A stretch of 64,000 nt of DNA from Indioceanicola profundi (GTDB lineage Bacteria > Pseudomonadota > Alphaproteobacteria > Azospirillales > Azospirillaceae), in NCBI RefSeq assembly GCF_003568845.1, contig NZ_CP030128.1, positions 248,001 through 312,000 on the forward strand, written 5' to 3'. Positions 1-64,000 of the stretch are shown one piece after another. The translations under genes were made by a program, and so were the position numbers. How positions within the stretch are numbered: position 1 is the stretch's first letter; each line of letters opens with the position of its first letter. The notes beneath the pieces are model-generated. The model was not told the DNA's origin, did not search any database, and worked only from the letters and a program-made list of their open reading frames with translations.

Positions 1-702
1 ACGCCGTTCCGGCCGGAACAGGTCTATACGGCCTCGAAAATCGTGAACCGAGACCCGACCAACCACATTCTTACGGTGGAACTTACGCTGGTTCTGCGCA
101 GCCTCGCGGATGCCGCAATCCAGCGGGTCGCGACGATGGGCATCACGCCCAAGCGTATCGAGATCGCTCGGACGAAAGGCCAAGGCGCGGATCAGCTCGA
201 AGTACCAAGCATCGCCGACCGGAGCGGAAAGGCCCGGGACCGCTTAACGCTTGTACTGGGCGGCCTCGCAGCCATACTCGCGATGACAGCACTCACCATT
301 CCAATCCGGGAGGCGAAGAGGGCGGCCGCGGCAGCCGAACGGGAGTTCGCAGAAGTTCGGGCCACGGCCGAAGCCGTTGCGGATGTCTCACAGAAGCTCG
401 AAGCGTTGCGCGTCGAAGCGGGTTATCTTGTGAGGCTGAAGAATGCAAAGCCGATGGCATCCGATATCCTGCTGGAGATCACACGACTGATTCCAGACGA
501 CGCTTGGCTTACCGAACTCGAAATCGCCAGCGACGAAATCCGGGTTAGCGGCTATGCCCGCTCGGCATCCGGTTTGGTGGGGACCCTCGAGGGCTCTAGC
601 CTTTTCCGTGAAACGGCTTTCCGGGCGCCGGTGATGCTAGATACGAAAGCCGAGCGGGAGCGTTTCAGCCTGTCGGCCCGAATCGATGGAGCAGCGCCAT
701 GA
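1..702 (+). CDS. gspL: Type II secretion protein GspL, C-terminal part (5' end outside window)
   Basis: The reading frame is open from the first base, so the gene starts upstream; the first in-window residues TPFRPEQVYTASKIV run straight into the body of the protein. About 80 residues in there is one membrane segment (LVLGGLAAILAMTALTI), followed by a coiled-coil stretch rich in Ala, Glu and Arg and a PilN/GspL-type ferredoxin-like periplasmic domain with the phrase LIPDDAWLTELEI. In the family, GspL is the bitopic inner-membrane platform protein that links the GspE ATPase to GspM. The overlap with a GspM-like gene (ATGA) supports the call. A PilN protein is the alternative, but the large missing N-terminus fits GspL better. 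Confidence 0.7.
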   Translation, partial: TPFRPEQVYTASKIVNRDPTNHILTVELTLVLRSLADAAIQRVATMGITPKRIEIARTKGQGADQLEVPSIADRSGKARDRLTLVLGGLAAILAMTALTIPIREAKRAAAAAEREFAEVRATAEAVADVSQKLEALRVEAGYLVRLKNAKPMASDILLEITRLIPDDAWLTELEIASDEIRVSGYARSASGLVGTLEGSSLFRETAFRAPVMLDTKAERERFSLSARIDGAAP

Positions 703-1283
703 TGCACAACGTATCGCCTGGCCTGCGCCGGCTTCTTGCCGTGTCCATCCTGATCGCGTTCGTCTCGCTGATTTGGAGCGCGGCGATCGAACCAGCGCTG
801 AAATCATATACAGAGAATGTGGCGCAGACGGAGCGTATGCATGCTGCTATTGCGCGTAGCCGCGCATCGGCAAACAAGCTCGAGAAGCTGCGGGCCGATC
901 TTGAACGGGCAAAAGAAAGCCAAGCTGGCCTCGGCGGGTTCCTCGACGCCAGCAATGAGTCAATCGCGTCGGCCGAGATGCAGGATCTTATCCGGAATGC
1001 CGTAACTGAAATGGGTGGGGACCTGCGCAGCACGCAGATGCTCAATGCCGTTGAGGAAAGCAGCTTCCGGCGGATCACGATGGAAGCGCAGCTGGCGATT
1101 GACATTGAGGGCTTCCGCGATCTCCTCTACGAGCTGGAAGCAGCAACGCCCTATCTCTTCGTCGATGCGGTGATCGTCAGTTCCCGCCCGCCACGTCGGC
1201 GGGCTTCCCAAGCAGATGGCCAGTTGGACGTCACGCTCACCGTATCGGGGTACGTTCGCCCGGTGGAACAGGTTTCAGGCTAA
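699..1283 (+). CDS. gspM: Type II secretion protein GspM-like
   Basis: A 194-residue protein whose ATG overlaps the gspL stop (ATGA), so the two are probably translationally coupled. It has a short cytoplasmic N-terminus, one membrane helix (residues about 13-32, LLAVSILIAFVSLIWSAAI), a coiled coil (about 40-80) and a C-terminal beta-alpha-beta domain ending VTLTVSGYVRP, the GspM layout. GspM partners GspL in the inner-membrane platform of the type II secretion system. No GspN or GspC follows; the next gene is convergent. Sequence conservation in this family is low, so the call leans on architecture and neighbour. Confidence 0.65.
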   Translation: MMHNVSPGLRRLLAVSILIAFVSLIWSAAIEPALKSYTENVAQTERMHAAIARSRASANKLEKLRADLERAKESQAGLGGFLDASNESIASAEMQDLIRNAVTEMGGDLRSTQMLNAVEESSFRRITMEAQLAIDIEGFRDLLYELEAATPYLFVDAVIVSSRPPRRRASQADGQLDVTLTVSGYVRPVEQVSG

Positions 1284-1284
1284 C

Positions 1285-1316
1285 AAAAAGTCCAGAGCAG
1301 TCTCCTGCTCCGGACT
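1285..1316 (-). terminator. Intrinsic terminator, SGNH hydrolase gene
   Basis: Inverted repeat AGTCCAGAGCAG (1289-1300), loop TCTC, CTGCTCCGGACT (1305-1316), with one internal mismatch. On the minus strand the stem is followed by a run of five T. It sits between the convergent gspM and SGNH hydrolase genes and may stop both. Confidence 0.75.
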
Positions 1317-1336
1317 CCAGCCACGCAGTCATACGC

Positions 1337-2707
1337 CTAGTCTTTGTAGGCATGCCGTTTCGGCGCAAGGATACGAATATCCACTGCCTCGGACATGGCA
1401 AGATAGCCAGGGCGGTTGGGATGAATTTTGTCGATCACAGCCGTCGTGCTGTTGGGCTGGTACTGCGGAAGCAATTCGCCGGTCGCGGGATCCGTCGTAA
1501 CGGCGTCGAAATCTGCGACGCTATCGAAAATATCTGCGGTACGGATGAACTCATTGACCGCCTTACGCTGAGCATCGGTTTCCGGGGTGCCGTAGCCCGC
1601 GTTTGCTGCTCCTAAAGTCGAGGTTACCGTGGCCTGGATCACTTTCAGACCTTCGGCCCGCATGCGGCGCACTCCATCGCGAATGCCGGCGATGATCTCT
1701 TCGGCGACGGCCCCGTTGCCAAGGTCGTTGGTGCCTTCGAGCCAGATCACGGCGGAAACACCGGAATGGCTGAAGACATCCTCATCCAAGCGTTCGAGAG
1801 CAGCCGGACCGCCGGCAGGGCTATCGGTGAGAATGCGATTCCCGCCGACGCCAGCATTTACTACCGAGACCTTATCGCCGTAGACCTCGCGAACACGGCG
1901 CGAGAGGAAGTCCGGATAGCGGTCGTCCCCGTTCAAGGTCGAACCCGTTCCGTCGGTGATGGAGTCGCCAAGGGCCACGAGAACCTTGGTGTCGGCAGAG
2001 GCCAAGGCGTCTACGCCATCTAAGAAGTACCAGGAGGTCGTGGTGTAAGGGAATGGAAGGGCCGTCTCGTCGTGGCCGTGCGATCCAGAGCCCGGGGGAC
2101 TGACATAGGAGGTCTGCACGGCTTTCGAGTGCCACGTCATGGGGCCGGTCGTTCCCACCGCGTGGAAGCTCACGGCCAGCTTGCGCCCTTGAAGGATCTC
2201 GTCATCGCGAAGATCGGCATAGTCCTGGTGAATTGGGTCGCTATAGATGATTTCACCAGGCTGGAGGGTGACGCTCCGCTTCCCGCCGAAGGTGACGCGC
2301 TGGTTCGTGCCTTCGACTACGGCACCACCACTCTCATGTAGGCCGAGATAGATGCCGTCGAATGTTACCGGACGGTCGCCAAACTTGTTTGTAAAGCGCA
2401 AACGGAACCGGTCGCTCCAGATATTAGGGCGCACGATCAAGCGGAAGGTCTGATCATTGGCGCCAACTTCAGGCAGCCCAAATGCGAATGTGAGATCGGG
2501 CTGGTTAACAGCTGTTCCGGTCGGGTAGGTGCCGTGCGCAGACGCAATCCAGGTTGCGGCCCAGTCCTCCCGCCCGCCTTTATTGTCATCCTTCCCTTTC
2601 CTGGCATCTGCACCTTGGGATATCAACATCACTGTAGCGAGGGCGAAAGCGGCAGCCGCAGAGCGGAATATCGTCCGGCGGCTCATTTGATTGCCGAATG
2701 GATCCAT
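1337..2707 (-). CDS. Secreted SGNH/GDSL-family hydrolase
   Basis: A 456-residue protein. The start is set by a strong Shine-Dalgarno GGAGGAG just upstream. The N-terminus has a Tat-like signal (SRRTIF then a hydrophobic stretch to about residue 35, ADA). Residues 48-230 form a beta-rich N-terminal domain. The SGNH domain follows, with block I GDSITDG (Ser about 249), block II NAGVGGN (Asn), block III GTND, and block V with the catalytic Asp/His in DKIHPNRPGY. All catalytic positions are present. Members hydrolyse esters (lipids, acylated polysaccharides); the substrate cannot be told. It is monocistronic, convergent with gspM, and could be a type II secretion substrate (inference). Confidence 0.88.
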   Translation of the reverse strand: MDPFGNQMSRRTIFRSAAAAFALATVMLISQGADARKGKDDNKGGREDWAATWIASAHGTYPTGTAVNQPDLTFAFGLPEVGANDQTFRLIVRPNIWSDRFRLRFTNKFGDRPVTFDGIYLGLHESGGAVVEGTNQRVTFGGKRSVTLQPGEIIYSDPIHQDYADLRDDEILQGRKLAVSFHAVGTTGPMTWHSKAVQTSYVSPPGSGSHGHDETALPFPYTTTSWYFLDGVDALASADTKVLVALGDSITDGTGSTLNGDDRYPDFLSRRVREVYGDKVSVVNAGVGGNRILTDSPAGGPAALERLDEDVFSHSGVSAVIWLEGTNDLGNGAVAEEIIAGIRDGVRRMRAEGLKVIQATVTSTLGAANAGYGTPETDAQRKAVNEFIRTADIFDSVADFDAVTTDPATGELLPQYQPNSTTAVIDKIHPNRPGYLAMSEAVDIRILAPKRHAYKD

Positions 2708-3304
2708 GTGCTCCTCCCTGTTTCTTCTTACTCAAGGGTTGGCGATAAGAAGCATCCTCAACTTCTGTCCATCCCACAGCATCGGGTTCGGTGGTGGAAC
2801 GAACAATCCAAGCCCCATGCTATTGACCGACAGAAGCGTAGCAGTGGATCTGTCGTAAGAACGAGGCGTGCGTAAAATAGATACATAAACCAACGGCAAA
2901 TACATGGGACGTTAGGAGACTAACCCTGATAGCTTCCAGCTCCGGCGCGGCCTTCTTGCTGAGTCTGCGCGAGGACACACAAATATCGGCCACCCATAAA
3001 TCGCATGTCAACAACCCATCTGGCACAATGGCCCAAAACCGCGCATGCACCGTAGTGGGGCAAATGCCATAAATACTTGCGCCTAATCCCACACGCTAAT
3101 GAGTATTTCGGGCCGCATGTGAGCCAAGAATTGCGATCGCGGGATCGCGTGACGTTACACGTGCTCGCGCGCAAGGGTGCATTCCAAAATTGAGGAGAGG
3201 ACGGCGCCTATTTGTAGTAGTCATTGGCTTTTCAACTCACTGTAACATAGATGTCTTCGGCCGCTCAGTAGATGAACCCATGAATTTCTGGGCAGGAGCC
3301 GTTC
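2708..3304. other. Intergenic region, promoters of SGNH and PhoX genes
   Basis: A 597-base divergent intergenic stretch, more AT-rich than its flanks. It holds the leader of the SGNH hydrolase on one side and, near its right end, a Pho-box-like element (listed separately) 47 bases before the PhoX start. I see no convincing gene in it. Confidence 0.5.
3240..3257 (+). promoter_or_regulatory. Pho-box-like element upstream of phoX
   Basis: Two seven-base half sites CTGTAAC and ATGTCTT separated by ATAG, giving the 11-base period of the PhoB binding site (consensus CTGTCAT, four bases, CTGTCAT; five of seven matches in each half). It ends 47 bases before the start of a PhoX-type phosphatase, a typical PhoB target. 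It is a moderate match only. Confidence 0.5.
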
Positions 3305-5503
3305 ATGGACACCTATCAGAGCTTCCGCGACAAAGCCGCCGATGCGGCCAATGCCGAACAGCCGCAGGAAGGGTTGGACCGTCCTGATTTCGCCGGTCGC
3401 GGCCTGCAGGAGAGCAGCACATTTGCCACAAAGCTGGCCGCGGAAATCGATCGCCGCGTTCTGCTGCGCGGGGTGGCAAGTCTTCCCGTTCTGACGGTCG
3501 CCGCTGGCGGCGCCGCTTCACTTCTGGCCGGGGAAAGCGCGCTCGCTGAAAACCTTCCCCGGAAGCTCAACCCGGACCGGCTGCCCTTGACCTTCCAGCC
3601 CGTCGGAGAGACGACCGAGGACGTGATCACGGTGCCCCAGGATTACTATTCCAGGGTCCTGATCCGCTGGGGCGATCCCTTGTTCGAGTATGTCGAGCCC
3701 TTTGATCTTGAGAACCAGTCCGGTCGGGACCAGGCCCTGCGCTTCGGCTTCAATTGCGACATGGTGATGGGATTTCCCCTGCGGCGTATCCGGAGGCGCA
3801 CGGCCTCCTACATCCTGGCCGTGAACCATGAGTACACGGACGGGCGCCTGATGTTCCCGGACTATCCGGACGGCAGCGATCCGGACGCCGTGCCGACCCG
3901 GAACCATGTGGAAACCGAGTGGGCGGCGCATGGCATCTCGCTGGTCCAGATGAATCTCCGCGGCCGCAATTGGGTGTACAGCAACCGTAGCCCCTATAAC
4001 CGCCGCCTCACGGCGACCAGCGAGTATCTGCTGACCGGGCCGGCCGCCGGGAACCCGCGCCTGGTGACGCCGGCCGATCCGACCGGGACAGTGGTGCGCG
4101 GCACCTTGAACAATTGTGCCGGCGGCCGCACGCCCTGGGGAACCTACCTGTCCTGCGAAGAGAATATCGACCAGTATTTCGCGAACCGCAGCCAGATCAC
4201 CGATCCGATCATCCTGTCCGACCACACCGACTACACCATCTCGGAAGGCATGACCGGCCGGCGGTGGGAGCTGTACGACCCGCGATTCGATGTCTCCACG
4301 CCGGAGGGCATCCATGAGCCCTACCGCTTCGGCTGGGTGGTCGAGGTCGACCCGTACAATCCCCAGGACATCCCGAAGAAGCGAACCGCCCTTGGCCGCT
4401 TCAAGCATGAGGGATGCCAGGTGGTCCGCGCCCTGGATGAACAGGTCGTGGCCTATAGCGGCGATGACAGCCGCTTCGAGTATGTCTACAAGTTCGTGTC
4501 CAGCGGCCGGTTCGACCCGACGAATCCGCGCGGCGCCGCCAATCGTGACCTGCTCGACGCCGGCACGCTCTATGCCGCGCGCTTCAACGAGGACGGCACC
4601 GGCCAGTGGCTGGCGCTTGATCTGGACCACCCGGATACCGGGCCCATCCTGCGCAATGCCACCTATATGGATGCGGACGGAAACGCCGCGGCGCCGCGCT
4701 TCCCCTCCCAGGCAGAGGTGCTGATCAATGCGCGGCGCGCCGGCGATGCGGTGCAAGCCACGCCGATGGACCGGCCGGAAGACATTGAAGCCCTCAAGGA
4801 CGATGAGCTGCGCGGCAACGGCATGGTCTATGTAAATCTGACCAACAACACGCAACGCACCGACGATGGCGGCAGCACGACGCCCCCGCCGCCGGGCTCC
4901 CGGCCCAATATCCGCGTGACCAATGCCGCCAACCCCCGCGCGCCCAACCCCGCCGGCCACATCATCGAGATCAGCGAGGATGGCGGCGACAACGCGGCAA
5001 CCAGCTTCCGGTGGCGCATCTTCCTGCTGGCGGGCGATCCGCAGAACCCGTCCTTCGCCAATCCGGAGGATGGCGAACCGCAGAATGTGGATGTGCAGGG
5101 CACCTTTGATGGCAGCCGCTTTGCCTGCCCTGACAACATGACGATCGATGAGGGCTTCAATCTCTGGCTCACCACCGATGGCAATCCGGACGTGTTCCCC
5201 TGCAACGATCAGATCATTGCCGTGCAGGCGCACACCCCGCCTGACCATCCGGTTGTCGCCCTCCGCTTCGCCGTAGGGCCGAAGGGAGCGGAGCTGAGCG
5301 GACCGCTCCTGACCGAGGATGGCGACTCCTTCCTCTTCGCTGTACAGCATCCGGGCGAGGGCGGAGCCCTCTTGGGTCCGGATCAGGTCAGCAACTGGCC
5401 GGATCGGGATTTCCCCAAGCCGTCCGTCGTGGTGGTCCGCCGCAATGATGGCGGGCAGATCGGCGGTAGGATCGGGCGCCGGTCGGATAAGGACTGGAAG
5501 TAA
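3305..5503 (+). CDS. PhoX-family (DUF839) alkaline phosphatase, Tat-exported
   Basis: A 732-residue protein; ATG is preceded by AGGAG at a spacing of six. After a 48-residue polar N-terminus there is a twin-arginine signal (RR at 50-51, RVLLRGVASLPVLTVAAGG). The mature part has the PhoX/DUF839 beta-propeller phrases: AVNHEYTDGR, NNCAGGRTPWGTYLSCEEN, GRFKHEGCQVV and YSGDDSRFEYVYKFVS, which supply Ca/Fe-binding acidic residues and the metal-bound Cys in this family. The enzyme releases phosphate from organic phosphoesters in the periplasm. A Pho-box-like element lies upstream and a second phosphoester-hydrolase gene follows, so phosphate starvation control is likely. A perfect hairpin follows the stop. 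Confidence 0.9.
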   Translation: MDTYQSFRDKAADAANAEQPQEGLDRPDFAGRGLQESSTFATKLAAEIDRRVLLRGVASLPVLTVAAGGAASLLAGESALAENLPRKLNPDRLPLTFQPVGETTEDVITVPQDYYSRVLIRWGDPLFEYVEPFDLENQSGRDQALRFGFNCDMVMGFPLRRIRRRTASYILAVNHEYTDGRLMFPDYPDGSDPDAVPTRNHVETEWAAHGISLVQMNLRGRNWVYSNRSPYNRRLTATSEYLLTGPAAGNPRLVTPADPTGTVVRGTLNNCAGGRTPWGTYLSCEENIDQYFANRSQITDPIILSDHTDYTISEGMTGRRWELYDPRFDVSTPEGIHEPYRFGWVVEVDPYNPQDIPKKRTALGRFKHEGCQVVRALDEQVVAYSGDDSRFEYVYKFVSSGRFDPTNPRGAANRDLLDAGTLYAARFNEDGTGQWLALDLDHPDTGPILRNATYMDADGNAAAPRFPSQAEVLINARRAGDAVQATPMDRPEDIEALKDDELRGNGMVYVNLTNNTQRTDDGGSTTPPPPGSRPNIRVTNAANPRAPNPAGHIIEISEDGGDNAATSFRWRIFLLAGDPQNPSFANPEDGEPQNVDVQGTFDGSRFACPDNMTIDEGFNLWLTTDGNPDVFPCNDQIIAVQAHTPPDHPVVALRFAVGPKGAELSGPLLTEDGDSFLFAVQHPGEGGALLGPDQVSNWPDRDFPKPSVVVVRRNDGGQIGGRIGRRSDKDWK

Positions 5504-5879
5504 GTCCAGTCAGCAATCCTGCAGCGTTCAGGGGCGGGTGATCCGCCCGCCCCTGACAGGCCCTGTGAAACAGCGCAATATCAGCGCGTCATGTATTGGT
5601 TTGAGAGCGGAAAATGTAAATCTCAAACAGTCAAAGATGATTTTTAAAAAGACCGGCTCTCACATATTTTGTTTTGCAATGACGGACAAGCACCCCGGTG
5701 GTCAGCAATGATTGATCAGCCCATTCTCTGGCGGTCTGCGCCGTATGGCAGGCATTGCAGAGCATCCAAGCCGAACTCTCCACTTTGAGACCTCCGCGCC
5801 GGGCCGCATGGGCGGGAAATGCCCGTCGACCCCGTTTCTTGGTCCGCCGGATCACGGTGAAACGAGGAGTACGACAGAC
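5504..5879. other. Intergenic region between phoX and the GDPD fusion gene
   Basis: It holds the phoX terminator hairpin (5528-5556) and an AT-rich patch around 5600-5690 that may carry the promoter of the next gene. The downstream frame is open from 5712, but the translated leader looks non-coding and the good ribosome site is at 5864-5869. No clear Pho box was found here. Confidence 0.4.
5528..5556 (+). terminator. Terminator-like hairpin after phoX
   Basis: Perfect 11-base stem TCAGGGGCGGG / CCCGCCCCTGA around the loop TGATCCG, 25 bases after the phoX stop. There is no strong T run, so termination strength is uncertain. Confidence 0.65.
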
Positions 5880-8800
5880 ATGCGAAGCGAAGACACCTTT
5901 GGTCAGGAATCCCCCATTGTCATCGGGCACCGCGGCGCCAGCGGCGCCCGCCCGGAGCACACTCTTGAAGCCTACCGGCTCGCCATTGAGATGGGCGCCG
6001 ACTTCATCGAGGCGGATCTGGTTCCGACGCGGGACGGGGTGCTGATCGCCCGCCATGAGAACCTGTTGGCCCAGGTCCGGACGGATGAGGAGGGCAGGAT
6101 TGTCTTCGGGCCGGACGGAAAGCCGGACATCATCCAGGAAACAACGAACGTCGCCCACTATGACGGTGACGGCGATGGAAAGCCCGATTTCGCCGACCGG
6201 CTCAGCATCAAGGTCATCGACGGCGACACCTATGCCGGTTGGTTCAGCGAGGATTTCACGCTGGCCGAAATCAAGGAGCTGCGGGCCCGGGAACGCATCC
6301 CGGAGGTGCGGCCGGAGAACGCGGCCTATAATGACCAGGTCGAGATACCGACCTATGAGGAGGTGGTCCGGCTGGTGCAGCAGGTCGAAGCGGAAACGGG
6401 CCGCAAGATCGGCCTCTACACGGAAACCAAGCACCCGACCTATTTTGCCCTGGAAGGCCGGCACCAGGACGAGGATACGAACCAGGACGGCAAGCTGGAC
6501 AGGGGTGAGGACGTCAACGGCAATGGCGAGCTGGACCAGATCGAAGGCGGTGCGGCGATCGATGTCAATCTTGGCCGCGGCGTGATCGAGATCCTGACCG
6601 AACAGGGGTTCACCGACCCCTCCCGTACGTTCCTTCAGTCCTTCGAGATTGCCAATCTGCTGGAGCTGCAGAACACCATCATGCCGTCGGCCGGGATCGA
6701 CCTGCCGCTGGTCCAGCTCCTGGGCGATGTGGACCGCACCTCCATCAACGAAGCGGGCGGCGGCTTTTCCATTCCCTACGATGTGGCGTTCCACTTCACC
6801 CCGGACAATGCCAGCCAGGGGGCCGATCCCTCCCTTTACAAGGGGCTGCCCTTCGCCATTGACCGGCAGACGGACTATGGGAACCTGGTTACGCCGGAGG
6901 TTCTGAAGCAGATCGCCGGCAGCTATGCCGAAGGCGTCGGCCCCTGGATCGAAAGCTTCCTTCTCCGTGCGCCGCTGAACACGCCCGTGGATGCCAATGG
7001 CGACGGTCAGGCGGAGGTGACGTCGCGGCTGACCGGGGAGGTTCGCCCGCTGGTGCAGGACGCCCACGAGGCCGGCCTTCTGGTGCACCCCTACACGCTG
7101 CGGGCCGAGGAAAGCTTCCTGGCGCTTGAGGCCGATGGAACGGCATTGACGCTGCCCGAGCAGTTGGACCTGTTGCTTGATCTCGGCGTGGACGGCATCT
7201 TCACGGACCATCCCGGCATGGCCCGAGAGGTGGTTGATGATGTGACAGGGACGGGGCCGGAGATACGGGTCGCCACCTACAATGCCTCGCTGAACCGTGC
7301 GGCTGCGGGAGAGCTGATCGATGATCTCTCCGCGCCGGACGACATGCAGGCCAGGAAGGTTGCCGAGGTCATCCAACGCACCAATCCCGACATCGTCCTG
7401 CTGAACGAGTTCGACTACGATGCGGAGGGCAAGGCCGCCGATCTGTTCCGGGACAATTACCTGGAGGTCGGTCAGAACGGCCAGGCGCCGGTGGAATTTC
7501 CCTATATCTATGTGGCGCCCAGCAATACGGGCCTGCCGTCGGGCATGGATTTGGACAACAGCGGGTCCGTGGGCGGGCCGAATGACGCCCAAGGCTTCGG
7601 CGAATTCGAAGGTCAGTATGCCTTCGCTGTCTTCTCCAAGCACCCGATCCTGGACAGCCAGGTGCGCACATTTCAGGAGTTCCTCTGGAAGGATATGCCG
7701 GGCGCGCTGCTGCCCGACAATCCGGATACGGCAGCGGAAGGGGATTTCTATTCGGAGGAGGAGCTGGCGCTGCTGCGGCTCTCCTCCAAGAACCATGTGG
7801 ACCTGCCGGTCGAGGTGGATGGGGAGGTCGTGCATATCCTGGCAGCCCACCCGACCCCGCCCACCTTCGATGGCCCGGAAGACCGCAACGGGCGGCGGAA
7901 CCACGATGAGATCAGGTTCTGGGACGACTACGTCACGTCCTATGATGGCGGCTATATCTACGACGATCAGGGCAAGTTCGGCGGGCTGGAGCCGAATGCC
8001 CGCTTTGTTATCCTCGGTGATTACAATGCCGATCCGGTTGATGGCGACAGCGTGCCGGGAGCGGTGCAGCAATTGCTGGGCAATCCCGCCATCGACGTTT
8101 CCCATCAGCCTGACAGCAAAGGCGGCATCGTTGACGCAGACGATGCTGTCAACCGCGGGCATCTGGGCAACCCTGCACTCGATACGGCGGATTTCGGTGA
8201 ACCGCTAGGCAATCTGCGGGTGGATTATGTTTTGCCGTCCCGGGATGGGTTCCAGTATCTGGATGGCGGTGTCTACTGGCCAGCCCCCGGCGAGCCGGGA
8301 GCGGATTTGCTGGACGCGTCGGACCATCGGCTGGTCTATGCCGATCTCAAACTGGCGCATGGCGCCAACAGCCCCGACGTCGCTGGGGTCGAGAATCTGG
8401 AGTTCCTGGGTGCTGCTTTCCTTGGAACAGGCACACAGTATGAGGGAACCGAGATTGGCGGCCTCTCTGCCCTGGCCTGGCAACCGGGAAGCGATCGGTT
8501 CTTCGCTCTGTCCGACAGTGGCGGAGGAGCAACCGGCGAGCCGCGCCTTTACGGGTTGACACTGGATCTGGAGAGCGGCGCATTTGCCAATGACGATGTC
8601 GCCTTCACTTCGGTCACCCGGCTTCTCAATGCGGACGGGCAGGCCTTCCCCGAGGCCACAGTGGACCCGGAAGGGCTGGCGCTGAGCGGGCGCGGCACCT
8701 TCTACATCGCCTCTGAAGGGAATGCGCAGCAGCAGGTCGCGCCCTTTGTGAATGAGTTTTCTCTGGATGGACGGCAGTTCGCCACGCTTGCGGTGCCGGA

Positions 8801-9503
8801 AAAATTTGTGCCAGGAAAAGACGGTTCGGCCGGTGTCCGGCACAATCTGGCGTTCGAGAGCCTTGCTCTGAGCCCGAATGAGCGTTCGCTCTATACGGCG
8901 ACGGAGAATGCCCTTGCCCAGGATGGGCCCGCCGCCAGCCTGGAGGAGGGCAGCCCGTCCCGCATCGTTCGGTACGACGCGACGACCGGCAAGGTGGCGG
9001 CCGAGTATCTCTACACCACAGACCCGGTGCTTGCTGCGCCTGAACCGGACGGTTCGTTCGCGACCAACGGGCTGGTCGAAATCCTGGCCCTGGATGATAA
9101 GGGAACCCTGCTGGCCCTGGAACGCTCCTTCAGCACGGGGCAAGGCAACAGCATCCGCCTTTATCAGGTCAGCACGGCGGGAGCGGACGACATTTCCGGG
9201 ATAGAGAGCCTCGCAGACCTCGAAACCCCGCCGCAGCAGGTGAGCAAGGAACTGGTATTCGACTTCTCGGACCTCGGCCTGCCCCTCGATAACATCGAGG
9301 GCATGACACTCGGGCCAAGGCTGGAGGATGGACGCCAGAGCCTCATACTCGTGAGCGACAACAACTTTGCCGCAACCCAGTTCACCCAGTTGCTGGCGTT
9401 TGCCTTCGAGATGAAGGCGAATTTGTCTCCGCCAGCAGTACTGAATGAGACAGTCAATTTGATCGGCGTCGATCAGGCGAGCGGGGCGGCACCATTGCCG
9501 TAA
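5880..9503 (+). CDS. Three-domain phosphoesterase fusion: GDPD + endonuclease/exonuclease/phosphatase + phytase-like esterase
   Basis: A 1207-residue protein; ATG 5880 is chosen because GAGGAG lies 10 bases upstream and homology starts at once. Domain 1 (about 11-455) is a glycerophosphodiester phosphodiesterase: GHRGASGARPEHT, EADLVPTRDG and a later ETKHPTY, with an acidic DxDxD-rich insert (DTNQDGKLDRGEDVNGNGE) that may bind calcium. Domain 2 (about 462-825) is an EEP-fold hydrolase with LNEFD, AAHPTPP, LGDYNADP and DHRLVYADL. Domain 3 (about 833-1207) matches esterase-like phytase proteins (GGLSALAW, LSDSGGG, DPEGLALSG, NIEGMTLG). No obvious cleavable signal is visible, although the other family members are exported. 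It probably scavenges phosphate together with the neighbouring PhoX. Confidence 0.85.
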   Translation: MRSEDTFGQESPIVIGHRGASGARPEHTLEAYRLAIEMGADFIEADLVPTRDGVLIARHENLLAQVRTDEEGRIVFGPDGKPDIIQETTNVAHYDGDGDGKPDFADRLSIKVIDGDTYAGWFSEDFTLAEIKELRARERIPEVRPENAAYNDQVEIPTYEEVVRLVQQVEAETGRKIGLYTETKHPTYFALEGRHQDEDTNQDGKLDRGEDVNGNGELDQIEGGAAIDVNLGRGVIEILTEQGFTDPSRTFLQSFEIANLLELQNTIMPSAGIDLPLVQLLGDVDRTSINEAGGGFSIPYDVAFHFTPDNASQGADPSLYKGLPFAIDRQTDYGNLVTPEVLKQIAGSYAEGVGPWIESFLLRAPLNTPVDANGDGQAEVTSRLTGEVRPLVQDAHEAGLLVHPYTLRAEESFLALEADGTALTLPEQLDLLLDLGVDGIFTDHPGMAREVVDDVTGTGPEIRVATYNASLNRAAAGELIDDLSAPDDMQARKVAEVIQRTNPDIVLLNEFDYDAEGKAADLFRDNYLEVGQNGQAPVEFPYIYVAPSNTGLPSGMDLDNSGSVGGPNDAQGFGEFEGQYAFAVFSKHPILDSQVRTFQEFLWKDMPGALLPDNPDTAAEGDFYSEEELALLRLSSKNHVDLPVEVDGEVVHILAAHPTPPTFDGPEDRNGRRNHDEIRFWDDYVTSYDGGYIYDDQGKFGGLEPNARFVILGDYNADPVDGDSVPGAVQQLLGNPAIDVSHQPDSKGGIVDADDAVNRGHLGNPALDTADFGEPLGNLRVDYVLPSRDGFQYLDGGVYWPAPGEPGADLLDASDHRLVYADLKLAHGANSPDVAGVENLEFLGAAFLGTGTQYEGTEIGGLSALAWQPGSDRFFALSDSGGGATGEPRLYGLTLDLESGAFANDDVAFTSVTRLLNADGQAFPEATVDPEGLALSGRGTFYIASEGNAQQQVAPFVNEFSLDGRQFATLAVPEKFVPGKDGSAGVRHNLAFESLALSPNERSLYTATENALAQDGPAASLEEGSPSRIVRYDATTGKVAAEYLYTTDPVLAAPEPDGSFATNGLVEILALDDKGTLLALERSFSTGQGNSIRLYQVSTAGADDISGIESLADLETPPQQVSKELVFDFSDLGLPLDNIEGMTLGPRLEDGRQSLILVSDNNFAATQFTQLLAFAFEMKANLSPPAVLNETVNLIGVDQASGAAPLP

Positions 9504-9518
9504 GTTATCATTGCCACA

Positions 9519-9545
9519 GCCTGCGGGGGTACAGCCCTCGCAGGC
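9519..9545 (+). terminator. Terminator-like hairpin after GDPD fusion gene
   Basis: Stem GCCTGCGGGGG (9519-9529) with CCCTCGCAGGC (9535-9545), ten of eleven positions paired, 16 bases after the stop. There is no strong T run. Confidence 0.55.
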
Positions 9546-10268
9546 ATAGCTCTGCCACGACCGGCATCATGCAATCCTGATCTTGTTGCTCAACTGTCTG
9601 TTATCACGCCAAGAGCATGGTCCGAGATGGTCAGCAGCACGTTGAAAGGGGCGAACTTCTCCATGATGTGGTGCGCCTATGGTGCATTTCGACAGGAGCG
9701 CCACAGCGTGATGAACGAAAAACAGAAATGCGACCGTGAGAGCCATGAGCTGGGGAAGGCACGGCGTTGGCTAAACAGCTCATACAGGCGGTGCTCTGCC
9801 ACCCAATTTCGGCGGAGGGATGGAAACTCATCGCAGTCTTAAGCGCCGTCTTGCTTCTAATGGCCTTGAACCAGAAAACTGGTCCGCGGGAATTGCGACT
9901 TGCGGGGCGTGTTTCGACCTCTGAGGGGCAACCGGGTTCCACCGGTGCATCCAGCGCTACCGTTCCCGGCCGAATCCGCAGAAGCGGAAATACAGCCAAT
10001 CCACTTGGCTGATGATCACGGGGTACAAATCGGTAGCAGGCGCAGCTGAGGGATGGCGCATTATTTGTGGCGGCCATATACCGCCGCCGATCTGTGCCGT
10101 CGAGTTGACACTTTCTCCGGAACAAGTTTCGTGCGCCTGCATTCCGTACATAGGGGTCCGCGGTGCGTTTTCGGCACGCTGCTTCTTTTGGTTTGTATTC
10201 TGGCTATTCCCGGGGGCATCGCACTTGGTGCGTCGGCGCATGGTCCACTCTGGCAAGGAGATGAGGAC
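9546..10268. other. Intergenic region, no convincing gene
   Basis: About 720 bases. One short frame (9767-10012, TTG start) would give an 81-residue peptide with a membrane-like stretch (LIAVLSAVLLLMALN) but otherwise unlikely sequence; I do not call it. The frame of the next gene is open back to 10053, but the ribosome site places its start at 10269. Confidence 0.35.
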
Positions 10269-10697
10269 GTGGCTGTTACCGTCGATCATAGACCGGCAAG
10301 GGCGATTCAGCCCTTTCATGCGGTTCTGCTCGCCGCCACCATTCCGCTGTTCCTGGGCGCCCTGCTCAGCGACATCGCTTACGCCAGGAGCTATCAGATC
10401 CAGTGGACCAACTTCGCCTCCTGGCTGATTGCGGGCGGCATGGTTTTCACCGGGTTTGCGCTCCTCTGGAGCCTCATTGACCTGATCCGCGCAGACCGGC
10501 GCAAAGGGCGGCCGCTCATCTACTTTCTCCTGCTGTTCGCCATGTTCGTGCTCGGCCTAATCAACGCGTTGGTCCATGCGCGGGACGCCTGGGGGGCCAT
10601 GCCGGAGGGGCTCATCCTATCGGCGGTGGTTGCCGTGCTCGCCATTGTGGCGACCTGGGTCGGCTTCTCCAGCCTTCGCGTGGGAGGGAAGATATGA
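10269..10697 (+). CDS. DUF2231-family inner-membrane protein
   Basis: A 142-residue protein beginning with GTG at 10269, chosen because AAGGAG ends eight bases upstream and the family starts near this point. It has four hydrophobic helices (about 16-35, 48-68, 79-100, 111-132), with DUF2231-type phrases PFHAVLLAATIPLFLGALLS and IQWTNFASWLI. The family has no known enzymatic role; it is often found beside oxidoreductases and heme or sugar dehydrogenases. The stop overlaps the ATG of the sorbosone-dehydrogenase-like gene (ATGA), so the two form a coupled operon and may work as membrane and lipoprotein partners (inference). Confidence 0.8.
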   Translation: MAVTVDHRPARAIQPFHAVLLAATIPLFLGALLSDIAYARSYQIQWTNFASWLIAGGMVFTGFALLWSLIDLIRADRRKGRPLIYFLLLFAMFVLGLINALVHARDAWGAMPEGLILSAVVAVLAIVATWVGFSSLRVGGKI

Positions 10698-12061
10698 AAC
10701 GGTCCAGCTTATTGGCTGCCGCTGCGCTTATGACCTTGCTGACCGCCTGCGACGGCGATCCCGCACCGCCGGAGTATGGCGCCAGCCCACAGCTGCCTGA
10801 GCCGCAGCGCGGGCTGCTGCCCAGCATGAACATCGCCAATCCCGCGCCGTGGGGCGATCGGCAGCCGATCGTGCCGGAAGGCTACACCATCACAGCCATC
10901 GCGACCGACCTCGGCATCCCGCGCCAGACCCTTGTCCTTCCCAACGGCGATATCCTCGTTGCCGAAGGGAGAGGCGGCGGGGCGCCGGCGCTGCTGCCGA
11001 AGGATGTCATCGCCGGTTTCATCAAGGCCAAGGGAACGACCTCGGTCAAGAGCGGCAATCGCCTGACCCTGCTACGGGACGGCGACGGTGACGGTATCTA
11101 CGAAGAACGCACCGTCTTCGCCGACAATCTGAACGCACCCTATGGGCTCGCGCTGGTCAACGACCAGCTCTATGTTGCGAACCAGGATGCCCTGGTGCGG
11201 TTCTCCTACCGCGACGGGCAGACCAGCGCCGACGCGCCGCCGGTCAAGGTCACCGACCTGCCCTCCGAGATCAACCATCACTGGACCAAGGCATTGGCCG
11301 CCAGCGCGGATGGACGCTTCCTCTATGTCGGCATCGGCTCCAACAGCAACATCACGGAACGCGGGATGGCTGCCGAGGTCGACCGCGCGATGGTGTGGCA
11401 AGTGGATGCCGAGACGGGAGCGCACAAGCCCTACGCCACCGGTCTCCGCAACCCCACTGCCTTGGCCGTGCAGCCGGGGTCTGGCACGCTATGGGCGGTG
11501 GTGAATGAGCGCGACGAGCTTGGCCCGAACCTTGTCCCCGATTACCTCACCTCGGTCCGCGAAGGCGGCTTCTATGGCTGGCCCTACAGCTACTGGGGCC
11601 AGAATGTGGACCCGCGCGTTCGGCCGCAGGACTCGCAGAAGGTCGCTGCGGCGATCACGCCGGATTACAGCCTGGGCGCGCATGTTGCAGCACTCGGCCT
11701 GTCCTTTTCCACGTCCGCGATGGGCGCTCAGTTCGCCGACGGTGTGTTCGTCGGTGAACATGGCAGTTGGAATCGAAGCGTGCCCAGCGGATACAAGGTG
11801 ATCTTCGTGCCCTTCCGCGACGGCCAACCCGCCGGTCCTCCTGTCGACTTTGTGACCGGGTTCTACGGCGAGGAGGGCGACACCTACGGCCGGCCTGTCG
11901 GCGTCACCGTTGATCCACGGGGCGCCCTGATCGTCGCCGACGACCTCTCGAACACGATCTGGCGCGTAACCCCCGTGAATCCATCACCCACTGCCGAAGC
12001 GCTTCCGCGCCCGAGCATCGGAATCCCCGAGAGCGACCACCGGCCCGGTTCGCCCTCGTAG
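10694..12061 (+). CDS. PQQ-type sorbosone dehydrogenase-like lipoprotein
   Basis: A 455-residue protein with a lipoprotein signal (MKRSSLLAAAALMTLLTAC; lipobox LTAC, lipidated Cys19). The mature part is a six-bladed beta-propeller of the soluble glucose/sorbosone dehydrogenase type: GIPRQTLVLPNGDILVAEG, LNAPYGLALV, ATGLRNPTALAVQP, NERDELGPNLVPDYL, GWPYSYWG, GEHGSWNR and DPRGALIVADD. These are the conserved PQQ/calcium-site surroundings of the family. It probably oxidises an aldose or related sugar in the periplasm. It is coupled to the DUF2231 gene upstream. A decayed IS6 element lies just after it in the opposite orientation. Confidence 0.85.
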   Translation: MKRSSLLAAAALMTLLTACDGDPAPPEYGASPQLPEPQRGLLPSMNIANPAPWGDRQPIVPEGYTITAIATDLGIPRQTLVLPNGDILVAEGRGGGAPALLPKDVIAGFIKAKGTTSVKSGNRLTLLRDGDGDGIYEERTVFADNLNAPYGLALVNDQLYVANQDALVRFSYRDGQTSADAPPVKVTDLPSEINHHWTKALAASADGRFLYVGIGSNSNITERGMAAEVDRAMVWQVDAETGAHKPYATGLRNPTALAVQPGSGTLWAVVNERDELGPNLVPDYLTSVREGGFYGWPYSYWGQNVDPRVRPQDSQKVAAAITPDYSLGAHVAALGLSFSTSAMGAQFADGVFVGEHGSWNRSVPSGYKVIFVPFRDGQPAGPPVDFVTGFYGEEGDTYGRPVGVTVDPRGALIVADDLSNTIWRVTPVNPSPTAEALPRPSIGIPESDHRPGSPS

Positions 12062-12070
12062 CAAGGCGCG

Positions 12071-12540
12071 CTAGCGATGGTCCTGTTCAATGATGTTGTT
12101 CAGAGATTCTTGCTGCTGGAGTTTGGACAAGCGCAAAAGCTCATCCGCCCTTATCCTCTTGGTGGTGCTCAGACAGGCCGTGTTCCTGTCGACAGTGATG
12201 GTACGCGGATCGGCTTGTGCTGCTTCAACGATTTGCGGAAGAAGCGCCGGGCGGCCGCGGCATCGCGCCTGGCGCTGAGCAGGAAGTCGATGGTCTTGCC
12301 GCGGGCATCGACGACGCAGTACCGGCACCTCCACCGCCCCTTCACCCGGACCTAGGTCGCGTCCACCTGCCAGGAACCGGACGGCAGAGGCAGGTGAAGG
12401 CGGATGCGCCGGTCCGGTTCGGGGGGCGGGCCTTGATCCACTGAAAGATCGTCGTGTGGTCTTCAGCAGCGTCGTGGCAGGCCAAGATGCGATTGAGATC
12501 AGGGGCGCTGATCGGAAACTATAGATATCAATGCGCCCAC
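12071..12540 (-). pseudogene. Decayed IS6-family transposase
   Basis: On the minus strand, scattered over frames, are recognisable IS6-family transposase pieces in the right order: PISAPDLNRIL, HTTIFQWI, RRIRLHLPLPSGSWQVDAT, a stop in place of the usual tyrosine, VRVKGRWRY, DARGKTIDFLLSARRDAAA, ITVDRNTA and LNNIIEQDHR. At least two frameshifts and several stops separate them, so no transposase can be made. The remnant abuts the 3' end of the P450 gene. I could not define terminal inverted repeats. Confidence 0.8.
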
Positions 12541-12546
12541 ATAAAA

Positions 12547-13911
12547 TCACGTCGGGCGTGAACCAGCCTCCCTTGAACGGGATCTTTCTTGATCCGCATC
12601 ATTTTGCCTATCCGACAATCGCCGGGCATTCAAACTTACATCAGAACCGCTCCATGTCCTGGATCCGCGTGCGCCCTGATGTCGCCCCCATGCGACCCGC
12701 ATGCTGCTCGGCCGACGTATGCCGGCGTGGCCCTGAAACTGCAGTGGGCCCTCGAGCAGATGGAGATGCGGTAGCCGTTCAGCGATCGCGGCAAGACTCT
12801 CTTCCAGTTCCATCCAGGCCAGGGCTTTTCCCAGGCAGTTGTGGGCGCCGCCTCCAAATACGAGCTGTCGGCGGGGATGATCGGTGCGCCCGATGTCGAA
12901 ACGGTCGGGATCTGCATAGATCCCCGGGTCACGGAGTGCTGACATTGTGGACAGCGACATTGCCGTGTTGGCCGGGACCATGTATCCGTCGATTTCGATC
13001 TCTTCGATGGAGAAGCGGGGAACGGAGGCAATCGAAGGCTCGAACCGCAGCGCCTCTGTTACCGCCCCGGGGATGCGGGCGGCATCGCGGCAGACGGCAT
13101 CCCACTGCTCGCGGTGTTGGAGTAGCAGACTGACCTGCGATGCGATGGCGGCGCGGGTGGTATCGCTTCCGCCGACGATCACGCTTGCGACCTGAGCGAC
13201 GGCTTCGGCAGGCGAAAGCTCATGGTGTGCGTCAAGTGCGGCCACGTAGGAGCTGAGAAAATCATCGTCTGGAGTCCGGCGGCGCCTGTCGAGCAGCCGC
13301 GCGACATAGGCGGTCAATTCCTCGGCAGCGGTCTCGGCCTCTGACGCGAACGCCGGCGTCCATTGCGACCCGAGGACACGGGAGAAGCTGTACACCCATC
13401 TGGTGAACAGCGGGACGTCGTCAGCGGGAACGCCAAGGATCATGCTGATTACACGGGCCGGAACCTGGGCGGCATAATCCTCAAGAAAGTCCATTTCCCC
13501 ATCGCCCAGCTTGGCCTGGATGAGATCATCGGCCAGGCGCCGAATCCGTGGCCGCAGACCCGCGATGATGCTTGCAGCGAACGCCTTGTTCATGGAAGCC
13601 CGCCTGCGCCGATGGTCGGCGCCGTTCGACGTCAGCATCGAATAGCGGAAGAAGTCGTACACGGGGCCATGTGTGATGCCGCGCAACCGGACAAGCTCTG
13701 TTTCCACCTGGCGTGTCCGCGGATCAATCAGCAGGCTGTCAACATCCCTGCCGCGGAGGACCAGGACAACCCCATCGTCCCGTCTGATAAAGGGGGCCAC
13801 CGCCCGGTACCGGCGAAAGGCGCCATGCGGGTCGGCCTCGAGGTCGGCAACGGACACATTGACCGGCTCTCGTGCATGATCGGGCGGTTGGGACAGGCTG
13901 GGCTCTCTCAT
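12547..13911 (-). CDS. Cytochrome P450
   Basis: A 454-residue bacterial class I P450. Landmarks in order: I-helix oxygen-binding motif VGGSDTTR, K-helix ExxR in EALRF, the PxxF-like region DPDRFDIGR, and the heme loop FGGGAHNCLGKAL with the cysteine thiolate ligand. It would use external ferredoxin and reductase, and none is encoded nearby. The last 43 or so residues, after RVAWGRH, are Arg/Ser-rich and unlike the family; they run up to the border of the IS6 remnant, suggesting that the natural C-terminus was altered when the element inserted or decayed. The P450 core is intact. Substrate unknown. Confidence 0.9.
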   Translation of the reverse strand: MREPSLSQPPDHAREPVNVSVADLEADPHGAFRRYRAVAPFIRRDDGVVLVLRGRDVDSLLIDPRTRQVETELVRLRGITHGPVYDFFRYSMLTSNGADHRRRRASMNKAFAASIIAGLRPRIRRLADDLIQAKLGDGEMDFLEDYAAQVPARVISMILGVPADDVPLFTRWVYSFSRVLGSQWTPAFASEAETAAEELTAYVARLLDRRRRTPDDDFLSSYVAALDAHHELSPAEAVAQVASVIVGGSDTTRAAIASQVSLLLQHREQWDAVCRDAARIPGAVTEALRFEPSIASVPRFSIEEIEIDGYMVPANTAMSLSTMSALRDPGIYADPDRFDIGRTDHPRRQLVFGGGAHNCLGKALAWMELEESLAAIAERLPHLHLLEGPLQFQGHAGIRRPSSMRVAWGRHQGARGSRTWSGSDVSLNARRLSDRQNDADQERSRSREAGSRPT

Positions 13912-14447
13912 TCTGCCCTCCAGTGGTCGTGAGAGGCCGATTGGCAGCTCAACCGCGGCCTGGTTCCCTCGGGCCTTGGATTTCCGAACGCCAGGTTTTG
14001 TCGACGGCCATGCCGCCCGAACGCCACGACATTACCCCCGGCGCGCTGTGGGGAAGCCAGGCTGGGGAGGCTGCGGCTGAAGAGGCGCGTGGCGACACAG
14101 GCGTTGAACAGGGACCGCAAGGGCAGTGCCCATCGGCGCGGTCGGACCGGCAGGCGCGCCGTGCCCTCCGCCCCAGTATACATTCCCATAGAAACCTTCA
14201 TGATATGGACCTCGGATATTTATTGCCCGACGAAAGACCGGCTCTGTTCGCAGGCCTTTCCTGAGGTCCAGTCTCGCCAGGGCGCATTGCGCGCCGATGT
14301 CGCCGGCACAGGAGATGGTTACATCTGACATCCAGGCGGCTGATCGTCGCCCTTGTCGCGGCTAGCGGCCGGATGGTCACAGGGCAGCCCAATCGCGTAA
14401 AAGATCTCAGCTTGCGACCGCCATGGGCGATGAGGCCGGTTTCAGCG
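13912..14447. other. Intergenic region, no gene recognised
   Basis: A 536-base stretch upstream of the P450 gene and downstream of the OmpR-type regulator, both on the minus strand. It must hold the P450 promoter. Short frames exist on both strands but none has convincing composition or a ribosome site. Confidence 0.35.
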
Positions 14448-15176
14448 TCAGAGATTTTCGACCGGAACGCTGAAGGTGTAACCAGCGCCCCGCTCGGTCT
14501 TGATCAGCTGCGGCTCAGTCGGATTTGGTTCCAGTTTGCGGCGCAGGCGCAAGATCAGGACGTCGATGCTGCGATCATACACTTCGGCATCATGAACACG
14601 GCTGGCCGCAAGTAACTGCTCACGACTCAACACCTGCATTGGATGCTTCAGGAAGGCAACGAGCAGATTGAACTCGCCCGCGGTTAGTTTCACGGGCTTG
14701 CCTTGGCCCGGCGCCGCCAAGCTGCGGGTTTGCATGTCCAGCACCCACCCGGCAAACCCGTACCGCAGGCGCTTGGTTCGTCCCCGAGTGGGGCGTTCCG
14801 TCGGCTCCGAGCGGCGCAATACGGCACGAACGCGCGCCAGCATCTCCCGTAGCCCGAACGGCTTGGTGAGATAATCGTCAGCGCCGAGTTCAAGGCCGAG
14901 GACACGGTCGGCCTCATCGCGGCGGTGGCCGGTGATGATGATGACCGGCGCTACGGCCATCGCGGTGATCTTCCGCAACAGCTCGAGCCCGTCCTCCCCG
15001 CCAAGATTGAGGTCGAGGATGATCAGGTCCAGCGGCCGCTCGGCGATGACGCGCGCCGTCTCGGCCCCCGTCGCTGCTGTGCTGATCTCATAGATGTGGT
15101 CGGCAAGATAGCTGGCGATCACATCCCGCATCGCGGGATCATCATCCACGACCAGAATCTGCTTTTTCTTCATCAT
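14448..15176 (-). CDS. OmpR-family response regulator of the peroxidase operon
   Basis: A 242-residue protein; the start is taken at the MMKKKQILVVDDD methionine, since residues upstream lie within the kinase gene. The N-terminal receiver is canonical: acidic pair in VVDDD, phospho-acceptor in LIILDLN, Thr in IIITGHR and Lys in YLTKPF. The C-terminal winged helix has the OmpR signature (REQLLAASRVHD, YDRSIDVLILRLRRKLE, LIKTERGAGYTF). It is the last gene of a three-gene unit, overlapping the 3' end of the hybrid histidine kinase by about 35 bases, so it is the likely output of that kinase. Confidence 0.88.
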   Translation of the reverse strand: MMKKKQILVVDDDPAMRDVIASYLADHIYEISTAATGAETARVIAERPLDLIILDLNLGGEDGLELLRKITAMAVAPVIIITGHRRDEADRVLGLELGADDYLTKPFGLREMLARVRAVLRRSEPTERPTRGRTKRLRYGFAGWVLDMQTRSLAAPGQGKPVKLTAGEFNLLVAFLKHPMQVLSREQLLAASRVHDAEVYDRSIDVLILRLRRKLEPNPTEPQLIKTERGAGYTFSVPVENL

Positions 15177-17835
15177 AGCGTCCGGATTGCCGTCGTTTCG
15201 CTGCGGCGTCATCATCTTCGTCTGGCGGAACGTCCGGATCGCCGAGCCCCGACTTTGCAGGCTGGCCAACGGACGCCACATTGGCGGGCTGATCTTCCGC
15301 CAGGGGCGCGCGCCGGAATGCCCCGAGGCCAATGCGCATAAGGCTCATGGCCAGCGGCCGTAGCCGTAACGGCTTCTGGAGAACATCGCGGATGCCCGCT
15401 GCCTCCCGTTCGGCATCCGGAACACTACTCTGATGCTCTGTTGCAAGAAGGACCGCCAGGGCCGGCGAGCGTTGGCGTAAGGCGCGGGCCAAAGCCGACC
15501 CGGGCATGTCCGGGAGGATCTGCTCCGCCAGTACCGCGTCGAAACGGTCGGGATCTGTCTGGACAGCGTGCAACGCTGCCTGGGCGCAGTCGACGCCGAC
15601 CGGCTCAAAGCCAAGAGCTGCCAACATTTCCTCGGCGAGCAGCCGCTGGCGTGCATCCGCCTCGACCAGCAGAACCGTCTCGCCGCGGCCGCGTGGAATC
15701 GGCAGTTCGAGAATGGTCGCGTCCTGTACCGCGGGCTTGTCCGCCTGGGCAAGGTAGACGGAGAAGCAACTGCCCCGGCCTGGCGCGCTCCGTACATCCA
15801 GCCCGCCGCCATGCGCGGTCACAATGCCGTGAACCATCGACAGGCCGAGCCCGGTGCCGTGGCCCGGACCCTTCGTTGTGAAGAAAGGTTCGGCGATCCG
15901 CTGCAGGGTCGCGCCGTCCATTCCGTGTCCGGTGTCTTTGACCCTGAGCCGGACGTACCGTCCAGCCTTGATCTGCCCGTGCGACAACGCTTGCGCGCCC
16001 ATCATGTCGATGCGGTCGAGGTCCACCTCGATGATGCCATGGCCCTCCATGGCATGGGCGGCATTGGTGCACAGGTTCATGACCACTTGCTGGAGCTCGG
16101 TGGCGTCGCCCACGATGGCCGCGTCGCCGCTATTGAGATGGGCCCGCAGCTCGATGCCCGCCGGGAGGGACGCGCGGAGAAGAAGCAAGGCTTCGGAAAC
16201 CGCCGCCTCCGTCCGGAAGGGAAGCTCTTGTCGCTCACTCCTGCGACTGAACATCAGGATCTGATCCACAACGCGCTTCGCCCGTCCGCCGGCAAGGACA
16301 ACGCGCGCAATGTAGTTGTGCGCCGGGCTGCCGGCCGCCACAGCAGCCAGAGCCATTTCCCCATAGCCCAGGATGGCGCCGAGAATGTTGTTGAACTCAT
16401 GGGCCACGCCGCCGGCGAGCGTGCCTAGGGATTCCAGCCGTTGCGTCTGCGACAGCCGCGCCGAGAATGCAGCACGCTCATTCTCTGCGCGTTGCCGCTC
16501 GAGGGCGTTGACAAACATCCCGCCGGCCGTACGCAGCAGAGCAATATCCCCGCGGTCCGTTACGTTGGCGGAAATCCCCTCGAACATCAGATAGCCGAGG
16601 CAGCCCTGCGCATTGGTCAGTGGGATCGACAGCCAGGACTGCAGGCCCAGTGCGGTCAGGCGAGCCTTCCTTGGTCCCGGCGGCAGGGCTTTCACATCGG
16701 GCACATAGGTCAGGCCGGCCTGTCTGCCGAACTCCGGGTCCCAGTCCATCGCCAGATCCAGCAGATCGCCGGAGGATTGGAGTTGGTCTGGCCCGCCAGC
16801 CCGCGGCACGACATAGTGCCGCGCGATTGGATCCTCGGTCCGTCCCGACAGGATGAGCACACGGGCCCGGTCCGCATTCGCCTGTTCCGCCAATCGCGCA
16901 AGCGCAGCCTCGATGCCGTGGTCGAGCCGGTCCAACGGCAGACTGATGAATTCGGTGGAGATCGATGCGATCAGGTTCTCCAGGGCAAGCTGCCGCTGCA
17001 GAACAAGCGCCTTGGCACGCAGTTGAAGGATCAAATAGCCAACATAGATGGCAAGCCCCATGGCGGCCCCGTAGAGGGCGATGCGCAGAAACCGTGCCCG
17101 CGCCGCGGCCCGGCCATACTGGTCCAGGTAGACACGCTGGATCGCCTGGACATGCTTGTCCACAAGGCCGGCCTGGAGCTGGCCGACCATTGCATCGACA
17201 CCGGGCAGAGTGGCGGTGATCAACCGGCCATGCGCGAGGAGCGCCTGTATCTGCGGAACATTCGCCTCTGTCGCCGTAAGGCTGAGGCGATTGATGGCAA
17301 GGTTCAGCTCCCTGGCGATGTCGCCTTGCGGGTCTCGCGTGAAGCGGAGCATGACGGATGCTACGGTTCCGACCTGGTCCCGCATCGCGGACAGGCCGGG
17401 CAGTTCCGCATCCAGATCGAGGAGCTGCTGATTGAATGCACTGATCGAATTCTGCATCAAGGCGGTATCGGATTTGAAGATCTCCACCTGCACTTCCTGG
17501 TCCGCAATCGCAGCGGCCAAGCGCGAGACGTGCTGAGCCAGCACGGCGCGGTCACTGTCCGTCTCTGCTGCATGGCCGATCGCCTCCAGGCTGGCGGCGG
17601 CCCCCTGTAAGCTGTCATTCGCCTTGACCAGGGGGTCGTAATTGCGCAGCAAACCCGCACGAGCGCGGAGGACATCGCGTTGCAGTGACGCATTGGATAG
17701 ATCCAGAACCTGGAGGGCGTTGAGGATACGCTGGTGCTCGGTTGCGTCGGGGACCGTGCTGCGCATCATCAGATAGGTCAGCCCGAGCAGCAGCGCTGCG
17801 ACAACGAGCAGGAGATCGCGCCGGGACGCCGTCAT
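15142..17835 (-). CDS. Hybrid sensor histidine kinase with Asp-to-Glu receiver
   Basis: An 897-residue membrane kinase. Layout: membrane helix at 8-26, a long helical periplasmic sensor to about 250, a second helix (IALYGAAMGLAIYVGYLIL, about 252-270), a GAF-like domain (about 285-445), HisKA with GGVAHEFNN (His about 479), HATPase_c with NLCTNAAHAMEG, DTGHGMDG and GTGLGLS, then a C-terminal receiver (about 745-865). The receiver keeps the acidic pair (VEAD), Thr (LLATEH) and Lys (LQKPL), but the phospho-acceptor position in DAVLAEQ is Glu. The ATG overlaps the stop of the peroxidase gene (ATGA). It probably senses something linked to peroxidase function (inference). Confidence 0.88.
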   Translation of the reverse strand: MTASRRDLLLVVAALLLGLTYLMMRSTVPDATEHQRILNALQVLDLSNASLQRDVLRARAGLLRNYDPLVKANDSLQGAAASLEAIGHAAETDSDRAVLAQHVSRLAAAIADQEVQVEIFKSDTALMQNSISAFNQQLLDLDAELPGLSAMRDQVGTVASVMLRFTRDPQGDIARELNLAINRLSLTATEANVPQIQALLAHGRLITATLPGVDAMVGQLQAGLVDKHVQAIQRVYLDQYGRAAARARFLRIALYGAAMGLAIYVGYLILQLRAKALVLQRQLALENLIASISTEFISLPLDRLDHGIEAALARLAEQANADRARVLILSGRTEDPIARHYVVPRAGGPDQLQSSGDLLDLAMDWDPEFGRQAGLTYVPDVKALPPGPRKARLTALGLQSWLSIPLTNAQGCLGYLMFEGISANVTDRGDIALLRTAGGMFVNALERQRAENERAAFSARLSQTQRLESLGTLAGGVAHEFNNILGAILGYGEMALAAVAAGSPAHNYIARVVLAGGRAKRVVDQILMFSRRSERQELPFRTEAAVSEALLLLRASLPAGIELRAHLNSGDAAIVGDATELQQVVMNLCTNAAHAMEGHGIIEVDLDRIDMMGAQALSHGQIKAGRYVRLRVKDTGHGMDGATLQRIAEPFFTTKGPGHGTGLGLSMVHGIVTAHGGGLDVRSAPGRGSCFSVYLAQADKPAVQDATILELPIPRGRGETVLLVEADARQRLLAEEMLAALGFEPVGVDCAQAALHAVQTDPDRFDAVLAEQILPDMPGSALARALRQRSPALAVLLATEHQSSVPDAEREAAGIRDVLQKPLRLRPLAMSLMRIGLGAFRRAPLAEDQPANVASVGQPAKSGLGDPDVPPDEDDDAAAKRRQSGRYDEEKADSGRG

Positions 17836-18851
17836 GGGGCAAACTCCTCCCGTCGGCTCAGGAGACGCCCCTGGTACTCGCCGGTCAACGTGCCGAGAAA
17901 GCGCACGATGAGATCAATATCGGTCTTGGGCAACTCTCGACCCAATTGAACCCGTGCCATGATCTCCACGGCCTCCTCGAGTGTTCTTGCCGATCCATCG
18001 TGGAAATAGGGGGCGGTCACCGCCACGTTCCGGAGGCTCGGCACGCGGAACACGAAACGGTCCCGCACCGCGCCGGTCAGGGCGAAGCGTCCAAGATTGC
18101 CTTCCGAACTGTCGCGGGATGGAACCGGGTCGCCGAAAATACCGAAGCGCTGGAACAGGTTGCCGCCGATATTCTCCCCCTGGTGACAGGAAACGCAGCC
18201 ATAGGCGGTAAAAAGCTCGTAGCCTTCCTTCTCCGCAGGGGTGATGGCCTCCGGATTGCCGGCGAGATACAGGTCGAAACGGGCGTTGGGTGTCACCAAT
18301 GAGCGTTGGAACTCGGCAAGCGCGTCGAGGACATCGTTCCTCGCCGGTTCGCGGCCATAAAGCTGGGAGAAGTGGTGTCGGTAGCTCGGGTCCGCCGCGA
18401 GAGCTGTCAGGATCTTTGGCCAGCTCGTATTCATCAGCCTGACGTCCAGAAGCACCGCCTCGTTCTGTGCCGCGAGTGTCTGGAAATTTCCGCGCCAGTT
18501 CAGACGGAAATTGCGCACCGCATTGAAAATCGTTGGCGCATTGAAAAGGTGCGACTGTCCGTCCGCCGTGACGGAGCGAGCTCGATTGTCAGCGCCAGCT
18601 TGGTCCAGCTGATGACAGGAATTGCAGGCCAGGGTGCCGTCGCCAGAAAGGCGTGTATCGAAGAACAAGCGCCGTCCGAGCGCCACACGCCGTCCGTCCA
18701 GACTGCCGGCCTGTGCAAGTGGTGTAATCGGCTGAGATGACGGGCTGGCAAGCGGCAACAGTGTCGTCGCGTCCGGAACGGTTGAAAAGGTAAACACAGC
18801 CGCCGCCAGCACAGCCGGTATCGCTGCCGCAAGAAATCGGCCGTTCAGCAT
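17832..18851 (-). CDS. Di-heme cytochrome c peroxidase (MauG/CcpA type)
   Basis: A 339-residue protein; ATG 18851 follows a GAGGGGGA ribosome site. A signal peptide (LNGRFLAAAIPAVLAAAVFTFS) is followed by two c-type heme motifs, CNSCH and CVSCH, about 160 residues apart, with the family phrases LGRRLFFDTRLSGDGT, FNAPTIFNAVRN, FRVPSLRNVAVTAPYFHDG and a C-terminal helix ending LGTLTGEY. Such enzymes reduce hydrogen peroxide, or oxidise a partner, in the periplasm using electrons from small cytochromes. It is first in a coupled three-gene operon with a hybrid kinase and OmpR regulator, an uncommon arrangement. Confidence 0.9.
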   Translation of the reverse strand: MLNGRFLAAAIPAVLAAAVFTFSTVPDATTLLPLASPSSQPITPLAQAGSLDGRRVALGRRLFFDTRLSGDGTLACNSCHQLDQAGADNRARSVTADGQSHLFNAPTIFNAVRNFRLNWRGNFQTLAAQNEAVLLDVRLMNTSWPKILTALAADPSYRHHFSQLYGREPARNDVLDALAEFQRSLVTPNARFDLYLAGNPEAITPAEKEGYELFTAYGCVSCHQGENIGGNLFQRFGIFGDPVPSRDSSEGNLGRFALTGAVRDRFVFRVPSLRNVAVTAPYFHDGSARTLEEAVEIMARVQLGRELPKTDIDLIVRFLGTLTGEYQGRLLSRREEFAP

Positions 18852-19698
18852 GTTTCCCCCTCGTTGACTGTGGACGATCGCGGGCCGGGATGCGTGGAGG
18901 TCAAAGGCCGACAAGAACATGGTGCGTGCGGCATGGCGTGCTGCGCTGTAATCGCACCCGAAGAGGGGAGCGTCTTTTCCGTCTTCTGTGGCGCGAAGAT
19001 CCGATCGTGGCGGCACCGCTCGGAACCGGATTGGCGCTCGCCGACGGATCTGCCGACCAGCCCCCCGCCGCTGACAGCTTGGCCTCATTGAATGCGGTGA
19101 TCGGTGTTTCGCCGCGGATAGGCCATGGACATGCCAGACGACATACCGTACTGGCGATTGCAGCAAGTCCAACGTACATGCGTGTGCCGCAACCGAATTG
19201 GAAGACGCCGCGGCCGTGCGTCTGAGACGAAATCAGGTCCATCGGGCAGGTCCCTCTCATAGAGTGGGCAACAGGGAATGCTTCTCCATTCACCGCTGCA
19301 CGGAAGAGCCAGGATCGCCTTCATGCATGTCGGCGCTATGTCTTCGGAATGGATTCAGACTACAGCTGTAATGCAGCAGTACGGTCCGGCTCTGCTGCAA
19401 TGCTGGACGGTCGAGGACCGGTCCGGCGCGCAAGCGTTTGAACTTCGTTCAGGCCGGCGTTGGACCGGAGGAAGCAGAAGGCCCGGGGGCACCGTCGAAT
19501 TGAATGTGATGAGCAGGCAGAGCACTGTTCGGACAGATCACGCTGCGACAATCCCTGCTTACCGGCTATCCCGGCGGCGGGTTCCTTCTCAGGTGATGGG
19601 CTCCATGGATAGGAACCGAAGGTCCGGGGCAGGGCGGGCGGACCATGGACGTTCCGCCCGCGACACGATCACGCCTGTGGAGATCGTCGTCAGGCGTT
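18852..19698. other. Intergenic region, no gene recognised
   Basis: About 850 bases between the peroxidase operon start and the end of an alpha/beta hydrolase gene, both on the minus strand. The peroxidase promoter should be in the first 150 bases. The rest shows short overlapping frames on both strands without ribosome sites or family resemblance; it may be decayed sequence. Confidence 0.35.
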
Positions 19699-20499
19699 TC
19701 AACGCGCCCCGTGTCCGGCGTGTCTGGCAGCCTGGTCGATGACGTCGGCGACGGCCTTGGGCTGCGTCAGAAAGACGACGTGGCTGCCCTTCACCTCCTC
19801 GGTGTCGGCTCCGATGCGGCGCGCCGTTTCACGCAAAAGCCTCGGATCGATCGCGCCATCTTCCGTCGCCACGACGAACCAGCTGGGCTTCACCCGCCAT
19901 GCCGCCTGGGTTACGGTTGCGTTGAAAACAGACATCGCGATCGGAACCTGCGAGTCACGCATGAAGGCGGCGTCGGCATCGCTCACATCGCCCGCAAATC
20001 CTTGCTTGAATTTCGGCCCGTTCACGAAGCCGAACCCGTCCGGCTGCTCTTCAATGATGAAATCGGGCGGCGGAGGGTACGTGGCGAACTGGTCGAGGGT
20101 GGATTCGCCGGCATCCGGCGCAAGGGCGGCGACATAGACCAGGCCAGCCACATCGGGGCCTGATCCCGCTTCGGTGATCACCGTGCCGCCATAGGAGTGG
20201 CCAACCAGGATGGCGGGGCCGTCCTGGCGGTTGAGGACGCGGCGGGTTGCCGCCACGTCATCGGCCAGAGAGGTGAGCGGGTTCTGCACGATGCTGACCT
20301 TGTAGCCCCGAGCCGTGAGCTCGTCATAGACGCCCCGCCATCCGGAGCCGTCGGCAAAGGCGCCATGGACCAGCACGATGTTCTTGACGGCCTGTGCCGG
20401 TGCGGTGGGCGTCTTGGACTGGGGCTGAGCCTGTGCGCCGCAGGCGAGGGTCATTGTTGCGGCTGCAACGGCGATGAGGTGGCGGATCTTAGCGGTCAT
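19699..20499 (-). CDS. Secreted alpha/beta hydrolase
   Basis: A 266-residue protein; ATG 20499 is preceded by AGGAGGAG. It carries a Sec signal (MTAKIRHLIAVAAATMTLA, cleavage near AQA-Q) and an alpha/beta hydrolase fold: NIVLVHGAFADGSGW (oxyanion region), GHSYGG (nucleophile Ser), and SHVVFLTQP (catalytic His region), typical of the EstC/haloperoxidase-like esterase subgroup. It is divergent from an OhrR-like MarR regulator; two copies of TATCGCGATA lie between them, so it is probably repressed by that regulator. The substrate is unknown. Confidence 0.85.
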   Translation of the reverse strand: MTAKIRHLIAVAAATMTLACGAQAQPQSKTPTAPAQAVKNIVLVHGAFADGSGWRGVYDELTARGYKVSIVQNPLTSLADDVAATRRVLNRQDGPAILVGHSYGGTVITEAGSGPDVAGLVYVAALAPDAGESTLDQFATYPPPPDFIIEEQPDGFGFVNGPKFKQGFAGDVSDADAAFMRDSQVPIAMSVFNATVTQAAWRVKPSWFVVATEDGAIDPRLLRETARRIGADTEEVKGSHVVFLTQPKAVADVIDQAARHAGHGAR

Positions 20500-20597
20500 G
20501 GTGTTCTCCTCCTGGGTTGGGGATCGGGTTGACTGCGCGTGCCGGCTGGAAAGAAGCCGGCATGGGGTGAAGCTGCCGATGCACATCGACGTAAAGC

Positions 20598-20609
20598 TTA
20601 TCGCGATAA
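20598..20609. promoter_or_regulatory. Palindromic operator copy 1 (TTATCGCGATAA)
   Basis: A perfect 12-base palindrome TTATCGCGATAA in the divergent region between the secreted hydrolase and the MarR regulator. Its core TATCGCGATA recurs at 20651-20660. Size and symmetry suit a MarR dimer; the assignment is inference. Confidence 0.65.
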
Positions 20610-20649
20610 AGAAAATAGCGTGGCGTTTACCGAGGGTCAAGCGTAAAAT

Positions 20650-20661
20650 TTATCGCGATAC
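20650..20661. promoter_or_regulatory. Palindromic operator copy 2 (TATCGCGATA core)
   Basis: Second copy of the ten-base palindrome TATCGCGATA (20651-20660), 52 bases (about five helical turns) from the first and 36 bases before the MarR start codon. It is well placed for autoregulation. Confidence 0.65.
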
Positions 20662-20696
20662 GGAATCCGGTGCCCGCCGGATGCAAGGAGCCCGAT

Positions 20697-21167
20697 ATGA
20701 CCACCGAACCGAAGCGTCCGCCGCCTTTGGAGGACCAGCTCTGCTACGCAATCTATTCGGCCGGCATGGCCGTACAGCGGGCCTATAAGCCCCTGCTCGA
20801 CGCGTTGGGCCTAACCTACCCGCAATACCTTGTCCTCAATATCCTCTGGCGGGAAGACAGGCAGACCGTCGGCAGCCTGGCCGAGCAGCTCGCCTTGGAG
20901 CCGAGCACCCTCACGCCGCTTCTGAAGCGGATGGAGACTGCCGAACTGGTGCAGCGAACCCGGAATCCCGGTGATGAACGTCAGGTGCTCGTGGTGCTGA
21001 CCGACCAAGGGCGCGCCCTGCAGGACAGGGCCGGCTGCCTCGGCGAAACCTTGCTTGAAGCGTCCGGCCAGTCCCCTGCGGAGCTGGGAGATCTCAATCT
21101 GAAAGTCCGGCGGCTGCGGGATGGAATCTACAGCCGTATCGGCCGCTGGAGCCTCGATCGTTCCTGA
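20697..21167 (+). CDS. OhrR-like MarR-family regulator
   Basis: A 156-residue winged-helix regulator; ATG 20697 follows AAGGAG. The N-terminal phrase LCYAIYSAGMAVQRAYKPLL, then GLTYPQYLVL, matches OhrR organic-hydroperoxide sensors, with the reactive Cys at 16 and the two tyrosines (30, 41) that bond to it. A second Cys at 114 makes a two-cysteine mechanism possible. The DNA-binding part is VGSLAEQLALEPSTLTPLLKRME with the wing RNPGDERQVLV. No ohr gene is adjacent; the neighbours are alpha/beta hydrolases. Twin palindromes lie just upstream. Confidence 0.88.
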   Translation: MTTEPKRPPPLEDQLCYAIYSAGMAVQRAYKPLLDALGLTYPQYLVLNILWREDRQTVGSLAEQLALEPSTLTPLLKRMETAELVQRTRNPGDERQVLVVLTDQGRALQDRAGCLGETLLEASGQSPAELGDLNLKVRRLRDGIYSRIGRWSLDRS

Positions 21168-21364
21168 CGTCTGGCGCAAAGGCTTGTCGGACAGGCCGGG
21201 GCTGCGTGTCCATCAGGGCGATCCACAGGCTTGGCACCGCTCAGGGCGCGCGCAGTCCTTTCCGCCTGTTTCATCTGAAACCCGATCGCTCCGGGTTTGA
21301 AGCGTCCCCGAAACGGCAGCCCGCTACACCCCAGAAGCGGCTTTCCCGTGGAACGGAGACAAAG

Positions 21365-22246
21365 ATGAACCAGGACAGATATCTGCGGCATCAGCTGGAG
21401 ATCCAGGACGGCCTGCTCTCGGTCGTCGAGGCGGGGCAGGGACCGGCCATCCTGCTTGGACACGGATACCTTTGGGACTGGCGGATGTGGCGGCCGCAGG
21501 CATCGGTCCTGTCCGCCGGACGCCGTATCCTGATGCCGGAGCTATGGGGGCATGGCCGGTCAGGGGTCATGCCGGCAGACACACGAACCCCCGCCGATTT
21601 GGCGCGGCAGATGCTATCGCTGCTCGACCGGCTGGGAATTGATCGCTGCGTTGTGATCGGCTCGTCGGTGGGCGCGATGTGGGGGGCCCATCTGGCTGCC
21701 TCCGCGCCTGAGCGGGTTGCCGGGCTGGTGCTGATGAACAGCTATCTGGGGGAGGAGCCTGCGCAGAAGCGGATGGCGTACGCGGCGATGCTGGACCGGG
21801 TCGGGGCGGCGGGCCGTGTCGAGGACGAGATTGCCGACGCGATCACGCCCTTGTTCTTTTCCGCGGACATCCAGACCCGCGCCCCGTCATTGCCTCTCGC
21901 CCTCCGCCGGCAGCTCAGCGGCTTTTCCGCGGAAGCACTACGCCACTCGGTCGTGCCGCTGGGGCGGGTGATCTTTGACCGTCCGGACGCGCTGGCCGTG
22001 CTGACGGTCATCAAGACACCCACGCTCGTCATTGCTGGCGGCGACGACCGCGCGCGGCCGCCGGAGGAAAGCCGCCTCATGGCGGATATCCTCCAGGCTG
22101 AACAGGTCGTGATCAAACGCTGCGGACATACCGCCACTCTGGAGCAGCCCGAGGCAGTCAATGCCGCGCTCCTGGCCTTCCTGGACAGGCTGGAATGGGG
22201 CCCTCCAGCTCGATCCACAGCACTGACCGGTCCGGCGGACTGCTGA
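21365..22246 (+). CDS. Alpha/beta hydrolase
   Basis: A 293-residue cytoplasmic protein; ATG 21365 has a modest ribosome site (CGGAGA). Features of the fold: LLGHGYLWDWRMW (oxyanion loop), GHGRSG, nucleophile elbow GSSVGA, catalytic Asp near AGGDDRARPP, and His in RCGHTATLEQP. It resembles the 3-oxoadipate enol-lactonase/epoxide hydrolase-like group, but the substrate cannot be assigned. It is 197 bases downstream of the MarR gene and in the same direction, followed by another hydrolase, so the three may form one regulated group. Confidence 0.82.
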   Translation: MNQDRYLRHQLEIQDGLLSVVEAGQGPAILLGHGYLWDWRMWRPQASVLSAGRRILMPELWGHGRSGVMPADTRTPADLARQMLSLLDRLGIDRCVVIGSSVGAMWGAHLAASAPERVAGLVLMNSYLGEEPAQKRMAYAAMLDRVGAAGRVEDEIADAITPLFFSADIQTRAPSLPLALRRQLSGFSAEALRHSVVPLGRVIFDRPDALAVLTVIKTPTLVIAGGDDRARPPEESRLMADILQAEQVVIKRCGHTATLEQPEAVNAALLAFLDRLEWGPPARSTALTGPADC

Positions 22247-22357
22247 CGCCCGGACGAGATCCGGCAAACGCCGGACCCGATGCGCCGCTCAAGACAATAA
22301 CGCTCAACCGAACTGCCGGATTCCATGATCCGGCCCGCTCCCGGCGAGGAGAGCCCG

Positions 22358-23236
22358 ATGAAGATGCCCACCAATGTCCGTGAGATAGCAACGTCACACG
22401 GCAAGATCGCTGTTGAAGATAATGAACGGGATGCGCCGATTCTGGTTCTGATCCACGGCAACTCGTCGTGCCGAAGAGTCTTCGACCGACAGGCCGGGAG
22501 GGCCCTGGGCAGGACCTATCGACTCATCACCTTTGACCTGCCGGGCCATGGCGACTCCGGCGATGCCGACCGACCGGAATGCACCTACACGCTCCCGGGA
22601 CTTGCCGACGCAACTGCTGAGTTGCTCGCGAAGCTCGGCATATCGGAGGCTGTGGTGCTGGGATGGTCGCTGGGCGGGCACATCGCGATCGAGATGCTTG
22701 GGCGGTTCGGCGGGATCAAAGGGCTCGTGCTCACCGGGACGCCGCCCGTCAAGCATGGCGGCCTGGCCGACGGCTTCGTGCGTCCGCCCAATGCGGGACT
22801 GGCCGCCCGCCAGGATATGTCCGCCGCCGATATCGATATGTTCGCGCACCTGATCTTCGGTGAGCCGGTCGCTCCCTTCATTCGGGAGGCGATTAGACGC
22901 GCCGACGGGCGATGCCGCAGGCAGTTGTTCGAGGCGGCGCTTGCAGGCGCAGGCGTCGATCAACGCGCGGCCGTCGAGGCAAGTTCAGTTCCGATCGCCG
23001 TGATCAACGGCAGCGCCGATCCATTGATCAAGCTCGACTACATCGACAGCATCGAATACGGCAACCTCTGGGAACGGAAATGTCACCGCATCAACGGCGC
23101 CGGCCATGCGCCCTTCTGGCACGCAGCCGACGCCTTCAACGCCATAGTGGCGCGATTCCTTGATGACCTCCAAGCGCCCCGGCATGACCAATCCAATCTT
23201 CCTTACTGCCCTTTCCCGCTTACGCCTTACTTCTGA
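22358..23236 (+). CDS. Alpha/beta hydrolase
   Basis: A 292-residue protein; ATG 22358 is preceded by GAGGAGAG. It has VLIHGNSSCRRVF, DLPGHGDSG, nucleophile elbow GWSLGG, the Asp region NGSADPLI and His in GAGHAPFW, so the catalytic triad is complete. It looks like a general esterase or lactonase; no substrate is evident. It is the second of two co-directional hydrolase genes (112-base gap) and only distantly similar to the first, so it is not a recent duplicate. A different acyl-specific role is possible. Confidence 0.82.
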   Translation: MKMPTNVREIATSHGKIAVEDNERDAPILVLIHGNSSCRRVFDRQAGRALGRTYRLITFDLPGHGDSGDADRPECTYTLPGLADATAELLAKLGISEAVVLGWSLGGHIAIEMLGRFGGIKGLVLTGTPPVKHGGLADGFVRPPNAGLAARQDMSAADIDMFAHLIFGEPVAPFIREAIRRADGRCRRQLFEAALAGAGVDQRAAVEASSVPIAVINGSADPLIKLDYIDSIEYGNLWERKCHRINGAGHAPFWHAADAFNAIVARFLDDLQAPRHDQSNLPYCPFPLTPYF

Positions 23237-23400
23237 TCCACCATTCGCAGGCTGAAGCTGCGGCGCTGTCGTTCCGGCAGTGCTCGCACTGCGCCGCGCC
23301 TGCAAGCCAGGCACTTCGCGCCGTGGCATTGGCTCGAGGCTGTCACCCGGACGCTACGGGCGTTCCTGCACGGCGAGGTGACCACCCCGTCCGACGCGTC

Positions 23401-23431
23401 CTGGCGGGACCGGCAGCCTCGGTCCCGCCAG
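23401..23431 (-). terminator. Terminator-like hairpin after orphan OmpR-type gene
   Basis: Perfect 12-base stem CTGGCGGGACCG / CGGTCCCGCCAG around GCAGCCT, seven bases beyond the stop of the minus-strand regulator gene. There is no strong T run. Confidence 0.65.
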
Positions 23432-23437
23432 AGGCGT

Positions 23438-24229
23438 TCAGAACAGGGTCTCGACCGGGACGTCCAGCATATAGCCGACGCCACGTTCGGTCCTGATCAG
23501 GCGGGGGCTGGAGGGGTCGGCCTCGATCTTGCGCCTTAGCCTCAGCACCTGGACGTCGACGCTGCGGTCGAACGCGTCCTCATGCGACCCCGTCGCCCGC
23601 ATGAGCTGCGAACGCGAGAGTGGCCGGCGCGGGGCTTCCAGGAGCGCCAACAGAAGCGCATATTCCTTCCTGCTCAAGGGCACGATCGCGCCGGCAGGAT
23701 CGGTCAGGACCCTGGTGCTGCACCGCAGGTCCCAGCCCGCAAAGCGATAGCTGCCGCGCACCGGGCCGATGGTGGAGCGCCGGCCCATCTCTTGACGCCG
23801 CAGGATGGCACGGGCCCGCGCCAGCAGCTCCCGGACGTTGAGCGGCTCGCCAATAAGGTCGTCGGCGCCGAGCTCGAAGGCGAGAATGCGGTCGATCTCC
23901 TCCTGGTCTCGTTCCGCGAACAGGATGACTGGCACGTCTGACCGGGCCCGGATGCTTTGCAGCATGTCGAATCCGTCCAACGGCCTGTGCCGGACATCCA
24001 ACACGACGAGGCTGAAAGGCTGCTGTTGCAGGCAGCGCGTCACCTCGGCCGGCTTTGAACCAAGGGCGACGCACTGGTGGCAGGTGAGATGGTCGATGAT
24101 CATGTCGCGGGTGCCGGAGTCTTCGGTGACCACCAGCATGCGTTCGAGGCGGGGGACGCCGGAGCGGCGTTGATCCGCCCCGGCATCTGCGAGCTTCGCC
24201 ACTTGATGCATAGGCCCAATGTCTTCCAT
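23438..24229 (-). CDS. Orphan OmpR-type regulator with degenerate receiver
   Basis: A 263-residue protein. The C-terminal winged helix is a clear OmpR type (SRSQLMRATGSHEDAFDRSV, VLRLRRKIE, RTERGVGYMLDVP). The receiver keeps an acidic pair (VTEDS) and the phospho-acceptor Asp (LVVLDVR), but the conserved Thr/Ser is Ala (VILFAER) and the conserved Lys is Glu (DDLIGEPL). Without them, normal phosphorylation switching is unlikely. No kinase is adjacent. It may be constitutive, or respond to ligand or dimer contacts. The start is uncertain (no strong ribosome site); the methionine before LVVTEDS is an alternative. Confidence 0.82.
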   Translation of the reverse strand: MEDIGPMHQVAKLADAGADQRRSGVPRLERMLVVTEDSGTRDMIIDHLTCHQCVALGSKPAEVTRCLQQQPFSLVVLDVRHRPLDGFDMLQSIRARSDVPVILFAERDQEEIDRILAFELGADDLIGEPLNVRELLARARAILRRQEMGRRSTIGPVRGSYRFAGWDLRCSTRVLTDPAGAIVPLSRKEYALLLALLEAPRRPLSRSQLMRATGSHEDAFDRSVDVQVLRLRRKIEADPSSPRLIRTERGVGYMLDVPVETLF

Positions 24230-24359
24230 GCTTGGCGGTCAGCCGCGGCGGAGTCCCGGCGGTGCAACCGTCAAGCTGAGGGCTGCATGGACGGTCCCGC
24301 TGCCGCCGCTTCCCTCCCTCAGCCGTCTGCCGCAGGAAAATCCCCTTGAGACAGTGACA

Positions 24360-25979
24360 TCAAAGCCCGTGCGTTCTGCGGAGCATCTGCGCTGCGCGCT
24401 CGCCAATGATCGCGCAGGGTGCTTGGGTGTTGCCTGTGGCCACTCGCGGCATGACGGAGCCGTCGGCGATGCGCAGGGCGTCGATCCCGTAAACCTTCAG
24501 TGAAGCGTCCACCACGGACATCCCATCACGCCCCATCTTGGCGGTGCCGCTCTGGTGCCAGTAGGTAACGGCAGCGTCGCGGATGAATTCCTCCAGGGCC
24601 GCCCCCTTCAGGTTTCCCGGCACGGACTCTCCGCGGACATAGGGCCGGAACGCCTTCGCATTGCCCAGGTCACGGCAAAGCTCGACACAGGCAACGGCGG
24701 TCTGCATGTCCACAGGCTCGGACATCATGTTGGCGTCGATCGTGATCTGGGCCAGCGGATCAGCGCTTTGCAGGCGCAGCCGCCCGCGGCTTGCCGGACG
24801 CGCCAGGCCGGCGAACATCGTCCACCCGTGCATGGGCACGCCGCGCGCCGCCGTCCGGTCGCTGGGGACTGGGAACTCGACTTGGCAGAACAGCAGGTCC
24901 GGCGCGTCCATTTCTGGACGGCTCTTCCAGTAAAGGGTGGCCTCGCTGCCGCTGTTCCGCGGCGCGATCGGCTCGGCATATTCCCAGATGCAGCCAAAGG
25001 ACACATGGTCCTGGAGATTGCGGCCAACACCCGGCAGATGCTGCCTCACGGGAATCCCGACACGCTCCAACTCCTCGCGATCACCAATGCCCGAATGCAT
25101 CAGCACCTTGGGCGTATGCATGGCGCCCAACGACAGGATGACCTCCAGACGTGCGCCGATCGTCAGGACCTGACCGTCGCGTATCACCTCGACACCGACG
25201 GCCCGGCGACCATCGAGCACCACGCGCCGGACAAGGGTGTCCGTCAGCACGGTCAGGTTTGGACGATCGAGCCAGGGCCGCACATAGGCGCGGTAGAGCG
25301 AGTGGCGGCGGCCGTCGCGCACCAGCGTGTCGGCGATGGCCGCACCGCCCGACCCTTCCATCATCCGGCCGTTCGGATGATCGAAAGTCGGGATGCCAAG
25401 CTCCCGGGCCGCGTCCAGCATCGCATGCGCGATCGGGCTCGGATCGGCCGCCGGCTGGACCCACACCGGCCCGGATGTGCCGCGGAAGCGGGGATCAGGT
25501 GCACCCTGCCAGTTCTCGATGCGTCGATAGATGTCCAGGACATTCTCATATCCCCATTCCGGATCGCCGGCTTCGGATGCGAAGAAATCCCAGTCGCTAC
25601 GGTGCCCGCGCGCCCAGACCATCACGTTGACGCTGGATCCGCCGCCAAGTCCCTTTCCCATCGACATGGAAAGCGCGCGGCCGTTCACATAGGGGTTCGG
25701 CTCCGCCTGGAAGCTCCAATCGCGTTCACTGCCAAGATTGAGCGGCCATTGCGCCGGATCGAGAACCGTCTCGGCTTCATCATCGCCGCCGGCCTCGACC
25801 AGCAGCACCTCGACGTGCGGGTTCTCCGCCAGGCGTCGCGCGACCACCGAGCCTGATGCGCCGGCGCCGCAAACAATGAAGTCGTAGCTTGGCTTCAGCG
25901 CGGCTGTGAGCCGCGCCTGATTTTCACGGGCGGCAAGGGCGAATTCCCGTTCCTCGGAATGGAGGGGATAGGACGTCAT
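24360..25979 (-). CDS. GMC-family FAD oxidoreductase (choline dehydrogenase-like)
   Basis: A 539-residue protein; ATG 25979 follows AAGGAAGG. Residues 20-60 hold the Rossmann dinucleotide motif (CGAGASGSVVARRLAE, then LLVEAGGD). GMC signatures follow: GKGLGGGSSVNVMVWARGH and the second signature in LSLGAMHTPKVLMHSGIG. The C-terminal catalytic part has TYWHQSGTAKMG (active-site His) and the second site near GNTQAPCAIIGERAA. It oxidises an alcohol, perhaps choline-like or aliphatic, passing electrons to FAD. It is divergent from the HTH-GAF gene, with a 372-base region between that carries tandem repeats. Confidence 0.88.
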   Translation of the reverse strand: MTSYPLHSEEREFALAARENQARLTAALKPSYDFIVCGAGASGSVVARRLAENPHVEVLLVEAGGDDEAETVLDPAQWPLNLGSERDWSFQAEPNPYVNGRALSMSMGKGLGGGSSVNVMVWARGHRSDWDFFASEAGDPEWGYENVLDIYRRIENWQGAPDPRFRGTSGPVWVQPAADPSPIAHAMLDAARELGIPTFDHPNGRMMEGSGGAAIADTLVRDGRRHSLYRAYVRPWLDRPNLTVLTDTLVRRVVLDGRRAVGVEVIRDGQVLTIGARLEVILSLGAMHTPKVLMHSGIGDREELERVGIPVRQHLPGVGRNLQDHVSFGCIWEYAEPIAPRNSGSEATLYWKSRPEMDAPDLLFCQVEFPVPSDRTAARGVPMHGWTMFAGLARPASRGRLRLQSADPLAQITIDANMMSEPVDMQTAVACVELCRDLGNAKAFRPYVRGESVPGNLKGAALEEFIRDAAVTYWHQSGTAKMGRDGMSVVDASLKVYGIDALRIADGSVMPRVATGNTQAPCAIIGERAAQMLRRTHGL

Positions 25980-26351
25980 CTGAACCTTCCTTCTTGCATG
26001 GGACGAACATCGCTCGGACGAGGCGCGGCCGATGACGCACAAGGCTTTGTACGATCCGGCTCCCGCTGTGCGAGGAGCCGGGGCACTTGTGCCGCCCCGG
26101 GCTGACAAGGTTCACGCCACTCAAATGCGCGCCCTTCGCCGGATCGTATCCGCGGCCCGAGCCGCAGGATTCCGGCCACAATCAGGCCCGCACCGCGGGA
26201 GGACAGGGCCACCTGTCCCGCCGCGGCGAGGTGAGGACTATCAAATCTATCAAATTCTGCAAAGCTACCATTTTGCTCTCCAGCCACTACATTGGTATGT
26301 ATCGATCCGGAGCGGGGGGTTGGTCCGCCTGCGGCCAACTGGCGAGACACC
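25980..26351. other. Divergent intergenic region, GMC / HTH-GAF
   Basis: A 372-base control region. It holds an exact tandem nine-base repeat (26238-26255, listed separately) and AT-rich sequence to about 26310 that probably carries the promoters. No gene was recognised. Confidence 0.4.
26238..26255 (+). repeat. Tandem direct repeat CTATCAAAT x2
   Basis: Two perfect head-to-tail copies of CTATCAAAT in the divergent promoter region, 97 bases before the HTH-GAF start codon. They are AT-rich against a high-GC background and could be a binding site for the adjacent excisionase-type HTH protein (inference). Confidence 0.5.
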
Positions 26352-27509
26352 ATGGGCAAGACGAACAACGATATTCTCACCACTGCCGAGGCGGCCAAGC
26401 TGTTGGGCGTTTCGGTTCGGACAGCGCAGCTGTTGATCGAAGGTGGAACCGTGCCGTCCTGGAAGACGCCGGGTGGGCACCGTCGGGTTTATCGCGCCGA
26501 CATCGAGGCGCTGATCGAAGGGCCTGTAACCGCCCCGAACCCGCCCACGGCGAACGTCATTGTTGTTTCATCATCTGAGCGGGCCGTGGTTTATCGCCGC
26601 TTGTTCGGGTCCGTCCCGGAGTGCACCGCGGAAATCTTCGTGGACCCGCATGCAGCGCTGTTCGTGATCGGCTCCGTGCGCCCGCACGCCATCATCATCG
26701 ATCTTGGGGATGCGGACCCCGGACGGTTCGCACTCCTGCAAAGTCTCGCGGCCAATCCTTCGCTCGGCCAAACTCTTGTTCTTGCTGTCGGCGCCACCGG
26801 AGAAGGTTCTACATCCGGCAAATCCGGGAAAGTGGTTCACGCCGACGATCCCGCCCACGCGGTGGCGGCGGTGCGCAGGTCCGCGGCGGATGTCCCTGAC
26901 GTTTTCATTCCGCACGCTGGCGACGCCTTCCCGATCGCGCTCAACGAAGGCCAGAGGCTGGTCGCCCTCGAACGCTCCGGGCTGCTGGACACGCCGCCCG
27001 AGGAGGCATTTGACCGGGTAACCTGGCTGGCCGCCCAGACCCTTGAGGCGCCGATTTCGCTTATCACCATGCTCACTCCCACACGGCAGTGGTTCAAGTC
27101 GCGCCTGGGCATCGACCTTGCGGAGACCCCGCGCAGCTGGGCGTTCTGCAATCACACAATCCTGCAGAAGGGTGTTTTCTCGGTGGAGGACTTGGCTGCT
27201 GACCCCCGCTTTGCGGACAATCCCGCGGTGGCGTGCGACGGGGGCTTCCGTTTTTACGCCGGCGCCCCCATCCTCGACAGCGAAGGCTTCGCCGTAGGCT
27301 CACTGTGCGTGATTGACCACAAGCCTCGCACTTTGAGCGCGCGGGAGGCGCAGGCGCTCTCGGCCCTGGCGGCCCTGGGATCCACCGAGGTCCGCCTCCG
27401 GAGCACCGAGCGTCAGCTGCGCGAGGCGCTCCGGCAGGCAGAGCGGGAAGGGGCGCCGGCGGGCATGGGATGGCCGCATGCAGCCAAGCGCGGCCGTGCG
27501 ATCCCGTGA
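26352..27509 (+). CDS. Excisionase-type HTH / pseudo-receiver / GAF protein
   Basis: A 385-residue protein; ATG 26352 is chosen because HTH homology begins directly. Residues 8-55 are an excisionase/MerR-like helix-turn-helix (LTTAEAAKLLGVSVRTAQLL, then GGHRRVYRADIEAL). Residues about 67-175 look like a receiver fold that keeps an Asp (IIIDLG, 117) but has serines where the acidic pair should be (VVSSSE). Residues about 215-365 are a GAF domain of the type that starts GLLDTPPEEAFDRV and contains RSWAFCNHTI and YAGAPILDSEGFAVGSLCV. It is probably a one-component regulator sensing a small ligand or redox state. The last 25 residues are low complexity. Confidence 0.82.
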   Translation: MGKTNNDILTTAEAAKLLGVSVRTAQLLIEGGTVPSWKTPGGHRRVYRADIEALIEGPVTAPNPPTANVIVVSSSERAVVYRRLFGSVPECTAEIFVDPHAALFVIGSVRPHAIIIDLGDADPGRFALLQSLAANPSLGQTLVLAVGATGEGSTSGKSGKVVHADDPAHAVAAVRRSAADVPDVFIPHAGDAFPIALNEGQRLVALERSGLLDTPPEEAFDRVTWLAAQTLEAPISLITMLTPTRQWFKSRLGIDLAETPRSWAFCNHTILQKGVFSVEDLAADPRFADNPAVACDGGFRFYAGAPILDSEGFAVGSLCVIDHKPRTLSAREAQALSALAALGSTEVRLRSTERQLREALRQAEREGAPAGMGWPHAAKRGRAIP

Positions 27510-27719
27510 AAGGTCGAACGGCGCCCGACGATGGGCTCAGGCGTTGCAGGAAGCAGGAAACTCGACCCTGCCCAGGCGGCCGTCACAAGCTGACACTCCA
27601 TCGCCTCAAGCCCAGCCCATGCCTTGTTCGAGGTAATGTGCAGCGATGACGCTAAGCCCCAGAAATCTGCGGTGCCCGCGTCAGAGCTGCCTGGTCTGTC
27701 GGGCAGCGCCTTGGCGCGC

Positions 27720-28499
27720 TCATACCGTCGGAACCGTGCCGCCGTCGATCACGTACTCTGTGCCGGTGATCGTTGCCGCCAGATCCGACGCAAGGAATGC
27801 AACGAGATTTGCGACCTCGGCGGGCTTGGACGGGCGCCCGATCGGAATGCCGCCGAGCGAGTCCATGATGATCTTCTTGCCACCTTCGTAATCCGTACCA
27901 GCCTGTTGGGCGAGGCGCTCCGCCAGACGGACGGAGGCGTCGGTCTCGATCCATCCCGGTGACACCCGTACGACACGAACGCCCTTGGGAGACACCTCCT
28001 TCGACAGGCTCTTGCTATAGGTCGAGAGCGCAGCCTTGGCGGCGGCATAGCCGGTCGTGGCCTCCGGCAGAGGAAGCAGCCTTTGGATGGAGGAAACGTG
28101 GATCACAGCCCCGCTCCCCTGCCGGATCATGCCGGGCACAAGCTCCCGGTCCAGCCGCACCGCGGGGAACAGATTGAGATTCAGCTCCTTCCACCATTCG
28201 GCATCGGTCAGCGCCGCGAAGCCACCGCCGGGCGCCGACGATCCGCCGAGCATGTGCACTATGATGTCAACGCCGCCCAGCCGCTGGCGCGCCGTCTCGG
28301 CCACGATGGCGCAGCCTTCCTCGGTGGTGAGGTCGGCAGCAACGAAGAGCTCCGCCGGCAACGTCTCCGGCCGCGAGCGGGCCGTCGTCAGCACCTGTGC
28401 GCCAAGCTCCCGGAAGAGGTCGACTGTGGCAGCCCCGGCGCCCCGTGTGCCGGACGTGATCAGGGCGCGCTTCCCTTTGAGCGTGAGGAACTCCGACAT
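27720..28499 (-). CDS. Short-chain dehydrogenase/reductase
   Basis: A 259-residue classical SDR. It has the cofactor loop [15 protein letters not shown], the family Ser in [10 protein letters not shown], the catalytic YxxxK in GYAAAKAAL, and the C-terminal [12 protein letters not shown]. The cofactor loop, with Arg after TSGT and no acidic residue ending strand 2 (TTARSR), favours NADPH. It overlaps the stop of the SnoaL-like gene by one base (TAATG), so it is coupled to it. The pair is divergent from a LysR regulator. Substrate unknown. Confidence 0.87.
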
Positions 28500-28819
28500 T
28501 ACCGAATCTCCAGCTCAGTGACTTTGTTGCTTCCCAGCGTGAAGACGAACTCGAGCATTGCGGGACTGTTGGGGAACCGCCCGCTCACCTCGGCCCGGAC
28601 TGAAACCCTGTTGCCGATCCTGGTCATCTCGATTGGCTCGGCGACGTGGTGGTACTTGGCCTTTGCGGCAAGCCACCAAGCCCGTATCGCCTCGATACCC
28701 GCATGGACACTGCGCTCATCCTTCACGACGGCATTGGTTGAAAACACCTGCGCCATGGCATCGCCGTCCTGGCCCTTATCGACTTTGAAATACGCATTCA
28801 CAGCTGAGGGAAGGTCCAT
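28499..28819 (-). CDS. SnoaL/NTF2-like protein
   Basis: A 106-residue alpha+beta barrel protein of the SnoaL-like type: opening helix [20 protein letters not shown], then [16 protein letters not shown], and strands [14 protein letters not shown] and LEFVFTL. The family includes small isomerases, cyclases and ligand-binding proteins. It is directly upstream of, and coupled to, an SDR gene; together they probably act on the same small molecule. The LysR gene starts 110 bases away on the other strand and probably controls both. Confidence 0.8.
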
Positions 28820-28873
28820 CCTCCTGCTCCTTCATGACGTGACGGGTGGGATCGCTGGGGAACATAGGACTGG

Positions 28874-28890
28874 ATTATTGTGCTGATAAT
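28874..28890. promoter_or_regulatory. LysR-type operator ATTAT-N7-ATAAT
   Basis: Interrupted palindrome ATTAT TGTGCTG ATAAT, an example of the T-N11-A LysR box, located between the divergent SnoaL-SDR operon and the LysR gene, 39 bases before the LysR start. It is well placed for autoregulation and activation. Confidence 0.65.
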
Positions 28891-28929
28891 AGGGATAGTT
28901 CGGCATGCGAAGATGAAGAAACCGGGATA

Positions 28930-29853
28930 ATGATCCGAGCAGGCCTGACCGATCTGGATGCTGTCATCGCGATTGCCCGCAGGGGATCGTTCCGGGCCGC
29001 AGCGATTGACCTTGGAATGTCCACAACCGCCTTGAGTCACGCGATCGGCAAGTTCGAGGCGAGCCTGGGTGTGCGCCTGTTCAACCGCACGACCCGGAGC
29101 GTCTCGCTGACCGATGCGGGCCGGCTCTTTGTCGAACAGATCGGCCCCGCGCTTCGGGACATCCACGGGGCCATGGACGCGGTGCGCTCTCAGCGTGAGA
29201 CGCCGTCCGGAACGATCCGGATCAATGCCGCTCCGTTCGCAGCGCGTGACATCATCTCGCCGCTTATCCTCGAATTTCTTCGCCGCTACCCGGACATGAA
29301 TGTCGATCTGGTCACCGAGGGACGGCTGGTCGATATTGTTGCCGAGGGTTTTGATCTGGGTGTGCGCGTCGCCGATCTCGTTCCAAGCGACATGATCGCC
29401 GTTTCGCTCGGCCGCCCCCAACGGTATGCGGTCGTCGGCTCCCCGGCTTACTTCGAGGACCATGACAAGCCTCGGGTTCCTCCGGACCTCCTCAATCACA
29501 GCTGCGTGCGTGTGCGTCTGCCGAACGGGGCGCTTTACCGGTGGCGCTTCGAGAAGCAGGGCGGGGCCGCGCAGATCGACGTGCGCGGTCCAATCACGCT
29601 GGACGAAGCGGGTCTGGCGCGAACCGCCGTCAGTGAGGGCATTGGTCTCGGCTTCTTCCTGGAACAGGACGTGCTTGCCGATATCCGGGCAGGACGCCTC
29701 ATCCGGGTTCTGGAAGATTGGACGCCGCCCTTTCCGGGTCTCTGTCTCTACTATCCCGGACGGCGCAACCTGTCTGCCGGACTGAAAGCCTTCCTCGCCT
29801 TGGCTCGCGCGTCCGCCGGGCACGCGTTAGAGCCGCGAGACGCTGCGCCATAG
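28930..29853 (+). CDS. LysR-family transcriptional regulator
   Basis: A 307-residue regulator starting at ATG 28930, chosen because the HTH begins within 10 residues. The N-terminal HTH is [20 protein letters not shown], then [35 protein letters not shown]; the co-inducer domain follows (about 90-295), with the [13 protein letters not shown] and [12 protein letters not shown] phrases typical of the CrgA/DmlR-like subgroup. It is divergent from the SnoaL-SDR operon with a canonical LysR box between, so it most likely controls that operon. Confidence 0.9.
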
Positions 29854-30107
29854 GAAGAGCAGCAGCGTCAATTTCTTGAGCTTCGGCCGCACCATGGGCT
29901 GGGCATGTCTGCTTCGGATGGCTTTGGCTGCATCGGCCCCGCGGCGCAGGTCTGGCAGGCCTGAGCCCTGTGTCGGCGATGATCGGCATTGGAGAGGTTG
30001 GCCAGGCGACCGAACTGCTTCGCAACCTGGCCGCGGCCGGCAAGGACCCATTGGGCCTGCACAAGTGATTTGAAGCGCTTCATCGATCGCTCCTGTCGGC
30101 CTCCATC

Positions 30108-32321
30108 TCAGGCGTTGAGCGCCTGCATGACCCGGTCGGGCGTGAAGGGCATATGGCGCAGGGCGTGGCCCGTCAGGGCGAGGAAGGCGTTTGCGACCGC
30201 TGCCCCTGTCATCGGCACGCCGATCTCCCCGGCTCCGGTCGGCGGGGCGTCGCTGTCGATGATCCGGATTTCAATCTCCGGCACCTCATCGGCCCGCAGG
30301 ATCTCATAGTCATAGAAGTTGCTCTGCTGCACCTCGCCGTTCTTGATCGTGATCCGTTCCTTCAGCAGGCCGGACAAACCGTAGATAATGCCGCCTTCGA
30401 TCTGGGCCAGCATGTTGCGGGGCTGGACGGCGATGCCGGCATCCACGGCCGCAAAGAACCGGTGGACCCGGATCTGGCCCGTATCCGTGTCCAGCGAGAT
30501 CTCCGCCACGCCAGCGCCGCGCGTGCCCTTGTAGCCGGCATAGGCAAGGCCGTGCGCCCGGCCTTCCGGCGGGCTTCCGAAATTCGACATGGCGGCCACA
30601 GCCTCCAGCAACGCCAATCCGCGGGCGTTCGCCGCCAGGAGCTGACGGCGGTAGTCCAGGGAATTGGTTCCGGATCGCCGCGCCAGCTCCTCCACAAAGC
30701 ATTCGGAGGCGAAGAGGTTGTGCCCCCAGCCGATGCCGCGCCATGCCCCCAGGCGGGCCCGCCGTTCCGTATTGATGTGCTCGGCCAGCAGGTTGGGGAC
30801 GGCATAATCGGCGATATCGCTGCCTTCCATGATCAACAGGTCGCGGCCCTCGGCGCGTGTAAGCCGGTCGGGAGCGAGATAGCCGAAGATGGACGGGCAG
30901 GCGACCCGGTGATGCCATGCGGCGATCGTGCCGTCCGGGTTCAGCGCTGCCCGCAGCCGGTGCGCCGTGGCCGGGCGGAACCACCCATTTGCCACATCGT
31001 CCTCCCGCGTCCAGATCAGCTTGACCGGACGCCCCGCTTCACGCGAGAGGATCAGTGCGTCGCGCAGCAGGTCGCGGGCGAAGAAGGTGCGCCGCCCGAA
31101 GGCGCCCCCCATCTGCATGGAGTGGAAGCGAATGCGGTCCGGGGTGGTGCCCAGCACCTGAGTGGCCACAGCCAGCGTCACCGTCTGGCTCTGGGTGCCG
31201 ATCCAGATCTCGGCTCCCTTTCCGTCCGCATCCACATGCGCGACAGCCGCCAGGGGCTCCATCTGCGCGTGATAGACATGGTCGGTGGCGTAGTCCGCTT
31301 CCACGACGCGGGACGCGCCGGCCAGGATGTGATCCGGCTCCCCACGGGAGGACCAGGCCACGCCGTTCCGGCCAGGGTCCTGTGCCGCCATGATGTCGCG
31401 CGCCAGATCGGCGTCGCTGTCGGCCTTGCGGAATCCGGAGCCGGTCGTCCATTCCACCTTCAGCGCGTCGCGCGCAGCGAGTGCGATCTCCCACTGTTCC
31501 GCCAGTACGGCAACCGCGTCGGCCAATGCCATGACGCGCACCACGCCGGGAATGGCTGTCGCCGCCGCATCATCCAGGGCGGCCACGGCTTCTCCTTCCA
31601 CTGGCGCCCGGAGGAGAGCGGCGTAGAGCATGCCGGGGACACGGACGTCGATCGTATATTCGGCGGCACCCCGGGTCTTCGCCGGTACGTCGAGGCGCCC
31701 GACATCGCGGCCGATCAGCCGGAAGCCGGCGCGCGGCTTCAGCTCGGCATCGGTGACAGGGGGCACGTCGGTGACGATCTCCGGCAGCGACGCGACATCG
31801 CCGAACCCAAGCCGCCGCCCACTGGCCTCATGGAGGATGAAGCCGGGTCGGGTCGTGACTTCGGACGGGGCCACCTGCCAGTGACGCGCCGCACTGTGGA
31901 TCAGAACGCGCCGCGCCGTGGCGCCGGCCCGGCGCAGGATCGGGAAGTAGCCCTCCACGGAGGAGCTTCCGGCCGTGTAGAGCACGCCGCCCGTCTTCGG
32001 GTTTCCATAGATGCCGTCCGGATCGTGGGTCACCGGTTCGACCCGCACCTTCGTCCAGTCGGCGTCCAGCTCCTCCGCCAGGATCAGGGGCAGGGCTGTC
32101 ATCACCCCCTGGCCCATCTCGGCGGAACCCAGCTTGATGGTCACAATGCCGTCAGGTGCGATGGAAACCCAGGCATTGACCTGCCGCGGCTCGGCATCAG
32201 GCCGAGCGGCATGCGCGGGCGAGGTTTTCAGGAGCCCGCCCGCGGCGATCAGGAAGCTCAATCCGCCGCCGCCAGCGAGGAACAGGCGGCGGGTAAAGGC
32301 AGCTGCATCGTTCGTCGCCAT
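30108..32321 (-). CDS. Molybdenum hydroxylase large subunit (isoquinoline 1-oxidoreductase beta-like)
   Basis: A 737-residue xanthine-dehydrogenase-family molybdopterin-binding subunit with a Tat signal at the N-terminus (TRRLFLAGGGGLSFLIAAGG), which is typical of the IorB/aldehyde-oxidase-like periplasmic subgroup. Landmarks: GSAEMGQGVMTALP, MQMGGAFGRRTFFARD, ARLGAWRGIGWGHN, and the C-terminal GAGEIGVPMTGAAVANA that carries the catalytic Glu. It probably hydroxylates an N-heterocycle or aldehyde, passing electrons to the 2Fe-2S partner encoded three bases upstream. No cytochrome subunit or maturation gene is adjacent. Confidence 0.9.
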   Translation of the reverse strand: MATNDAAAFTRRLFLAGGGGLSFLIAAGGLLKTSPAHAARPDAEPRQVNAWVSIAPDGIVTIKLGSAEMGQGVMTALPLILAEELDADWTKVRVEPVTHDPDGIYGNPKTGGVLYTAGSSSVEGYFPILRRAGATARRVLIHSAARHWQVAPSEVTTRPGFILHEASGRRLGFGDVASLPEIVTDVPPVTDAELKPRAGFRLIGRDVGRLDVPAKTRGAAEYTIDVRVPGMLYAALLRAPVEGEAVAALDDAAATAIPGVVRVMALADAVAVLAEQWEIALAARDALKVEWTTGSGFRKADSDADLARDIMAAQDPGRNGVAWSSRGEPDHILAGASRVVEADYATDHVYHAQMEPLAAVAHVDADGKGAEIWIGTQSQTVTLAVATQVLGTTPDRIRFHSMQMGGAFGRRTFFARDLLRDALILSREAGRPVKLIWTREDDVANGWFRPATAHRLRAALNPDGTIAAWHHRVACPSIFGYLAPDRLTRAEGRDLLIMEGSDIADYAVPNLLAEHINTERRARLGAWRGIGWGHNLFASECFVEELARRSGTNSLDYRRQLLAANARGLALLEAVAAMSNFGSPPEGRAHGLAYAGYKGTRGAGVAEISLDTDTGQIRVHRFFAAVDAGIAVQPRNMLAQIEGGIIYGLSGLLKERITIKNGEVQQSNFYDYEILRADEVPEIEIRIIDSDAPPTGAGEIGVPMTGAAVANAFLALTGHALRHMPFTPDRVMQALNA

Positions 32322-32324
32322 GGA

Positions 32325-32777
32325 TCAGCCCTCCCGCGCTGCGCGTTGGATCGCCTTCACGATCCGTGGATAAGTTCCGCACCGGCACAGGTTCGGCGCC
32401 ATGTGCCGGACAATCTCATCCCGCGTCGGTTCGGCCGTTTCCGACAGCAATGCGGCCGCGCGCATGATCTGGCCGGGCTGGCAGTAGCCGCACTGCGGCA
32501 CCTGCTCGGCGATCCACGCCCGCTGCAAGGGATGATCGCCTGTTTCCGACAGGCCTTCGATGGTTGTGATCTCCGCCTCCGCCAGCGTGCCGCTGGCGGT
32601 CTGGCAGGCGAAGACGGGCTGCCCATCCACATGCACCGTACAGGCGCCGCACAGGCCGGTGCCGCAGCCATACTTGGTGCCTGTCAGTCCCAAATGCTCC
32701 CGCAGGACATGGAGCAGCGACGTCTCCGGCGGTGCATCCACGCGCACCGGCCTGCCATTGACGAGCAGTTCGATCAT
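32325..32777 (-). CDS. 2Fe-2S subunit of molybdenum hydroxylase
   Basis: A 150-residue IorA/CoxS-type protein. The plant-ferredoxin 2Fe-2S centre uses Cys38, 43, 46 and 58 ([12 protein letters not shown]). The helical second centre uses Cys96, 99, 131 and 133 ([10 protein letters not shown] and LCRCGTY). It relays electrons from the molybdopterin subunit and is co-exported with it by the partner's Tat signal, as known for this subgroup. It is the first full gene of the operon, three bases before the large subunit. Its ATG overlaps the stop of a 60-codon relic frame (ATGA), which may couple its translation to an old ribosome site. Confidence 0.9.
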
Positions 32778-32956
32778 GATTGTGCTCCTTGGGTAAGGGA
32801 TGGTGGCCTTGTCTGATGGTCCGGGCCGCCGAGCGCGTAGATGGCAGCGTTGTCGCGTCTGGGGGGCATGGCTTTACCCGCTGCCGACAGCAGGGCCGGC
32901 ACGGCGAAGACGGCGATCCTATAGGGGCGGCGAAGCGCATAGGCGACAATCCACAT
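32774..32956 (-). pseudogene. Relic of an RND efflux pump start (HAE1-type), 60 codons
   Basis: A 60-codon frame with a good ribosome site (GGAGAACC before ATG 32956). Its first 23 or so residues, MWIVAYALRRPYRIAVF then AVPALL, match the highly conserved start of HAE1-type RND transporters (MWIV..AL.RPY); the resemblance then stops. The frame ends TGA overlapping the ATG of the 2Fe-2S subunit. I read it as the fossil of a pump gene, most of which was lost or replaced by the molybdenum hydroxylase operon. It may still be translated as a short leader peptide. Confidence 0.5.
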
Positions 32957-33276
32957 GTGGTTCTCCGGACCGGTTTCAGGTGCGGGGCGGGACCGCCACG
33001 CGGAGCCGGAATTCTGCAGTCGGCAAAGGAGCCCGGCCGGGCTGCGGGGAGCGGCAAGGGGACCCGGCCGGGCATCGGCTCAAGCGGGGCAGATGGCCGA
33101 CGGCCGCTTTGTGCGGCAGAGTTGTCGCTAGCCTTTGTCCTGATCCCGCCTGTTTCGTATCGGGCTGTCGCAAATGGCGGGCCTGACACAATTCGGTACA
33201 ATTTCCCGCTTCGGCGGTGTCGCAGCCCATGCCACAGTCTGGGCGAATGGCGCCCTTGCACGCCCACCGGTGTTCC
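32957..33276. other. Divergent intergenic region, hydroxylase / two-component system
   Basis: A 320-base divergent region, with no gene seen. It should carry the promoters of both the minus-strand hydroxylase unit and the plus-strand response regulator. Confidence 0.4.
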
Positions 33277-34020
33277 ATGTCCGTGATCGTGTCCGACACA
33301 GCCGCCCACATACTTCTGGTGGACGACCACCGCGATATCCGGGAGACGCTGGCGCGCTATCTGGAGCGGCATGGGCTGCGCGTCACCGCGGCCGAGGATG
33401 CCGCCGCGGCCCGGCGTGCGCTTCGTGCCACGGCGCCGGACCTGGTGCTTCTCGACATCATGATGCCGGGCGAGGATGGGCTTAGCCTCTGCCGCCATCT
33501 GCGGGAAACCACGGACCTCCCCATCATCTTTCTGACCGCGGTCGGTGACGCGATGGAGCGGGTGATCGGCCTGGAGATGGGGGCCGATGATTACGTCACG
33601 AAGCCATTCGAACCGCGCGAACTGCTGGCCAGGGTGCGCGCTGTGCTGCGCCGGAGCCGCAGCCTGCCGGCAGGCTCCGCCGTGCGACGGGGAGAGAACG
33701 GCCGGCTCGGCTTCAACGGCTGGACGCTGGATCTTGGCCGGCGGGAGCTGACGGGGGCGGACGGCGTCGCTGTGTCGCTCAGCACGTCCGAGTTCCTGCT
33801 GCTGGAGGCGTTCGTGCGCCATCCCAACATGGTGCTGACCCGCGATCAACTCCTGGACCTGACAAAGGGCCGGGCGGCGGAGGTGTTCGACCGCAGCATT
33901 GACAATCAGGTGAGCCGGCTGCGCCGCAAGGTGGAGGCGGACCCGCGCAATCCCATCTTGATCAAGACCGTCTGGGGCGGCGGCTACTGCTTTGCCGCGG
34001 ACGTGAGCGCGAGGCCATGA
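33277..34020 (+). CDS. OmpR-family response regulator
   Basis: A 247-residue regulator with a canonical receiver (LLVDDHRD, phospho-acceptor in LVLLDIMMPGEDG, Thr in IIFLTAV, Lys in YVTKPFEP) and an OmpR winged helix (TRDQLLDLTKGRAAEVFDRS, QVSRLRRKVE, WGGGYCF). Its stop overlaps the ATG of the histidine kinase (ATGA). There is no strong ribosome site; the start at 33277 is chosen because homology starts at once, but GTG 33217 and ATG 33247 are possible. It may originally have controlled an RND pump whose relic lies on the other side of the divergent promoter. Confidence 0.88.
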   Translation: MSVIVSDTAAHILLVDDHRDIRETLARYLERHGLRVTAAEDAAAARRALRATAPDLVLLDIMMPGEDGLSLCRHLRETTDLPIIFLTAVGDAMERVIGLEMGADDYVTKPFEPRELLARVRAVLRRSRSLPAGSAVRRGENGRLGFNGWTLDLGRRELTGADGVAVSLSTSEFLLLEAFVRHPNMVLTRDQLLDLTKGRAAEVFDRSIDNQVSRLRRKVEADPRNPILIKTVWGGGYCFAADVSARP

Positions 34021-35381
34021 TCAAAGCCCATCTCCGCCGCTTTCCCCGCACGCTGTTCGCTCAGATGGTCGTCCTGCTGGCGGCCGCGGTCCTCGTCGCC
34101 AAGCTGGGAAGCTGGTTTGCCTTTATGGATGAACGGGCCTTTGCTGTTCGGCAGATGCACGTGTTGGACACCATCGCCCGCGTTGGCGCCGCGGTGCGGC
34201 TGCTCTCCACCACGCCGACAAACCTGCACCAGGACATGCTGGAAGCTGCCAGCGGACGTGAGTTCCGGTTCTGGCTGGCCGATCGCCAAGCTGTGGACTA
34301 TCAGCCGGCGATCCCGGAGGCCGAGGCCGCAAGAGACCGGTTGCGCAGCCTGATCGGACCAGGGGCGCGGGATATATTCGTCAAGCTGTCGCGCCCCGAC
34401 GATGCGGCCGGCGAAGCGTCGGGCCAAGCCGCCGACGTCGCCCTGAAAATGTCCGTATTGCTGCCCGACGGGCGCTGGCTGAACGCGGCCACCTACCAGA
34501 CCCAGCGGCTGCCGGGCCTGACACGGCCCATGCTCCTCTCCACCTTGTCCGCCGTTGGCGTGCTGGCGCTGGTTTCCTTTTTCATCTCCCGCCGCATCGC
34601 CCGTCCGTTGCAGTCCCTGGCCCTGGCGGCTGAGCGGTTGGGGCGCGGAGAAGCGGTAAAGCCGCTGGATGAGACCGTTGGACCGGAGGAGGTGCGTCGG
34701 GCCGGGGCCGCCTTCAATGCCATGGGTGCCAGGCTGCGCCGGTTCGTGGACGACAGAACCCGCATGCTGGCCGCCGTTGGCCACGATCTGCGGACCCCTA
34801 TCACCAATCTGCGCCTGCGCGTCGAACTGCTGGAGGAGGGGGAGACCAAGGCGCGGATGCTGGATACGCTGGACGAGCTTCGCCAGACGGCGGAGACCAT
34901 GCTGTCCTTCGCCCGCGAGGAAGCCGGCGAGGAGCCTCGTCCGGCGGATATCGCTTCCCTGGTGGAAAGCGTTTGCGACGACATGGCGGAGGTCGGAGCG
35001 CCCGTCACCTGTGACGCCTCCAGCAAACTCGTGGTGATCTGCCGGCCGGCTGCCCTGCGCCGGGCGGTCCGCAATTTGGTTGAAAACGCTGTCGCCTATG
35101 GCGGTTGCGCCCGCGTGGTCTTGTCCCAATCCGGCGGAGAGGTGCGGATCGTCATTGATGATGACGGTCCCGGCATTCCCCACGGGGAGATTGAGCGCGT
35201 CTTCGACCCCTTCGTCCGCTTGGAGGATTCCCGCAATCGGCGTACTGGCGGCGTAGGGCTCGGCCTGTCAATCGCCCGGTCCATTGCCCGTGGTCATGGC
35301 GGCGACATATGGCTGGAACGGCGCCCTGAAGGCGGCCTCCGGGCCATTCTGAACCTGCCGATCTGCAAGAGTCTGCCATAA
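34017..35381 (+). CDS. EnvZ-type sensor histidine kinase
   Basis: A 454-residue kinase coupled to the preceding regulator. Helix 1 (about 13-35), a periplasmic sensor of about 130 residues, helix 2 (about 171-191, LLSTLSAVGVLALVSFFI), HAMP (SRRIARPLQSLALAAERLG), HisKA with AAVGHDLRTPITNLRLR (phospho-His), then HATPase_c with NLVENAVAYGG, DDDGPGIP, VFDPFVR and GVGLGLSIARSI. All catalytic boxes are intact. The signal is unknown. It forms a full two-component system with the OmpR-type regulator. Confidence 0.9.
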   Translation: MIKAHLRRFPRTLFAQMVVLLAAAVLVAKLGSWFAFMDERAFAVRQMHVLDTIARVGAAVRLLSTTPTNLHQDMLEAASGREFRFWLADRQAVDYQPAIPEAEAARDRLRSLIGPGARDIFVKLSRPDDAAGEASGQAADVALKMSVLLPDGRWLNAATYQTQRLPGLTRPMLLSTLSAVGVLALVSFFISRRIARPLQSLALAAERLGRGEAVKPLDETVGPEEVRRAGAAFNAMGARLRRFVDDRTRMLAAVGHDLRTPITNLRLRVELLEEGETKARMLDTLDELRQTAETMLSFAREEAGEEPRPADIASLVESVCDDMAEVGAPVTCDASSKLVVICRPAALRRAVRNLVENAVAYGGCARVVLSQSGGEVRIVIDDDGPGIPHGEIERVFDPFVRLEDSRNRRTGGVGLGLSIARSIARGHGGDIWLERRPEGGLRAILNLPICKSLP

Positions 35382-35992
35382 CCCCGGCGTGATAGCGGTA
35401 AACATCGTTATACAGGTTGCCATGACTGTCCAATACCAGATCCCATTGATCAGGACCTATGAGGCTCGTTGTCAGCCGCAAGCATTCAGGAAGCGGACCC
35501 CGATTATGGGTTGGGATCACTGTGCCATCAGCGGCACGGTAAGGTAGGTCAGCACAGGCGCGCAGAAGCGCGTGATGATCCTGGAAGACGAGAGGGTCGT
35601 CGCTCTACATGCCGCGCGGCGCAGAGAATCCTGGAGAGCGACCGCCCCGGCATCGTGCTGACCAGTCACCCGCTGACGGTCGGCTTGACGAACAAGCTGG
35701 TCCAGACCCACGGGGCACAAGGCATTCCCTTTGCCTGGATGAGCGGGTGCTCACGACGGGAAAGACCGGCGGGATCAGAGCCGGTGCTCCGGAAGCCCTG
35801 GAAGCCGGATGTTCTGCGCTATATCTTCGAATTTATTTGTAGCCGCATAGTATGTCCTGCCAGTGGAGAGTAGGATGCAAGCTGTCAGATGTGGAGGGTA
35901 TGTACGGCGGCGTACAAAGAAATTCCTCTACATCCGAAGAACGAGTTGCGATTCTGCTGGTTATTTGGCACCCCTTTCACCAAGGTGCGACC
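35382..35992. other. Gene-poor stretch with possible decayed receiver-like sequence
   Basis: About 610 bases. In the frame 35469-35873 there are phrases reminiscent of a receiver C-terminus (RPGIVLTSH and LRKPWKPDVLRYI) separated by unlikely sequence. This may be a decayed response regulator gene, but the match is weak and I do not call a gene. Confidence 0.25.
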
Positions 35993-36406
35993 ATGCGGAT
36001 ATTGGTTGTAGAGGATGAGGCGCTGCTCGCCATGTGGGCCCGTGACGTGCTGGAAGGAGCTGGCCATACTGTCAGCGGGGTGGTCCAGACACGGGCCGGC
36101 GCACTGGCGTTGATCGAGACGGGAGAACCCGACCTTTTACTGATGGACATCAATCTGCCCGACGGGCGCGGGATGGGAATTGAACTGGCACGGTATGCCT
36201 GGAAACGCTGCGTGACCCCCTCGCTTTTCTTGACCGGTCAGGTGCACGAGGCCAAGGCCAACCGGGATGCGGCACTCGGCTGTCTCGGCAAGCCCTGCAA
36301 CGAATCCACATTGCTGGCCAGCATCGAAGCCGCCGGCCAGCTCATCGGTGGACGGCCGCCACAGGCCGTTCCGGCGGGACTGGAGCTGTTCAGGTCCGCA
36401 CCGTAA
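35993..36406 (+). CDS. Stand-alone receiver domain protein
   Basis: A 137-residue single-domain receiver starting MRILVVEDEALL. The acidic pair is in VVEDE, the phospho-acceptor Asp in LLLMDINLPDG, Thr in LFLTGQ and Lys in LGKPCN, so it is a competent phospho-acceptor. It has no output domain and resembles the small receivers that act as phosphate sinks or adaptors in alphaproteobacteria (CpdR/Sma0114-like; inference). It is not in an operon with a kinase; the EnvZ-type kinase lies 600 bases upstream. A CBS-domain relic overlaps its 3' end on the other strand. Confidence 0.8.
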   Translation: MRILVVEDEALLAMWARDVLEGAGHTVSGVVQTRAGALALIETGEPDLLLMDINLPDGRGMGIELARYAWKRCVTPSLFLTGQVHEAKANRDAALGCLGKPCNESTLLASIEAAGQLIGGRPPQAVPAGLELFRSAP

Positions 36407-36509
36407 GGGCGCCGCGGGCGGCGTTGATCATCATCATCTCGCCCACGGCCTCCGGCGTAACCAGCCCGACCAACCGGCCATCCGCGTCCATGACGCCAAC
36501 TGTGTTGTT
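36390..36509 (-). pseudogene. CBS-domain fragment (end of a site-2 protease-like gene)
   Basis: A 39-codon minus-strand frame, ending TGA at 36390, reads VGVMDADGRLVGLVTPEAVG followed by EMMMINAA, a very typical last strand-helix of a CBS domain as found at the C-terminus of Rip3-like M50 site-2 proteases. Nothing upstream continues it; a stop lies six codons before the quoted start. It overlaps the last 17 bases of the receiver gene. It is a truncated relic. Confidence 0.55.
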
Positions 36510-36627
36510 CGCCCCTGAGGCAGATTAGGTTCTGGCATAAGATCTGCGCCGCTGCATCGGCTGTCGGTACAGACCGGGACAACCACAGCAAGGATGCCCT
36601 GATCAAAGGCCGGAGGAGCGTGGAGGC

Positions 36628-36768
36628 TCAAGCGAGCAGCGATGTCGTCCAGATGATTGCGCCCCAAGGCACCACCGTGACCGCTGCAAGGATCATCGCA
36701 CGGATGGCCGGGGGAAGCTTCATCTCCTCGGCACGGGACTGGCTGGCGGCGATACGACAAGATGACAT
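36628..36768 (-). CDS. Small predicted membrane protein (46 aa)
   Basis: ATG 36768 has GAGGTG upstream. The 46-residue product has a polar N-terminus and one hydrophobic helix (AIRAMILAAVTVVPWGAII, then WTTSLLA) at the C-terminus. It lies 118 bases upstream of the CBS relic in the same direction and might be a genuine small inner-membrane protein or a by-product of the decayed region. No homology is claimed. Confidence 0.35.
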   Translation of the reverse strand: MSSCRIAASQSRAEEMKLPPAIRAMILAAVTVVPWGAIIWTTSLLA

Positions 36769-37828
36769 GTGACACCTCACAAGCAGGTTCTCGCCCGAGA
36801 ATTGCGCACGTTAATTACCAAATTCCTACCAGAAACAGGCGTTGCTTGCTAAAATGGCGGATGCACAAGAATTTTCTTACCAGACCGCGCTCGTTTGAAT
36901 GAGACCAAGGCAGTGTTCACGTAAGGCGCTTCCCAGGTCCCGAGATGCCCCAGCGTCTGCCAGATATGCCCAGCTACAGGAAGCATCTCCAACTTCGGCG
37001 CGATTGCGTTCACCGCGCCCCTGAGCGCAAGGAGCCACCGTCCAACAGGCCAGCGGCCCGGACTTTCGACCTCCGCGTCGACGCGAAGACGGACAGCCTG
37101 CGCTTCTATCTTCTAGGTTCTTCCGCCCGGCACCGGATCGAGCATGTCGGCTGCCGCACCCCGACGGATATCGAGGGGCCGCTGATCCTTTAGGCGGCTG
37201 CACGCGGCGCTGCGCGAACCCCAAGCGCCCAGACCGGCGGCCTTTCCGGGCGCGGCGGTGGTTCGCAATGGAAATCAATCGGTTGAGAGGCCTCTCTCCC
37301 GAACGGCCTGGAGCACTTCCCACTGTGCTTGCGCAGGTTCGCGCAAACAGGCTGATTCCGGTACCCGCGACAATGAGTTAGGCTGGCCCCGGTCGCCCCT
37401 CATGCAGAGGCGTGGATTGAAACCGACCCGGCGCGGCGTGGCGGTGGTGTCCGCGAAAGCCGGCCCCGGGGTGCACACTTGACGGTCAGCTCCGCCTCAC
37501 AGGTGCCGTAGCGTTTGTATGAGGTTCCTGGCCCTCGCCCTGGCCGGTCTCGTCTGGTTGATCATGACGATCCGCGTCTGGTATCCGGCGGAAGGATCGT
37601 TGGCCGCGACAAGGGAGCCATCAGCGACCCGCCGGCCGATGCGACCTCCGCCAGGACCCACATTGCCGGTGCCGCCTGATCAGCCGCGCGAACGACGCCC
37701 TGATGGAGATGCGCTCGGTTCCCTCCGGCCCGCAAGTCCGATCCGACCCGGTGCAAGAGACGCCCTTGCAGCAGACGGCGCAAGATGCCATTTTCATGTG
37801 GCACGTTGCGCAAGGTTCGGAGAGGGAC
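36769..37828. other. Gene-poor stretch with an orphan CRISPR repeat
   Basis: About 1,060 bases without a convincing gene. Short frames on both strands lack ribosome sites and family features. It holds one type I-C-like CRISPR repeat (37392-37423) and the leader of the toxin-antitoxin operon. The stretch looks like decayed accessory DNA. Confidence 0.45.
37392..37423 (+). CRISPR. Solitary type I-C-like CRISPR repeat (32 bp)
   Basis: Exactly 32 bases, starting GTCGCCCCTCATGC, then AGAGG, and ending in the hallmark CGTGGATTGAAAC of type I-C repeats. Against the common form with a C5/G5 stem it has four substitutions. Two of them (T at position 9, A at position 17 relative to the G/C form) fall in the stem; the stem GCCCCT...AGAGGC keeps five of six pairs, including a compensated T-A pair. 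No second repeat lies at the expected 65-70 base spacing on either side, and no cas gene is in the window. Confidence 0.7.
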
Positions 37829-38266
37829 ATGGGAGTTGCAACGCTTCAGGAGCGCCAGCGCGTGCTGACCTCCGCCCTTCTGGGACTGGAGAGCACGCCC
37901 GGCTCCGATCTGGATGCCGTCCGGGTTGTCCGCCGCCGACTTCAGCCGGAGGCGATTTCCTCCCTGCGCCAAGCGGGGGTGGAGCGGCGCGTGCTGGACC
38001 GCATCGTGCCGCGCCGCACCTTCGAACATCGGCGCCACCGGCAGGAGCTGTTGTCGCTGGAGGAAAGTGAGCGGGCCTACCGGACGGCCAGCATCCTGGC
38101 CCTCGCCGAGGCGGTGTTCGGCCGGCGCGAGAAGGCCCTGTCCTGGCTTGCTTCGCCCAAGAGCTCGCTCGGGGGCGAGGTCCCGATGGAGCTGCTGGAC
38201 ACGGACATCGGCGCCCGTTTGGTGGAGGAGGAACTGGTCGCCATCGACGAGGGCTTCTTCGGGTGA
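37829..38266 (+). CDS. Xre/MbcA/ParS-type antitoxin
   Basis: A 145-residue protein; ATG 37829 is chosen over upstream in-frame starts because GGAGAGG sits directly before it and this gives the usual family length. The N-terminal helical HTH-like part (LQPEAISSLRQAGVERRVLDR and VPRRTFEHRR) is followed by the DUF2384 toxin-binding part (SERAYRTASILALAEAVFG, ALSWLASPKSSLGGEVP, LLDTDIGARLVEEEL). It neutralises the RES toxin encoded next by blocking its active site, and usually represses the operon. The stop overlaps the toxin's GTG start. Confidence 0.88.
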   Translation: MGVATLQERQRVLTSALLGLESTPGSDLDAVRVVRRRLQPEAISSLRQAGVERRVLDRIVPRRTFEHRRHRQELLSLEESERAYRTASILALAEAVFGRREKALSWLASPKSSLGGEVPMELLDTDIGARLVEEELVAIDEGFFG

Positions 38267-38721
38267 AGCTCTGGCGTATCAGCAATTATGCCGACCTGCA
38301 GGGGATCGGCGGACTGAGGGCGTCCGGCCGTTGGCATACCCGTGGGCGGCCGATCGTCTATCTGGCGGAAAGCCCGCCGGGCGCCCTGATCGAAGTTCTG
38401 GTGCATGTGGATGTCAGCCGGCTCGAGGATCTGCCGGACCGCTACACGCTGCTGACCATCGAGGCGGACGGGGATATCGGCTTGGAAAGCTGCGTGGACC
38501 TGCCCGATGACTGGGCCGAGAACCGGCAGGTCTCCCGCGCCGCCGGCGATCGGTGGCTGGAAGGTGCACGTTCGGCCCTGCTGCGCGTGCCGAGCGCCAT
38601 CATGCCCGGCATCTGGAACGTCCTGCTGAACCCGCTGCACCCCGATGCCCATCGGCTCCGGATCACCGGCACGGCGAGCCTGCCTTTCGACCGCAGGCTG
38701 TTCAAGATCGTCAAACCGTAG
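38263..38721 (+). CDS. RES-domain NAD+-degrading toxin
   Basis: A 152-residue toxin, GTG start overlapping the antitoxin stop. The family's Arg-Glu-Ser triad is visible: Arg in LWRISNY, Glu in GALIEVLVH, Ser in RVPSAIMPG, with the GRWHTRGRPIVYLAESP segment between. RES toxins are NAD+ phosphorylases or ADP-ribosyltransferases that stop growth by depleting NAD+ (known for MbcT and others). It is a complete, apparently functional module with the Xre-type antitoxin and sits in an otherwise decayed accessory stretch. Confidence 0.9.
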   Translation: MKLWRISNYADLQGIGGLRASGRWHTRGRPIVYLAESPPGALIEVLVHVDVSRLEDLPDRYTLLTIEADGDIGLESCVDLPDDWAENRQVSRAAGDRWLEGARSALLRVPSAIMPGIWNVLLNPLHPDAHRLRITGTASLPFDRRLFKIVKP

Positions 38722-38766
38722 CGGTCTCCCGGTCAGGGTGGTCTGGGCCATGCCCGGTCGCCCAGG

Positions 38767-39831
38767 CTATGCCACGACGTTCACCCTGGTCAGAACCTGC
38801 CCGCCGGCATGCGGCCGATGCGTGATCCAGTGCAGGAACTCCGCTCGCACCGTGTAGGTTCCAGGGGCAACATCGGCGTGACGGACCAGGATTCCATGCC
38901 GTTGCGCCGAGGTCATGAGAATGGGCTGGTCCGCCTCGATCCGCTCCGGCCTGGCATAGTCTCCCCGTGTTGGGTTCCAGCGCTGCGGGCGTCCATCGGA
39001 TTCCGCGATGTAGCAGGGAAAGGGAAAGGTCACGTGCAGCGTGCTGTAGGATGCATTCAGCACGCGGATCAGGGCCGTCCTGCTGCGGGGCACGTTCACG
39101 ACGGTATTGGCCTGCGTCAAGGTGCGGCTGTTCGGGATTCCGCTGCACAGGAAGTATTTCGGCTCGAACCGGTCCAGCCCCACATCCTCGCCGCAGATGC
39201 CGGCCTGATGGCTCAGCTCATGCCAGCGCGGGTCGACATCGTCATAGATCCAGATCGCCTCGGCCGCATAGGCCAGGTCGCGCGGTTCCAGCGGGCTGAT
39301 GTCGTCCGTGGACCGGGCGGCGTAGAGTCTGCCGGGACCGTTGGGCGGATCGACGATCAGCATGCCGTACATGCCCATCTCGAAGTGCAGCACCGTGTTC
39401 TTGTGGCAGTGATAGAAGTAGGTGCCGGCCTGCGACGCGTACCATTGGTAGGTATAGTCGCTCTTGACCTCGAAGGAGGTGTGGCCGACCCCGTCATTCA
39501 TCGGCGTCGGGTCGATCCCGTGCCAGTGGATCGTATGGGTGTTCTTGCCGGATTTCAGCTCGCAATGAACCACGCTGCCTTCATTGACGCGGATGATCTT
39601 GGACGGCCAGGTCCGGTCGCCGCCGCTGTCGTCCGGGTCCTTGAAGCCCCAGAACGGAAGCACTTTGCCGTCCGCCATCGTGACGCTGAAATCAGCGACC
39701 TGCCGGTGGAACCTCACGGTCGGCGTCAGCCTGTCGGGCGTGGCCGGACTGCTGGCGAACACCCGGCAGCCGAACTCATCGAAGGCTTCGGGATCGGCAG
39801 GGGCGCGCGGAATGATGGTCTCGTCCGTCAT
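38767..39831 (-). CDS. Multicopper oxidase-type protein, N-terminal cupredoxin partner
   Basis: A 354-residue protein; ATG 39831 has GCAGGAG upstream. It shows cupredoxin copper motifs HTIHWHG and YFYHCHKNTVLHFEMGMYG, and a later THRPHAGG. No signal peptide is obvious. It is 20 bases downstream of a second multicopper oxidase gene that has a signal; each seems to supply only part of the usual copper set, so they may form a two-chain oxidase (inference). It is convergent with the RES toxin gene, 45 bases away. Confidence 0.78.
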   Translation of the reverse strand: MTDETIIPRAPADPEAFDEFGCRVFASSPATPDRLTPTVRFHRQVADFSVTMADGKVLPFWGFKDPDDSGGDRTWPSKIIRVNEGSVVHCELKSGKNTHTIHWHGIDPTPMNDGVGHTSFEVKSDYTYQWYASQAGTYFYHCHKNTVLHFEMGMYGMLIVDPPNGPGRLYAARSTDDISPLEPRDLAYAAEAIWIYDDVDPRWHELSHQAGICGEDVGLDRFEPKYFLCSGIPNSRTLTQANTVVNVPRSRTALIRVLNASYSTLHVTFPFPCYIAESDGRPQRWNPTRGDYARPERIEADQPILMTSAQRHGILVRHADVAPGTYTVRAEFLHWITHRPHAGGQVLTRVNVVA

Positions 39832-39851
39832 GGAACCGGTCTCCTGCTGGG

Positions 39852-41006
39852 CTAAGCGCTCTCGATGACCCAGTCGCAGACGAGCCCCATGGGATAGGAG
39901 CCGCCGCCGGAGGTCTGGGAGATCTCGTTGTGGCAGTGCATCGGATACGCCAGCGGGAACCGCTCCTGCGTCATCGGCCATTTCGCAGCCGGAATGTCCG
40001 GCGGCTTGCGGAAGGGGAGCAGGTAATCGGCAACGGCGCCCGGCGGCATGGTCCAGGTGTCGATCTCCTTCACGTTGGAGAGCGGCCGGGAAGGGCCGGG
40101 CTCACCGCGACTGGAACCAACGGCATAGATGTGGTTGCCGTGGATGTGGGGGGAGTGCCAGGCAAGGCCGGCATTGGCGATGCGCAACAACAACGGGTCG
40201 CCGATCACCCCGGTCGGCACGCAGTCGGGATCGTGCACGGCATCGTAGCCGCTGTGGCCGTTCAGCGTGAAATAACGGGGCCGGAAGTCGTTCATGAAAT
40301 CCGAGGCGGAGAAATCCTCGCCCGCCCGTGCCCGGGCGCACCAGCGCTCATCCACCTGGTTGAAGACCCAGACCTTCTCGCGGGCCGCCCCGTGCCGCCA
40401 GCGCTTGCCGGGGAACGGGTTCTGCGCCAGCCGGCCGAACAGCGCGTCCACCGCGCTCCCGGGCGGCGCATCCGCGGCCGCATAGGGCATGGGCTTGCCG
40501 TTGCTGGTGGCGTTCTCCGCCCCGTCGACCACGATGATGCCGTGCAGGCCGAGAACCCGGTTCACCGGCGTCTTCTCCGGGTCCACATACATGAAGGTCC
40601 CGGACCGCGAGGCCGTCAGGGTGACCTCGCCCCGCTCCCCCGGCGGGATCAGCCCCATGGACGGCCCCATGCCCAGGATCTGGAAATCATGGGCGCGGCT
40701 GCTGTTGTTGAGCACCCGGAAGCGGACATTCAGGCCGGGTTTGATCCGGATCACCGGGCCCGGCACGGTCGGCTGCTCATCCTTCAGGGAAAAGGCGTAC
40801 ATGAACACCTGTTTCCCGTCGATCAACTCCAGCAGAACATCGTGGATCTCAAGGACGATCGTCTGATCGTGACCGTCTTCCGGGACGGAGACCTCATCGT
40901 CGACCATGGTCGTGGCGCTCGCCATGGATAGAGCTGCACACCCAAGCAGCCCGGACATGATGACGGAGCGTCGCCCCACCGCTTCCAGCATGATCGCGCG
41001 TTTCAT
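39852..41006 (-). CDS. Multicopper oxidase-type protein, exported
   Basis: A 384-residue protein; ATG 41006 follows GGGGGAAGG. The N-terminus has GRRSVIMSGLLGCAALSMASA, a Tat- or lipoprotein-like export signal (Cys in LLGC). Cupredoxin domains follow with GPVIRIKPGLNVRFRVLNN, then GLHGIIVVDG, and copper-type motifs SPHIHGNHIY and YPMHCHNEISQ. The first domain lacks the HWHG motif that the downstream partner has. It is the first gene of a two-gene operon. Copper or manganese oxidation, or copper tolerance, are possible roles. Confidence 0.78.
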   Translation of the reverse strand: MKRAIMLEAVGRRSVIMSGLLGCAALSMASATTMVDDEVSVPEDGHDQTIVLEIHDVLLELIDGKQVFMYAFSLKDEQPTVPGPVIRIKPGLNVRFRVLNNSSRAHDFQILGMGPSMGLIPPGERGEVTLTASRSGTFMYVDPEKTPVNRVLGLHGIIVVDGAENATSNGKPMPYAAADAPPGSAVDALFGRLAQNPFPGKRWRHGAAREKVWVFNQVDERWCARARAGEDFSASDFMNDFRPRYFTLNGHSGYDAVHDPDCVPTGVIGDPLLLRIANAGLAWHSPHIHGNHIYAVGSSRGEPGPSRPLSNVKEIDTWTMPPGAVADYLLPFRKPPDIPAAKWPMTQERFPLAYPMHCHNEISQTSGGGSYPMGLVCDWVIESA

Positions 41007-41519
41007 TGCCTTCCCCCAGAGCAGGGTCATCGCCTCGCGTCCGGTGCCGGACCTGACTGATATGTAGCCCTGAGACGAAACGAGCAGCGCGGATTTCCAA
41101 GATGAGTCGGATTAATACTGAAGAAGGCGGAATAAATATTAGGCCGGTCTTAGTAAAACCGTAAGTGATATATAGGCGGGAGCAGAGCCGGGCGGCATGG
41201 CTGATGATCGCAGGTGGAAGCTGGTGGCCGGCCCAGCCCGGGAAAGCCGCATTTCCCGTAATACCGTTCGCCCCCGCCGGCTCACCTCGTCGAAGCGGCG
41301 GCGACCGGCAATCTGCTGGACCATGAGTCCCGATGTTCCGATCGCCTGACCGGGAGCGCTCGCAACAACATGCCTCAGCCTGCGTTCGAGCAAGGTGATG
41401 ATGGCGGCCGCACCTCGCGGTGAGGAAAGCAGATAGGTCTCTCAGAGCAAGGGGACAGGAGAGAGGGTTGCTGCTTCAGGACTGGATGCGTGATCTCGGT
41501 GGCGTCGGTTGGGGGCGAT
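41007..41519. other. Intergenic region, no gene recognised
   Basis: About 510 bases. The first 150 are AT-rich and should carry the oxidase operon promoter. A minus-strand frame at 41139-41393 has Arg-rich composition without a clear ribosome site and is not called. Confidence 0.35.
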
Positions 41520-41897
41520 GTGACGGAGCTGGAGAATGGCAGTGGCGTTGGCGACCAGGGTAGGACGCTGCTCGACGCCGATGTGCAGATCCTCCGTCAG
41601 CTTTATGCGGAGCATCGGAGAGAGACCCGCCTGCTGGCGGCGGAAGGCTGCATCGCCGTGCTCGTTGCCATTATTCTCGGCGTCGCCATCACGCGCCATA
41701 GTGTCTGGGGGGCCGTTCTGGCTGGACTGATGCTCAGCCTGATCGGCGCCATCATGGTTCCCGTACTCACGGAACGCCGTACACTGGCTCAGCAGATTGA
41801 TCGATTGCAACGATCCATCGTTGCCTCGGGCTTTCGGGTCGAAGTCCAAGGAAGAGACGTGCGGGTCCGCGCGCAGAGGGCCGGCTCAGAAGATTGA
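41520..41897 (+). CDS. Small membrane protein with two helices
   Basis: A 125-residue protein of unknown family. GTG 41520 is proposed because GGGGG lies just upstream; GTG 41490 is a possible longer start. The N-terminal 35 residues form a charged helix (ILRQLYAEHRRETRLLAAE), followed by two membrane helices (about 39-57 and 61-82) and a C-terminal coiled coil (LAQQIDRLQRSI) with a basic end. It may be a cytoplasm-facing membrane scaffold. No function is claimed. Confidence 0.6.
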   Translation: MTELENGSGVGDQGRTLLDADVQILRQLYAEHRRETRLLAAEGCIAVLVAIILGVAITRHSVWGAVLAGLMLSLIGAIMVPVLTERRTLAQQIDRLQRSIVASGFRVEVQGRDVRVRAQRAGSED

Positions 41898-41972
41898 TCC
41901 TGGTCGGATCAGTCGGCAGGCCTGTATTCCGCACTGACGCGGCGATTGACGCACCCTGTCTCGATAAGACCT

Positions 41973-42338
41973 CTATTTCACATCCGGACCAGCTGGAGGG
42001 CTTAGTCGACGTGCCCGTTCCGACCGGATGGCGACCAGGGTCTCCGTACGCAGGTGGCTCTCGAACTCCCGCGCCTCGGTGGCCCCTCCGGGGCTGAGGA
42101 TCAGCTTGTGCTCCACCGGACCAAAGCACTGCTCCACGGCCGAGCTGGCAATCTCCGGGTCCGGTCGCTCAGGTTCCTGGGTGAGGTGCTGCGCAACCTG
42201 CGTATCGATGCACTCCTGCAGCGCCCGATGTTCCGCTCGTGTCGGCCGCACCCCCTGAAAATGGGGCGATGAGAGCGTACACCCCACCAGAGCGGCGGCG
42301 ATGGCTCCTGCACCGGTAAGCTTCCATAGGCGTTTCAT
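41973..42338 (-). CDS. Small lipoprotein
   Basis: A 121-residue protein with a clear lipoprotein signal: MKRLWKLTGAGAIAAALVGC, lipobox LVGC, lipidated Cys20. The mature part is short, charged, with two further cysteines (about 43 and 71, in LQECIDTQ and VEQCFGP) that could form a disulfide. GGCAAGG lies before the ATG. I do not recognise the family. It is convergent with the membrane protein gene before it. Confidence 0.65.
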   Translation of the reverse strand: MKRLWKLTGAGAIAAALVGCTLSSPHFQGVRPTRAEHRALQECIDTQVAQHLTQEPERPDPEIASSAVEQCFGPVEHKLILSPGGATEAREFESHLRTETLVAIRSERARRLSPPAGPDVK

Positions 42339-42692
42339 AGCCTTGCCGCGTCCATTCCTTCAGCCCAGAAGCGAAGATCACGAGAAAGGTCCTGACGGTT
42401 CTGCCGTCCGGCGCCTTCTGCCGCTTGCGCCAGTCCAAGAACAGGAAAACCCGCTTTTCGTCCTGAGCCTGGCCGGACCAAGGATGGAACAAGCGTCAGT
42501 GTATCCAGGAGGGGAGGTGCCGCCATGGCGGTTCTGTCCGCCGATGGCGCCAGCGGCGATGTCGTTCCAGCTTGGACATTCACGCCGATGGGGCATGCCA
42601 GAACCCAGGGATATGTGGCTGCCTTTGACCTGGATCAGCGTCCGCAGGACATGCAGGGCCGATAATCAGCTCCGCACGCAAGGAGACAAGTC
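42339..42692. other. Intergenic region, no gene recognised
   Basis: A 354-base stretch. A frame starting at 42301 reads through it but ends inside the next gene and has no ribosome site. I see nothing functional except the ribosome site AAGGAGA just before 42693. Confidence 0.35.
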
Positions 42693-43199
42693 ATGTCGGC
42701 ACGGGTTCAGATTGGCATCGAGAACGAGGACGGAAGCGTCACCTACGTCCACTGCAACCTTGAGGGCGACCCGGCCGGCATCGGTCAGGTGCTCAAGGAG
42801 GCATGGAGCGACCGCACAGCCCTTGGCGAATTGTTGGCCATGGGATGCCTCGCTCGGATCGGCTACGATCGGGGAACGGCGCACCCGCCCCTTCACCTTG
42901 CCTGTTCCGGGGTCAAGGATTGGGTGAACCGCTATGGCGACATGTGCGAGTTCTATCATCGCGACTGGTATGATGGCTGGAGCCGCCAGGATGGCCCCTG
43001 GACGGCTGACAGCATCGACGCATTTGCGAGCGGCATGTCCGGGAAGGCTGACATCGCGGCAAGCCATGTGCTGCGCAAGACAGGTCGTTGGCACCTCATC
43101 CGCAAGGCAGCTGCCGGCATGTCTGCTGGCTGTGTTGCGCCACAGCCGTCGCGGCTTGCCAATTGGCTACGGCCTGTGCCTGGACGGTGCGCAGGGTAG
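42693..43199 (+). CDS. Hypothetical protein, phage/plasmid-type
   Basis: A 168-residue protein; ATG 42693 follows AAGGAGA. The start, VQIGIENEDGSVTYVHCNLE then GDPAGIGQVLKEAW, resembles a small protein often found on phages and plasmids (start of the form xxIGxxxxDGSxxxVYVHxDGxPxGxG). The last third is low complexity, and the C-terminal 35 residues look less conserved. Function unknown. It points to mobile-element origin for this stretch. Confidence 0.62.
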   Translation: MSARVQIGIENEDGSVTYVHCNLEGDPAGIGQVLKEAWSDRTALGELLAMGCLARIGYDRGTAHPPLHLACSGVKDWVNRYGDMCEFYHRDWYDGWSRQDGPWTADSIDAFASGMSGKADIAASHVLRKTGRWHLIRKAAAGMSAGCVAPQPSRLANWLRPVPGRCAG

Positions 43200-43406
43200 G
43201 GCAGGAGACAAGAGGCGCAGCATCGTCCTTTCGCGCCGCCACAGCGGCTGGTGCCAGAGACCGGCGCCATTGTTCAAGTACCGACCCTGCTCATGACGCG
43301 CCTATGGGATCGGATCCAACTCGCGGGTGATGTTGCGCCGCCAGCGGGCGGAATATGCGTACCCGCGAACCGGTTCAGGCTTCTGGAAAGGGCTTGCCAT
43401 AGAAAC

Positions 43407-43435
43407 ATATAAGATATATCGTGGATACATCGTGG
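43407..43435. promoter_or_regulatory. Candidate PadR operator
   Basis: An inverted repeat ATATA-AGA-TATAT (43407-43419), overlapped by a direct repeat ATCGTGG (43418-43424 and 43429-43435, 11-base period), immediately upstream of the PadR gene. It is strikingly AT-rich for this genome and well placed for autorepression. Confidence 0.55.
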
Positions 43436-43450
43436 TAAAAGGCGAGAAGA

Positions 43451-44032
43451 GTGCGGTTGTTTCCTGACCATTGCGGCGGCAAGCTGCGCATGCACCACCC
43501 AGGCCCGCGCGGGTTCGGCCGGCACGGCGCTGGACCCGATCGGGGGCATGGCGGTGGCCGCGGCGGCCGCCGTCGGGTGTTCGAAGCGACCGAGCTCCGT
43601 CTCGTGCTGCTCAAGCTGCTCGCCGACCATCCGCGGCATGGCTATGACCTGATCCGCGCGGTTGAGGAGCTGACCGACGGCAGCTATGCGCCGAGCCCGG
43701 GCGTCATCTATCCGACACTGGCGATGCTGGAAGAGCTGGGGCAGGTCGAGAAGGTTCAGTCCGAGGCTGCGCGCAAGCCATTCAGGATCACACAAGAGGG
43801 TATTGCCCAGCTCACGGCCGACAAGGAGCTGGTCGACAGCCTGTTCGAACGGCTTGAAGAGCTTGCAGCAAAGCGCAAGCGCATCGACGCAGCGCCGATC
43901 CGTCGGGCCATGGACAATCTGCGGGCGGTGCTGGCGCATCGCCTCGGGCGGGAGGAGGTCGATACGGAGACGCTGCACGCCGCCGCCGCGATCATTGACG
44001 AGGCGGCGCAACGGATCGAGCGCCTGCCGTGA
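43451..44032 (+). CDS. PadR-family transcriptional regulator
   Basis: A 193-residue regulator with the usual His/Gly/Arg-rich N-terminal tail (residues 1-42) that may bind metal, then the PadR winged helix: ELRLVLLKLLADHPRHGYDL, IRAVEELTDGSYAPSPGVIY, PTLAMLEELGQVE, and a C-terminal dimerisation helix. GTG 43451 is preferred since the tail is typical; ATG 43490 is possible. It is followed by DUF2218 in the same direction (45-base gap), a pairing common in iron-linked loci. A palindromic AT-rich site lies upstream. Confidence 0.87.
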   Translation: MRLFPDHCGGKLRMHHPGPRGFGRHGAGPDRGHGGGRGGRRRVFEATELRLVLLKLLADHPRHGYDLIRAVEELTDGSYAPSPGVIYPTLAMLEELGQVEKVQSEAARKPFRITQEGIAQLTADKELVDSLFERLEELAAKRKRIDAAPIRRAMDNLRAVLAHRLGREEVDTETLHAAAAIIDEAAQRIERLP

Positions 44033-44077
44033 TGCGTGCCACCTGCCGCGTGGTGGAATAAAGGAAAGGAACAGGCC

Positions 44078-44398
44078 ATGAGCCTTAACAGCACGGCCCG
44101 CGTGCCGACAGCCAATGGCAGCCGCTACCTCCAGCAGCTCTGCAAGCATTGGAGCCATAATCTCACGGTGGAGTTCACGCCCGACGCGGGCACGGTGGTC
44201 TTTCCGCGCGACGCGCGCGGCGCGGACTGGCCCGGCGACGCCATCCTCACATTGCAGGCCCATGAGGATGTGCTTGAATGCCGGCTGGAGGCGAGCGCGG
44301 ACGGGCAGCTCGCGGCGCTGAAGGACGCGGTGGCGCGTCACCTCGACCGCTTCGCCTTCCGTGAAGCGCCGTTGCAGTTCAACTGGCAGAACGGCTGA
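44078..44398 (+). CDS. DUF2218 family protein
   Basis: A 106-residue protein; ATG 44078 follows AAGGAAAGGAA. It has the DUF2218 phrases ARVPTANGSRYLQQLCKHW, then SHN and LTLQAHEDVLECRLEA, ending with the DHLxRFA-like HLDRFAFREAPLQFNW. The family often sits next to siderophore-interacting or PadR genes and is thought to be linked to iron handling; no activity is established. The large siderophore uptake operon starts within 500 bases on the other strand, which agrees with that link. Confidence 0.85.
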   Translation: MSLNSTARVPTANGSRYLQQLCKHWSHNLTVEFTPDAGTVVFPRDARGADWPGDAILTLQAHEDVLECRLEASADGQLAALKDAVARHLDRFAFREAPLQFNWQNG

Positions 44399-44441
44399 CC
44401 GCCGAACCGGCCCAACCCGCTGCGGGAGCGCTGGCAGTGCC

Positions 44442-44885
44442 ATGGAGATGATGAAAGCCACTTTTCCGGTCTGGCTGGGCTGGGCCGTTCTCTCGGCCTG
44501 TTTCGCGGCCCTGACGGCGGTGCTGGCCAAGGTCGGGGTCGCCGGGCTGAGTTCCGATGCGGCGACCCTGATCCGGACGGCCGTGGTCCTGCTGCTGCTG
44601 GTCTGCATGTTCCTGGCCTCCGACGCCACGCTCGACCTCTCGGCCGTGTCGGTGAAGAGCTATGTCTTCCTGACGCTCTCCGGGCTGGCGACGGGGGCTT
44701 CGTGGATCTGCTATTTCCGGGCGCTGAAGCTGGGCCCCGCCTCCCAGGTTGCACCCGTCGACAAGTTGAGCGTGGTCCTGGTGGCCGTGTTCGGCGCCGC
44801 CTTCCTGGGGGAGCGGCTTTCCCCCGTGAACTGGCTGGGAGTCGTCCTGATAGCGGCCGGCGTTGTCCTGACGGCCTTCCGCTGA
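44442..44885 (+). CDS. Small EamA-type membrane transporter (half-size DMT)
   Basis: A 147-residue protein with five hydrophobic segments; only one EamA repeat is present (WAVLSACFAALTAVLAKVGV, LIRTAVVLLLLVCMF, FLTLSGLATGASWICYFRAL, GPASQVAPVDKLSVVLVAVF, VNWLGVVLIAAGVVLTAF). Such half-size drug/metabolite transporters work as dimers. It is the third gene after padR and DUF2218, but the start is uncertain (44442, or a methionine six or nine bases later). Substrate unknown. Confidence 0.82.
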   Translation: MEMMKATFPVWLGWAVLSACFAALTAVLAKVGVAGLSSDAATLIRTAVVLLLLVCMFLASDATLDLSAVSVKSYVFLTLSGLATGASWICYFRALKLGPASQVAPVDKLSVVLVAVFGAAFLGERLSPVNWLGVVLIAAGVVLTAFR

Positions 44886-44900
44886 CGGGCGCTCCGGCGC

Positions 44901-45659
44901 TCAGGTGAAATAGTTGCAGATGCGCTTTCCGTCGATGACCTGGACGGTGACGTCAAGGTCGTAGATGGCCCGGAGAACGTCCGGCTGGATCACAATGTCC
45001 GGCGGGCCCTGGAACAGGACCCCCCCATCCCGCATGGCGATGATATTGTCGGAATAGCAGGATGCGAAATTGATGTCGTGCAGGACGATGACGATGGTCT
45101 TTCCCATCTCATCCGCGAAGCGCCGCACCTGCTTCATCATCTGCACGGAATGGCGCATGTCGAGATTGTTCAGCGGCTCGTCCAGCAGCACGTAATCCGT
45201 ATCCTGGCACAGGACCATCGCCACGAAGGCGCGCTGGCGCTGCCCGCCCGACAGCTCGTCCAGGAAGCGCCCCGACAAGGGCCCGAGACCGAGATGGTCA
45301 ATGGCGCGCTCCACATGCGCGCGGTCCGCTTCGGTCAGCCGGCCCTTGGAATAGGGATAGCGCCCGAATTCCACCAGGTCGCGCACGGTCAGCCGCGAGG
45401 AGAGATGATTGTCCTGACGCAGGATGGAGAGATGGCGCGCCAGCACGTCGCCCGGCGTTCGTGTCACATCGAGCCCGTCCACCGTGACCGTGCCGCTGGA
45501 CATGGGCAGCAGCCGGCTGATCATCGACAAGAGGGTCGACTTGCCGGCCCCGTTCGGCCCGATGATGGAGGTGATGCCGCCCGCCGGCAGGCAAAGGGAG
45601 ACATCCTTCACCACGACGGCGGCGCCATAGACCTTGGTGACGTTACGCGCTTCGATCAT
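44901..45659 (-). CDS. Iron-siderophore ABC transporter ATP-binding protein
   Basis: A 252-residue FecE/FepC-type ATPase; ATG 45659 overlaps the permease stop (ATGA). Walker A GPNGAGKST, Q-loop near LRQDNHLS, signature LSGGQRQR, Walker B VLLDEPLNNLD, and switch His in VLHDINFA. It powers import of ferric siderophore through the two permeases encoded upstream. It is the last gene of the operon and convergent with the EamA gene. Confidence 0.93.
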   Translation of the reverse strand: MIEARNVTKVYGAAVVVKDVSLCLPAGGITSIIGPNGAGKSTLLSMISRLLPMSSGTVTVDGLDVTRTPGDVLARHLSILRQDNHLSSRLTVRDLVEFGRYPYSKGRLTEADRAHVERAIDHLGLGPLSGRFLDELSGGQRQRAFVAMVLCQDTDYVLLDEPLNNLDMRHSVQMMKQVRRFADEMGKTIVIVLHDINFASCYSDNIIAMRDGGVLFQGPPDIVIQPDVLRAIYDLDVTVQVIDGKRICNYFT

Positions 45660-46621
45660 CGTGCGGTCCCGCGCAGAAGCAGAGCGATGAAGGTGATCCC
45701 GCCCAGGAATTCGATGACGATGCGCAGATTGCCATCGAAGCCGAACACCCTTTCCAGGATCATCTGACCGCCGACCAGGCAGATGATCGCCAGCAGGATG
45801 GCGGCGGGGAGAATGTGGCGGTGCTTGCCCGAGGGCATCACCAGATAGGCGAGATTCGCGACCAGCAGGCCGAAGAAGGTGATCGGCCCGACCAGCGCCG
45901 TGGACACCGACACCAGGATGGCGACCAGCATGAGGATGATGGTCACCATACGGCGGTGGTCGACCCCGAGATTGATCGCCCGATCCCGCCCGAGCGCCAG
46001 CACATCGAAGCTGTGCATGATCCGCCACGCCACAAGGGTCACGACCGCCACTATGACCACGGCCGTGACCAGCAGGTCCGGGCGGACCAAGTTGAAGCTG
46101 GCGAAGAACCGGTCCTGGAGAAAGGCGAACTCGGCCGGGTCGATCAGGCGCTGGAGAAAGGTGGACAGGCTGTGGAAGAAGATGCCGAAGACGATGCCGG
46201 CCAGGATCAGCAGGTGCAGGCTGCGCCGCCCGCCGGCGAATAGGGAGCCGTAGAGCAGCACCGAAAAGGCGACCATCACCGCGATTTCTGCCGCAAAGCG
46301 CAGGCGCGGGTCCACGGACACGATCCCGCTGGAGCCGAGCAGGAAGACCATACCGCTCTGGATCAGGACATAGAGGCTGTCGAAGCCCATGATGGCGGGC
46401 GTCAGGATGCGGTTGTTGGTGACCGTCTGGAACAGCACGGTGGACACCGCGATGGAATAGGCGACCACCACCATCACGGCGATCTTGGCGCCGCGGAAGG
46501 ACAGGATGAACCCCCAGCTCCCCTTGGCGCCGACGGTCATGAAGGCGGCGATCACAGCCAGGCAGGCGAGTGCGAGGAGCAGCAGCACCTGCCGTGGCGA
46601 GGGCTTGCGGAACCTAGCCAA
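45656..46621 (-). CDS. FecCD-type siderophore permease 2
   Basis: A 321-residue FecCD permease with about nine to ten helices. The start is taken at TTG 46621, reading MARFRKPSPRQ, because CAAGGA lies seven bases before it and no good ATG is near; this overlaps the stop of permease 1 by eight bases. Family phrases: NRILTPAIMGFDSLYVLIQS, GRDRAINLGVDHRR and VSTALVGPITFFGLLVANLA. It forms a heterodimeric channel with permease 1. Confidence 0.9.
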   Translation of the reverse strand: MARFRKPSPRQVLLLLALACLAVIAAFMTVGAKGSWGFILSFRGAKIAVMVVVAYSIAVSTVLFQTVTNNRILTPAIMGFDSLYVLIQSGMVFLLGSSGIVSVDPRLRFAAEIAVMVAFSVLLYGSLFAGGRRSLHLLILAGIVFGIFFHSLSTFLQRLIDPAEFAFLQDRFFASFNLVRPDLLVTAVVIVAVVTLVAWRIMHSFDVLALGRDRAINLGVDHRRMVTIILMLVAILVSVSTALVGPITFFGLLVANLAYLVMPSGKHRHILPAAILLAIICLVGGQMILERVFGFDGNLRIVIEFLGGITFIALLLRGTAR

Positions 46622-47648
46622 GGGATGAATCCTTGCGCAGCAGCAGATACAGGAACAGCGCGCTCCCGACGACGCCGACAACGGTGCCGACCGGGATTTC
46701 ATAGGGGTAGCGCACCGTACGGCCGATCAGGTCGCAGACCAGGACGAAGCCGGCGCCGACCACCGCCACCCAGGGCACCGCACGGCGCACATTGTCGCCG
46801 ACGGTCATGCTGACCAGATTGGGCACGATCAGGCCGAGAAAGGGAATGGTGCCCACCGTGACCACCACCGCGGCCGTCACCATGGACACGATGATCAGGC
46901 CGAAGGACACGACCCGGCGGTAGTTCAGCCCCAGACCGGTCGTGAAGTCCCGCCCCATCCCCGCCACCGTGAAACGGTCCGCCGCCAGATAGGCGGCACC
47001 GGTAAGGGCGAGGGCAAACCACAGCAGCTCGTAGCGGCCGCGCAGGACGCCCGAAAAGTCGCCGACAATCCAGGCATTCAGCGATTGCAGCAGGTCGTAG
47101 CGATAGGCGAAGAAGGTGGTGACGGATTCGAAGATGCCGCTGAGCATCAGGCCGACCAGCGGCACCATCAGAACCGACCGCAGGGGAATGCGCCGCAGGA
47201 TCGCGAGGAACAGGGCCGTCCCGGACAGGGCGAAAAGCGCGGCGACCAGCATCTTCACGAACAGATCGATGCCGGGCGCCAGCAGGGTCACGACCAGGAT
47301 TCCCAGGCTCGCGGATTCCACCGTGCCGGCGGTGCCGGGCTCGACGAAGCGGTTGCGGACCAGCATCTGCATGATCATGCCGCTGACGCCCATGGCCATG
47401 CCGGACAGCAGCACGGCTGCGGTGCGTGGGATGCGGCTGGCCAGCATCACCCGCATGGCCTCGCTCTCCGGCCCGGAGGAGAAGAGTGCGGCGGGCGACA
47501 GGTCCGTCGCCCCGACGAAAAGGCTGAGCACGGCCAGCAGGGCGACGCCGAGCGCGGCAAGGAGAAGTTTGGGCACAGGAACTCTGCGGGCTGCGGAACG
47601 GATGCGGAGGTGCGGCGGGACCGGACGCAACGGCGGCAGGGCCGCCAA
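46614..47648 (-). CDS. FecCD-type siderophore permease 1
   Basis: A 344-residue FecCD/BtuC-type permease, with IPRTAAVLLSGMAMGVSGMI then MQMLVRNRFVEPGTAG, GMGRDFTTGLGLNYRR, VVVTVGTIPFLGLIVPNLV and GRTVRYPYEIPVGTVVGVVG. The annotated TTG start at 47648 has a GGGCAGGG site upstream; a GTG at 47573 is an alternative. It pairs with permease 2. It follows the binding-protein gene by 46 bases. Confidence 0.9.
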   Translation of the reverse strand: MAALPPLRPVPPHLRIRSAARRVPVPKLLLAALGVALLAVLSLFVGATDLSPAALFSSGPESEAMRVMLASRIPRTAAVLLSGMAMGVSGMIMQMLVRNRFVEPGTAGTVESASLGILVVTLLAPGIDLFVKMLVAALFALSGTALFLAILRRIPLRSVLMVPLVGLMLSGIFESVTTFFAYRYDLLQSLNAWIVGDFSGVLRGRYELLWFALALTGAAYLAADRFTVAGMGRDFTTGLGLNYRRVVSFGLIIVSMVTAAVVVTVGTIPFLGLIVPNLVSMTVGDNVRRAVPWVAVVGAGFVLVCDLIGRTVRYPYEIPVGTVVGVVGSALFLYLLLRKDSSLG

Positions 47649-47694
47649 GCCAGCGGCCCTGCCCGTCGGGAGCGCGATCCACGCCTGGTGGAAA

Positions 47695-48639
47695 TCAGCC
47701 TTTCTTGAACGCCTGCGCGAGCTGGTCGACCATGTTCTGGACCGACCTCAGGCCACCGCCGACAAGGTACCAGTTCACTGGATCGAGATAGACGACCTGG
47801 TCCTCTTTCCAGGCCTTGGCCTGGGTGACCAGCTCGTTGTCCAGGACGGTCTTGGCGGCACCGCCCCGCCCGATCGCCGCGTCGCGGTCGATCACGAACA
47901 GCCAGTCGGGATTGGTCTGGAGGATGAACTCGGACGAGATAGACTGGCCATGTTGCGAGACCTGCAGGTCCTTGATGGCCGGCGTCACCCCGAAGGTGCC
48001 GTGCAGGATGCCGAAGCGGGAGCCGGGGCCATAGGCGCTCATCTTGGTGCCGGTGGTCAGGACCAGCAGCCCGTTCCCGATCTTCGACGTTGCGGCGCGC
48101 AGGCCCTCGACCGACTGGCGCAGGGCGGCGAGCCTGCTTTCCGCCTCCTTCTCCTTGTCGAAGATCCCGCCGAGCAGCTCGACGTTCTTGGCGACGTCGG
48201 CCAGGTAGTCCGCCGTGTCGATGGTGAGGTCGATGGTCGGCGCGATCCGGGAGAGGTCCTGGTACTTGGCGGCGGAGCGGCCGCCGACGATGATCAGGTC
48301 GGGTTCGAGGGCGTTGACCGCCTCGTAATCCGGCTCGAACACCGTTCCGACCTTCGGGATGCCGTCCGCCGCATATTCGGACAGGTCGTCCGGCAGCACG
48401 CCGCCTGGAACCCCGTCCACCTCGATGCCGAGCGCGTCGAGCGTGTCCAGCGAGGCCAGATCGAAGACCACGACCCGTTGCGGGTTGTGCGGGACGCTCG
48501 TGGTGCCCTGGGCATGCCGGACCTCCATCTTCTCCTGACCCAGCGCCGGCGTGGCCTGCGCGAATGCCAGGGCCAAGACGGCGGCGGAGAACAATCTGGG
48601 AAGGCCCGGCAAGGCCCGCCGCTTCAGGAAATGTGACAT
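47695..48639 (-). CDS. Siderophore periplasmic binding protein
   Basis: A 314-residue type III solute-binding protein (FepB/CeuE/FatB-like). Signal peptide: LPRLFSAAVLALAFAQATPALG. The mature part reads VPHNPQRVVVFDLASLDTLD, LEPDLIIVGGRSAAKYQDLS, WLFVIDRDAAIG and YLDPVNWYLVGGG. ATG 48639 follows AAGGAC. It hands a ferric siderophore, perhaps of catechol type, to the FecCD permeases. It lies 74 bases downstream of the TonB receptor gene, probably in the same transcript. Confidence 0.92.
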   Translation of the reverse strand: MSHFLKRRALPGLPRLFSAAVLALAFAQATPALGQEKMEVRHAQGTTSVPHNPQRVVVFDLASLDTLDALGIEVDGVPGGVLPDDLSEYAADGIPKVGTVFEPDYEAVNALEPDLIIVGGRSAAKYQDLSRIAPTIDLTIDTADYLADVAKNVELLGGIFDKEKEAESRLAALRQSVEGLRAATSKIGNGLLVLTTGTKMSAYGPGSRFGILHGTFGVTPAIKDLQVSQHGQSISSEFILQTNPDWLFVIDRDAAIGRGGAAKTVLDNELVTQAKAWKEDQVVYLDPVNWYLVGGGLRSVQNMVDQLAQAFKKG

Positions 48640-48713
48640 CGTCCTTGTCCTTTCATCCTTTCGGTCGTCAGCGGCCTTTCGCCCGGCTGCCATCGGGGTT
48701 GTCCGCCTGCCGG

Positions 48714-50690
48714 TCAGAAGCTGACGCTGATGCCGGTCCAGACACGCGCCCCGTCGATTGCATAGGCGGACTCCTCGTAGTCCAGCCGCTCGTCGAACAG
48801 GTTCTGGATGCCGCCATGCAGCTTCAGGCTGGGCGTCACCTGATAGGCGACCCCGACATCCACCGTGGTGTAGGCCGGCGCCACCAGGCTTTCGCCGCTG
48901 ATCTGCGCTTCCGTCACGGCCTCCTCGCCCCGGTAGATGGCGCGGATGTAGCTGTCGAAGCGGCTGGTCGGCCGCCAGTTCAACGAGGCGCTCGCCTGCT
49001 GCTTGGGCGTGTCGTTCAGGGCCGAACCGGCATTGGCGCCCGTCAACTGCTCGGACTCCGTCAGCGTGCCGGTCGCGTCGAGGCGCAGCGCTTCCGTGAT
49101 GGGCAGGCTCACGGTGAGCTCAATGCCCCGGATACGCGCCTTGTCGACATTGATGTAGGTGGTCGGCGGCCTGCCCAGGGAGCTGAGCGGTTCGTCGATG
49201 CACCAAGCGCCGGCCTCCACGCAGGTCAGGCGCGTGATCTTGTCGTTGAAGCGCGTGTCATAGGCCGTGATGCCGGCCTGGAAGCCGTCCGCGGCATAGA
49301 GGAGTGCAACCTCGTAGGTGCGGGAGGTTTCCGCTTCCAGGTTGGGATTGCCATAGATGTTGCCGCCACGGCTGCTCTGGCCCCAATCCGCCAGGGTCTG
49401 GCGCAGGTCGGGCGCGCGGAACCCCTTGGAATATCCACCCTTCACCGTGATGGCATCGGTGGCGTTCCACACCGCATAGGCGCGCGGGGTCCAGTTGGTT
49501 CCGTACTGTTCGTCATCATCCATGCGGATGCCGCCGGTGAGGGCGAAGCCGTCGAACAGCTGCAACTCGTCTTCCGCGAACAGCGCCCATGCGGTCCGGC
49601 TGGCGCCGGTCCTGGTCGATCCGGCCAGCCTGTTGCCCGTCAGGTCGGTCAGGTCCTCATGCCGGAAATAGCTGCCCAGGCTCAGCATGTTGGATGGCAG
49701 CGGCACCACCCAGATGCTTTGGCCGACGGTGTTCTTGATGCGCTTTTCCGTTTCGACGTTTTCCGCGTCCTCATACTGGACATAGCTCTCGGACGTGGCC
49801 AAGCCCCAGTCGCCGCTATGGCTCAGCGAGCCGACATAGCGGTTCTGCGTCTGGGTCGATTCCGTGCCCGCGGGTTCTTCCGCGGTGGCTTTGAAGGTCT
49901 GTCCGGCCGTCGCGATGACCTTCTGCCGGAAATAACCCCCTTCCGCCAGGAAGCGGTGATCGGGCGTCAGGTCGAAGCCGAGCTTGGCGGAAATCGTGTC
50001 GTCCCGGCGCTCCGGCGTTCCGCCGATGATCCTGTCCTCTTCCCGCCGGTTGACGGCGCCCTGCACCTGCAGCCCGAGCCCGTCGGTCAGCGGTCCGGAG
50101 ACGTAGAAATTGGCATCGCCGAAATTTCCGAAATCGTCGTCGAGCTGCAGGGTGCCGTTAACCCGCACATTGCCTTGCCAGACATCGCCGATCCGCCGCG
50201 TGATGATGTTGACCACGCCCCCCATCGCGTCCGATCCGTAGAGCGAGGACATCGGTCCCCGGACCACTTCGATCCGCTCGATCGCCTCGAACGGGGGAAG
50301 CAGCCCGCCCTCGCTGATGCTGCCGCCGTTCGTCCGCGATTCCCGTGAGCTCAGCCGGCGACCGTCGACGAGGATCAGCGTGTATTTCGGCGCCATCCCG
50401 CGCAAGGAGATGTCACGGCTGTTCCCCTCGCCCGGCGTGACGGCAACGCCGGGAATCTCCAGCAGGGCGTCCGTGACCTCCCGGTAGGGCGTCCGTTCGA
50501 GATCCTCTCGGGTGATCACGCTGATCGAAGCGGGTGCGTTCCGGATCGTCTGCTGGCGGGCCGTGGCAGTGATGACGATCTCCTCCACATCGGCCGCCGC
50601 CACCTGCATCTCTTCGGCTCTTGCCATGCTCCCCGTCGCCGCGATGGCGGTCAATGCGACGGCAGCCAGCAACCCGATACGAAAACCCAT
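48714..50690 (-). CDS. TonB-dependent siderophore receptor
   Basis: A 658-residue outer-membrane receptor; ATG 50690 has AAGGGGG upstream. Signal peptide (FRIGLLAAVALTAIAATGSM, cleavage near ARA), TonB box-like EEIVITATA, plug domain (PASISVITREDL, VRGPMSSLYGSDAMGGVVNI), then a 22-strand barrel ending in an aromatic residue (TGISVSF). It resembles FepA/CirA-type catecholate receptors. A near-perfect Fur-type palindrome lies 100 bases upstream. It is first gene of the five-gene uptake operon. Confidence 0.93.
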   Translation of the reverse strand: MGFRIGLLAAVALTAIAATGSMARAEEMQVAAADVEEIVITATARQQTIRNAPASISVITREDLERTPYREVTDALLEIPGVAVTPGEGNSRDISLRGMAPKYTLILVDGRRLSSRESRTNGGSISEGGLLPPFEAIERIEVVRGPMSSLYGSDAMGGVVNIITRRIGDVWQGNVRVNGTLQLDDDFGNFGDANFYVSGPLTDGLGLQVQGAVNRREEDRIIGGTPERRDDTISAKLGFDLTPDHRFLAEGGYFRQKVIATAGQTFKATAEEPAGTESTQTQNRYVGSLSHSGDWGLATSESYVQYEDAENVETEKRIKNTVGQSIWVVPLPSNMLSLGSYFRHEDLTDLTGNRLAGSTRTGASRTAWALFAEDELQLFDGFALTGGIRMDDDEQYGTNWTPRAYAVWNATDAITVKGGYSKGFRAPDLRQTLADWGQSSRGGNIYGNPNLEAETSRTYEVALLYAADGFQAGITAYDTRFNDKITRLTCVEAGAWCIDEPLSSLGRPPTTYINVDKARIRGIELTVSLPITEALRLDATGTLTESEQLTGANAGSALNDTPKQQASASLNWRPTSRFDSYIRAIYRGEEAVTEAQISGESLVAPAYTTVDVGVAYQVTPSLKLHGGIQNLFDERLDYEESAYAIDGARVWTGISVSF

Positions 50691-50790
50691 TGGAACGCCC
50701 CCTTCGACACCCCGTACCGTCCACAAGCGCGTCGCGAACCCTGCCGTGGACCAAGGCGGCTGGGGCGGATGCATGTGCGGCACCGCTTAT

Positions 50791-50815
50791 GCAATTGCGA
50801 ATAACTCGCAGTTGC
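50791..50815. promoter_or_regulatory. Fur-type palindrome upstream of siderophore operon
   Basis: A 25-base inverted repeat: GCAATTGCGA, five-base centre ATAAC, TCGCAGTTGC, nine of ten positions symmetric; the inner part TGCGA-N5-TCGCA is perfect. It matches the alphaproteobacterial and gammaproteobacterial Fur-box pattern (GCGAAT..TTCGC type) and sits 100 bases before the receptor start. Iron repression of the receptor-ABC operon is likely. Confidence 0.72.
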
Positions 50816-50864
50816 TGAGTGTCAGATTGCCGGGGGTTTGCCAAGCAACAAACACGAATAAGCG

Positions 50865-51788
50865 TTATTCAGCCGGTTGCGGCAGGCAGGCGCAATGGGC
50901 CGAGAGCTGATCCGCGAGCCATTGAATGGCCGGGTCGCGGTGGCTGCGTTCGTGCCAGAGCAGGTGATAGTCGAAACCAGGGATTTCGGCAGGCGCACGC
51001 AGGCAAACGAAGCCATGGAAGGCCGCCAGCATCTCCGCCGACCGCGTCGGCAGCGTCATGATGGCATCCGACCGCCCAAGCAGGGAGGGAGCCGCCTGGA
51101 AGTAGGGCAGGCGCGCAATCACGCGCCGCTCCCGGGCGCGTTCTCCCAGCAACAGGTCGATGCGGTCGAACTCGTCGCTTCCCACCACGACGCTGATCTG
51201 CGGCCATTTCAGGAAGAGGTCGAGCGGAAGCGATGTAGCGCCATTGCCGGTCAGCAGCGGGTGATCACGGCGGAGAAGGCAGGAAAAGCGCTCCGAGAAG
51301 AGGAACCGGACATGGGCCGCCTGTCGATCAGGTTCCAGGCCGGTGATGATCAGGTCGATGTCGCCCGAAACCAGCCTCTGCATCATGCTGTCGCTGAAGG
51401 GCACCACATCCAACGTCGCTGACGGCGCTTGATCCAGGATATGGGGTAGTGCCGGCGCCACGACCGCCGCAACGCCGAAATCGGTCGATGCCACGCGGAA
51501 CCGCCGCTGGAGCGTGGCCGGGTCGAACTGCGCCGGCTCCAACAGGGTCGAGGTGTTCGCCAGCCAGTGCTGCAGGGGAGTCCGGAGGTCTTCGGCCCGG
51601 CGCGTCAGCTCCATGCCGCTGCTGGTGCGGACAAGCAGGGGATCGCCGACCCTGGTCCGCATCTGGGCCAGTGCGCGGCTGACCGTCGGCTGGCTCAGTC
51701 CCAACCGTTTGGCTGTCTTGGTGACGCTCTTCGTCTGCAGCAGCACCGTAAGGATCATGAGGATGTTCAGGTCGAAATATCTGTCCAC
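50865..51788 (-). CDS. LysR-family transcriptional regulator
   Basis: A 307-residue LysR protein of the NodD/PcpR-like group (DRYFDLNILMILTVLLQTKS, then VTKTAKRLGLSQPTVSRALA). GTG 51788 is chosen because the family starts here; GTG 51818 would add ten residues. The effector domain has FRVASTDFGVAAVV, VPFSDSMMQRLVSGDIDLII and PIxTLPTR-like IMTLPTRSAEML. It is divergent from a DoxX gene, a common LysR target. It is upstream of the iron receptor but separated from it by the Fur site, so it is not obviously in that regulon. Confidence 0.88.
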   Translation of the reverse strand: MDRYFDLNILMILTVLLQTKSVTKTAKRLGLSQPTVSRALAQMRTRVGDPLLVRTSSGMELTRRAEDLRTPLQHWLANTSTLLEPAQFDPATLQRRFRVASTDFGVAAVVAPALPHILDQAPSATLDVVPFSDSMMQRLVSGDIDLIITGLEPDRQAAHVRFLFSERFSCLLRRDHPLLTGNGATSLPLDLFLKWPQISVVVGSDEFDRIDLLLGERARERRVIARLPYFQAAPSLLGRSDAIMTLPTRSAEMLAAFHGFVCLRAPAEIPGFDYHLLWHERSHRDPAIQWLADQLSAHCACLPQPAE

Positions 51789-51827
51789 CGTGCGACCGGT
51801 CCTTGCGCTCAGCTGCACCTGCGACTT

Positions 51828-51841
51828 ATTATCATCCTAAT
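51828..51841. promoter_or_regulatory. Candidate LysR operator ATTA-N6-TAAT
   Basis: An interrupted palindrome ATTA TCATCC TAAT in the region between the divergent LysR and DoxX genes. It fits a short LysR-type site, but the match is weak. Confidence 0.35.
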
Positions 51842-51895
51842 TACGGGGCCGGGCAAGTTTCATCCCGTCCGCGGTCGACAGGGGAATGATGGATC

Positions 51896-52318
51896 ATGAA
51901 CACCGACACGCTTCAGACCGTCTGGGCTCCCCGCATTCTCAGCGTGCTGCGCATCGTTGCCGCCTTGCTCTTCTTCGAACATGGCTCGCAGAAGCTGTTG
52001 GGCTTCCCGCCGACCGAAAACCCGCCCGCACTTCTCTCGCTGTCCTGGATCGCGGGCGCGCTGGAACTGGTTGGCGGCGCGTTCTTGGCGCTCGGCCTGT
52101 TCACCCGGCCGGTGGCCTTCATTCTCTCGGGCGAAATGGCCTTTGCCTATTGGATCGGACACGCGCCGCGCAGCTTCTTTCCAGTCCTCAACGGCGGCGA
52201 CGCCGCCATCCTTTACTGCTTTGTGTTCCTCTATCTCGCATTCGCCGGCGGCGGCGCCTGGAGCGTCGACGCGCTGCGGGCAGGCAGAGGGTCCCCGACG
52301 CCGATTCGGAACGTCTAG
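51896..52318 (+). CDS. DoxX-family membrane protein
   Basis: A 140-residue protein with four helices. Family phrases: ILSVLRIVAALLFFEHGSQK LLG region, WIAGALELVGGAFLALGLFT, and the last pair AILYCFVFLYLAFAGGGAWSVD. DoxX proteins belong to quinone-linked or redox-linked membrane proteins (known: thiosulfate:quinone oxidoreductase subunit, and general oxidative-stress roles). It is divergent from a LysR regulator that probably controls it. Confidence 0.88.
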   Translation: MNTDTLQTVWAPRILSVLRIVAALLFFEHGSQKLLGFPPTENPPALLSLSWIAGALELVGGAFLALGLFTRPVAFILSGEMAFAYWIGHAPRSFFPVLNGGDAAILYCFVFLYLAFAGGGAWSVDALRAGRGSPTPIRNV

Positions 52319-52386
52319 CCGCCTGAGCCGGTCCCGCAGCTCTCCGGCACAGAACACGAAGGCCTAGAGAGCTGTGGCTGCGTGAC

Positions 52387-52470
52387 CAGCCTGCGGGAGG
52401 TGACGGAGGCGATCCGCCAGCTGATCCGGACCGGTTGTGGCTGGCGCATGCCGCCGAACGGCTTCCCGCC
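52387..52470 (+). pseudogene. IS5-type transposase remnant
   Basis: About 28 codons read LREVTEAIRQLIRTGCGWRM then PPNGFPP, the classic N-terminal phrase of IS5/IS427-type transposases (LREVVNAI..L.TGCQWR.LPKDFPP). The sequence before and after has no match, so this is a short relic. No terminal repeats were recognised. Confidence 0.72.
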
Positions 52471-52520
52471 GTGTCCGTATCGCCATCCTTGCAGATTAAT
52501 CGCCAGCGCCGGAGCCAGGG

Positions 52521-53189
52521 TCACTCCCGGTTGGCCGAGGCTGCTTCCAGGCTCTCGAGCTGCTCGCGACTGATATTCACGCCGAGTTGCCTGCCGGAGG
52601 TATCGACAGCTGAAATCTCGCTGAAGGGAAGCTCGACGCGGGCGTCACCGATACCGAGCAGACCATCCGCCGTCGATACGACCACCTGCTCCACCCGGCC
52701 GCTTTGCAGATCGATGATCAGCGTCTCGACCGCGCCGACCTCCTGCCCGTCGACAAGGCGCACCGTGTAGTCCTTGAGATCCGCAGCGAGGATGCGGCCG
52801 GAGCCGGTCGGGCCCATGTTGGTCGGTGCGATCTGCCCTGGGAACATGCGTGTCGCGCCGTCTCCAGGCTCCACGTCCGGCGCGGCGCCACGGACAGCCA
52901 GGGCGGCATTCGGGTCCTGCGGGTTACCGGCCCTTGGCACAGGGTCGGGATCGGGCGTCTCCCTGACTACATCGATGTCACGGCCCTCGCCGATCATATC
53001 GCCGTCCCGGTCTTCCTCGTTCTGTTCGATGACGGGCGTGTCCTCCGTCTTGGTGATGGCGCTTGTCGCTGCCGTGGAGTCGGTCACGATGCCTTCCTGA
53101 TGCCGGTCCCGATCCGCCGTCTGCGCAAGCGCTGGCGCTGCGGCGAGGACTAGCAAGGCCGATAGCGGCCAAGTGAGCCTGTGTGTCAT
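52521..53189 (-). CDS. Exported PRC-barrel protein
   Basis: A 222-residue protein. Sec signal at 1-22 (MTHRLTWPLSALLVLAAAPA, cleavage near ALA-Q). A disordered Asp/Glu/Pro-rich segment (25-125) leads into a PRC-barrel domain (about 128-205: GRILAADLKDYTVRLVDGQE, VGAVETLIIDLQSGRVEQVV). The end ISREQLESL is typical. PRC barrels mediate protein contacts in envelope and photosystem assembly. It opens the exported-protein block and is divergent from the acidic/EF-hand module; another PRC protein lies at 58574. Binding partners unknown. Confidence 0.85.
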   Translation of the reverse strand: MTHRLTWPLSALLVLAAAPALAQTADRDRHQEGIVTDSTAATSAITKTEDTPVIEQNEEDRDGDMIGEGRDIDVVRETPDPDPVPRAGNPQDPNAALAVRGAAPDVEPGDGATRMFPGQIAPTNMGPTGSGRILAADLKDYTVRLVDGQEVGAVETLIIDLQSGRVEQVVVSTADGLLGIGDARVELPFSEISAVDTSGRQLGVNISREQLESLEAASANRE

Positions 53190-53549
53190 GGGATCATCCT
53201 TTCAGCAGGAGTTTCCGCCGCTCTCCCCAGGGGAAGGGCGGTGCCTGTTTCCTTCGGGTCCTGGTCAGGAGACCGGATTGCCGCCGCACCGGCCGCCGTC
53301 GGTCTGCGGCTGAGACCAGCGGACGCTATCGAAGCCGGCGACCGTGAGCACGGCACCGGAGATCAGCGCCACGCCAGTGTTGCGCCTCCTCTCCTCCAGT
53401 AAAGCCCGTCCATTCGCCACAACAGCGGCAGTCCAGGTCGGTTCGAGCGCGGCCGGCAAAAATATTCCCGGCGACAACCCGGAATGAGCGTCGTTGGGGG
53501 GGCAGGCTGAGCAGCCCGACACTGTCCCCAACGAGAGGAGAACTGAGAA
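53190..53549. other. Divergent intergenic region with possible SDR tail relic
   Basis: A 360-base region that should hold promoters for the PRC gene and for the acidic/EF-hand module. On the minus strand (about 53270-53400) a frame reads NTGVALISGAVLTVAGFDS, faintly like an SDR C-terminus, but the match is too weak to call. Confidence 0.3.
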
Positions 53550-53903
53550 ATGAATGGCTGGAGATTGGATCTGAAGAGAACCGGCGCTGCGGCTCTTACC
53601 GCAATCTGGCTCATCGCCGTGCCGCAATCCGCCTCCGCCCAGTGGTGGGAGGATGAGGGGGCGTTCGCCGAGGGTGAACAGAACTTCGGCTCCGGTTGGG
53701 CCGGGGATGAGGAGGACGGCCTGTTCCAGGATGAGGGCGCCCTTGATACCGGCGAAGCCTTCGGAGGCGATGACGAGATCGCCCTAGGCGACGAGGAGGA
53801 TGGCTGGCTGGGCGAGAACGACGCCGAGTTCGGCGATGAGGATTCCTATGGCGGCTACTACGAGGAGGATTTCGAGACCGGCGAGTGGGGGGACTGGTTT
53901 TAG
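53550..53903 (+). CDS. Acidic secreted protein, copy A (QWWEDE...WGDWF)
   Basis: A 117-residue protein with GAGAGGAGAA upstream of ATG. Sec signal at 1-30 (TGAAALTAIWLIAVPQSASA), predicted mature start QWWEDE. The mature 87 residues are extremely acidic (about one third Asp/Glu) with Trp/Tyr/Phe and Gly between, and end DSYGGYYEEDFETGEWGDWF. A paralogue at 56879 shares signal, N-terminus, an EIALG(D/E)EE motif and the aromatic end. It is followed 55 bases later by an EF-hand gene. I do not recognise the family; it may bind calcium or a cationic partner. Confidence 0.8.
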   Translation: MNGWRLDLKRTGAAALTAIWLIAVPQSASAQWWEDEGAFAEGEQNFGSGWAGDEEDGLFQDEGALDTGEAFGGDDEIALGDEEDGWLGENDAEFGDEDSYGGYYEEDFETGEWGDWF

Positions 53904-53958
53904 CCGGCTTCGATCGCCCCGGATTCCCCTGACACGATCAGAAAAGGAGTGAGTCGTC

Positions 53959-55116
53959 ATGACCCGTGTTTCCATCCGCCTGGCGCTTGCCGCCGCCGTG
54001 TCCGCCATAGCGCTGACCGGCGCTGCAACCGCGCAGTCGAACCAGCAGGGTTCCCAGAACCCGCAGTCCCAGCAGGCTCAGCCGCAACAGCCGGGCCAAT
54101 CCCAGACGCAGCAGATGCCAATGGAATATCAGCAGCTCCGCGGCACCATTCAGGAGGTTCGCAAGGTCAAGCTGCGTGGGCAGAACCAGCGTGCAACGCT
54201 GGTGTTGCTGGAAACCGGCCAGGGCAACCGCGCTGTCGTGGATCTGGGCACCGACGTGCCGGTGTCCCTGCGCCAAGGGAGTCAGTTGGCCGTCCGTGGC
54301 CGCCAAGTCACCATAGGTGACCAGAGGGTCGTGCTGCAGGCCAATGCGGTCCGATATGAGGGCCGGACCTTGGACGTCAACCGGCCGGCGATGCAACGGA
54401 CGTCAACAGCCCCGTCCGGCCAGCAGACTGCCAAGCAGCAGAACCGCCAGCAGCAAGCATCGAGGCAGCAGGGTGGGAGCAACCGGCAGCAGGCGTCTGA
54501 TAGCCAGCGCAATCAGCAGCCGAACCAGCAGCGGAACCGCCAGCAGACTGCGAGCCAGCAGAGCGGTGGCAACCAGAAGCAGGGCAACCTCCGTCTTGGC
54601 CCCTACGACGCCAACAACGACGCCCAGTTCAGTACCGCCGAGATCAGCCGGGCGCTGTACGACCGGTTCGACCGGGACAAGAACGGCGTGCTGAGCGTGG
54701 CCGAATGGGACCGCGGCATGGACCGGATATTCGGCGAAGGCGACATCAACCTCTCCGTCCAGGCCTGGGACCCGGATGGCAACGACCGGATCAGCCGCAG
54801 TGAATTCCGCACGGCGATGCGGCAGTCCGGCCTGTTCAGGCAGATCGACGCCGACCGCAGCGGCGGCATCAGCGGCACCGAGTTCCGTCAGGCCCGCAAC
54901 GGCCAGATCACGCTGAGTGCCGGTGCGGATGAGGAGGTCGCCGCCGGGGGGATGGACCGTGCTCCGCGCGGCACACCGGGGGCAACCGATGCGGATGCGG
55001 AGGTCAGCCCTTACGGCATCGAGGCCAACCCGTCCGGCGCGCAGCTTGACGTACTCGAGGACGAGGACACCGCCCCGCCGGTCCGCGACCTCAGCACCAT
55101 GAGCGGCGGCGGCTGA
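53959..55116 (+). CDS. Exported beta-domain / Q-linker / EF-hand protein, copy A
   Basis: A 385-residue protein; ATG preceded by AAAAGGAGTGAG. Sec signal 1-26, then a Gln-rich linker, a beta domain of about 90 residues (55-143: MEYQQLRGTIQEVRKVKLRG, LVLLETGQGN, LAVRGRQVTIGDQRVVLQAN), a second Gln-rich linker (150-209), and four EF-hand loops starting at Asp217, Asp238, Asp271 and Asp297, each ending in Glu. The C-terminal tail is acidic. The loops DRDKNGVLSVAE and DPDGNDRISRSE look able to bind calcium. It has a paralogue at 57266 with the same order of parts. Confidence 0.85.
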   Translation: MTRVSIRLALAAAVSAIALTGAATAQSNQQGSQNPQSQQAQPQQPGQSQTQQMPMEYQQLRGTIQEVRKVKLRGQNQRATLVLLETGQGNRAVVDLGTDVPVSLRQGSQLAVRGRQVTIGDQRVVLQANAVRYEGRTLDVNRPAMQRTSTAPSGQQTAKQQNRQQQASRQQGGSNRQQASDSQRNQQPNQQRNRQQTASQQSGGNQKQGNLRLGPYDANNDAQFSTAEISRALYDRFDRDKNGVLSVAEWDRGMDRIFGEGDINLSVQAWDPDGNDRISRSEFRTAMRQSGLFRQIDADRSGGISGTEFRQARNGQITLSAGADEEVAAGGMDRAPRGTPGATDADAEVSPYGIEANPSGAQLDVLEDEDTAPPVRDLSTMSGGG

Positions 55117-55186
55117 CACCTCTTCACGGCGGCTGGCGCACGGCCAAGCGGTCGGGCCAGCCGACCCGCAGGGAAAGGAGCATACC

Positions 55187-55588
55187 ATGCGGATAGGATT
55201 ACTCGTGACCAGCCTCATGCTGACCCTGGCCCCGCCCATTGCGGTGGCGCAGTCCCCTAGCAGTGGAATGCCTGCAACCGGCCAGCTGCCCGGTCTGGAG
55301 CAGGATGCAGCCATCGGGGAGCAGCCGGCCGGCGTCGGCCAGGGCAGGGTCCTGGTAGAGATCGACGACGTCCCGAACTTGGAGGCGCGCAACGGCCCGG
55401 CGCGGCAACGTCTGGCCCTGATGCAGACAACGCTGCTGAACCGGTTCAGCCAGCTCGGCTATTCGAAGGTGAGCAATTTCCGGCGTGACGGCGAAACTTA
55501 TGTTGCAGAAGTCACCTCGCCCGAGGGCGAAGAGCAGACAGTGATCATCGATCCCATGAGCGGGACCATTGTCGCGCGTAGCGACTAA
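55187..55588 (+). CDS. Exported PepSY-like small protein
   Basis: A 133-residue protein; GGAAAGGAG upstream. Sec signal 1-21 (RIGLLVTSLMLTLAPPIAVA). The C-terminal half (RFSQLGYSKVSNFRRDGETY, VAEVTSPEGEEQTVIIDPMS GTIV region) has the PepSY pattern of helix, strand and VxVDPxTG-like turn. PepSY domains act as inhibitors or propeptide-like chaperones of proteases and as periplasmic sensors. It lies between the two module copies. The Q-rich protein at 63451 has two copies of a related domain. Confidence 0.78.
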   Translation: MRIGLLVTSLMLTLAPPIAVAQSPSSGMPATGQLPGLEQDAAIGEQPAGVGQGRVLVEIDDVPNLEARNGPARQRLALMQTTLLNRFSQLGYSKVSNFRRDGETYVAEVTSPEGEEQTVIIDPMSGTIVARSD

Positions 55589-55701
55589 GCGGTTTGGCCG
55601 GTCGGGGTCGGCAGGACCGGCCTGTTTCCGCGACGATGGCGGACGCGGCCTGTTGATCCCGATCCTTGGCCGGCCAGCCAACAGACTGGTGGAGAAAACC
55701 G

Positions 55702-56157
55702 ATGCGACCCCGTCGCCACGCGACCAGAATGACTGCCGCCTCGCTGATCATCCCGGCCATGCTAATGGCGGGAACAGCCGCGATGGCGCAGGACGCGCCG
55801 GCCTACGACACTGAGCGCCCGGCGCAGACTCATGATCAGAATGAACCCGGCGGCAAGGATTCGCCCAACTGGCCGGAATCCCTTGGAAACTGGGACACCA
55901 GCGACCGTGAATCCGGCCCCGGCGATCCCAATGAGGCCGAGAGAAGGGGCCTGACCTCGCCCGAGGTGCAGAGGAGCCTGGCGCCGGCCCCGACGATGCA
56001 GGGCACCCGCGCCCCGGATACGGATACGGCCGGCCCCGCCGTTTCGCCCGGCAACAATGCCGCCGAAGCGGGAACCTCGCCACGCACCCCGGGGGATTCG
56101 GAGCCGCCGCCCGTTGCCGCCGAGCCTGTGGAAGAGGGCGGCCCCGGGCCGGAGTAG
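55702..56157 (+). CDS. Secreted disordered Pro/acidic protein
   Basis: A 151-residue protein; ATG 55702 has GGTGGAGA upstream. Sec signal (ATRMTAASLIIPAMLMAGTA, cleavage near AMA-Q). The mature part is low complexity: Asp, Glu, Pro, Gly and Thr rich, no cysteines, no domain. It resembles a matrix or spacer protein rather than an enzyme. Followed by a strong symmetric terminator. Confidence 0.68.
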   Translation: MRPRRHATRMTAASLIIPAMLMAGTAAMAQDAPAYDTERPAQTHDQNEPGGKDSPNWPESLGNWDTSDRESGPGDPNEAERRGLTSPEVQRSLAPAPTMQGTRAPDTDTAGPAVSPGNNAAEAGTSPRTPGDSEPPPVAAEPVEEGGPGPE

Positions 56158-56170
56158 GATTATTCGTTGC

Positions 56171-56196
56171 GCCCGGACACCCGGAGGTGTCCGGGC
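56171..56196. terminator. Bidirectional terminator
   Basis: Perfect 11-base stem GCCCGGACACC / GGTGTCCGGGC around the tetraloop CGGA, between convergent genes (stop 56157 on plus, stop 56203 on minus), followed by CTTT on the plus strand. Confidence 0.75.
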
Positions 56197-56202
56197 CGGC
56201 TT

Positions 56203-56655
56203 TCATTCGTCGAAGGGCGCCAGCCGCCCCTCCACCGCGTCGATGGCGGATGCCGCTTCCGCCAGATGGGCGCGCGCCGCATCCAGACCGACATCGGCGA
56301 TCGGAGGGTTGAGCTGCCTCAGGCTGCGCTCGACCTCACTTACCTTGTCGATGGCCCGGTGCAGGCGATCCGTCGCCGTATCGGGTGGCGAGGCCAGCGC
56401 CTTTCCGCTGGTGACGGCCTGCTCCATGGCCCTTCGCGCGTCGATGGCATTCCTCATCGCGGCCGCCACGGCATCTCGCTGCTCAGGTCCGTCCGCCTGG
56501 GAGAGTAGCTGCATGGCCGAAGCGACTTCCGCCCGCGCCCTTTGCAGGGCTTCGCGGGGCGGCTCGCCAACGGCAACCTGATCAGCCTGCGCCAGAGCTC
56601 CGACTGGGGCCGGGACAAGGAAAAGAACGGCTGTGGTCTGGCATCGGGTCAGCAT
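56203..56655 (-). CDS. Exported helical protein
   Basis: A 150-residue protein; ATG 56655 has AAGAGA upstream. Sec signal 1-24 (TRCQTTAVLFLVPAPVGALA). The mature protein is nearly all helix: REALQRARAEVASAMQLLSQ, ERDAVAAAMRNAIDARRAME-like region, DRLHRAIDKVSEVERSLRQ. This suggests a helical bundle, as in periplasmic chaperones or adaptor proteins. It is the only minus-strand gene within the exported block. Family not recognised. Confidence 0.66.
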   Translation of the reverse strand: MLTRCQTTAVLFLVPAPVGALAQADQVAVGEPPREALQRARAEVASAMQLLSQADGPEQRDAVAAAMRNAIDARRAMEQAVTSGKALASPPDTATDRLHRAIDKVSEVERSLRQLNPPIADVGLDAARAHLAEAASAIDAVEGRLAPFDE

Positions 56656-56878
56656 GTCGATCTCTTGCTGTCCGGGGATGAGTCCCTGGTTCAACCGGAT
56701 CGGGTTCAGCCTGTTTCGCGATTTCACAGGCGGCGGAAGCCCCTTGTTCGTTCCAGCGGCAGGGCGCGCCGCGCACTCGGAAGTGGAAGTCCACCGCCTT
56801 TTCTCTGCGACACACCTGCCGCACCGAAGTTGGCCTGCCATCGCCGGAGGTCACTGAATAGAACAGGAGGACCCGAGA

Positions 56879-57220
56879 ATGGCTGAATGGCGCAACCATT
56901 TCGGCAAAGGAGCCGCGGCCCTGGCCGCCCTGTGGCTCATCGCCGCCCCGTACGCCGCTTCCGCCCAGTGGTGGGAGGATGAGGAGGCCTATGAGGAAGG
57001 CGGCTTCGCCGACCTCGAGAATTACGAGGACTACGGCCTTGACAATGAGGGTGCGGCCGCACTCTCCGATCCGCGGGACCGTTCGGAGATCGGCGAGGGC
57101 GCTGAACAGGAAGATCAGATCGCCCTTGGCGAGGAAGAGCGGGAGTTCTGGCGGCAGGACTCCTACGCCGGATACTACGATAACACGTTCGAAGACAGCG
57201 AGTGGGACGACTGGTTCTAA
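56879..57220 (+). CDS. Acidic secreted protein, copy B (QWWEDE...WDDWF)
   Basis: A 113-residue paralogue of the protein at 53550. ACAGGAGGACC precedes ATG. Sec signal 1-29 (GAAALAALWLIAAPYAASA); predicted mature start QWWEDEEAYEE. It keeps the shared middle (DQIALGEEE) and end (DSYAGYYDNTFEDSEWDDWF). The region between is diverged and of different length from copy A, which shows that the ends are under selection. It is followed 45 bases later by its EF-hand partner. Function unknown. Confidence 0.8.
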   Translation: MAEWRNHFGKGAAALAALWLIAAPYAASAQWWEDEEAYEEGGFADLENYEDYGLDNEGAAALSDPRDRSEIGEGAEQEDQIALGEEEREFWRQDSYAGYYDNTFEDSEWDDWF

Positions 57221-57265
57221 CCGATCCCGCCGTGTCCGCTTCACCAAATCCAAGGAATTTGTCTC

Positions 57266-58453
57266 ATGACCAGAATCGCGAACCGGCTGGCGCTCGCCGC
57301 AGCCGTCTCCGCCCTGGCGCTTACCGGCACCGCCGCGGCCCAGCAGACCCAGCCGCCGCCCCAGCAGGGCAGGCAGCAGGCACAGCAGACGCAGCAGAGT
57401 TCGATGGAATACCGCCAGGTGCGCGGCACCATCGTCGATGCCAAGCGCGTCAACCTGCGCAACTCCGACAAGCAGGCCGTTCTGGTTCTGCTCGAAACCC
57501 GGAACGGGCAGCGCACCGTGGTCGATCTCGGCACCGAGCGGATCGGCATCCGCCTGCGCGAGGGCACCGAGCTTGCCGTGCGCGGCCGTCCGGTCACCGT
57601 GGGCAGCCAGCGCGTGATCCTGCAGGCCAACGCCGTCAATTACGAGGGGCGCGGCTACGACGTCAACCGACCGGCAAGCCGCCAGGGCGGAAGCGCCCAG
57701 CAGGCCTCCAACCGGCAGAACCAGCAGAATCGTCAGCAGGCAGCCAATCAGGGCGGTGGCTCGTTCAACCTCGCCTCCTTCGACATGGATGGGGACTCTC
57801 GGCTGAACCGCCGTGAGATGACCAATGCCCTGTTCGCCCGCTGGGACAGTAATGGCGATAAAAGCCTCAGCGTCCGGGAATGGAACCGCGCGGCGGACCG
57901 GGCCTTCGGGGAGCAGGGCATCAATCTGGACGTCCAGACCTGGGACCCCAACAAGGACGGCACGATTTCCCGCGGCGAGTTCCGCCGCGCGATCCGGCAG
58001 TCCGGCCTGTTCGCCCGGATCGACCAGAATGGCGACGCCACGGTTTCGCAGGGCGAGTTCCGCACCGCGCTGGCGTCAGGTGGAACTGGCGGCGGCACGC
58101 AGGCCGCCCGGTATCAGGAAATCGGGACGGCGCTTTACGACAGCATGGACCGCAACAGCGACAACCGCCTGACCCAAGCGGAGTACGAGTCGGATGCGGA
58201 CACGCTGTTCGATGGCGAGGATCATTTTGCCGATTGGGATGCCGATGCCAGCGGCTGGCTGGATGAGGACGAGTTCACTAGCGGTGTCGAGGAAGCCGGT
58301 CTCTTCGGCGACTGGGACATGAACGCCGACGGGCTGATCAGCGCCGACGAATGGAACACCGCCGGCTACGACAGCGACGGGCTGTTCGGCGACGACAGCG
58401 GCATGCTCGGCGAGAATGACAGCCTGTTCGGCGAGGATGAGGGCGCCTTGTAA
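57266..58453 (+). CDS. Exported beta-domain / Q-linker / EF-hand protein, copy B
   Basis: A 395-residue paralogue of the 53959 protein. Sec signal 1-26, a beta domain (47-136: MEYRQVRGTIVDAKRVNLRN, LVLLETRNGQRTVVDLGT), a Gln/Asn-rich linker, then seven EF-hand-like loops beginning at Asp173, 194, 227, 253, 295, 325 and 351, each with Glu at position 12, against four in copy A. The C-terminal tail LFGDDSGMLGENDSLFGEDE then GAL resembles stretches of the acidic protein (GWLGENDAEFGDED; QDEGAL). ATG follows CCAAGGAATT. It is probably a calcium-binding envelope or extracellular protein. Confidence 0.86.
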   Translation: MTRIANRLALAAAVSALALTGTAAAQQTQPPPQQGRQQAQQTQQSSMEYRQVRGTIVDAKRVNLRNSDKQAVLVLLETRNGQRTVVDLGTERIGIRLREGTELAVRGRPVTVGSQRVILQANAVNYEGRGYDVNRPASRQGGSAQQASNRQNQQNRQQAANQGGGSFNLASFDMDGDSRLNRREMTNALFARWDSNGDKSLSVREWNRAADRAFGEQGINLDVQTWDPNKDGTISRGEFRRAIRQSGLFARIDQNGDATVSQGEFRTALASGGTGGGTQAARYQEIGTALYDSMDRNSDNRLTQAEYESDADTLFDGEDHFADWDADASGWLDEDEFTSGVEEAGLFGDWDMNADGLISADEWNTAGYDSDGLFGDDSGMLGENDSLFGEDEGAL

Positions 58454-58469
58454 GCGGGCCGGTCCCAAA

Positions 58470-58492
58470 GCGCCTCCGCTCCACGGAGGCGC
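58470..58492 (+). terminator. Terminator-like hairpin
   Basis: Perfect nine-base stem GCGCCTCCG / CGGAGGCGC with loop CTCCA, 16 bases after the EF-hand copy B stop. There is no long T run. Confidence 0.6.
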
Positions 58493-58573
58493 ATCCTTCG
58501 ACTTGTCGCGGCCGGGCCGATCTCTGGCGCCACGCGCTATGGCCGGCTGCCACCGAACCAATGGAGCGAACCC

Positions 58574-60088
58574 ATGAAATCACTGATGATCGCAACGGCC
58601 ATGGGCCTTGCCCTTTCCGCGCCGGCCCTGGCGCAGCAGGGTCCGGGCGGACCGCACCATCCCCACCATCAGCATCACCCGGCCGGTCGGGACCGGCAGG
58701 CGTCCGGCGGCAATCCCGCCGCCCGGATGGTCTCCGCAACGCAGCTGATCCGCAAGAATGTGGTGACCGCCGACGACCAGGATCTCGGTCGGGTGGACTA
58801 CATCGTGGTCGATCCGGAAACGGGCAGCATCGCCACGCTGCTGATCCGCGTCCCAGCCCTGTCCGGCCAGAACCAGGAGGGTCAGGAGGGGGCCGGTCCG
58901 GCCGGAAACCAGGGCGGCCAGCAAGACGGGCAGCAAAGCGGCGCGCCGCTGCTGGCCATGCCCTGGCACGCCATCGACGTCACACAGGGCGGAACGGGCG
59001 AGATCGTGGCGCAGGTGCCCATGCAGGTCGCCCGCCAGGTGCCGACCCTTACGGATGCGGAAATCTCCCGCATCACCAGCCCGCGGGTGATGGCCCGGCT
59101 GGTCGAATACTACGCGCCCGCACCGGGCGGCGGGTCCGGCGGGCAGGGCGGCGCATCCTCGCAGATGGTGATCGGCCACGGCGTGGTCGGCATGCTGACG
59201 CCGCCGGCGGTCACGACGGTGGACCAGATGCAGGGCCTTGCCATCACCACGCCTGACGGCACCCGGATCGGCGAAATCCAGTCGGTGATGATCGACATCG
59301 AACGGGGGGCCGTCTCCTATCTGCTGGCGCTTCAGCAGTCCAGTGCGAACCGGCTGACCCGGAACACGCCGCCGCTTGGCACCGGCTTTGTCCCCATTGC
59401 CTATCAGGATGTCGAGCTGGCGTCGGACGGCCAGTCCTTCGTCCTGGCGCCCGACGCGATGGTGGTGGGCGTTGTCGCGATGCCGCAGGATCAGAACCAG
59501 AACCGCGGCAGCGCCGCACAGAACCGGCAGGCCCAGGCTGGCGGTCAGCGCGGCTACGGCCCGGAAGCCTATCGTGGGTCCGGCGGCAACCCGCAGGCGG
59601 CACAGTCCAACCGGTCGGGTCAGCAGGCCTCAGCCCAGCCGCAGTTGGGCGGCCAGTCCGGCCGGCAGGGGCTTGACCGCTATGTCGAGGCTCCGGCGGC
59701 GTCGGCCGCCGCCTCCGGGCAGCAGCAGAATGCGGAGGCCGGTCAGGGGGCGCAGCAGCAGGATGCCGCGCAGCCGAGCCGCATCCGGCGGCTGGTGCTG
59801 GGCACGGTGCGATCCATCGACCGGCAGAACCGCACCCTGACACTGGAGAATGGCAGTTCCTTCCAGTTGGCCCGCAACATCGATCCCAACAGCATTTCCA
59901 AGGGCGATCCGGTGCGGGTGAGCTACCGGGTGCAGGGGAACAGCTATCAGGCGGTGGCCGTCCGGCCGGCGCCGGAATCCGCGCTGAGCGGCGGGGCACA
60001 GGCGGACGCATCCACCGGCCCCATCGACGGCACCGATGCGCCCGGCGCAACGGATGATCCGCGGCGTCCCCAGCAGCAGCGGAACTGA
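58574..60088 (+). CDS. Exported double PRC-barrel protein with OB-like C-terminal domain
   Basis: A 504-residue protein. Sec signal 1-21 (KSLMIATAMGLALSAPALAQ). His-rich mature start (PHHPHHQHHP), PRC barrel 1 (about 52-155: SATQLIRKNVVTADDQDLGR), a long helix-rich linker, PRC barrel 2 (about 222-300: LAITTPDGTRIGEIQSVMID), a Gln/Gly-rich disordered linker (310-405), and a small beta domain (about 408-470: GTVRSIDRQNRTLTLENGSS) like the beta domains of the EF-hand proteins and DUF1344. The modular order suggests a multi-contact scaffold. The perfect hairpin after its stop separates it from the AsmA gene. Confidence 0.84.
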   Translation: MKSLMIATAMGLALSAPALAQQGPGGPHHPHHQHHPAGRDRQASGGNPAARMVSATQLIRKNVVTADDQDLGRVDYIVVDPETGSIATLLIRVPALSGQNQEGQEGAGPAGNQGGQQDGQQSGAPLLAMPWHAIDVTQGGTGEIVAQVPMQVARQVPTLTDAEISRITSPRVMARLVEYYAPAPGGGSGGQGGASSQMVIGHGVVGMLTPPAVTTVDQMQGLAITTPDGTRIGEIQSVMIDIERGAVSYLLALQQSSANRLTRNTPPLGTGFVPIAYQDVELASDGQSFVLAPDAMVVGVVAMPQDQNQNRGSAAQNRQAQAGGQRGYGPEAYRGSGGNPQAAQSNRSGQQASAQPQLGGQSGRQGLDRYVEAPAASAAASGQQQNAEAGQGAQQQDAAQPSRIRRLVLGTVRSIDRQNRTLTLENGSSFQLARNIDPNSISKGDPVRVSYRVQGNSYQAVAVRPAPESALSGGAQADASTGPIDGTDAPGATDDPRRPQQQRN

Positions 60089-60096
60089 TGCCGCTT

Positions 60097-60143
60097 CCGG
60101 CCCTGCCCGGCTGCGGGATCGGTTTGCAGCCGGGCAGGGCCGG
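60097..60143 (+). terminator. Strong terminator-like hairpin (18-bp perfect stem)
   Basis: Left arm CCGGCCCTGCCCGGCTGC (60097-60114), 11-base loop, right arm GCAGCCGGGCAGGGCCGG (60126-60143), a perfect 18-base stem eight bases after the PRC stop. There is no T run after it. Its place argues against the frame starting at 60088 being translated from there. Confidence 0.72.
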
Positions 60144-60273
60144 AGCCCGCGCCAGGGATGATCGGGCCATGGCATCGTTCCCTGGCTTCTTGCTTCGCGA
60201 TCCGCTGGCCGGGAGCACGGCTCCACAGGCCAGCCGGTTGCGGCGCGACCGATCCTGGACCGCGGAGGCAGCT

Positions 60274-62835
60274 TTGAAAGCCTTGCTCGCCATTCTTCTG
60301 GGCCTGATTGTCGTTCCGGCCGGGCTGACTGCCCTGGTGCTGGCCACGGCCACCGTGAATGGCCGTGTTCTCGCCAGCGCCGCGGAGACTGCCGCCGGCA
60401 TGGTGCTGAGCCGTGATGTCCAGCTTGGACGCATTCGCGTGCTGGACTGGGGGATGCCGGCGAGGTTTGAGCTGACGAACCTGGCCCTTGGAAATCCCGA
60501 ATGGGCAGAGCAGCCCTGGCTTGCCAGGGCGGAGCGGATCGAAGCCGCCGTCGAAATCACCGGTATTTTCCCGCCCGAAGTACAGGTGCCCAGGCTGGAG
60601 GTGCAGGCGCCGGCCGCTTTCCTGGAAGTGAACGGGAACGGCAGGGCGAACTGGCAGGGGCTGCTGTCCGCCGGACAGCAGCCGCAATCGCAGACCTCAG
60701 CGCCTCTCTACGGGCTTCAGGAACTCCTGGTCGTCGACGGAAGCCTGACGTATTGCGATGCCATGCTGGATGCGGTTCAGATGGTCCGGCTGGAGGGGCT
60801 GCGCGTCGCCGCGCCATCCGCGAACGAGCCCGTCAGCTTCGAGGGAGAGGGCAGGATCGAGGCCGGGCAGCAGCCCCTGCAGAGCTTCAGCTTCAGCGGA
60901 CATACCGGCACGCTGGATGAGCTGCGCCAGGGCGACGTGCCGGTCGAGGCGCAAGCGCTGACAGGACCGGTGCAGGCGAGAATGTCCGGTAGAATTCAGG
61001 ACCTGTTCCAGACGCCGTCAGCCAGCTTCGACCTTCTTGTCGACGGCAAGGACCTCAAGCCGCTGCTGTCCCTGGCCGGCCTGTCGATCCGTTCCACGCC
61101 CCCGTTCCATGCCGCAGCGCAGATCACGACCGGCCCGCAGCAGTGGCGTGCGGAAAACCTCCAGGCCCGGCTTGGCGAAAGCGAGCTGACGGGCGCTTTG
61201 ACCCTGGACCGCTCCGGCCCCAAGCCGATGGTCAGCGGCAAGCTTGTCGCCATCACGCTCGCCGCTGATCAGCTCCGCGGCTTGAACATCGGAAACGGCG
61301 GGGGCGGGCAGGGCAACGGGCCGCAGGACCTTCCCTTTCACTGGCTGGAGGCGGTGAACGCAGAGCTGATGCTGCGGGCCGAGCGGATACTGGGTTCCGC
61401 CCTGCCGCTGCAAGCGGCCAGCGCCTCCATCCGACTGGCGAAAGGGGTTCTCCGGATCGATCCCATGCGGGTGGAAACGGATCAGGGCAACCTGACCGGA
61501 ACGATGGAGGTGGACGCGACGGCGATCCCGCCGGCGATCCAGCTCACTGCGACAGCACAGAGCCTTCCGGTCGAGCTTCTGCCGATCAGGATGCAGGCGT
61601 TGGACGGCCAAATGCAGGGAAACGCCGATGTGCGCAGCAAGGGCCAATCCATGGCGGCGCTGCTGGCCAACTTGGCCGGTTCGTTCCAGGGCAGCGTGGA
61701 CGGCCAGCTCGGCGAGGAGCCGCTCACCCTTACCCTCTCGGCGGAGCGGGACGCCGACGCGGACAGCATGCCCGTGAAGCTGAACGGCGAGGTCGGCGCC
61801 ACGCCAGTGCAGGCCAGCGCCGATCTACAGCTTGAGGCTCAGCGGGTGGCCGCCCGGAATCTTCAGGCAAGGTTTGGCGAAACCCAGATGAACGGCACGG
61901 CATCGGCGGATTTCCAGGGGCCGGTGCCGATGGTCCGGGCCGATCTCTCGATCCCACGCCTCGCCTGGAGCCCCTTGCAGAAGGCGATCCCGGCATCGGG
62001 CGGCGGCTCGGGGGAAGCGGGCGATCAGCAGCTTATTCCTCCCGCTCCGATCCCGTTCGAAACGCTGAAGGCGGCGAATGCCGACGTCACGGTGGACATT
62101 GCAGAGGTCACCGGCCTTGGGTTCCCGGTCGGCGGCGGACAGTTTGAGGCCAGGCTGAAGGATGGCAGGCTGCAAGTCGATCCTTTCACCGTCGCGGTTG
62201 CGGAGGGGCGCGTGAAAGGCAGCTTCACCGCCGATGCTCAGGAAACGCCGCCGACGGTCGGGCTGAAAGCCGATCTGGATGCCGTCAGCATGAAAGCGGC
62301 CCTGGCCGCACTGCCGATCCCTGGTGAGGTGCAGGGCCTGATGCACGGGACGGTCGATCTCACCTCGGCGGGTCCGACATTGCAGATGGTTTCCGAGACT
62401 CTCGGCGGATCGATGCGCTTCTATGTAACGGACGGCAAGTTCACCACCAGGCTCATCGATGCCATGGCCGTGAATATCGGGGAAGCTCTGGGCTTCCTGT
62501 TCTCTGGCGGGGAGGCCAGGCCCATCGATTGCGTGGTCGGCTCCTTCGACATCGTGAACGGCACCATTGATCCGGAAACCATGGTGTTCGTGACCCCGGA
62601 AATGGTCGTGCGCGGCAAGGGGCAGGTCAATCTGGCAAAAGAAACCATGGATGTCAGGATCGTGCCCCGCCCAAAGAACCGGAAGCTGCTGGACATGACG
62701 GTTCCGGTGGACGCCACCGGACCTCTCACCAATCCCAACATCGACGTCAACGCGTCCCTTTGGACCAAACTGGCGGAAGAGCGGGTGTGTGAGCGCACAT
62801 TGGCCGGCCAAACCGACGAGACGGCAACCCGGTAG
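60274..62835 (+). CDS. AsmA-family protein
   Basis: An 853-residue protein. TTG 60274 is chosen: GGAGG sits five bases upstream, and it puts the signal anchor MKALLAILLGLIVVPAGLTA directly at the N-terminus, as in AsmA proteins. The longer frame from 60088 would run through a hairpin. The body is a repeated beta-rich bridge-like structure with the AsmA C-terminus (VTDGKFTTRLIDAMAVNIGE, DIVNGTIDPETMVFVTPEMV, RGKGQVNLAKETMDVRIVPR, ATGPLTNPNID). AsmA-like proteins carry lipids across the periplasm. It closes the plus-strand exported block. Convergent with the receiver-like gene six bases away. Confidence 0.85.
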   Translation: MKALLAILLGLIVVPAGLTALVLATATVNGRVLASAAETAAGMVLSRDVQLGRIRVLDWGMPARFELTNLALGNPEWAEQPWLARAERIEAAVEITGIFPPEVQVPRLEVQAPAAFLEVNGNGRANWQGLLSAGQQPQSQTSAPLYGLQELLVVDGSLTYCDAMLDAVQMVRLEGLRVAAPSANEPVSFEGEGRIEAGQQPLQSFSFSGHTGTLDELRQGDVPVEAQALTGPVQARMSGRIQDLFQTPSASFDLLVDGKDLKPLLSLAGLSIRSTPPFHAAAQITTGPQQWRAENLQARLGESELTGALTLDRSGPKPMVSGKLVAITLAADQLRGLNIGNGGGGQGNGPQDLPFHWLEAVNAELMLRAERILGSALPLQAASASIRLAKGVLRIDPMRVETDQGNLTGTMEVDATAIPPAIQLTATAQSLPVELLPIRMQALDGQMQGNADVRSKGQSMAALLANLAGSFQGSVDGQLGEEPLTLTLSAERDADADSMPVKLNGEVGATPVQASADLQLEAQRVAARNLQARFGETQMNGTASADFQGPVPMVRADLSIPRLAWSPLQKAIPASGGGSGEAGDQQLIPPAPIPFETLKAANADVTVDIAEVTGLGFPVGGGQFEARLKDGRLQVDPFTVAVAEGRVKGSFTADAQETPPTVGLKADLDAVSMKAALAALPIPGEVQGLMHGTVDLTSAGPTLQMVSETLGGSMRFYVTDGKFTTRLIDAMAVNIGEALGFLFSGGEARPIDCVVGSFDIVNGTIDPETMVFVTPEMVVRGKGQVNLAKETMDVRIVPRPKNRKLLDMTVPVDATGPLTNPNIDVNASLWTKLAEERVCERTLAGQTDETATR

Positions 62836-62841
62836 CCGGCC

Positions 62842-63252
62842 TCAAGCCCGGAAAAGGCGTGCGCGACCGAAATGCGGGTATGTATCGGAATCCGCCGTGT
62901 TCGGCGGCGAGGCACAGGCCTGCACGACGGCATGCTGGAGTTTCCCGACGGAATAGGGAATCCGCAGATGATGAATCCCGTAGTCCCGAAGAAGTGGTCC
63001 CAGCTTGCCGTAAGCGGAAATGGCAAGCAGCGGGTATCCAAGTCGGGACAGCCGGATGGCCCTGATAACGCCGTCCAGCGCCTTCTCCCGTCCGCACTCC
63101 ACCACGACAAGCCCAGGGCCGTGCCGCTCCACCTCCAGGGCAGCCTCCGGCTCTTGGCAGGCCGCGACCGGCCTATGGCCAAGCGCCGATAGCGCATCCT
63201 GGAGCGCCGAAGCGGTGCATTCATCATCCTGCACAAGCACGAGACGGACCAT
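62842..63252 (-). CDS. Stand-alone pseudo-receiver (Asp to Glu)
   Basis: A 136-residue receiver-like protein starting VRLVLVQDDECT, so an acidic pair is kept. The phospho-acceptor position is Glu (GLVVVECG), the Thr/Ser is Ser (LLAISAYG) and the conserved Lys is replaced (HHLRIPYS). It therefore probably cannot be phosphorylated in the usual way; the Glu may mimic the active state. No output domain. It overlaps no neighbour; the AsmA gene is convergent. Role unknown, possibly an adaptor for the exported block. Confidence 0.7.
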   Translation of the reverse strand: MVRLVLVQDDECTASALQDALSALGHRPVAACQEPEAALEVERHGPGLVVVECGREKALDGVIRAIRLSRLGYPLLAISAYGKLGPLLRDYGIHHLRIPYSVGKLQHAVVQACASPPNTADSDTYPHFGRARLFRA

Positions 63253-63373
63253 GTCGACTCCTCCCCAGTGTCGCTGCCATGCCCCCTCTGGCGGGGGTTC
63301 TTAGGCCAACGCCCTGGGTCAGGGACTGTCGCCGTATAAATGACAGCTGCGGAGCAGTCGGGCTGCAGAGACG

Positions 63374-63408
63374 AAAAAACCCCGCCGCGGTGCGGGCACC
63401 GGGCGGGG
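63374..63408 (-). terminator. Intrinsic terminator of Q-rich protein gene
   Basis: On the minus strand: stem CCCCGCC plus inner stem CGGTGC...GCACCG, closing with GGCGGGG, then TTTTTT (63379-63374). It is a textbook intrinsic terminator 43 bases after the stop of the minus-strand gene at 63451. Confidence 0.85.
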
Positions 63409-63450
63409 CGATGTGGCAGTGGCCGGGCAGTCCGGCTCTACCTATGTTTC

Positions 63451-64000
63451 TTACTGCGACGATGCGCTCTGGCCGGAACCGCCAGACGAGGTCGGATCGA
63501 TCATCATCGTGATCTCGTCATTGTTCTTGGTCTTGCCGGTGGCCAGATAGGCGGCATCGAGGATCTGCACCTTGGTGAAGCCAGCCTTTTTCAGATCATC
63601 GATGACCTGCTGCTGACCGCGCAGGGCCATCTGCTGACCGGACGCGCCGCCCTGCTGGCCGCCACTGCTCTGCTGGTTCCCGCTCTGCTGGCCGGACGCG
63701 TTGCCCTGCTGGCTGCCGTTGCCGGACTGGGCCCCAGCGCTGGCGGCCGGCGGATCGACGACGAAGGTGACCTGCTCCCCGTCCTTGGTCACGGCGCTGA
63801 CGAGATAGGCCGCGTTCAGGGTGCGGACATCCTGGATGCCGGCCTGCTTCAGGGCCTCCTCGACTTCCTTGTAGCTGCGGGTCGATGCCTGCTGAGACTG
63901 CTGGCCGCCGGACTGGCCGGCAGTCTGGCCGCTCTGCTGCGGGCTGCCGCCCTGGGGGGAGCCGCCCTGCTGGCCTTGTGCCAGGGCCACCGACGAAACG
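63451..64000 (-). CDS. Exported Gln-rich protein with two PepSY-like repeats (5' end outside window)
   Basis: The frame is open to the edge of the window; the first residues SSVALAQGQQ look like the end of a Sec signal (cleavage ALA-Q), so only the signal start is missing. After a Gly/Gln/Ser-rich stretch come two similar domains of about 45 residues: VEEALKQAGIQDVRTLNAAY (LVSAVTKDGEQ..VDP) and VIDDLKKAGFTKVQILDAAY (LATGKTKNNDE..IDP), separated by another Gln/Gly/Ser linker. They resemble PepSY or domain-swapped repeats. The composition matches the Q-linkers of the EF-hand and PRC proteins nearby. A perfect terminator follows. Confidence 0.75.
   Translation of the reverse strand, partial: VSSVALAQGQQGGSPQGGSPQQSGQTAGQSGGQQSQQASTRSYKEVEEALKQAGIQDVRTLNAAYLVSAVTKDGEQVTFVVDPPAASAGAQSGNGSQQGNASGQQSGNQQSSGGQQGGASGQQMALRGQQQVIDDLKKAGFTKVQILDAAYLATGKTKNNDEITMMIDPTSSGGSGQSASSQ

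Follow-up and report, generated by a model that had tools for sequence, protein, structure and literature searches.

The 32-nt element at positions 37392–37423 of a 64-kb stretch of the Indioceanicola profundi genome (the whole 64,000 nucleotides that were analysed, hereafter the window) is very probably what remains of one end of a decayed type I-C CRISPR-Cas locus, whose array would have collapsed and whose cas operon would have been lost, leaving an inert relic. We put the probability of this reading at about 0.95. Judging from its sequence, the element is a true repeat of the type I-C CRISPR kind, and it is not free-standing: it is accompanied by a leader and by the tail of a cas2 gene. 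A puzzling lone repeat can thus be understood as the final vestige of an immune system that has since disappeared. The evidence for this consists of the cas2 tail, the match to type I-C leaders, the 198-nt spacing from cas2 to the repeat, the repeat's being the only one, the missing cas genes, and a comparable locus in a related genome (G008). The features that we will refer to are as follows.

36969–37024, − strand: short fragment similar to part of an ispH-like gene, just past the cas2 breakpoint (80% identity over 56 bases to an ORF of a relative)
37077–37193, + strand: 3′ remnant of type I-C cas2, with the last 38 codons in frame and the stop codon, and with the first ~58 codons gone (tblastn, DNA homology)
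37194–37391, + strand: type I-C leader, from the cas2 stop to the first repeat (nhmmer profile, length)
37212–37227: conserved leader motif GCGCGAACCCCAAGCG
37336–37348: conserved leader motif GGTTCGCGCAAAC
37392–37423, + strand: type I-C CRISPR repeat nearest to the leader; its canonical stem has a C·A mismatch (pattern, alignment, fold)

The repeat, the leader, and the tail of cas2

The repeat (GTCGCCCCTCATGCAGAGGCGTGGATTGAAAC) lies on the + strand, exactly where an earlier note on this DNA had placed a type I-C repeat of 32 bases. When the 5.37-Mb genome was searched with a 32-nt pattern for I-C repeats, allowing up to 3 mismatches, this element was the sole match (the reversed pattern, our control, gave no matches). 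It has the full 32-nt form and the I-C 3′ end, and it aligns to the first repeats of its relatives' arrays. There is one copy of its 13-base tail (CGTGGATTGAAAC) in the window, without mismatches. By itself, this tail would be weak evidence (with 2 mismatches allowed, about 1.2 chance occurrences are expected per window, or 1.24 more precisely); what carries weight is the whole 32-nt form together with its surroundings. The exact 32-nt sequence was not found in other genome contigs or in viral contigs.

The earlier note also described a stem with a compensated base pair, which does not hold up. We took the canonical stem register (C3-G21 to U9-A15) from the folds of three relatives' repeats, and in this register, the relic has an uncompensated mismatch (C7·A17). 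Its predicted fold moves to a different register (−8.8 kcal/mol, versus −9.9 to −13.3 kcal/mol for the three relatives).

No cas gene had been noticed nearby, but the 3′ end of cas2 lies upstream, its stop codon 198 nt from the repeat, with a type I-C leader in between. The ORF that ends at 37193 has VDAKTDSLRFYLLGSSARHRIEHVGCRTPTDIEGPLIL as its C-terminal residues. A tblastn search of plasmid records with this cas2 tail found 14 records (best E = 7e-7), and 13 of the 14 matches lie inside genes that are annotated as cas2 (the remaining record has no annotation). The tail is also 71–76% identical to Cas2 from the loci of six family relatives. Pfam and NCBIfam models do not match the cas2 fragment; as the fragment is short, this is weak counter-evidence. 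DNA homology to the I-C loci of two relatives sets in abruptly at 37077–37078, which means that about 58 codons of cas2 are missing together with everything 5′ of them.

To represent the leader, we aligned the sequences from the cas2 stop to the first repeat of 20 other loci, drawn from same-family genomes and from plasmid records, and built an nhmmer profile from which the relic was left out. (Two of the 20 loci, L024 and L026, are from one strain and are apparently identical.) This profile is only partly independent of the relic's leader, as the loci were picked for likeness to the relic region (some via DNA similarity across cas2 and the leader, those on plasmids via the cas2 protein alone), and it has one significant match in the 64-kb window, at 37208–37385 (E = 3.2e-11; the next match has E = 0.29), which is the normal place for a leader beside a repeat. 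The distance from the cas2 stop to the repeat is 198 nt, as compared to 169–215 nt in the 20 other loci. Overall, the cas2 tail, leader, and repeat have the order, orientation, and spacing that are normal for a type I-C locus. Rfam gave no match over 36000–39000.

The surroundings and the rest of the genome

We compared the window with the ORFs of two relatives' loci and found no remnants of other cas genes. The fragment at 36969–37024 bounds the remnant and is outside the CRISPR locus (ispH is our own reading of the relative's ORF that it matches). Farther upstream, about 95 bases (36405–36500) are 77–85% identical to six Azospirillum plasmid records; in five of the six, the annotation names a site-2 protease gene there, and the stretch looks like a decayed gene end. 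Because of these ispH-like and site-2 protease-like fragments, the region upstream of the cas2 break looks like gene debris.

Downstream of the repeat there is no second repeat, either exact or degenerate: the best 32-nt match there is 17/32, as compared to 17–20/32 elsewhere in the window. This agrees with the earlier note, which saw no neighbouring repeat, but not with its suggestion of a mini-array remnant: an array or mini-array has at least two repeats around a spacer, and this genome has one repeat. If the bases 3′ of the repeat are taken as a candidate spacer, their best target is a 29-bp match to a mycobacteriophage (E = 0.3). The first 31 bases have no exact viral match, and the candidate spacer has no convincing second site in its own genome.

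The nearby toxin-antitoxin pair is present as the earlier note described it. It lies at about 37703–38721 on the + strand. The antitoxin is of the Xre/MbcA/ParS type (PF09722), and the toxin that follows it has a RES domain (PF08808); both score above the Pfam cut-offs. The pair looks ordinary, and no link between it and the repeat is visible.

We also looked for a type I-C cas locus and a matching repeat elsewhere in the genome, as had been suggested, and neither turned up. The search for Cas proteins took in Cas1, Cas2, Cas3, Cas7, and Cas8c. Across the 5.37 Mb, there was no family match to Cas1, full-length Cas2, Cas7, or Cas8c at E ≤ 0.001, and the Cas3 model gave only sub-cut-off matches to helicases, as it did in all of the control genomes. 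With no match to Cas1, full Cas2, Cas7, or Cas8c, the genome does not show the effector and adaptation genes of a functional type I-C system. The assembly is 98.86% complete; a cas locus could have been missed because of its incompleteness, but this is unlikely.

Origin and present state of the element

We propose that recombination between repeats reduced the array to its one leader-proximal repeat and that the cas operon, as far as about codon 58 of cas2, was removed by a deletion or rearrangement. These two events could have occurred in either order. The relic would now be without activity, as there is no effector that could process or use its transcript, no Cas4-Cas1-Cas2 that could add spacers, and no spacer between two repeats. 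A relic was one of the origins that the earlier note considered, and it is the one that survives, since the origin of the repeat is evident from the leader and the cas2 tail, which lie at normal spacing from it. A point against an inert relic is that the cas2 tail and the 3′ end of the repeat are rather well preserved for DNA that is dead, perhaps because of recent decay or of residual constraint.

A second possibility, which we consider improbable, is that the leader and its one repeat are a dormant acceptor, inactive at present, that could be restarted by a horizontally acquired type I-C adaptation module. The relic does retain the leader motifs and the 3′ end of the repeat, and many relatives in the family have I-C arrays. 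Also, according to a suggestion by Touchon and Rocha, CRISPR may persist longer than cas genes do (PMC2886076). However, the stem of the repeat contains a mismatch, there is no trace of a newly added spacer, and that a site could be used in principle does not show that it is maintained for such use.

Third, the element might be a solitary repeat unit that acts as a decoy or guide on a mobile element, or it might regulate the Xre/RES pair, as in CreTA (PMC9458426). A lone repeat does lie near a toxin-antitoxin pair, and such roles have been proposed or shown for ectopic repeats elsewhere (PMC8616872; PMC9458426). This seems very unlikely, as the leader and the cas2 tail already explain the repeat's origin. 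Furthermore, these roles need an effector, and no resident I-C effector or adaptation gene was detected; in particular, a CreTA-type regulator is a repeat RNA that guides a resident Cascade against the RNA of a linked toxin, and neither Cas7 nor Cas8c was detected. The repeat also comes without a second repeat or a spacer. As for a viral solitary repeat unit, the comparison covered the cas families and viral contigs: no matching system was detected in the genome, and the viral contigs have no exact copy of the repeat.

Finally, a chance resemblance to a CRISPR repeat can be dismissed: something like the 13-base tail, with 2 mismatches, is expected about once per window, but the full 32-nt form is matched, the match is unique in the genome, and it is preceded at normal spacing by a separate leader match and a cas2 tail.

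Related loci and known systems

An exact match to the I-C repeat pattern is present in 21 of 82 genomes of the family; the 82 include the window's own genome, which is the only one from its genus in the comparison set. In another genus of the family, G080 has a partial leader and one I-C repeat, near position 3380 of the locus (L036, G080:C1:1360000-1367000); some 66 nt 3′ of this repeat is GTCGCCCTCCGCACGG, which resembles a truncated repeat. There is no match to cas1 or cas2 in the 7 kb examined. Two other relatives, in which the stretches compared are 96% identical to each other (L038, G009:C2:1805000-1810000; L040, G040:C5:21000-26000), have a lone I-C-like repeat, GTCGC(A/T)TCACGCCCCTTGGCGTGGATTGAAAC, in the same place, apparently immediately 5′ of a gene whose sequence suggests a short-chain dehydrogenase. 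Neither has a match to the leader or to cas1/cas2.

Another member of the family, G025, has a 59-repeat I-C-like array at about 862162–866037 (G025:C22:853000-880000, L039/L043/L044). Of these repeats, 58 have distinct sequences, with a variable stem and a largely conserved GTGGATTGAAAC end. Some of the spacers resemble diverged copies of one another. I-C effector-like proteins are close by (by tblastn), and tblastn found no match to Cas1 or Cas2 within the 27 kb examined around the array. The variety of the repeats could be due to drift after the loss of adaptation or to sequencing error.

The solitary repeat units (SRUs) that are known from viruses and proviruses (PMC8616872) are like the relic in that there is one repeat-like unit without an array. 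Unlike SRUs, the relic keeps a leader and a cas2 tail, and the viral contigs searched contain no exact copy of its repeat. Its closest counterparts are I-C loci of the same family (G033:C206, G006:C107, G041:C57), which share the C-terminus of cas2, the leader motifs, and the tail of the repeat, as well as the order, orientation, and cas2-to-repeat spacing. In the relic, by comparison, the array is missing, and 38 codons of cas2 are all that is left of the cas genes.

The locus in G008 (L033, G008:C22:1-9000) also has a leader and then a single repeat beside cas2. In contrast to the relic, its cas2 frame is complete and much of cas1 remains (the middle is gone), and the frames of other cas genes are broken. 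From these sequences, the G008 locus is apparently in a less advanced state of decay than the relic is, so that the two represent two states of I-C decay within one bacterial family. Also, a leader profile and a short cas2 tail can reveal a fossil that the Pfam and NCBIfam models that we tried do not see. Apart from these two points, the case is ordinary. In degraded CRISPR loci of Escherichia and Salmonella, cas genes are lost and repeats survive, and loci with one repeat are admitted (PMC2886076). There, as in the relic, repeats outlast the cas genes, but those loci have other repeat types and other hosts, whereas the relic is of type I-C.
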